A stretch of DNA of 33,040 bases from an uncultured delta proteobacterium (GTDB lineage Bacteria > Desulfobacterota > Syntrophorhabdia > Syntrophorhabdales > Syntrophorhabdaceae). The stretch's first letter is position 1. Each line of letters starts with the position of its first letter. Under the pieces are notes generated by a model. That model ran no database searches, was not told where the DNA came from, and saw only the letters and a list, made by a program, of their open reading frames with translations. Of this stretch, positions 1 to 33,040 are shown piece by piece. The stretch is taken from NCBI GenBank assembly GCA_903822335.1, contig CAIJOT010000008.1, positions 1 through 33,040 of the forward strand, in the 5' to 3' direction. The position numbers were made by a program, and so were the translations under genes.

Positions 1-138
1 AAGAAGACCGATTTCTCGATCGTGAGCGACTATCAGGTAAAGAAGGTCGAAACATTGCTTAACAATCGGCCAAGAAAATGTTTAAATTATGCTACGCCTT
101 TTGAAGCCTTAGGTGGTGCGATTGCCGGTGGAATGTAG
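1..138 (+). pseudogene. C-terminal part of an IS30-family transposase, cut by the window edge
   Basis: Frame 1 reads KKTDFSIVSDYQVKKVETLLNNRPRKCLNYATPFEALGGAIAGGM*; the LLNNRPRKCLNYATPFEAL segment is typical of IS30-type DDE transposase C-termini. Whether it is intact upstream cannot be seen. Confidence 0.8.
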
Positions 139-807
139 TTCAACAATTTTCTTCACTATTCTGATGTTTTGATTTTGCTGATTCTCAGTAGATGGGATAA
201 TTGGAGGGATTGATTCACCTGGTTGCGCTGGAGTCAAGCTGTGTATCGGTATAGAATTGGGTGATGAGTTAGTTGATTTGATGTTGTCGTTCTTTTTGGT
301 AAAAAGTGACAAGATTCCTAATAATAATATACAAACTACAATAGCCTGAATTACTTTGTTATAAACAAGTATATTGGTTAGTTTTTCATTACCTTTGGAT
401 GGTATGGGCTCAACAGGAGGAGTGGACGAACTAATCTTTTGCTCTTTTTTTGTGACAGCAAACCCTGTATTTTTTGTTTCAGTTTTTAAATTATCCCATT
501 GAATTTTGGATTTTAAGGCCTGCCATGCCTGGTTATCCTGTTTCGTCTCTTCCTTTTTGTTGGAATCATCCACTGTTGATTCCCCTATCTTCTGGTATAT
601 GGGGCTATTTGATAAATATCGGAATGCAGGATACCAGTAACCACTGCTATGTCTGATTAATGTATTTTTGTTAATGATGCCTTTTTCAAGTATTTCAAGT
701 ATTTCTTGTCTGGTAAAAGGTCCACGTATAAATTGGTGTCTGCCATCTTCCTGTTTGTAATACCATTGTTTAGAACTTGTAGTGTTGTCTTCCAACTGTT
801 TTTTCAC
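109..807 (-). CDS. GYF_2/DUF4339-like domain protein with one predicted TM segment
   Basis: N-terminal WYYKQEDGRHQFIRGPFTRQEILEILEKGIINKNTLIRHSSGYWYPAFRY resembles GYF_2 domains (W-Y...GP.t..el..l...G.i...TlV...g...W.pa); hydrophobic stretch VIQAIVVCILLLGILSLFT. The last ~10 codons lie antisense inside the IS30 fragment. Confidence 0.6.
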   Translation of the reverse strand: MKKQLEDNTTSSKQWYYKQEDGRHQFIRGPFTRQEILEILEKGIINKNTLIRHSSGYWYPAFRYLSNSPIYQKIGESTVDDSNKKEETKQDNQAWQALKSKIQWDNLKTETKNTGFAVTKKEQKISSSTPPVEPIPSKGNEKLTNILVYNKVIQAIVVCILLLGILSLFTKKNDNIKSTNSSPNSIPIHSLTPAQPGESIPPIIPSTENQQNQNIRIVKKIVELHSTGNRTT

Positions 808-933
808 TGTTTTTTCTCGGATATATTATTTCATTTTCTATCACTCTTATCCAAAACAGCCTTTAACATAGATCCCCAATCAGGTAGAATTTGAATTGAC
901 AAAAAAACAAAAACACCTGAAAGGAGGCACGCT

Positions 934-1179
934 ATGAATAAGTTTAGCAGCATATTTGGTCAGATTCTACAAATATTCTCAAAGGTGGAGTTCTAAAACG
1001 CATTGATTGAGGAGAAAGTAGAAAATAAGACAAAAGGATTTACCTGCTGGGAGCAGTTTGTTGCCATTCCTTGGTACAGCTTCTTCACCTACAGAGATTG
1101 ATGGGAGCGGATCGATAAACCTTTTGAGGTGCCCGCAATTGTGCCACAGGGAGAACAACTGTCATTGGAGTTTGAGTAA
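934..1179 (+). pseudogene. Internally deleted IS4-type (DUF4372-containing) transposase relic
   Basis: Frame translation MNKFSSIFGQILQIFSKVEF*NALIEEKVENKTKGFTCWEQFVAIPWYSFFTYRD*WERIDKPFEVPAIVPQGEQLSLEFE*: a typical IS4 transposase N-terminus joined to a typical C-terminus, with two in-frame stops and the catalytic core missing. RBS aaggagg lies upstream. Confidence 0.7.
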
Positions 1180-1404
1180 ACCGGATATCAGGATTGGTGA
1201 ATACCACTTGTAATGTTCCATATTAGGTAAGCTTATCAACGCCAACATTTCAGGAAGATATCTTTGCTTGCTTGGTAGTCCGTATGACCGATGCCATTTT
1301 GGGCAAGCCCCGAAACATCTTGATAATTTGAGATGTTATGGTTATAATAAAACGACTGACAGGGAGAAAATTGGTTTCCACTCTCGTATTTTCTGGAGGA
1401 TTGA

Positions 1405-2682
1405 ATGAAAGTTGAAGTAGAGAATCTTGATAGTGTGAGGAAGAAGGTAGAGGTTATTCTTCCAGAAGAAACGGTAAAAGAATTGGAAGAAAAGATATAT
1501 GAAGAGCTGAAAAAGGGAGCTAAAATAAAAGGCTTTAGACCGGGCAAAGTTCCAAGGTCTATTATCTCCACCTATTACAAGGATTATATCAATGATGAGC
1601 TGAAAAAGAGGATGGTTCAATCCACAATGGCTGAAGCACTTTCCGAGGCAAAGGTTGACCCTGTTATTGAACCCGTTGCGGATTTCATAGAAGAGGAAGG
1701 CCGCCATGGTTACACGCTTGAATGCGAGATTGCACCTGAGATAGAGTTACCTACCTATAAAGGACTGGAGATTGAAGTAGAGGCCATTAAGGTAACAGAT
1801 GAAGAAGTAGAGAACAGGATAGAAGGCTTACGCCAGATGCATGCAGAGATGGTCACGAAGGAAGGGGATACTGGAGCACAGAAAGGAGATTTTGCTGTTA
1901 TAAAGTATCAGGGATATTTGAACGGGAAACCACTAAAAGATGTGAGCACAGAAGCATATCCCATAGAGCTTGGCAATGCCCAGCTTATGCCGGAATTTGA
2001 GAATACAATTATCGGGATGAAGGTGGGTGAGGAAAAAGAGATTGAGATAAAGTTCCCTGAAAATTATCCAGACAAGGGCATCGCATCAAAAACAATACTT
2101 TTTAACGTGTTATTGAAAGAGATTAAAGAGAAAAGACTGCCTGAGGTGAATGACGAATTTGCCAAGGACCTGAGCTTTGAAAACATGAAAAGTTTGAAAG
2201 ATGGACTCAAGCAGGAAATAGAGAAGGAAAAGGAAGTTGCACGAAGAAAGAGCATTGCTCAAAAGATGGTAGACACTTTAATCCATGGAGTGGACATTCC
2301 TATTCCTAAAAGGCTTCTTGAGAAGAGGGTTGATATGATGATGGAGGATGCAAGGCAAAGATTCAAAGCAGACAGTCTGACTGAAGAGGAAAAGAGGAAC
2401 CTTGAGGGTAATTTTAAGAAGGAGTTTGAGCCAAGGGCAGAGGAAAGGATAAAAACAGATATAATACTCTCTAAAATTGCTGAGAAAGAAGACATAAAGC
2501 TGGAAGATAACGATGTCCATGAGAGGATAAAGAAGATAGCGGAAGATACAAAAAGGGCCTACGATGATATAAAGAGTTTTTATGAGAATTATAACCTGAT
2601 GGATGGTTTGAAGCATACTATCGTCGAAGAAAAAACGATTAATTTTCTAAGGGACAACGCCATTATAAAGGAGAAGCCATGA
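1405..2682 (+). CDS. tig: Trigger factor (ribosome-associated peptidyl-prolyl isomerase)
   Basis: 425 aa ORF; N-terminal ribosome-binding domain ([13 protein letters not shown]) and FKBP-like middle domain; followed by clpP-clpX. Confidence 0.96.
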
Positions 2683-3263
2683 ACCTTGTGCCGATAGTTA
2701 TTGAAAAGGATGGCAGGGGCGAGAGAGCCTATGACATATATTCAAGGTTGTTGAAAGACAGGATTGTCATTCTCGGTACCAGTATAGATGATAATGTTGC
2801 AAACATCATAATGGCGCAGCTTTTATTTCTTGAATCTGAAGACCCTGCAAGAGATATTTATCTGTATGTAAATACCCCGGGTGGCCATATTACAAGCGGC
2901 CTTGCTATATATGATACAATGCAGTATATAAAACCTTCTGTGGTAACTATGTGTATTGGCCAGGCAGCGAGTATGGGAGCGCTACTCCTCGCTGGCGGAG
3001 AAAAAGGCAAGCGGTATGCCTTGCCACATTCAAGAATCCTTATCCATCAACCACTGGGAGGCGCACAGGGCCAGGCGACCGATATAGACATTCAGGCAAA
3101 AGAGATTTTAAGGATGCGGGAAGAAATCAATAAGATTTTTACAAAGCACACAGGACAACCAATTGAGAAGATTGCCACGGATACTGATCGGGATTTTTAC
3201 ATGACTGCAGAACAGGCCGTGGAATATGGTATAATTGACCAAATAGTGGAGAAGAGGCAATGA
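2679..3263 (+). CDS. clpP: ATP-dependent Clp protease proteolytic subunit
   Basis: 194 aa; [47 protein letters not shown] (catalytic Ser), [12 protein letters not shown] (His). Starts within the tig stop codon (ATGA overlap). Confidence 0.98.
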
Positions 3264-4519
3264 CGATGATTAGGAAAAACGACGGCAGGACAATAAAACT
3301 ACACTGTTCCTTTTGTGGAAAGAGCCAGGATGAAGTAAAAAAGCTGATTGCAGGTCCTATGGTGTATATCTGTGATGAATGCATAGATTTATGCAATGAG
3401 ATAATACAGGAAGAGGCTAAAAGAGAAAAGCTTGACTATATAAAAACTTCTATACCAAAGCCTCATGAGATCAGGAGACTTCTCGACGAGTTTGTCATTG
3501 GACAGGATTATGCGAAAAAAGTACTTTCCGTTGCTGTGTATAACCATTATAAGAGGATAGAGTCAAAAGCAAAATTTGATGATGTAGAGATACAGAAAAG
3601 TAATATTCTCCTTATCGGGCCCACAGGTTCTGGAAAGACACTGCTTGCCCAGACGTTAGCAAAACTGCTCCATGTACCCTTTACCATGGCAGATGCAACT
3701 ACATTGACAGAGGCAGGATATGTAGGCGAGGATGTAGAAAACATTATACTCTACCTGCTTCAAGCAGCCGATTACAATACAGAAAGAGCGGAGAGAGGTA
3801 TCGTGTACATTGATGAAATTGATAAGATATCAAGAAAGACCGATAGCCCGTCAATTACAAGAGATGTATCTGGAGAAGGCGTTCAACAGGCACTTTTAAA
3901 GATTATAGAGGGGACAATTGCGAATGTGCCGCCTAAAGGCGGGAGGAAACACCCACAGCAGGACTATATTAAAGTAGATACCTCTAACATACTTTTCATA
4001 TGTGGTGGGGCTTTCAATGGAGTAGATTCTATAATAGCCAACAGGATTGGTAAAAAAGGAATAGGTTTTGGAGTTGATGTAGTAGGTGGGAGAGATAAGC
4101 AGTATTCAGAGTTAATTAAGGATATCCAGCCAGAAGACCTTTTGAAATACGGATTTATACCTGAATTTATAGGGAGATTACCTATTATTGCTACCCTTGA
4201 GGAGTTAACCGAGGATAATCTTGTGGAGATTTTGAAGAGACCGAGGAATGCGATTGTAAAGCAGTACAAAAAACTTTTTGAACTGGAACATGTAACGCTC
4301 ACGTTTACTGAGGGTGCAATCAGGGGCATAGCACGAGAGGCAATGAAGAAAAAGACAGGTGCAAGGGGATTAAGATCCATGATGGAGAAGGTCATGCTGG
4401 ATGTGATGTATGAAATACCGGCCCTGTCGAATGTAAGAGAGTGTGTGGTCAGTGAAGAAGTGATAGTGAGCCATGAAAGACCTATATTGATCTATGAGGA
4501 AGAGGCTGAGATAGCCTGA
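3260..4519 (+). CDS. clpX: ATP-dependent Clp protease ATP-binding subunit ClpX
   Basis: 419 aa; N-terminal C4 zinc finger [19 protein letters not shown], Walker [20 protein letters not shown] overlap with clpP. Confidence 0.98.
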
Positions 4520-4662
4520 AATAGTGTGGAGCGTAGAGATGTCAGCGTAGAGGATGAAACGCTGTGCGCTAAACGCTAATTCACCAAATTGTGAACAGTG
4601 AACTGTAAACCGTGAGCAGGTATTTGACTTTGGGCGATTTAACTGCTATATTGAGCGGACAT

Positions 4663-4737
4663 GGGCGGGTAGCTCAGCGGGAGAGCATCGGCCTTACAAG
4701 CCGAGGGTCGCAGGTTCAAAACCTGTTCCGCCTACCA
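4663..4737 (+). tRNA. tRNA-Val (anticodon TAC)
   Basis: Cloverleaf: acceptor gggcggg/tccgcct, anticodon loop cttacaa, T-arm gcagg-ttcaaaa-cctgt, encoded CCA end. Confidence 0.95.
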
Positions 4738-4744
4738 TTTAAGC

Positions 4745-4822
<78 letters not shown>

Positions 4823-4839
4823 TTTATTCAGGGGTTTCA

Positions 4840-6909
4840 ATGCACCTTGTTTTATGTATACACAACCATCAGCCGGTTGGAAATATGGATTTCATACTTG
4901 AGGAGGCGTATGCTCATGCATATATGCCTTTTTTCGAGGTGCTGAAGGATTTCAGAGCAATCAAGATAAATCTCCACTTCTCAGGTTATCTCTTTTCATG
5001 GTTGTACAAAAACAAGCCGGAATATATCAAGCTTCTTAAAGAATTAAAAAGAAGGGGTCAGATAGAAATAGTATCAGGCGGTATGTATGAACCTGTCCTC
5101 TCTTTGCTGCCAGAGGAAGACGGTATCTCACAGATAAAAATGCATATGGATTATATGGAAGATGTCTTTGGTGAGAGACCACAAGGCATCTGGCTTGCAG
5201 AAAGGGTGTATGAGCCCCATATGCCCAAGATTTTAAATAAAGCTGGTGTTTCCCATACCCTCGTGGATGATAACCATTTTAAGGCTACCGGGATGACAGA
5301 AGAAGAGCTCTATGGGTATTTTGTTACAGAATGTGAGGGACATAAACTGTTTATATTCCCTGGCCTGGAGTTCTTGAGATACGCAATTCCTTTTAAACAA
5401 GTAGATACTCTTGATCAATACTTCAGGGGGATCGAGGAAAAGGGAGGGGATTTAGCTGTTTTCGGAGATGACGGCGAAAAGTTTGGTCTATGGCCAGGGA
5501 CATACAGCTATGTGTATCAGGAAAATTGGTTGAGAATATTCTTCAGCTACCTCAGTGAAAATAAGGATTGGTTAAAAACAGTCACTTTCAGTGAATATAT
5601 GTCAGATAAACCCCCAAAAGGTCTCATTTATCTCGATTGTGCATCCTATAAGGAGATGGGCGAGTGGTGCTTGCCTGCCAGGGTGACGAAGGATTATAGT
5701 GTGTGCATGAATAATCCTGAAATGGGCTATAAGCTTTTTGTAAAAGGAGGCTACTTCAAGAACTTCCTCGTGAAGTATCCTGAAAGTAACGACATGCATA
5801 AGAAAATGCTTGCGGTAACGAAGAAGGCGAAAAAGGATTCAGAGGCTAAAAAACATGTTTTTATGGCTCAATGTAATGACAGTTACTGGCATGGAGTTTT
5901 TGGTGGTCTCTACCTTCCTCATCTCCGGGCATCTGTGTATCATCACCTCATTGAAGCTGAAAAACACTTAGAGCCTAAGAAACCATTTGTCGAAGGGTGT
6001 GTTGAAGATGTCAATATGGATGGAAGCGAGGAGGCAATTCTTAACAATAACAATATAAAAGCCTATTTCCTTCTCAAAAAGGGTGGTGTTCTATATGAAC
6101 TTGACTATAAACCCTCGTCTGCGAATATTATGGCCACACTCCAGCGCAGGTATGAAGGTTATCACGATAAAGTAAGGCTGGCAGCAACCGATATTGCGGA
6201 TGGGAAGAAGACTATCCATGATATGGTCCTTGCAAAGGAGGAAGGCCTTGATCAATACCTCTATTATGACTGGTATGGAAGGGCATCTCTTATAGACCAT
6301 GTTATGGGAATGGATTTATCGTTAGAGAGCTTTTACAGGGGTAGGTATGTCGAGCCCGGGGATTTTGTTACGGAGCCTTACCGGGGTGTGATAACAAAGG
6401 ATAAGAAATTGGTAAGGCTGTCAATGAAAAGGGATGGTAATTACTGGATGAATCATGAGGGGTTGCCGTTATCAATAAGTAAGGATATTGTTTTACATGA
6501 AGGACAGGATGGATTATTTATAGATTATTTAGTTGAAGGTGGTGTTACAGAGCCTTTCTATCTGGGAATCGAATTTAATTTCTCCTTTCTGGGGAGTGGT
6601 GGTGAGCGTTATATGGAGACCAAGCATGGAAAGTGGCCCTTAACAACGAATGAAGTTTTACAACCTTCGCGTAAGGTATTGTTCCACGACCCTTATCAGC
6701 ATGTTGAAATTAACCTTGAGTTGGATGAACCCTTTGCTATCTGGACCTTTCCAGTTGAGATTGTTTCTCTTTCGGAAAAAGGTTTTGAGAAGAATTATCA
6801 GAGCACTATGCTTATGCCGGTCTGGTATGTGGATTTAGCAAAAGGGTCCAAACGTATCCAGATGAAGCTCCATCTTAATGGTCTCGGTAGTAATCACAAC
6901 ATACAATAG
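4840..6909 (+). CDS. GH57-family 4-alpha-glucanotransferase / alpha-amylase
   Basis: 689 aa; HNHQPVGN start motif, WLAERVYEP (nucleophile region), FGDDGEKFGLWPGT (acid/base region), C-terminal amylase-associated domain. Confidence 0.9.
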   Translation: MHLVLCIHNHQPVGNMDFILEEAYAHAYMPFFEVLKDFRAIKINLHFSGYLFSWLYKNKPEYIKLLKELKRRGQIEIVSGGMYEPVLSLLPEEDGISQIKMHMDYMEDVFGERPQGIWLAERVYEPHMPKILNKAGVSHTLVDDNHFKATGMTEEELYGYFVTECEGHKLFIFPGLEFLRYAIPFKQVDTLDQYFRGIEEKGGDLAVFGDDGEKFGLWPGTYSYVYQENWLRIFFSYLSENKDWLKTVTFSEYMSDKPPKGLIYLDCASYKEMGEWCLPARVTKDYSVCMNNPEMGYKLFVKGGYFKNFLVKYPESNDMHKKMLAVTKKAKKDSEAKKHVFMAQCNDSYWHGVFGGLYLPHLRASVYHHLIEAEKHLEPKKPFVEGCVEDVNMDGSEEAILNNNNIKAYFLLKKGGVLYELDYKPSSANIMATLQRRYEGYHDKVRLAATDIADGKKTIHDMVLAKEEGLDQYLYYDWYGRASLIDHVMGMDLSLESFYRGRYVEPGDFVTEPYRGVITKDKKLVRLSMKRDGNYWMNHEGLPLSISKDIVLHEGQDGLFIDYLVEGGVTEPFYLGIEFNFSFLGSGGERYMETKHGKWPLTTNEVLQPSRKVLFHDPYQHVEINLELDEPFAIWTFPVEIVSLSEKGFEKNYQSTMLMPVWYVDLAKGSKRIQMKLHLNGLGSNHNIQ

Positions 6910-7705
6910 AAGGGTTTTTTTAAAAGAAGCCGTTCTCTCTGTTTTAAGCCAGGACTATAAAAATAAAGAAGTAATAGTTATTGATGATGGTTCTACTGAC
7001 AATTCCCACGATGAAATGAAAGGACTATCTGTTCAATACATATGGAAGGCAAATGAAGGGATAAGCCATGCACGCAATACGGGTATACAGGTTGCGAAGG
7101 GTGAATACATAGCTTTTCTCGATGTGGACGACCTCTGGCTGAAAGGTAAACTCTCACAACAGATAGAGTTGATGGAGGGGCAGGGATTTTCCATATCCTA
7201 TACGGACGAAATCTGGATAAGGAATGGAAAAAGATTAAATCAGCGAAAGAGACATAAAAAATACACGGGTTATATCTTTGAGCAGTGCCTGCCCCTCTGC
7301 ATTATAAGCCCATCCTCTGTTGTGATAAAAAGGGAGATATTTGATGATGTTGGTCTTTTTGACGAATCTTTGCCTGTATGTGAGGATTATGATATATGGC
7401 TCAGGATTTCTTCAAAATATCCAATCCTGTTTGTAGATAAGCCTTTGATCGTTAAGAGGGGTGGACACGAAGACCAGCTTTCGATAAGGTATGAAGGGAT
7501 TGACAGGTTCAGGATACAGAGTCTTTTGAAAATAGTGAATAGCGGCATGTTGGATAACGCTCAATATACCCAGGCCAAAGAAGAGTTAATAAAAAAATGC
7601 CAGATCTATGGAAACGGTGCAAAGAAAAGAGGCAAGGTGGAAGAAGCAGGGCACTATTTTGAACTTATCAAACACCTCAAACAGGAGAATAGGCAAGAAA
7701 GCTGA
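6878..7705 (+). CDS. Family 2 glycosyltransferase
   Basis: 275 aa; VSVVITTYNRRVFLKEAVLSVLSQDYKNKEVIVIDDGSTDNS, AFLDVDDLW, CEDYDIWLRIS. Overlaps the GH57 gene by 32 bp. Confidence 0.88.
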   Translation: MVSVVITTYNRRVFLKEAVLSVLSQDYKNKEVIVIDDGSTDNSHDEMKGLSVQYIWKANEGISHARNTGIQVAKGEYIAFLDVDDLWLKGKLSQQIELMEGQGFSISYTDEIWIRNGKRLNQRKRHKKYTGYIFEQCLPLCIISPSSVVIKREIFDDVGLFDESLPVCEDYDIWLRISSKYPILFVDKPLIVKRGGHEDQLSIRYEGIDRFRIQSLLKIVNSGMLDNAQYTQAKEELIKKCQIYGNGAKKRGKVEEAGHYFELIKHLKQENRQES

Positions 7706-7842
7706 ATAGATTCCCACGGGCAAACCCGTGGCACTGTTGATACATACGCTTCGCGTAAATAACGGAAGCATTCACCCACGTTAAAAAACGTGGTACTCTG
7801 CTGGTTTGCGTCGCCGGGTACCGTGGTATTACACGGGTGTTG
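7706..7842. repeat. Cluster of small REP-like palindromes
   Basis: Stems read directly: CCACGGG-CAAA-CCCGTGG (7714-7731), TACGC-TTC-GCGTA (7745-7757), CCACGTT-AAAA-AACGTGG (7776-7793), CCGTG-GTATTA-CACGG (7821-7836). Flanks recur as ATTC(A)CC...GTGGYAC. Confidence 0.75.
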
Positions 7843-8014
7843 GAATCTATCCAGCTTGCACAGCAAGCGAGAGGGGGAGGTTCCACAAGCTTTGCTTGGG
7901 GAGGGGGCGACGCAAGCCCCGGTATGAATCTATCCAGCTTGCACAGCAAGCGAGAGGGGGAGGTTCCACAAGCTTTGCTTGGGGAGGGGGCGACGCAAGC
8001 CCCGGTAATAGATT
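7843..8014 (+). repeat. Tandem pair of an 83-bp GC-rich repeat with AATCTAT ... ATAGATT ends
   Basis: GAATCTATCCAGCTTGCACAGCAAGCGAGAGGGGGAGGTTCCACAAGCTTTGCTTGGGGAGGGGGCGACGCAAGCCCCGGTA occurs at 7843 and again at 7926 without mismatch; a third, variant copy on the minus strand is at 27361-27474. Internal hairpins GCTTGC-ACA-GCAAGC and CAAGC-TTT-GCTTG. Confidence 0.93.
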
Positions 8015-8040
8015 GACAAATATATTTCTCAAGATATAAT
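8013..8040 (+). promoter_or_regulatory. Putative sigma70-type promoter of fhs
   Basis: TTGACA (8013-8018), 16-bp spacer, TATAAT (8035-8040); both hexamers match consensus exactly. Confidence 0.75.
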
Positions 8041-8070
8041 GCTTGTATGAAACAGAACAAAGGAGGAATA

Positions 8071-9831
8071 ATGCCATACGATCCAACGAGAATGGCGGAC
8101 TGGCAGATCTCTGAGTCTGCAGAAAAGGATATGAAATCTATCTGGCAGCTCCAGAGGGAGATTGGCCTGGAAAAGGATGAAGTAATCCCTTCCGGCAGGG
8201 TTGGCAGATTAGATTTTGCAAAGATTTTAGAAAGGTTGAAAGACAAAGAGGATGGGAAATATATAGTGGTGACTGCAATTACACCCACCCCCCTGGGAGA
8301 AGGTAAAACAACAACAACTATGGGGTTGATCGAAGGATTGGGGAAGAGGGGAAGAAATGTGGGCGGCGCAATAAGGCAGCCCTCAACAGGACCTACAATG
8401 AATATAAAGGGAAGTGCTGCGGGTGGTGGAAATGCTCAGGTAATACCATTAACTGAATTTTCCCTTGGATTGACAGGTGATATATCCGCTGTTACGAATA
8501 CTCATAATCTTGCTATGGTTGCCCTTACTTCACGGATGCAACATGAGAGAAATTATAACGATGAGGAGCTTGCAAAGAGAAAACTACGTCGCCTGAATAT
8601 AGATTCAAATAATGTACAGATGGGATGGGTTATGGACTTATGTGCGCAACCCCTTAGAAATATAGTTATCGGTCTTGGTGGGAAAATGGATGGATTTACC
8701 ATGCAGTCACGCTTTGATATAGCCGTGAGTTCTGAGGTGATGGCCATTCTATCCATAGCCAATGACCTGAAAGATTTACGAGAGAGGCTTGGCAAGATTA
8801 CTGTTGCCTACGATAAAAGAGGGAAGCCCATTACAACAGAAGACCTCGAAGTGGCAGGGGCTATGTGTGCCTTTATGAGGGAGAGTATTAATCCCACTCT
8901 TTTACAAACACTGGAGGGTCAACCGGTTATGGTTCACGCCGGGCCTTTTGCGAATATAGCAATAGGGCAATCCTCGATTATTGCAGACCGTATAGGTCTT
9001 AAATTATTTGATTACCATGTTACAGAAAGCGGATTTGCAAGTGATATTGGATTTGAGAAGTTCTGGAATGTAAAATGTAACATCAGCGGTTTGAAACCCA
9101 GCGTAGCGGTGATTACAGCAACTATCAGGGCATTAAAGATGCACGGAGGAGGTCCAAGAGTAGCACCGGGATTGCCCCTCCCTGAAGAGTATGGGAAAGA
9201 GAACATGGAATTGCTTGAAAAAGGTATGCCAAACCTCATCCATCACATTCGCACGGTGAAGATGTCAGGCATGAAACCTGTTGTATGTATCAATGGTTTT
9301 TATACGGATACAAAGGATGAGATAGCGCTTGTAAGGAAATACGCAGAAGCAGCGGGAGCACGTGTCGCTTTTTCTGAACACTGGTTAAAAGGAGGTGAAG
9401 GAGCCCTCGAGTTGGCTGATGCAGTGATCGAGGCATGCAGAGAACCGGTGGATTTTCAATTCCTTTACCCGCTTGAGATGCCATTTATGCAGCGCGTTGA
9501 AGTAATTGCGAAAAATGTGTATGGCGCTGACAGGGTATTGTGGATACCTGAGGCAGAAGATAAGGCAAGGAAACTTCAGGAAGATCCAGAAAAGAAAAAC
9601 TATTTTACCATGATGGTCAAAACACATTTAAGCTTATCCCATAAGCCTGAATGGAAAGGTGTGCCAAAGGGATGGGCTTTACCTGTAAGAGATGTGCTTG
9701 TATACACAGGGGCAAGGTTCTTGTGCCCGGTGACAGGAACGATCAGTCTGATGCCAGGCACAAGCTCTGATCCTGCGTTCCGGAGAATAGATGTTGATGT
9801 GAATACCGGCAGGATTAAAGGATTATTCTAA
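8071..9831 (+). CDS. fhs: Formate--tetrahydrofolate ligase
   Basis: [40 protein letters not shown], and the full-length family pattern. The ORF track starts at 8047, but AAAGGAGG lies just before ATG 8071 ([13 protein letters not shown]). Confidence 0.97.
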
Positions 9832-9866
9832 CTAAAGAATAGCGATAGTGAGAAATATGTAATCTT

Positions 9867-10889
9867 TCAGGGATACTGTGGTATGCCTGTGAGCGCTAAC
9901 GTCTCGTCTATCCCCAAGGCAATATTCATGTTCTGTACGGCCTGGCCTGATGCCCCTTTGACAAGATTATCTATTGCAGAAATAATAACAACCCTGCCAT
10001 CGTCAAAGCTTTTTATGCCAATGTCGCAGTAGTTGGAAAATCTGGTGAAATGTGTATCGGGATACGTCCCTTCCTCCATGATTCTTATGAAGGGCTCGTC
10101 CCTGTAAATTTCTTTATACAATTTTATTAAACCCTTTGTTTTGGTGAAGGTTTTCAATTTACTGTATATTGTCGTGAGTATACCTCTGTTTATCGGAAGC
10201 AAGTGTGGGACAAAAGTAACCTTCATACTGACGAATTTGCTCACCTCTTTCTGTATCTCCGGCTCGTGGCGATGTATGCCCACGTTATAAGCCCTGAAAC
10301 CCTCAGATACTTCACAGAACATACTCCCTAATTTTGTTTCTCTCCCGGCACCGCTCACGCCTGATTTTGAGTCTATGAAAATATCTCCCTTTATGAGGGT
10401 CTCTTTCAGGAGCGGGTATAATGCGAGAATAGCAGAGGTGGGATAACAACCAGGGTTGGCTATGAGCTTTGCACCTTTTATCCTGTTCCTGTAAAGTTCT
10501 GGAAGCCCGAATACAGCATTGGGGATAAGTTTTTTTGCAGTATGTTTAGTGTAAGTCTGTTCATACACATTCACATCCTCAAACCTGAAGTCGGCACTCA
10601 GGTCAATGATAATAGACTTGCTATCAAACAAAGTTTTTGCCATTTCCATAGAACTTCCATGGGGCAGGCATAGGAAATACACATCACATTTCCCTTTATG
10701 GTTTTCATCGGTGGGTACAAGCTTTTCCTCAAAAAGTCCCTTAAGAAGCGGAAATATTTCTGAAATCTTCTTCCCTTTATAGGTATTGGAAGTGACAAGG
10801 GTGATTTTTATTTCTGGGTGGGGGAGAAGGGTAGATATAAGTACAAGCCCTGTATATCCAGTGGCTCCTATGATACCTACTTTCCACAT
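9867..10889 (-). CDS. argC: N-acetyl-gamma-glutamyl-phosphate reductase
   Basis: 340 aa; GIIGATGYTGLVLI NAD(P)-binding start, NPGCYPTSAILALYPLL catalytic Cys motif, GVSGAGRE. Confidence 0.96.
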   Translation of the reverse strand: MWKVGIIGATGYTGLVLISTLLPHPEIKITLVTSNTYKGKKISEIFPLLKGLFEEKLVPTDENHKGKCDVYFLCLPHGSSMEMAKTLFDSKSIIIDLSADFRFEDVNVYEQTYTKHTAKKLIPNAVFGLPELYRNRIKGAKLIANPGCYPTSAILALYPLLKETLIKGDIFIDSKSGVSGAGRETKLGSMFCEVSEGFRAYNVGIHRHEPEIQKEVSKFVSMKVTFVPHLLPINRGILTTIYSKLKTFTKTKGLIKLYKEIYRDEPFIRIMEEGTYPDTHFTRFSNYCDIGIKSFDDGRVVIISAIDNLVKGASGQAVQNMNIALGIDETLALTGIPQYP

Positions 10890-10895
10890 TAAAGA

Positions 10896-11288
10896 TTATC
10901 TCTTAGAGAACTGGAAACTTGCTCTTGCCCCTTTTTTGCCATATTTCTTTCTCTCTTTGGCTCTTGGGTCTCTTGTAATGAGTCCCTGTTTTTTGAGAGG
11001 TGCTCTCAGGTTCACATTGTATTCTAAAAGGGCTTTTGCAATTCCGTGACCTAAAGCCCATGCCTGGGCAGGAATGCCTCCGCCATAGATGTTTGCAACT
11101 ACATCAAACTTCCCGATATTGTCTGTAAGCATGAAAGGCTTACTCACCGTAAGCTTCAATTCCTCGAGAGGAAAATATTCGTCAAGTGTTCGTCCGTTGA
11201 TGATGTAGTTCCCTGGACCTTGTTTTATCCAGACCCTTGCTACAGCAGTCTTTCTTTTTCCTGTTGCGTAGTACCTCTTTTCAGGCAC
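10896..11288 (-). CDS. rpsI: Ribosomal protein S9
   Basis: 130 aa; YYATGKRKTAVARVWIKQGPG start and C-terminal RDPRAKERKKYGKKGARASFQFSKR. Confidence 0.98.
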   Translation of the reverse strand: MPEKRYYATGKRKTAVARVWIKQGPGNYIINGRTLDEYFPLEELKLTVSKPFMLTDNIGKFDVVANIYGGGIPAQAWALGHGIAKALLEYNVNLRAPLKKQGLITRDPRAKERKKYGKKGARASFQFSKR

Positions 11289-11289
11289 C

Positions 11290-11730
11290 TTATACCTCCT
11301 TTACCGCTAATTCTTTGGGCATCTGGGCTTTATGAGGGTGCTCGCTTCCCCTGTACACCTTTAACTTCTTTAACATTTGCCTTCCAAGGCTGTTTTTGGG
11401 AAGCATGCCTCTCACAGCGGACATAATGACTTCCTCTGGTTTCTTGGCGAGAAGGGTCTTTGCATTGACAACCTTAATCCCTCCAGGATAACCGGTATGT
11501 CTTTGATATATTTTTTGAAATAATTTGTTGCCCGTAAGCTTGACCTTCTCTGCATTGACCACAACAACAAAATCTCCCACATCTGTATGAGGTGTAAAGG
11601 TTGGTTTATTTTTCCCCCTGAGGACTACAGCCACCTTTGCTGCAAGCCTGCCAAGAATTATTCCGTCCGCATCCACCACATACCAGTTTTTGACTATATC
11701 ACCTGTTTTTGGAAAATACGTTTTCATCAT
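11290..11730 (-). CDS. rplM: Ribosomal protein L13
   Basis: 146 aa; [47 protein letters not shown]; immediately upstream of rpsI. Confidence 0.98.
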
Positions 11731-11823
11731 ACCACCCTTAAAAATTTGTCTAAAGTAATATATTTTGAAGGGTTAAGTCAAGCAAAACTTTTCACATTCC
11801 TGTATCTACTACACAGTTCATTT

Positions 11824-13038
11824 TTATCTTCTAAATGGATATGATTTATACGGCCTATATGCAGGGGAGATAACCCAGTGATGTTTTCTGCACAAGAGCA
11901 GAGTTGCCCGGTGTATAGAGTGTTCTCCAAATATATCGTTTATGGTATCCATTACTTTATAGAGCCTTTCTCCCTTATCACTCTTCTCTATCAAAGGCGA
12001 GATAGCCATGGATTTTTGAAGGTTAAAAGCGGTAACGCCGAGGAGTCTTATCCTGTCCTTCAACCTTATGGAGTCCATCAATGTTCCCGTAACCTGGTAG
12101 ATCATCTTACCGTCCTGTGTATGGAAGGGGATGGAGCATCTTTTTGTGTAAGTGGTAAAATCAGGGTATCTCCAGGTAAGTGAAAAACCCCTTGCTGTCA
12201 TTCCTTCCTTTCTCAGCCTTCGCCCCACCATCTCTGAAAGCTCAAGGATATGACTCTTAATAGTCGCCCTGTCCCCTATATCTTCCTCAAAGGTCATACT
12301 ATGACCTATAGATGTGGACGGTCTTCCGGAGCGCTTATCCCCTAATGGTTCTATTCCTTGTGCCATGAGAGATACATAATCTCCCCATATCCCGAACCTT
12401 CTCCGTAATACGCTTACAGGAAAGTCCAGGAGTTCTCCACAGGTGATGACTCCCAGGTCTTTTAGGGCTACCCCCATCCTTTTCCCTATTCCTGGTATCG
12501 CTCCCACAGGAAGCTCCTTCATAAATCCTCTGGTTTCCTCTTTTTTCACCATCACCAATCCATCCGGTTTACCGCTCTCACCTGCTATCTTTGCAATAAG
12601 TCGGTTGGGTCCGATCCCTATCGAACAGGTAATTCCAAAGGTATCCTTTATCTCTTTTTTAATTGCATGGGCAATGCCGGCAGGAGAGGGAAAGAAGGGG
12701 AAAGAGCCTGTAATATCCATAAAAGACTCATCTATCGAATATATCTCTACCTCAGGGGTATATTTCAGGAGTATCTCGTTTATCCTTACACAGGTATCCA
12801 CATATTTTTCGTTGTTACCTTCCACAATGATAAGGGAGGGGAGTGTTCTCTTTGCTCCACCCTTGGTCATCCCTGTCTTTATTCCCAGTCTTTTTGCTTC
12901 GTAGGATGAGGCTACCACCACTGTTCTTTTGTTTCTCCCCGCTACCGCAACAGGCTTACCGAGGAGGTTTGGTCGGGATGCCTGTTCAACGGAGGCGAAA
13001 AAAGCGTCTGCATCTATATACATGATAGTCTTATCCAT
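11824..13038 (-). CDS. dinB: DNA polymerase IV (Y-family)
   Basis: 404 aa; MYIDADAFFASVEQ, SSYEAKRLGIKTGM, YSIDESFMDIT, and the HhH region PVGAIPGIGKRM. Confidence 0.95.
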   Translation of the reverse strand: MDKTIMYIDADAFFASVEQASRPNLLGKPVAVAGRNKRTVVVASSYEAKRLGIKTGMTKGGAKRTLPSLIIVEGNNEKYVDTCVRINEILLKYTPEVEIYSIDESFMDITGSFPFFPSPAGIAHAIKKEIKDTFGITCSIGIGPNRLIAKIAGESGKPDGLVMVKKEETRGFMKELPVGAIPGIGKRMGVALKDLGVITCGELLDFPVSVLRRRFGIWGDYVSLMAQGIEPLGDKRSGRPSTSIGHSMTFEEDIGDRATIKSHILELSEMVGRRLRKEGMTARGFSLTWRYPDFTTYTKRCSIPFHTQDGKMIYQVTGTLMDSIRLKDRIRLLGVTAFNLQKSMAISPLIEKSDKGERLYKVMDTINDIFGEHSIHRATLLLCRKHHWVISPAYRPYKSYPFRR

Positions 13039-13285
13039 CTGTTTCCACCGCCTCGAGAAACCAGAGCAAGCTTTCCTGTAAGTATGAAAGCTCGTAGAGA
13101 TTACTCCCGTCTGTTACGGCAAATTTATGTATCAATTCTTTGCCTGTTTTCTCGCGCCATCTATACGTAACCCTTTGTATCGTTAACCGCTTTCCTTTCC
13201 ACAGGAACCATCTTGGCTCTATTTTCTGCCCTTCTTCCCTGAATACAACCCCAACCCTTATCCTTTCCCCTATTTTTGTGAGCAT
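13031..13285 (-). CDS. Small conserved protein upstream of dinB (DUF6504-like)
   Basis: 84 aa, overlaps dinB by 8 bp; PRWFLWKGKRLTIQRVTYRWREKTG resembles small DUF6504-type proteins found near Y-family polymerases. Assignment is from memory of the family. Confidence 0.55.
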   Translation of the reverse strand: MLTKIGERIRVGVVFREEGQKIEPRWFLWKGKRLTIQRVTYRWREKTGKELIHKFAVTDGSNLYELSYLQESLLWFLEAVETDG

Positions 13286-13291
13286 GGAGGT

Positions 13292-13319
13292 ATTATACCA
13301 AACATTTGTTTGGTGTCAA
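13292..13319 (-). promoter_or_regulatory. Promoter of the dinB operon with an operator palindrome filling the spacer
   Basis: On the minus strand: TTGACA-CCAAACAAATGTTTGG-TATAAT; ACCAAACA-AA-TGTTTGGT is an inverted repeat with 8-bp arms (13297-13314). Confidence 0.8.
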
Positions 13320-13367
13320 TAGATTTTTTGTTTCAATTGGAAGAAGGAGGATTTGTGTTTGTTCCTG

Positions 13368-14084
13368 TTACGAAGTTTCTCTCTTTTTACCCTTAATGAT
13401 GAGGCTTGTAACGTATAGTATGATTACCAGTGATAGGAGTGTGAGTCCACCATGGTTATTTTTGAGATAGGAGAGGTTGAGTCTTTCAAAGCCGTCCTTT
13501 GTGATGCTATGTAAAAATACGATAAAAAATCCGGTAGCCCAGAACCTCAGCATCCTTGACAATTCGTTAGTCGTTATGCGTTTTCTGGAGAATCCATGAA
13601 TAATTTCCCTCCAATTTTTAATAGAGTAGGCATCTGGAAAGATCTGGGGTATCTCCAGACTGTATTTCACATACTCATCCCCATAAATGGAGGTAAGGAA
13701 GTTCTCTTCTTTTCGTAATGTCGGCCCGTAAGCCCAATAAAAAAGTAAAGGATAGATCAATAATAGATAGATATTGCCGCTTAGCAGGCAAAAACTGGAA
13801 TCAATCAAGTAGTTTGCCAGATAATAGGGGTGCCGGACGACACTGTATGTTCCATCCTTACACAGAACAACATTTCGTATCAAAACCCCTTTGGTGACAA
13901 AGTGAAAGAAACAACCCATGCTTAACAGTAAAAAGGATACGAATATTCTGATACTGTCTATAGGGCAGACCAGGGCAGACAGAAAAGAAATCACGATGAT
14001 GATATTCCTCAGGTTACTTCTATTGATGACTGAATGTTCTTTCTCTATAACGGGATATTGTTTGTCTTTCAAGGAAGTTTCCAT
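13368..14084 (-). CDS. Membrane methyltransferase of the isoprenylcysteine/phospholipid methyltransferase type
   Basis: 238 aa, multiple TM segments; GTYSVVRHPYYLANYLI and the C-terminal YGDEYVKYSLEIPQIFP pattern (RHPxY and E..Y..Y). Confidence 0.7.
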   Translation of the reverse strand: METSLKDKQYPVIEKEHSVINRSNLRNIIIVISFLSALVCPIDSIRIFVSFLLLSMGCFFHFVTKGVLIRNVVLCKDGTYSVVRHPYYLANYLIDSSFCLLSGNIYLLLIYPLLFYWAYGPTLRKEENFLTSIYGDEYVKYSLEIPQIFPDAYSIKNWREIIHGFSRKRITTNELSRMLRFWATGFFIVFLHSITKDGFERLNLSYLKNNHGGLTLLSLVIILYVTSLIIKGKKRETS

Positions 14085-14214
14085 ATTTTGGATTCATTAA
14101 TCTATTGGATTGGAACCCCTCAGTCAAGAACTATTTGAGAATCCATCAAGCGTGTATGCTTTCGATCCTGAAAAACCTGTTTCAAAATCAATGGTTTTTT
14201 GATAGACTGTATCC

Positions 14215-16143
14215 ATGCCGAGAAAAAAGACGCAACCAAAAAAAGAGAAGAGTAAGGGGATTTTCCTTGAACTCAAGGACAAGTACAAGTCTAAAGATAA
14301 GCAGACGAAGAACTTTACCTTCCTGTATTTTATCATAGCCTTTATCGTCATAGCCTTTATCAACAGTTATTTTTTTAAAAGCGAGGTAAAGACTGTACCT
14401 TACAGTGAGTTTAAAGAATACATTGCGAAAGGTAAAATCAGCGATGTTGTGATAGATACCGAAACTATCCAGGGAATGCTTACCCTTGATGACGGTAAAA
14501 AGACAAAATTTCTCACGAGCAGGGTAGAAGATCCGGACCTCGTGAAAGAATTGCAGAAATACAATATTAAATTTGCAGGCTACTATGAAAATAAGTTTTT
14601 TAAGGCGATCGTATCCTGGGTTTTGCCTTTTGCTGTCATTTTCCTCATATGGAACTTCCTCATGCGGAGAATGGGTGGTGCCCCTTCAAGCGTATTGAAT
14701 TTCGGGAAAAGCCGGGGAAAGATATATGGTGAAGATGAAATCAAGACAACCTTTGATGACGTAGCCGGTGTGGATGAAGCGAAAGAGGAATTAAAAGAAA
14801 TTATAGAGTATCTGAGAACGCCGGATAAATTCCTCAGCATAGGGGGAAAAATACCAAAGGGCATACTCCTCGTTGGCCCGCCTGGAACGGGCAAGACGCT
14901 CCTTGCAAAGGCTGTGGCTGGAGAGGCAAAGGCACCATTCTTCAGCATGAGCGGGTCGGATTTTGTCGAGATGTTTGTAGGGGTAGGGGCTTCCCGGGTG
15001 CGAGACCTCTTTGCCCAGGCCCAGGAAAAAGCTCCATGTATCATCTTTATAGATGAACTTGATGCCCTTGGTAAGGCAAGGGGCATGAACCCACTCTCCT
15101 CACACGATGAAAGGGAACAGACTTTAAATCAGCTCCTCGCTGAAATGGACGGTTTTGATACAAAGGCAGGCGTGATCATTATGGGTGCAACAAACAGGCC
15201 TGAAATCCTTGACCCGGCCCTCTTACGACCGGGAAGGTTTGACAGACATGTCCTTGTTGACAGGCCAGATATCAATGGCAGGGAGGAGATACTGAAGGTT
15301 CATATCCGGGATGTGAAGATTGCAAAGGATGTTGATTTGAAAGTGGTAGCCGCAAGAACACCTGGTTTTGTTGGGGCAGACCTTGCAAGCCTGGTAAATG
15401 AGTCAGCCCTGCTCGCTGTAAGAAAAGGGAAAACTGCCGTTACTATGGCAGAATTTGAGGAAGCTATAGACAGGGTCATGGCAGGTCTTGAAAAAAAGCA
15501 GAGGGTGATGAGCAAAAAGGAGAAGGAAATCATTGCTTATCACGAGACAGGACATGCACTTATTGCAGAATTTCTTGAGACGACAGACCCTGTTCATAAA
15601 ATCTCCATCATACCGAGAGGCATATCGGCTCTGGGATATACATTACAACTTCCCACTGAAGACAGGTATCTCATGACAGAAACAGAACTCCTTGACAGGT
15701 TATGCGTCCTTCTTGGCGGAAGGGTTGCGGAAGAGATCATCTTTGAAGAAGTCTCGACAGGTGCGCACAATGACCTTGGGAGGGCAACAGATATTGCAAA
15801 ATCTATGGTGAAAGAATACGGTATGAGTAAAAAGCTCGGGTATGTGACCTTTGAAAGAGAAAGAAAACCGCTTTTTTTAGATTTAAGTCCCTCCTTCGGG
15901 ACAAAAGATTATAGCGAAGAGACGGCAAGAGAGATAGACAACGAGGTGAGAAGGATCATAGAGGAATCTTATGAAAGAGTAAAAACCACACTGAATGATA
16001 AGAGGGCGCTTTTAGGGAAGGTAGCGCACACACTCCTCGAAAAGGAAACCATTGGTGGTGAAGAACTGAGAGTACTTATAAAGGAAAGTAAAGGTGAAAA
16101 TGAAAAGGACAAACATCGAGAAGAAGCAGATAGACCTCATTAA
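14215..16143 (+). CDS. ftsH: ATP-dependent zinc metalloprotease FtsH
   Basis: 642 aa; Walker [48 protein letters not shown] zinc site. Confidence 0.97.
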
Positions 16144-17005
16144 AGAATCTATTTGTGTGTACACAACGTGTATAGAATGCAGAACGTTATATAAAGATGG
16201 TAAACTCTGCTTCACGAGTATAGAGGATTTTATTGATGATAGAGGAAGAAGTTGTCTTTTTCGATTAAAAGAGATGTGCCACGGGCTTTTCAGGAACTCC
16301 GATGAAGCCACCTACAAGGAAAAATTATACGACATGACAGTGGGGTACATCTTTCATGAAGCTATGATTTTAAGGGAAAACCTTTATCAGCTTGAGTATT
16401 ACAGGCCAAAGAGCGACATGGCATCAAACGAACTTACAAATCTGGAAAGAAAGATTGTCCATGAGATTGAGATGTTAATAAAAAAGGCAGATAAAAAATT
16501 AAAGGATGGCCTGAGAGAGACAAAGATGCTTATAAAAGAACTTGTTGGGCAGTTAAAAGACCTTATAAAAATGTATAAAAATAACTATCTATTACCACGC
16601 TTTATCTTTGAGAATGAAAAATCCCTTACAAAGATATATGGCAAGAAAGGCTTTGAAGAGCTTTTAGATGATATGTATAAAGATGGGAAAATATTGCTGA
16701 TGTTCAAAGCAGCAAAAAGTTATCTCGAAAGCGAGTACTATGAAACCGCCCGGATACTCTTCAAAAAAGTAGCTTCCCTTGACAACCAGAACAAAGCAGC
16801 ATTATTTCTATACATGTATACCTCTGCGTTTTATTTCTACTTTAGAAATAGGTTTGCAAGGGCACTGGTACTCGCAGAAAAGGCGACTTCTATTGATATC
16901 AATAATGATAAGGAAATAGATTTGTATAAAGCATCTTTAAAAGGTCTTATTTCTGATGTATCGAAAGAAGCAAAGAAAATCAAGAAACACAAGGAGGAAA
17001 TCTAA
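16094..17005 (+). CDS. Conserved hypothetical protein with alpha-helical/TPR-like C-terminus
   Basis: 303 aa, GTG start at 16094 or ATG at 16100; overlaps the ftsH 3' end. Repeats such as LLMFKAAKSYLESEYYETARILFKKVASLDNQNKAALFLYMY look TPR-like. No family recognised. Confidence 0.7.
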   Translation: MKMKRTNIEKKQIDLIKESICVYTTCIECRTLYKDGKLCFTSIEDFIDDRGRSCLFRLKEMCHGLFRNSDEATYKEKLYDMTVGYIFHEAMILRENLYQLEYYRPKSDMASNELTNLERKIVHEIEMLIKKADKKLKDGLRETKMLIKELVGQLKDLIKMYKNNYLLPRFIFENEKSLTKIYGKKGFEELLDDMYKDGKILLMFKAAKSYLESEYYETARILFKKVASLDNQNKAALFLYMYTSAFYFYFRNRFARALVLAEKATSIDINNDKEIDLYKASLKGLISDVSKEAKKIKKHKEEI

Positions 17006-17006
17006 A

Positions 17007-17231
17007 ATGCCCATATATGAGTACCTGTGTGAGCAATGTGGAAATGAGTTTGAGTTGTTAGTCTTCAAGAATGATAATCCGGTATGCCCGGCCTGTGGAG
17101 AAAAGGAACCGAAAAGGAAGATGTCCTCATTCGGATTTTCTGTGGGCTATAAGTTCAAACCATCGTCAACAAGTACAGGCTCCTCAGGATGTGCAAGTTG
17201 CGGTTCCTCAAATTGTTCTTCTTGCGGGTGA
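17007..17231 (+). CDS. FmdB-type zinc-ribbon protein
   Basis: MPIYEYLCEQCGNEFELLVFKNDNPVCPACGEKEPKRKMSSFGFSVG; RBS aaggagg before ATG 17007 (the ORF track starts 51 nt too early); Cys/Ser/Gly-rich tail. Confidence 0.88.
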   Translation: MPIYEYLCEQCGNEFELLVFKNDNPVCPACGEKEPKRKMSSFGFSVGYKFKPSSTSTGSSGCASCGSSNCSSCG

Positions 17232-17256
17232 GAAACCTGTTACGAGTTTCCCCATA

Positions 17257-18633
17257 ATGCATCTCATAGACAAGGTCAAAAAAATAATAGAAAAAGAAAA
17301 GCTCATAGAGGAAGGGGATCGGGTTCTCCTTGGAGCATCGGGTGGAATAGATTCAACCACACTTCTTTTTGTATTGCTCGAAATCAGGAACACATTGCCT
17401 TTTGAGCTTGGTATTGCCCATGTGAATCATTTGTTAAGGGGTATTGAGTCAGACAGGGATGAGGATTTCGTAAAAACTCTCGCTGACAGATACTCTACCC
17501 CATGTTATATAAAAAAGATTGATGTGAAAAAGTATGCAAAAAAATCTGGTATATCTATCCAGCATGCAGGGAGGGATGTACGATACGGTTTTTTTGAGGA
17601 AATAGTTAGAACAAAGAACTACAATAAAATTGCAATTGCCCATCACCTTGATGATCAGGTGGAAACATTTCTCTTAAGGATGTTGAAAGGCACGGGCATA
17701 AGAGGACTTTCTTCGATTCCCTTGAAGAGGAACAATATCGTTCGACCATTCCTCCACATATACAGGTCTGAAATAGAAGAGTATGCGAAAACGCACTCAA
17801 TCCCTTTTGTGGAAGATTCTTCCAATGAGAAGGTTGTATATGAGCGAAACTTCATAAGAAAATATATAACCCCTTTGATGGAAGAGTTAAACCCTGCTTT
17901 TAGAGAGAAGATTTTTTTATTGCTACAAGACCTTACCTCCATCAATGACCTGTTTGAAAAAAAGGCTGAAGAGTTCATGAAAAAAGAGGCGTGGTTTGAA
18001 GAAGGGGATATACATCTAAAAGTAGAAGCCCTGAAAAATACAGATGAAGAGACCAGATTCAGGGTAATAGCCCATTTGTTTACACAGATAGCGCCGGCAT
18101 TCATTCCTTTACGGGAGCACCTGCACCTGATAGAAAAAATCATCATGGGCAGTAAGCCAAACCTCAGTGTCATATTACCCCGAAGCATCATAGCCAAGAA
18201 GGTATATGATGAACTCATATTCACGAAAAAGCCTCCCATGCCTGTGATAAAAGATATATTGCCAGTGAAGGCAGGCAAGAACATACTCAAACCCTTCGGA
18301 CTTAGCCTTGAAGTTTCCCAATCCCATGATAAACGTGTCGAATTTCAGTCAGACAGAAATGTTGCGTTTTTTGATAAAGACAAAACAGGAAGTTTATATG
18401 TAAGAACTTTTCTGGAGGGTGACAGGTTTTTTCCCCTTGGCATGAAAGATTCCATAAAATTGAAGGATTTTTTTATATCACAGAAGATTCCAAAGGAAAA
18501 AAGAAGGCATATTCCGCTTCTTATCTCGGGCAGGGATATCATCTGGATTATTGGTTACAGAATTGATGAGAGGTATAAGGTGGCAGAGGATACGAGAAAT
18601 ATACTTAAAATTGTTGCAAGGACCTATCAATGA
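17257..18633 (+). CDS. tilS: tRNA(Ile)-lysidine synthetase
   Basis: VLLGASGGIDSTTLLFVL (SGGxDS PP-loop), HVNHLLRG, IAHHLDDQVETFLLRMLKGTG. The track start (17071) overlaps the FmdB ORF; M at 17257 fits the family N-terminus. Confidence 0.93.
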   Translation: MHLIDKVKKIIEKEKLIEEGDRVLLGASGGIDSTTLLFVLLEIRNTLPFELGIAHVNHLLRGIESDRDEDFVKTLADRYSTPCYIKKIDVKKYAKKSGISIQHAGRDVRYGFFEEIVRTKNYNKIAIAHHLDDQVETFLLRMLKGTGIRGLSSIPLKRNNIVRPFLHIYRSEIEEYAKTHSIPFVEDSSNEKVVYERNFIRKYITPLMEELNPAFREKIFLLLQDLTSINDLFEKKAEEFMKKEAWFEEGDIHLKVEALKNTDEETRFRVIAHLFTQIAPAFIPLREHLHLIEKIIMGSKPNLSVILPRSIIAKKVYDELIFTKKPPMPVIKDILPVKAGKNILKPFGLSLEVSQSHDKRVEFQSDRNVAFFDKDKTGSLYVRTFLEGDRFFPLGMKDSIKLKDFFISQKIPKEKRRHIPLLISGRDIIWIIGYRIDERYKVAEDTRNILKIVARTYQ

Positions 18634-19457
18634 TAGTGAAAACTGCAAATAAAAACCCGTGGATTGTACTTATTCATGGATTTGGTGTTACGGAAAAGGT
18701 GTGGTTCGCACCACTCGATGAAAAAACCCTGTTTATGTCTTTCAGAACACTGTTGAAGGAAGAAAAGGAGGTCATCTCTTTTTCAGAAAGATTGAAAGAA
18801 CATTATAATATTGCAAGCTGGACCCAGGGTGCCCATGGAACAATTGACGACGCAGTAATTGAATTGAAAAACCTGGTAGATGCCCTTGATAGCCAGAATA
18901 TGTTTTTTGTAGCGCATTCAAGAGGTGGGCTTGTAGCGAGACGGGCTATACAGCAATATGGATTGAAACCCAAAGCACTGATATGTCTTTCAACGCCTCA
19001 TCATGGAAGTCGGTTTGCAGATCTGGTGATGAGATACTTCACAGGTATTACTTTCTTTCTCCCCTCAGTGAAACCCCATGCTTCTCCCATCAGGGAGCTC
19101 TGTACTGACTCTGATATTGTGAAAGAAATGAACCAGCCAGGACAGATTGAAAAGGAAAAACATGTGCCCCATTACGATATCGCCGGTAATTCAACAGCGT
19201 TTTTTGGGATCAGGATGAAGATATACGGCAAGGATATGATCCTTTTCCATGTGATGCGTTCAATAGAGAGAATATTTGGTTCGATGCTCATCCCTGAATG
19301 GAGAAATGGTGAGGGGGATGGTTTTGTCAAGACGAGTGACAGCAAATCCCCCCTCACATCAGATGGGTGTTTCCATATATTACCTGTCAACCATTCAAAC
19401 ATTCTGGTCAGGAAGGATGTGTACAGTATAATCTATAACATCCTTCAAACTTTTTAA
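18630..19457 (+). CDS. Alpha/beta-hydrolase, lipase/PGAP1-like
   Basis: 275 aa; WIVLIHGFGVTEKVW, FVAHSRGGLVARRAI (nucleophile elbow), LSTPHHGSRFADL. ATGA overlap with tilS. Confidence 0.75.
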   Translation: MIVKTANKNPWIVLIHGFGVTEKVWFAPLDEKTLFMSFRTLLKEEKEVISFSERLKEHYNIASWTQGAHGTIDDAVIELKNLVDALDSQNMFFVAHSRGGLVARRAIQQYGLKPKALICLSTPHHGSRFADLVMRYFTGITFFLPSVKPHASPIRELCTDSDIVKEMNQPGQIEKEKHVPHYDIAGNSTAFFGIRMKIYGKDMILFHVMRSIERIFGSMLIPEWRNGEGDGFVKTSDSKSPLTSDGCFHILPVNHSNILVRKDVYSIIYNILQTF

Positions 19458-19667
19458 AATTTGCATGTAGCACTGATAGCAAATTATCTGTAAACCATGA
19501 AAATATTATGATTGACAAGATAGCGTGGAATATTGTAAACAGTAACCTCCGACGGCGCTTCGCATAGTGTTTGCACAGAGCGTGGAGCGTAGAGGTTTCA
19601 AAGAACTGAACGCTAAATGCTGCACGATAAATGCTCAGGAAAAGAACCGTGAAACAGGAGTAACGCC

Positions 19668-20219
19668 ATGCATTACGAAAAGTCTGGTATTGAACATACA
19701 GAAGAAACTATTGAATTTGCCTTAAAATATGCAGAAAAAAATGGGATGCAGCATATTGTCATTGCTTCCACAACTGGTTATTCTGCTGAAAAGATGCTCG
19801 GGAAATACAAAAAGGGGGTCCATAAGATAGTTGTTGTAACCCATAATACAGGTTTTAAAGAAGAGGGGGTTCAGACATTCCCTGATGATTTGAGGAAAAA
19901 ATTAACCGACAGCGGCATAAAGGTGCATACAGGTACAATGGTCTTGAGGAGTCTTGGAACAGCAATTCGTGAACTGACAGGCTATTCGGAACAGGAGCTG
20001 ATAGCAAATACCTTAAGGATGTTCTCCCAGGGTGTCAAGGTATGTGTGGAAATTATTGCAATGGCAGCGGATAGCGGAGTGATCCCTTTTTCTGACGTAA
20101 TTGCTATAGCGGGAACAGGGAAAGGGGCAGATACAGCGTGCCTTATAAGAGCAAACTCTTCCAACAAATTCTTCAAAATCAAAGTGAAAGAAATTATTAT
20201 AAAACCAAAGGAGTTTTAA
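19668..20219 (+). CDS. Stand-alone pyruvate-kinase C-terminal (alpha/beta) domain protein
   Basis: 183 aa; IEFALKYAEKNGMQHIVIASTTGYSAEKML, GVKVCVEIIAMAADSGVIPFSDVIAIAGTGKGADTACLI. Confidence 0.75.
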   Translation: MHYEKSGIEHTEETIEFALKYAEKNGMQHIVIASTTGYSAEKMLGKYKKGVHKIVVVTHNTGFKEEGVQTFPDDLRKKLTDSGIKVHTGTMVLRSLGTAIRELTGYSEQELIANTLRMFSQGVKVCVEIIAMAADSGVIPFSDVIAIAGTGKGADTACLIRANSSNKFFKIKVKEIIIKPKEF

Positions 20220-21410
20220 ATGCTTTCAGAAAGAGCAAATTCACTCAAACCGTCACCAACTTTGGCAATTACGGCAAAGGAAAAGGCGCTCATGGCACAG
20301 GGACTGGATATTGCAGGATTTGGAGCAGGAGAACCGGATTTTGACACTCCTCAACACATAAAACAGGCAGCGATTGATGCCATCAATGAGGGTTTCACAA
20401 AATACACACCGGTGGCGGGCATTGATCCACTTAAAGATGCAATAATCGAGAAGTTCAAGAGAGACAACGGTCTCACGTATAAGAGGGAAGAAATTATTGT
20501 TTCCTGCGGTGGAAAACATGGTCTATACAACCTTTTTCAGGTGCTCTTTCAGGAAGGGGACGAGGTCATAGTCCCTATCCCTTACTGGGTATCCTATCCG
20601 CCTATGATAGAACTTGCTGATGCAAAACCTGTCCTCATAGAGACTCATGAAGAAGAAGATTATCAGGTTACAGGAGCTATGCTGAAGAAATATATAACAA
20701 AAAAGACGAAGGGGATAGTCCTCAACTATCCGTCTAATCCGGTTGGTTCCGTTTTCAGCCTTGAGAACCTGGGAGCGATCGGTAAGCTTGCGGTGGAAAA
20801 CAACCTTTATATTATATCTGATGAGATCTATGAGAAGCTGGCCTATGACGGTTACAAACATGTGAGTATCGCATCGATCGATAATGCTTTCAAGGAAAGG
20901 ACGATTATTACCCACGGTGTATCGAAGACATACTCCATGACGGGATGGAGAATAGGTTTTGCTGCAGGGCCGAAAGAGATCATCCAGGCGATGTCGAATA
21001 TACAGAGCCAAAGCACCTCGAATCCTACTTCCATCTCTCAAAGGGCAGCCATAGCTGCACTCAATGGGCCGCAGGATTTCATAGGCATGATGGTCGGTGA
21101 ATTTCAGAAGAGAAGAGACTACCTGGTGGGAGAACTCAGGAGCATCCAAGGTGTGACGTGTTACAACCCAAAAGGTACTTTCTACGTATTCCCGAATTTC
21201 AATAAAATTCTCGGCAAAAGTTATAAGGGTAAGGCCATTGCCTCGTCAGCGGCCTTGACAGAGCTTCTTCTTGAGGAATTCCATACAGCAGTTGTGCCAG
21301 GCGTTGAGTTTGGTAAGGAAGGCTATCTCAGACTCTCCTTTGCCACCTCCATGGAAGTCATTAAGAAAGGAATTGAAAGGATAAAAAAGGCAGCAGAAGC
21401 GCTGGAATAA
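20220..21410 (+). CDS. aspC: Aspartate aminotransferase-type class I/II PLP enzyme
   Basis: 396 aa; NYPSNPVGS, HGVSKTYSMTGWRIGFAAGP (PLP Lys), R-L-S-F C-terminal motif. Start immediately follows the upstream stop. Confidence 0.9.
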   Translation: MLSERANSLKPSPTLAITAKEKALMAQGLDIAGFGAGEPDFDTPQHIKQAAIDAINEGFTKYTPVAGIDPLKDAIIEKFKRDNGLTYKREEIIVSCGGKHGLYNLFQVLFQEGDEVIVPIPYWVSYPPMIELADAKPVLIETHEEEDYQVTGAMLKKYITKKTKGIVLNYPSNPVGSVFSLENLGAIGKLAVENNLYIISDEIYEKLAYDGYKHVSIASIDNAFKERTIITHGVSKTYSMTGWRIGFAAGPKEIIQAMSNIQSQSTSNPTSISQRAAIAALNGPQDFIGMMVGEFQKRRDYLVGELRSIQGVTCYNPKGTFYVFPNFNKILGKSYKGKAIASSAALTELLLEEFHTAVVPGVEFGKEGYLRLSFATSMEVIKKGIERIKKAAEALE

Positions 21411-21415
21411 AGTCG

Positions 21416-21458
21416 GTAAGCAGTAAGTAGTGAGAAGTAAGCAGCTACTGTCTACTGT
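21416..21458. repeat. Heptamer array (GTAAGCA-type then CTACTGT)
   Basis: GTAAGCA GTAAGTA GTGAGAA GTAAGCA G CTACTGT CTACTGT, strict 7-nt steps. Confidence 0.8.
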
Positions 21459-21543
21459 CCTGTCCTGCAAATTACCTTTACAGTTCAATTGCTTTTCTTG
21501 TCGAATTGTAGAAAAGAGATTCCCTTCGCACTCCGGCACTCCA

Positions 21544-21632
21544 TTCCCGACCATTCTCACACTTGATTCATTTGATGCGCAACGGAGCGAACCACTTAAA
21601 GCCCAAGCGTGCGCATCATTCCTTATCGGGAA
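21544..21632. repeat. Nested stem-loop in the aspC-nudix intergenic region
   Basis: TTCCCGA (21544-21550)/TCGGGAA (21626-21632) enclosing TGATGCGCA (21573-21581)/TGCGCATCA (21610-21618). Confidence 0.6.
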
Positions 21633-21954
21633 CATTCAAACCATTGCGGGGTACCAGGAGGTTTAAGGGTCGCCCCCGGACATTTTGCTCGACAATACCT
21701 TCGCAATTAAACCGTACCGTGATGTCGTGCTACAGAGAACCCCTTTTCTCTGGGTGACCCTCTCTCCCTTCACATAACAAGCGCACAAGCGCTCAGGCTT
21801 TATAGGTACAGTCGCCCATCCGCCAGCCAGGTATATTGAATTATTGGTGGTAATTTTAAAAATGAATGAGAAGAAATCTTAAGAAGTAGATGGAATGTCA
21901 AAGGGAATTATAAAAAACAGTTTAACAGGCAGGCAAAAAGCTGTACTGCTCCCT

Positions 21955-22401
21955 TTATTCTTTAGGATTGAATAAGGCCGGACGTTTACCTGTTTTTAAA
22001 TTTTTTAAATAATGAAAATAATTACCGAGGATCTCCCGGTGGTCGAAGGCAATCTGTTCCGGTAATGTATCTTCTTTGAAGACCTCTGCCGTCCGTGCAT
22101 CATCCCTTCCTTTCAGTGTGCCTTCACCATCTCCTATGAATACCACTGTTACGGTATGAAACCTCGGGTCTCTCCCCGGTTTTGAGTAAGCATGGAACTG
22201 TCCAATCAATTGTATATCCAATGATGTTTCCTCTTTGGCTTCCCTGATCGCCGCCTCTTCAAGAGATTCGCCAATATCCACAAATCCACCTGGTAATGCC
22301 CATCCAGGAGGATAGTTTTTCCGTTCAATGAGGACAATCCCTCCTTTGTATCGGATAACAATATCAACTGTGAGTAACGGGGTTTTTAGATCGGTTGACA
22401 C
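21955..22401 (-). CDS. NUDIX hydrolase (ADP-ribose pyrophosphatase-like)
   Basis: 148 aa; Nudix box [26 protein letters not shown]. Confidence 0.92.
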
Positions 22402-22436
22402 TTATCACCTTCAATAAATTGGTCTATAGTAAAGCG

Positions 22437-22531
22437 GTAAGGAGTAAGCAATATGCAGCAAAAAATTCTTTACCTTGTTCTTCTCCTGGTCTTATTTCTT
22501 CTTACTGCTTACTTCATACTGCCTGCTGTTC
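22437..22531. repeat. Heptamer-armed imperfect inverted repeat
   Basis: GTAAGGA GTAAGCA (22437-22450) and TTACTGC TTACTTC ATACTGC (22502-22522); AGTAAGCA pairs with TGCTTACT. Confidence 0.75.
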
Positions 22532-22571
22532 TTTACAACAACATACCATTTATGTTATTCATCTTTCAGTT

Positions 22572-23312
22572 ATGGATTTTGGACTTATCATTGACAGCCA
22601 CTCACACTGGGGGCCATCCATAACCCTTGGAATGGATGTCACAACAAGAGAGCTTTTGAGACAGCGGGAAGAATCCGGCATACAATATGTGGTTATCATC
22701 CCATTTCCCTCAACGGCAATAGAGAGTAACGATATTAATGTCCGGCTATTGGATGAAAGCAAAAAGGTAAAAAACTTTATACCATACCATTACATAAGGG
22801 AAGACTTTGACAGGGAAGACTTTGAGCCAATACCGGAAGTATATTACGGAGGTAAATGGCACTGGATGAGGGGATGGCAGGATTCAGCCTCCAACTACAG
22901 GGTGCTTGAGGACAAAGCATTACCGGAACTCATCGAAAAGTTGAAGAAGATTGATAAACCGATTATCTTTGAAGAGGAACTGTCTTTTACAGAAAGGTTC
23001 GTCGAGATGTGTGATGGTTTAAAGCTCATTATTCCCCATCTTGGTATACTCGGCGGGAATCCATTGGATTTTCTGAAAAGCTTTAAGAGTAACGAGTCAA
23101 TATATTTTGATACCGCCCTTGGGCAGAAGGATACAATATTGAAATTTGTCCAGACTATAGGCGCTGAAAGGGTTTTGTTTGGCTCAGATGTCCCTTTTAG
23201 TTATATGAGCAGTGAGCTATCCAAAGTCCTCACATTGCCAATACCTGATGAAGAAAAGGAGATGCTCCTCTCGAAAAACTTCATAAGGTTAACAGGGTTT
23301 AAAGCGATATAG
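22572..23312 (+). CDS. Amidohydrolase-family metal-dependent hydrolase
   Basis: MDFGLIIDSHSHWGPS (HxH), IIPHLG, ERVLFGSDVPFSY. The track start (22395) reads through the heptamer repeat; M at 22572 is a better start. Confidence 0.82.
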   Translation: MDFGLIIDSHSHWGPSITLGMDVTTRELLRQREESGIQYVVIIPFPSTAIESNDINVRLLDESKKVKNFIPYHYIREDFDREDFEPIPEVYYGGKWHWMRGWQDSASNYRVLEDKALPELIEKLKKIDKPIIFEEELSFTERFVEMCDGLKLIIPHLGILGGNPLDFLKSFKSNESIYFDTALGQKDTILKFVQTIGAERVLFGSDVPFSYMSSELSKVLTLPIPDEEKEMLLSKNFIRLTGFKAI

Positions 23313-23392
23313 CTTTATATGCGTTCAACAGCCCATCCAAAGAAAGATTGAGAGGAATTGCAGGGCAGGGGACGTTGGACTGATAGGTTAAG

Positions 23393-25522
23393 ATGGGGTA
23401 CACATTACAACACTCCACACACAAACATACTGAAAGAGGTCGTTATTATCCCCTTGGTGCAACCCTGCTTGAAGATGGGGTTAATTTTGCCATTTATTCT
23501 CAATATGCAAAAGAGGTTTTCCTTCTCCTCTTTGACAGTGAAGATGGAGAACCAACAGATATCATAAGGCTAAAAAATCCTACAAAATATATCTGGCATG
23601 CCTTTGTTCGCGGGTTAAAGGAAGGGCAGCTGTATGGGTATAAGGTAAGGGGTGATTATAATCCAGCGTATGGGATGAGGTTTAATGAGCATAAATTATT
23701 GATAGACCCCTATGCGAAAGCATTAACGGATAAATTTAAAAATATTGATAACCTCCTTTTTTCCTATGATCCAAATTCAACCGACAAAGACCTTTCCTTT
23801 GATGATCGTGACAACACACATATTGTGCCTAAATCTATTGTGATAGATGACCGCTTCGACTGGCAGGGAGACACCCGCCCAGATAACAGGCTGGAAAAAC
23901 TGATTATTTATGAAGTCCATCTAAAAGGATTCACCGCACACCCTTCCTCAGGTGTTAAAAATCCAGGAACGTATCTGGGTTTTATCGAAAAGATACCTTA
24001 CCTGAAAGATTTGGGAATCAATGCGGTGGAGTTCCTCCCGATTCATGAATATTATGTTGAGGATTTTCTTTCAGAAAGAGGGCTAACGAATTACTGGGGA
24101 TACAATTCCATAGGTTTTTTTGCTCCTGAATCATCTTTTAGTACGAAGAACTTTTTAGGTTGTCAGGTGAATGAGTTTAAAACCCTTGTGCGTGAGCTAC
24201 ACAAAGCAGGCATTGAAGTGATACTGGATGTTGTGTATAACCACACCGGTGAAGGCAACGAACGAGGACCCACGCTCTGTTTTAAGGGCATTGATAACCC
24301 AACTCACTATTGCCTTGGAGGATCTCCTCAGGAACCATACCGATACTATGTGGATTATACAGGATGTGGCAATAGTCTTAATCTTGCAAACAGCCATGTG
24401 ATAAGATTGGTCATGGATTCCCTTCGGTATTGGGTTGAAGTCATGCATGTTGATGGCTTCAGGTTTGACCTTGCCTCTATTCTGGGTCGAGACCAGGGGA
24501 TGTTTCAAAAAACAGCTTCTTTTTTTGATGCCATATCACAAGACCCTGTTTTAAACAGAATAAAGTTAATTGCCGAACCATGGGATTTGACAACCTATCA
24601 GGTAGGTAATTTCCCCATTGACTGGTCAGAATGGAATGGAAAGTTCAGAGATACTGTGCGTAAATTCGGTAAAGGCGATGGAGGAATGGCAAAAGACGTA
24701 GTATTCCGGTTAACGGGATCCGTGGACCTATATGGGGACGATGGGAGGTCGCCTTATAACAGTATTAATTTTATTACCTGTCATGATGGGTTTACCCTTT
24801 ATGACCTTGTTTCTTACAACTATAAGCATAATGGAGCAAATCTTGAGCATAATAATGACGGTTCCAATGACAATAATTCGTGGAACTGCGGGGTAGAGGG
24901 GGAGACCGATGACCCTAAAATCATCAAGCTAAGAAAACAGTTTATAAAGAATTATGCCTGTTATTTGATTTTTTCACAGGGTACCCCGATGATGCTCGCC
25001 GGCGATGAGTGCATGAGAACACAGAAAGGTAACAACAATGCGTACTGTCAGGACAATGAAATAAACTGGTTTAATTGGGATAACGTCAGACAACACGTAG
25101 ATATTTTAGAGTTTTTCAAGCAGGTTATTGCTTTAGAGAAAAGATATACTATTCTTCAGAGAAGGAAATTCTTCATGGGCGAGGACCTGGACAGCGATGG
25201 AGTGCCGGACATTTCATGGTTTGGACGGGATCTCGGGAAACCCCAATGGGATGACCCTGAACTCCGCACCCTGTGCTGTCAACTTGACGGGGGTGAAGAG
25301 GAATCAGAGCTTGGTGATTATCACCTTTTTGCAATTTTTAACGTTGATTTTAATGCTCAATCTACCATGCTTCCTCAACTAAAAAACGGGAAGAAATGGT
25401 ACAGGATTATTGATACGAGCCTTGAAAGCGGGAAAGACTTTCTTGAAGCCGGAAAGGAGATTCCTGTAAATCAATACTATATTGCCGACCCAAGAAGTAC
25501 TGTATTGCTGATCGGGAAGTAA
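23393..25522 (+). CDS. glgX: Glycogen debranching enzyme (GH13 isoamylase type)
   Basis: 709 aa; CBM48-like start GATLLEDGVNFAIYSQYAKEV, DVVYNHTGEGNE, VDGFRFDLASIL, KLIAEPWD, FITCHDGFTLYDLV. Confidence 0.92.
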   Translation: MGYTLQHSTHKHTERGRYYPLGATLLEDGVNFAIYSQYAKEVFLLLFDSEDGEPTDIIRLKNPTKYIWHAFVRGLKEGQLYGYKVRGDYNPAYGMRFNEHKLLIDPYAKALTDKFKNIDNLLFSYDPNSTDKDLSFDDRDNTHIVPKSIVIDDRFDWQGDTRPDNRLEKLIIYEVHLKGFTAHPSSGVKNPGTYLGFIEKIPYLKDLGINAVEFLPIHEYYVEDFLSERGLTNYWGYNSIGFFAPESSFSTKNFLGCQVNEFKTLVRELHKAGIEVILDVVYNHTGEGNERGPTLCFKGIDNPTHYCLGGSPQEPYRYYVDYTGCGNSLNLANSHVIRLVMDSLRYWVEVMHVDGFRFDLASILGRDQGMFQKTASFFDAISQDPVLNRIKLIAEPWDLTTYQVGNFPIDWSEWNGKFRDTVRKFGKGDGGMAKDVVFRLTGSVDLYGDDGRSPYNSINFITCHDGFTLYDLVSYNYKHNGANLEHNNDGSNDNNSWNCGVEGETDDPKIIKLRKQFIKNYACYLIFSQGTPMMLAGDECMRTQKGNNNAYCQDNEINWFNWDNVRQHVDILEFFKQVIALEKRYTILQRRKFFMGEDLDSDGVPDISWFGRDLGKPQWDDPELRTLCCQLDGGEEESELGDYHLFAIFNVDFNAQSTMLPQLKNGKKWYRIIDTSLESGKDFLEAGKEIPVNQYYIADPRSTVLLIGK

Positions 25523-25588
25523 ATCGTTGCCTTTTTTTAAGGATACATAGTCTAATGTTGTTTGATAGAAGGCAGATAGAGGATAAAC

Positions 25589-26347
25589 TCACAGCATTAA
25601 TTTCTGCGGGTCAACCTCTTCCCTTAAAATCCTTAACTCTTCCTCTGATGGTGGCACGGACTCTATTGCTCTGGACACATCAATGGCGAACCCTGTATTT
25701 TCTATTATTCTGGCAATAGTAATCCCTGGATAATATTCAGCAAGGTACATCGCCCTTGTTGTCTCATCGAATTTCATTACCCCAAGGTTGGTGACAACCG
25801 CCATAGCCCCCCCTCTTTGGAGACCAAGCTCCCTTCTTGAATTGCCACCCTTATACCACCCAAGACTTGTAATGTAGTCAAGCCTTTCAACGAATCTTCT
25901 TTTTTCATGCTGTATAAAGGTGATCACACCAGAGGCAAAGGATGCCACGTCACAGGCTCCTCCGCTCCCGGAAAATCTTGTTTTGGGTCTGTGGTAATCG
26001 CCGATTACCGTTGTGTTAAGGTTTCCGTATTTGTCGATTTGAGCAGCCCCAAGGAAAGCAACGGTATGGAGTTTCCTGTGTCCCACAATAGAAAAGGCTT
26101 CAATCAATCCTGAGTTCAGACATGTTCCGCTCATTACCCTCAAATCTGCCACAGCCATAGGAATCTCTTCAAGGGATGGGTCAATGCCACCTGTCTCAAA
26201 AAAGACAACTGCCTTCGGGGCATAAACCTTTTTCGCAACTGTTGCAGCGAGCATTGATACCCCTGTTCCTGCGAAGAGTATGTCACCATCTTTTATGAAT
26301 CTTCCTGCACTGATTGCCATCATTTCGTTATCCGTATAGTTAGCCAT
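25589..26347 (-). CDS. CoA-transferase subunit B (glutaconate CoA-transferase-like)
   Basis: 252 aa; LFAGTGVSMLAATVAKKVYAPKAVVFFETGGIDP, GAAQIDKYGNLNTTVIG, GSGGACDVAS. Confidence 0.85.
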   Translation of the reverse strand: MANYTDNEMMAISAGRFIKDGDILFAGTGVSMLAATVAKKVYAPKAVVFFETGGIDPSLEEIPMAVADLRVMSGTCLNSGLIEAFSIVGHRKLHTVAFLGAAQIDKYGNLNTTVIGDYHRPKTRFSGSGGACDVASFASGVITFIQHEKRRFVERLDYITSLGWYKGGNSRRELGLQRGGAMAVVTNLGVMKFDETTRAMYLAEYYPGITIARIIENTGFAIDVSRAIESVPPSEEELRILREEVDPQKLML

Positions 26348-26362
26348 TCGCCGTACCTCCCG

Positions 26363-27340
26363 CTATTTCCTGTCAAGACCAGGGGCATACCCGAGCACGG
26401 GATTTGCCTTGATGTTCATCAGGGTTGCCCCTCCGACTTTATCAAGGTATGCATCGTGTGATGTGACACCAAATACCCACTCATCGAGGTATTGTTTAAA
26501 AAGGTTGTCGTCTTCTGCCGCTTTTTTGTAAAGGTTGAGATGTTTTGGGTCATAGTCATAGAAAGCGTAACAGGCAGTAGGATGGGCGCCATAGGGAACC
26601 TTTACGATCGCATCTACAAAAAAAGGTGGTAGAGAGTTTTGATCCGGATCTGACCTGATGAAAGATCTTGGAACGATCTCCTCGCAGGTTACAATAACCA
26701 CATCTGCAGATTGTGCCTGTTCAATGTCTGCAAATGTAAGCCCCTTGATACGCACTGTTCCATCTTCACCCACATACTGAGCATGTATAAGGGAAACGTC
26801 TGGATTCAGGGCAGGGAGCAACACTACCTTATCATCGGCATCGTTAAAAGGGTTTTGCATCACAATAAGTTTTTGACTTGCTACCTTCTGTTCTTTTCTG
26901 ATTTTTCTTGAAAAACCTTCCAGATTGATTATATCGGTTCCCAGTCCCGATTTTGTTGTAATAAAAGGGATTCCCAGAGCGCCAGCTAAAAATCGTAAAC
27001 TCATCTGATAGTTGGAGTAATCTTCAAATTCTACTTCTCCCTTTTGGATTGCCTTTTTAAACCTGATACATGTGGGGGCGAACCTCCCATTACCGCCATA
27101 GGCTATCTCTACTCTCTTCACACAGCCTGCCCCGATCAGCACGTCAAGTGCCTGTCCATTGGAATGACAGACAAGATGTATATCTTTTATGCCCTGCCTT
27201 ACAATTCCGTATACCATTGCCATAGGGTTCCTGGTAACCGTAAATCCTCCAATAGCTAACTGGCAGCCGTCCTTAATGAACCTTTTAACCGCTTCATCAA
27301 CAGACATCAATTTGTCTGCAATTTCAGGATAACCACTCAT
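26363..27340 (-). CDS. CoA-transferase subunit A (glutaconate CoA-transferase-like)
   Basis: SVDEAVKRFIKDGCQLAIGGF and the C-terminal half fit family I CoA-transferase alpha subunits. The ORF-track start (27478) is inside the dispersed repeat; RBS aaaggag precedes ATG 27340 (MSGYPEIADKL). Confidence 0.88.
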   Translation of the reverse strand: MSGYPEIADKLMSVDEAVKRFIKDGCQLAIGGFTVTRNPMAMVYGIVRQGIKDIHLVCHSNGQALDVLIGAGCVKRVEIAYGGNGRFAPTCIRFKKAIQKGEVEFEDYSNYQMSLRFLAGALGIPFITTKSGLGTDIINLEGFSRKIRKEQKVASQKLIVMQNPFNDADDKVVLLPALNPDVSLIHAQYVGEDGTVRIKGLTFADIEQAQSADVVIVTCEEIVPRSFIRSDPDQNSLPPFFVDAIVKVPYGAHPTACYAFYDYDPKHLNLYKKAAEDDNLFKQYLDEWVFGVTSHDAYLDKVGGATLMNIKANPVLGYAPGLDRK

Positions 27341-27360
27341 TTCATATGCTCCTTTATGCA

Positions 27361-27500
27361 AATCTATTATTCTATTACCGGGGCTTGCGCCTGTCCCCGT
27401 AAGGGGGTCCCCCCTCCCCAAGCAAAGCTTGTGGGGTCTCCCCCTCTCGCTCGCTGTGCAAGCTGGATAGATTCCCACGGGCTTGCCCGTGGGAATCTAT
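27361..27500 (-). repeat. Third, variant copy of the GC-rich repeat plus a 34-bp perfect palindrome
   Basis: Reverse complement of 27361-27474 matches GAATCTATCCAGCTTGCACAGC.AGCGAGAGGGGGAG..CCACAAGCTTTGCTTGGGGAGGGGG...GCAAGCCCCGGTA with an extra internal segment. ATAGATTCCCACGGGC-TT-GCCCGTGGGAATCTAT (27467-27500) has a 16-bp perfect stem. Confidence 0.93.
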
Positions 27501-27626
27501 TTTACGGTAACCTTTTAATAGTTATATATTGCTTCTCACTTATCATGTTGTCAAGTTTTTAATGAATACCCATAAGTGCTACTTCCCTGCTTTTTGTACT
27601 TATACAGAGTTTTAATTAAAAGAATT

Positions 27627-27751
27627 CCTCGAAGCTCTGCTTCGGGGTAAGAATCCAGAATCCAGAAGGGGGATTAAAATATCTTCAAAATAATTCTGAC
27701 TTTTGACTACTGTATTCTGTATTCCAGATACCCCGCAGCAGAGCTGCGAGG
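27627..27751. repeat. Paired-palindrome (BIME-like) element with heptamer repeats between hairpins
   Basis: Hairpins CCTCGAAGC-TCT-GCTTCGGGG (27627-27647) and CCCCGCAGC-AGA-GCTGCGAGG (27731-27751); between them GAATCCA GAATCCA (27651-27664) and CTGTATT CTGTATT (27710-27723). Confidence 0.85.
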
Positions 27752-27758
27752 TAGTTCA

Positions 27759-27970
27759 TTTGCTGGCATTTATGCACTGCCAGCAGGGACTGATGGCTGG
27801 TTGTTTAAAAAGCAAACCTTTTTGAGAGAGTCCTTTTGATCGCTGGGGGTTTATCTCTTGTGTATCCAACTGCCATGGGCGATGCAATTGGATTTGGACT
27901 TCTCGGTGTGGTAATCCTCTCACAGAATGTGTTGAGAAAAGAATCAACTGCTAAAACTGAAAATAAGTAA
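27759..27970 (+). pseudogene. C-terminal fragment of a TRAP transporter fused permease, with a frameshift
   Basis: Translation FAGIYALPAGTDGWLFKK / ANLFERVLLIAGGLSLVYPTAMGDAIGFGLLGVVILSQNVLRKESTAKTENK* resembles TRAP (4TM/12TM) permease C-termini; frame changes at an A-run; no upstream portion in the window. Confidence 0.55.
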
Positions 27971-27982
27971 AAAATGAAAAAT

Positions 27983-28011
27983 AAAGAGCCAGTATGTGCT
28001 ACCGGCTCTTT
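27983..28011 (-). terminator. Intrinsic terminator for the activase operon
   Basis: AAAGAGCC ... GGCTCTTT perfect 8-bp stem, followed on the minus strand by TTTATTTTTCATTTTTT; 20 bp after the activase stop. Confidence 0.75.
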
Positions 28012-28031
28012 AAAAAGGGAAAAGATGTGGA

Positions 28032-28811
28032 TTAAGAAACTTTTTCGAGTGCCAAAATGGCAGCGCCCAAAGCACCTACAATCTGGGGCTCAACATAGAT
28101 TTTTAACGATGTATCCATAACCTTCTCAAGCGCTTTTACCACACCGATATTTTTAGCCACGCCACCAGCCATGATTACATCCTTTTGAACCCCGCCCAAT
28201 CTGTTTATAAGGCCCATTGTCCTGTCAGCGATAGCCCTATGAATACCGTAAAGAATATCTTCTAACTCTTCTCCTTCGCTGACAAGGGAAATAACCTCTG
28301 ATTCAGCAAAGACAGTGCATATGCTGCTGATTGTCAAATCTTTTTTGTGACTCAATGAGATTTCGCCGATTTTGTCAAGCTCAACGTTGAGTGCTCTTGC
28401 CATTACTTCTATGAATCTGCCTGTACCCGCAGCACACTTATCGTTCATCTCGAATTCAACGACGCGTCCTCTCTCGTTCACCCTTATCACTTTGGTGTCC
28501 TGTCCGCCTATATCAATGATCGTCCTCGCCTCAGGGAACAGGTAATTTACACCTTTTGCGATGCAAGTAATTTCTGTAATAGCTTCCTTTGCAAAGGCAG
28601 CCCTTTTTCTCCCACAACCGGTTGAAATTATGTATGATACATCGGATGCATTCTTTGCCGGATCTGCAAGCACTTTCTCAAGGGCAATTTCTGCAGTTTT
28701 TTTCGAGTCAGCTCCGGTCTGGAGTATGGTATACCCGAGAATTCCCTTCTCTTTATCGAACAGAAGAGCTTCAGTCGTGATAGAACCGATATCGATTCCC
28801 GCTACTAACAT
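28032..28811 (-). CDS. (R)-2-hydroxyacyl-CoA dehydratase / benzoyl-CoA reductase-type activase (BadF/BadG/BcrA/BcrD ATPase family)
   Basis: 259 aa; MLVAGIDIGSITTEALLFD, IIDIGGQDTKVIRV, DKCAAGTGRFIEVMARALN (cluster Cys), CTVFAESEVISL, MAGGVAKNIGVVKALE. Confidence 0.93.
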   Translation of the reverse strand: MLVAGIDIGSITTEALLFDKEKGILGYTILQTGADSKKTAEIALEKVLADPAKNASDVSYIISTGCGRKRAAFAKEAITEITCIAKGVNYLFPEARTIIDIGGQDTKVIRVNERGRVVEFEMNDKCAAGTGRFIEVMARALNVELDKIGEISLSHKKDLTISSICTVFAESEVISLVSEGEELEDILYGIHRAIADRTMGLINRLGGVQKDVIMAGGVAKNIGVVKALEKVMDTSLKIYVEPQIVGALGAAILALEKVS

Positions 28812-28826
28812 TTCATCACCACTTCC

Positions 28827-29042
28827 TTATTCTATGATAGCAAGAACAGCGTCAGTCTCAACTTCATCACCGGGAGCGACCCTTATCTCTTTAATAACAC
28901 CACTTACAGGTGCCACAAGTGGCATTTCCATCTTCATTGCTTCGAGGGTTGCTATCTGATCATCTTCATTCACTGTATCCCCAACTTTTACAAGCACATT
29001 GACTATTTTCCCAACCATTGGAACCGTAACTTCTGTTGCCAT
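28827..29042 (-). CDS. Biotin/lipoyl attachment domain protein (biotin carrier)
   Basis: 71 aa; ATLEAMKMEMPLVAPVSGVIKEIRVAPGDEV contains the biotinylation motif EAMKM. Confidence 0.93.
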   Translation of the reverse strand: MATEVTVPMVGKIVNVLVKVGDTVNEDDQIATLEAMKMEMPLVAPVSGVIKEIRVAPGDEVETDAVLAIIE

Positions 29043-29070
29043 ATTTAATTACCTCCTTAAGGTTTACTGT

Positions 29071-30228
29071 TTAAGCCTTTCTGTAACCCAGGGCAAACTG
29101 GGCAATAATCATCTTCTGGACATTGGATGTCCCTTCAACTATTTGATAGGATTTTGCATCTCTTAAGTATCTCTCAACGGGATACTCTGAGGAGAATCCA
29201 TAGGAGCCAAAAATCTTTACCGCTTCAGAGGCGCAGAAATTTGCTGATTCTGCAGCGTAATATTTTGCCATGGATGTTTCGAGTGTGTTATTCATCCCCT
29301 GATCTTTCTGCCATGCAGCCCTGTAAACGAGAAGTTTCGCTGCTTCATGCTCAACAGACATTCTTCCAATCTGTTCCTGGATCATCTGGAACTGTCCGAT
29401 TGGCTGACCAAACTGCTCTCTTTCATTCGCATATTTCACTGCTTCATCAATACAACTCTGTGCCACACCCACTGCCCTTGCAGCTGAACTTAACCGTGTT
29501 GTATTGAGCATGGCCATACAAATAGCAAAACCCTGGCCCAGCTTGCCAACGAGGGCACTCTTTGGAATCTTTACTTCTTCAAAGAAAATCTCACCGGTAG
29601 GGGCGCAGAATAATCCAAGCTTTGTTGTGATTGCTCTCTGGGTAATACCAGGGGTTTTGAAATCAACGAAGAAAGCAGACATGCCTTTATGTTTTGCAGC
29701 CTTGTCGGTCATGGCATAGACAATACCGCAACCACAGTATGGTACGCCAGATATCCATGTTTTCGTACCGTTCAGTATGAAACCATCGTCAACCTCTACA
29801 GCCGTTGTCTTCATGCTGGCGACATCAGAACCTGAGTTTGGTTCTGTAATGGCGAAGCAGCCCCCATTCGTGCCTGCGATTAATCCTGGCAGATATTGTT
29901 CCTTTAATTCCTCACTCCCGAACTTCAGAAGAGCTGACTGAGGACCGTTCATCTGGAGATTGAAGGGGAGTCCCCAGGATGGACTTACCCTTGCTACTTC
30001 CGTGGCCATAAGGGTGGCGGCCAGATTGCCATCTGGAAGTTCAAGTCCACCGAATTTCTCAGGGGCCAGACAGGCAAACATACCCTGATCACCCATTTTC
30101 TTCAATATCTCGGGGCGATATTTGTGCTCCTTTTCGTCTTCTTCCATAGTGGGTTTAATATTCTTTACTGCAAAGTCATAGGCCATTTTTCGCATTGATT
30201 CAAGTTCGTCAGAAATTTTAAAATCCAT
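29071..30228 (-). CDS. Acyl-CoA dehydrogenase (glutaryl-CoA dehydrogenase-like pattern)
   Basis: 385 aa; CFAITEPNSGSDVASMKTTA, TRLSSAARAVGVAQ, EREQFGQPIGQFQM, YQIVEGTSNVQKMIIA (catalytic Glu region). Confidence 0.92.
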   Translation of the reverse strand: MDFKISDELESMRKMAYDFAVKNIKPTMEEDEKEHKYRPEILKKMGDQGMFACLAPEKFGGLELPDGNLAATLMATEVARVSPSWGLPFNLQMNGPQSALLKFGSEELKEQYLPGLIAGTNGGCFAITEPNSGSDVASMKTTAVEVDDGFILNGTKTWISGVPYCGCGIVYAMTDKAAKHKGMSAFFVDFKTPGITQRAITTKLGLFCAPTGEIFFEEVKIPKSALVGKLGQGFAICMAMLNTTRLSSAARAVGVAQSCIDEAVKYANEREQFGQPIGQFQMIQEQIGRMSVEHEAAKLLVYRAAWQKDQGMNNTLETSMAKYYAAESANFCASEAVKIFGSYGFSSEYPVERYLRDAKSYQIVEGTSNVQKMIIAQFALGYRKA

Positions 30229-30275
30229 AATTTTCCCTCTCCTTTCCTAAAGAATGTGAAACTATTAACAAGGTA

Positions 30276-30304
30276 ATATTAGCAAAGCGTATTTTCTATG
30301 TCAA
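30276..30304 (-). promoter_or_regulatory. Putative promoter of the acyl-CoA dehydrogenase operon
   Basis: Minus strand TTGACA-17 bp-TAATAT about 50 bp before the ATG. Confidence 0.6.
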
Positions 30305-30322
30305 GCTAATTTTTATAAAAGT

Positions 30323-30557
30323 AGTAACCCCTTAGTCTTGGAGGAATAGGAGAAGCCCCTTTTTCGCACTCGTGCATTGCGGAGCGCAGTAAAGAAAACC
30401 CTGTAAAAATCCCGGCGAGGTAGAGAGCCCCCTGGAGTGAAGCGGTAGGGGGATGGGGGGACACTCTCGCCGAAGGATTTGCACAGTAAGTTTTCTCTGC
30501 GTGGAGCACCAGCACGGAAGAAAACAGGGGGCTTCTCCCGGTAACTGAGGGGTTACT
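30323..30557. repeat. 235-bp nested imperfect inverted-repeat element
   Basis: AGTAACCCCTTAGT (30323-30336)/ACTGAGGGGTTACT (30544-30557); GGAGAAGCCCC (30349-30359)/GGGGCTTCTCC (30528-30538); CGGCGAG (30413-30419)/CTCGCCG (30466-30472); CCCCCT (30428-30433)/AGGGGG (30447-30452). Confidence 0.85.
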
Positions 30558-30714
30558 AAAAGTATTGCATGATTTGAGATTGTTGTTGTTTGACAACACC
30601 ATTTATGATATGCATTCCCTTTCGTGCTATTATTTGTGTTTTTTAAAAATGTTGAAGAGAGTATGTCCCTTTTGGATATAATAAGCGTAAAAAGGTATTG
30701 GAAGTGAGGTATGT

Positions 30715-31650
30715 GTGATTTTTAACAAAACAGGTTTGGTGAAAGACGGTTTGTACGTCACTGGTTTTGCATGGTCACCGGCCTACCTCTTGGACGCAGA
30801 GCAGCCAGTTCTTTTTGAGGCGGGTTTTTACTGTATGGGCAGGATTTATGAAAAGACTATCAGGGAAGTCCTGACCAATCGCACGCCGGATATGCTTTTT
30901 CTCACCCATGACCACTATGATCACTGTGGTGCTACTGCATACTTCAAGAAAGCTTTCCCTGGCCTGAAGATAGCTGCCTCGCACAGGGCATCAGAGATTA
31001 TCAGGCGTCCAAATGCCCAGAAGCTAATGGGGACATTAAGCCAGAATGTAATAAAATTGATAACCGCTATGGATGGGATAGATGCAAGTATGTTAATACG
31101 AGAACCCTTTGAGCCTTTTGAGGTGGACATGATTCTAAAGGATGGGCAGATAATTAAACTAAAAGGGGATCTCAGTGTTCAGGTCTTTGCAACCCCCGGC
31201 CATACCAGAGACATGTTTAGCTATTACATACCGGAAAGGAAGATTCTTATTGCAACAGAAGCAGCGGGTATCCGTGATCAGATGGGACATATTATTACTG
31301 AGTTTCTTGTTGACTATGATGCGTATATTACCTCATTGAAACGTCTCGCTGCTCTGGATGTAGAGGTGTTTTGTCAGGGCCATCACTTTGTTTTTGTCGG
31401 TCAGGATGTGAAAGATTTTTTTGCTATGTCAATCAAGGCAGCAGAATATTTCAGGACTGACGTAGAGAATCTTTTACAGCATGAGGAAGGATCTATCGAG
31501 CAGGTTGTTCAGCGTATCAAGGCTAAGGAGTATGATACGAATCCTGGTCCAAAACAGCCTGAAGAAGCATATTTACTCAACCTCGCAACAAGGGTAACAC
31601 ACCTGGCAGAGAGATTGCAGAAAAGTTCGGAGTCAGGCGTCCGGAGTTGA
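30715..31650 (+). CDS. MBL-fold metallo-hydrolase
   Basis: 311 aa, GTG start; FLTHDHYDHCGATAYF, FATPGHTRDMFSYY. Confidence 0.88.
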   Translation: MIFNKTGLVKDGLYVTGFAWSPAYLLDAEQPVLFEAGFYCMGRIYEKTIREVLTNRTPDMLFLTHDHYDHCGATAYFKKAFPGLKIAASHRASEIIRRPNAQKLMGTLSQNVIKLITAMDGIDASMLIREPFEPFEVDMILKDGQIIKLKGDLSVQVFATPGHTRDMFSYYIPERKILIATEAAGIRDQMGHIITEFLVDYDAYITSLKRLAALDVEVFCQGHHFVFVGQDVKDFFAMSIKAAEYFRTDVENLLQHEEGSIEQVVQRIKAKEYDTNPGPKQPEEAYLLNLATRVTHLAERLQKSSESGVRS

Positions 31651-31680
31651 ATAAATCATTACGGGTTGATAGTTAAACTC

Positions 31681-31700
31681 GAAACCTGAAACCTGTAACA
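31681..31700. repeat. Heptamer repeat GAAACCT GAAACCT GTAACA
   Basis: Direct 7-nt repeats; preceded at 31627-31647 by TCGGAGT CAGGCGT CCGGAGT, which encodes the MBL C-terminus. Confidence 0.65.
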
Positions 31701-31736
31701 TCATTGCATAAGCGGATTTAGTAAAATATTCTACTG

Positions 31737-31776
31737 AGCTACATAAAAACAGTTTTAGCTACATAAAAACAATTGA
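31737..31776. repeat. 20-bp tandem direct repeat upstream of the 3-hydroxybutyryl-CoA dehydrogenase gene
   Basis: AGCTACATAAAAACAGTTTT / AGCTACATAAAAACAATTGA, directly followed by TTGACA (31773-31778). Confidence 0.8.
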
Positions 31777-31859
31777 CATATTGCACATAACAATAGTTAG
31801 ATATAACAAGCATGTGAATTTTTTAATTATCAAACATCATTAAATTAGGAGGTGGATTT

Positions 31860-32717
31860 ATGAGTATAAAAACAATAGGTGTTTTAGGTGCTGGCACAAT
31901 GGGGAATGGCATAGCCCAGGTAGCAGCACAGGCAGGCTACAACGTTGTGATGAGGGATATTGAGGACAGATTTGTTGCAAATGGACTCAAAAATATCGAT
32001 AAGTTCCTTTCCAAGAGCGTTGAAAAGGGAAAGATGGCAGCCGATGTGAAGGATGGCATCATGGGAAGGATTAAGGGAACAACAAAGATGGAGGACTTAA
32101 AAGATGTTGATTATATTATTGAGGTTGTGCTTGAAGACATGGATCTGAAAAAGAAGGTTTTTAAGGAATTGGATGAGATCACAAAGAAAGAAGTGATACT
32201 CGCTTCAAATACCTCTTCAATGTCTCTTACAGAGATCGCTACAGTGGTAAGCAAGCCGGACAAAGTTGTGGGAATGCACTTTTTCAACCCAGTGCCACTC
32301 ATGAAGTTGGTAGAGGTAATTAGAGGCTATCATACGAGCGATGAAACAGTTGCAATCACAACAGAGCTTGCGAAGCAGATGGGCAAAGAAACTGTTGAAG
32401 TGAAGACAGATATACCCGGGTTCGTAGTGAACAGGTTGATGATTCCTCATATGGTGGAAGCAGTAAAACTCTATGAAGAAGGAATCGCATCGAAAGAAGA
32501 CATTGATAAAGCAGCGAAACTCGGTCTTAATTACCCTATGGGCCCCTTTGAACTTATGGATTTAACCGGGATTGACATAGCCATGCATGTGACGGACTAT
32601 TTTTACAAAGAACTGAACAAGGAAAGTAAATGGGCTGTGCCCCATACCATGAAAACACTGGTAAAGGCAGGTCGCCTTGGAAGAAAAACTGGTGGAGGAT
32701 GGTACGACTATAAGTAG
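31860..32717 (+). CDS. 3-hydroxybutyryl-CoA dehydrogenase
   Basis: 285 aa; IGVLGAGTMGNGIAQVAAQAGYNVVMRDI, ASNTSSMSLTEIA, GMHFFNPVPLMKLVEVI, GFVVNRLMIP. RBS aggaggtg. Confidence 0.96.
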   Translation: MSIKTIGVLGAGTMGNGIAQVAAQAGYNVVMRDIEDRFVANGLKNIDKFLSKSVEKGKMAADVKDGIMGRIKGTTKMEDLKDVDYIIEVVLEDMDLKKKVFKELDEITKKEVILASNTSSMSLTEIATVVSKPDKVVGMHFFNPVPLMKLVEVIRGYHTSDETVAITTELAKQMGKETVEVKTDIPGFVVNRLMIPHMVEAVKLYEEGIASKEDIDKAAKLGLNYPMGPFELMDLTGIDIAMHVTDYFYKELNKESKWAVPHTMKTLVKAGRLGRKTGGGWYDYK

Positions 32718-32726
32718 GGGTTAGTT

Positions 32727-32837
32727 ATGGCGTATGAGACGTTAATACTTGAGCAAGAAGAAGGGATAGCGATAGTTACATTGAACTTGATTATTCCCTG
32801 CAGCTTGCTGCAGGGTCAAGCAAGAAGTTTTTTGTAA
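32727..32837 (+). pseudogene. Truncated enoyl-CoA hydratase (crotonase) start interrupted by a palindrome pair
   Basis: MAYETLILEQEEGIAIVTLN is a canonical crotonase N-terminus; after codon 20 it runs into the palindrome (LIIPCSLLQGQARSFL*) and stops. Confidence 0.8.
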
Positions 32838-32877
32838 CAGAGGTTTCCCCTCTGATACCTTGTAGCTTGCTACAGGG
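32796..32877. repeat. Paired-palindrome (BIME-like) element
   Basis: CCCTGCAGC-TT-GCTGCAGGG (32796-32815) and CCTTGTAGC-TT-GCTACAGGG (32858-32877), with a small CAGAGG-TTTCC-CCTCTG hairpin (32838-32854) between. Confidence 0.9.
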
Positions 32878-32914
32878 AGGTTCATTAAAAAAATATTTAT
32901 AAGGAGGTACTTAC

Positions 32915-33040
32915 ATGAAAACTTTTACAAAGGCGTATATCCCTTACAATGGATACTATTCGACCCCCTTCTGCCGTTGGCAGGGCAGTATGCAGAATGA
33001 GAACTCGATTGAGTTAGGAGCAAAGACAGCGAGAAGATGG
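32915..33040 (+). CDS. Thiolase-family protein, N-terminus (runs off window)
   Basis: MKTFTKAYIPYNGYYSTPFCRWQGSMQNENSIELGAKTARRW; strong RBS aaggaggt; open to the window end. Confidence 0.7.
   Translation, partial: MKTFTKAYIPYNGYYSTPFCRWQGSMQNENSIELGAKTARRW

Follow-up and report, generated by a model that had tools for sequence, protein, structure and literature searches.

A PATE at an apparent crotonase gene deletion in an uncultured delta proteobacterium, and its likely parent transposon

Organization of the truncated crt locus

The window, i.e. the whole stretch of DNA analysed here (33,040 nucleotides), is the entire contig C8 of a draft genome of an uncultured delta proteobacterium (2.88 Mb, 342 contigs). 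Judged by hbd, its relatives are Syntrophorhabdaceae and Syntrophorhabdus-type metagenome-assembled genomes. The following features lie toward the right end of the window:

31860..32717, + strand: hbd, 3-hydroxybutyryl-CoA dehydrogenase gene, intact, 285 aa (best NCBIfam match PRK05808, E 1.8e-110, under that model's own cut-off)
32727..32786, + strand: crt remnant, 20 codons from the start of a crotonase (short-chain enoyl-CoA hydratase) gene (direct reading and alignment to a relative's crt)
32787..32886, + strand: 100-bp PATE, derived from an IS200/IS605-type element and reduced to its ends (repeat copies on C126 (82%), C257 and C212; copies in genomes G014, G012 and G007)
32796..32815, + strand: left-end hairpin CCCTGCAG-CTTG-CTGCAGGG, palindrome CCCTGCAGCTTGCTGCAGGG (sequence and folding)
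32838..32854, + strand: internal hairpin CAGAGG-TTTCC-CCTCTG (also present in the C126, G014 and G012 copies)
32858..32877, + strand: right-end hairpin CCTTGTAGCTTGCTACAGGG; next comes the right end itself, GGTTCATT, which ends at 32886 (sequence and folding)
32887..32914, + strand: native crt-thl spacer with ribosome-binding site (matches (TTTAAC)AAAATATTT...GGAGG of relatives)
32915..33040, + strand: thl, thiolase-family gene, first 42 codons up to the contig end (90% to the L026 thl over 42 aa)

The crt remnant starts with ATG at 32727, comprises codons MAYETLILEQEEGIAIVTLN and has its last base at 32786. Its final bases TTGAAC, which make up codons 19-20, directly precede the palindromic element, and the reading frame runs 16 codons further into the element before a stop is reached. 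Between the element end and the thl ATG, 28 bp (AAAAAAATATTTATAAGGAGGTACTTAC) carry a strong ribosome-binding site. The contig stops after 126 bases of thl, and the remainder of this gene is absent from the assembly. An earlier note on this DNA described a crt start cut to 20 codons at a palindrome pair between hbd and a thiolase gene, with a second hairpin ahead of the thiolase ribosome-binding-site region; direct reading of the sequence confirms both statements.

In relatives of the same family the order is hbd, full 260-aa crt and thiolase, and in L026, L035 and L042 the thiolase following crt is of the same kind as in the window. The distance from crt stop to thiolase is mostly 48-190 bp (more than 10 relatives). 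Since relatives keep an intact hbd-crt-thl arrangement at this place, the corresponding DNA is judged to be missing from the window, in total about 750-890 bp, of which about 720 bp belong to crt and 25-165 bp to the spacer. The 20 remaining residues align with MAYETIIVEREAPIGIIKLN-RPP of a relative's crt (L026) and with MAYDTLIVEKEEGIAIVKLN-RPP of the second crt of the same genome on C203, which places the break point immediately ahead of the conserved RPP. As far as sequence can tell, crt really does appear to be truncated by a deletion, and the earlier proposal of hbd-crt-thl as ancestral order is borne out by the intact crt of relatives. Equally, a 20-codon ORF of this kind with no crt ancestor was not seen among the relatives compared.

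The rest of crt had been said to be lacking on the other side of the element, and a tblastn search with a relative's crt indeed gave no match to it in the window. The continuation of crt beyond codon 20, for which the earlier note had suggested searching the genome, was not found on another contig either: the missing part is not among the nine crotonase matches of this genome, none of which starts near codon 21, and two contig-end crotonase pieces (C182 and C183) overlap and represent one other gene. The same genome harbours a second cluster, thl-hbd-crt, on C203 (L077, 2347-5288), in which hbd has a frameshift near 4300 that breaks it in two and crt is intact. In one relative (L109, G031:C259) thl follows closely after hbd with no crt between them, i.e. 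crt is missing here in another lineage too.

The palindrome pair as part of a PATE

The element opens with TTGATTATT and closes with GGTTCATT. These ends are not inverted repeats, and the palindromes are located near the termini. In single-stranded state the element folds far better than shuffled sequences (z -3.8, 0/200), and with its 100 bp it is too short to encode a transposase. Its boundary is uncertain by 1 nt, since it can be read as TTGATT...TTCATT or as the same shifted 1 nt left; the shift gives back a histidine conserved in IS30 relatives, and the unshifted boundary agrees with conservation of the right end. The palindrome had been taken for a scar of the deletion. This holds in so far as the element fills the deletion exactly; the palindrome itself is the left hairpin of a dispersed 100-bp element and not a stand-alone scar. 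Both palindromes recognized earlier were recovered, and the middle hairpin (32838-32854) is to be added to them. A structured RNA of the Rfam kind was also considered and dropped, as no Rfam family matched 32600-33040 at E up to 1.

Searching the genome with this region revealed about four close copies in all. A second ends-only copy of the whole stretch (about 100 bp, 82% identity) is present on C126, and a 47-bp copy with a single hairpin on C257. On C212 the same left-end and right-end hairpins are found 536 bp apart and flank a Y1_Tnp gene; the ends of the window element are 87% (left) and 92% (right) identical to them. This gene of 158 codons encodes a Y1 transposase of the IS200/IS605 family (PF01797, E 1.7e-33; NCBIfam transpos_IS200, 125 bits versus a cut-off of 55), with IS608 TnpA among its solved relatives. 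Assignment to REP/RAYT systems was ruled out, because the partner transposase is recognized as an IS200 enzyme and, with REP_Tyr_transpos, reaches only 27.8 bits (cut-off 80). Among 396 genomes scanned across the phylum, close 100-bp copies were detected in other genera of the family, clear ones in G014 and G012 and a more diverged one in G007, and more distant genomes contain longer relatives sharing the left end of the element. Segment identities to the C126, G014, G012 and G007 copies were uninformative as to whether the window copy is a mosaic with its left half from one copy and its right half from another.

On C212, the element lies inside a gene for an IS30-type transposase and disrupts it. 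When the 536 bp are removed, the IS30 frame is as long as in the uninterrupted copy on C171 and in the homologue of G029; hence this insertion was clean, with target DNA neither duplicated nor lost. C212 is the sole copy that permits such a before/after comparison, the window copy having no downstream target DNA left. The family gives no support to the earlier suggestion of a DNA-replacing element: elsewhere its members are an IS200/IS605-type transposon and copies derived from it that retain only the ends. A novel replacing element was dropped as default reading since the testable copy inserted cleanly. Pieces of IS30-type transposase genes also occur at contig ends in this genome (C224, C225, C171 and C212) and are one likely cause of assembly fragmentation.

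Ends common to a Y1 transposon, dispersed copies, a fixed target (see below) and the occurrence of a single-palindrome form mark the palindrome pair as a PATE. It derives from an IS200/IS605-family transposon of which the ends alone are left, is not autonomous, and has a likely parent in the same genome. The family is new but built of known parts, PATE itself being a known kind of element.

Other palindromic repeats were encountered as well. A larger second family in this genome (L055-L067, on 13 contigs; 13 copies read, about 17 matches) comprises palindromic elements of about 90-130 bp that end in GATACCCCGTGGCTTGCCGCGGGGTAGTTCATTTC and are kin to the window element through the right end; another of the genome's Y1 transposases possibly mobilises them. 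A separate family within the window (7843-8007 and 27410-27501) has an 82-bp unit, CAGCTTGCACAGCAAGCGAGAGGGGGAGGTTCC..., arranged as a tandem pair plus one inverted unit about 19 kb off. Beside these units lies a shorter repeat, whose arms are CCCACGGG-CCCGTGG (7699-7731 and 27460-27492).

Target motif and the loss of crt

The motif TT[AGT]AAC is located ahead of the left end in 16 of 17 genuine insertions inspected, a count in which AAC belonged to the search pattern and the leading T residues did not. Codons 19-20 of crt, TTG AAC, fit this target. Of all positions in the window, about 0.15% match TTNAAC. The right flank of the window element reads AAAAAAATATTTATAAGGAGG. At the corresponding place, the spacer has TTTAAC followed by AAAATATTT in L041 and L042 as well as L094 (nearly so in L163), read as TTTAAC-AAAATATTTAGGAGG, and TTAAAC followed by AAAATTATAAGGAGG in L026. 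The target motif of the relatives' spacer thus sits 0-3 nt from the window junction, for which we estimate a chance probability of roughly 1-3% from base and motif frequencies. An exact AAC at the right junction looked decisive at first; this was downgraded to a position within 3 nt, since the simplest ungapped alignment sets window AAA over AAC of the relatives, and the motif then ends 3 nt downstream of the junction.

Insertion of the PATE explains the left junction only, the testable copy being clean, and a separate event is therefore needed for the loss of crt. Because of the target motif within 0-3 nt of the right junction, we prefer an account in which two copies inserted in the same orientation, and it is moderately probable that a PATE inserted in crt and that a second copy and recombination then removed the gene. 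A single-strand transposase of the Y1 (HUH) type, for instance that of C212, would mobilise the element in trans. One copy would land in crt directly 3' of TTGAAC and another, in the same orientation, at TTNAAC in the crt-thl spacer; recombination between the two, or slippage at replication, would then remove about 750-890 bp of crt and spacer, with one copy remaining at the junction. For the second insertion with the recombination step taken by itself, we consider the chances about even. Both ends of the element adjoin the deletion exactly, which an unrelated earlier deletion would not predict. Several points speak against this account. With about four close copies in the genome, there is little prior likelihood of two within about 850 bp, except in the case of local hopping, and the 3-nt offset in the ungapped alignment weakens the case for a target in the spacer. 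No conspecific strains were seen in the collections searched, and hence none with one or both copies at this locus.

The junction expected from two insertions is also predicted by two other routes. The assembly itself might have collapsed. In the true genome, crt would then still have its remaining part and, in addition, one or two PATE copies; the assembler would have jumped between copies and dropped a piece of about 800 bp as a short contig. Such elements are short repeats, the draft is split into 342 contigs, and this one ends 126 bp into thl with the rest of the gene missing, so that the junction could be of this origin and the deletion not real. Nevertheless, the assembly contains no second near-identical copy (best 82%) and no crt fragment starting near codon 21, and we regard a collapse as unlikely. 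Slightly less probable still is a deletion made by the transposase, in which a Y1 enzyme would join the right end of the element to a second cleaved target, TTNAAC in the spacer, instead of the crt continuation, and remove the intervening DNA in one step, either during a single insertion or in a later incomplete excision. That an IS200/IS605-type transposase could in this way swap the DNA between two same-strand TTNAAC sites for the 100-bp element, a deletion-coupled insertion, is accordingly a doubtful proposition. It would account for junctions at, or no more than 3 nt from, target-like motifs and, needing one insertion only, would suit the low copy number; the Haloquadratum authors, moreover, noted a mobile element at the start or end of indels in several cases (PMC3119063). 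On the contrary, the lone testable copy is a clean insertion, and our literature search gave no direct demonstration of adjacent deletions by Y1 transposases.

Least probable of all, in our judgement, is an ordinary deletion that took crt first and was followed by insertion of the element into the scar, since the later insertion must have struck the deletion junction exactly by coincidence. This order of events gains from the probable dispensability of crt, which we base on the second thl-hbd-crt cluster on C203 and on the relative G031 with thl directly after hbd. On balance, the loss of crt is probably a side effect of recombination between two such elements and less likely an assembly gap. 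The locus is made up of known parts, with a gene deletion at one copy, and a DNA-replacing element is not needed to account for it.

In an uncultured lineage, this work documents a PATE family along with the transposon that is its likely parent, and it provides a clear case of a PATE sitting at a gene deletion. If the transposase did delete crt in one step, a genome-trimming outcome would be added to the well-studied mechanism of single-strand transposition. Otherwise, the locus is a case of ordinary genome decay that the second crt has probably made tolerable.

Relation to known systems

REPs and BIMEs associated with TnpA-REP (RAYT) are likewise dispersed palindromes processed by a Y1 enzyme. 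In contrast to them, the copies read here lack a GTAG/GTGG guide on the 5' side of the hairpin foot; the bases ahead of the window hairpins are TGATTATT and TTTGATA. Another related system is the IS200 group of the IS200/IS605 family (tnpA only), which the 536-bp C212 parent resembles in having a Y1 tnpA between end hairpins and in inserting 3' of a short fixed target. Unlike members of this group, the window copy is without tnpA and is predicted to depend on a transposase supplied in trans. The target TTNAAC also differs from those of IS608 (TTAC) and ISDra2 (TTGAT).

The closest counterparts are PATEs, which were defined in Haloquadratum walsbyi, including single-palindrome, core-deleted forms (PMC3119063), and PATE-like elements have been reported in Halanaerobium (PMC7290912). 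Like the Haloquadratum elements, the one described here is short and transposase-free, is without terminal inverted repeats, and has near-terminal palindromes matching the ends of a Y1 transposon; insertion with no target duplication is likewise seen for the parent copy on C212, and the 47-bp copy on C257 is comparable to the core-deleted form (PMC3119063). It differs from them in being bacterial, in possessing a third, internal hairpin and in its position at a gene deletion.
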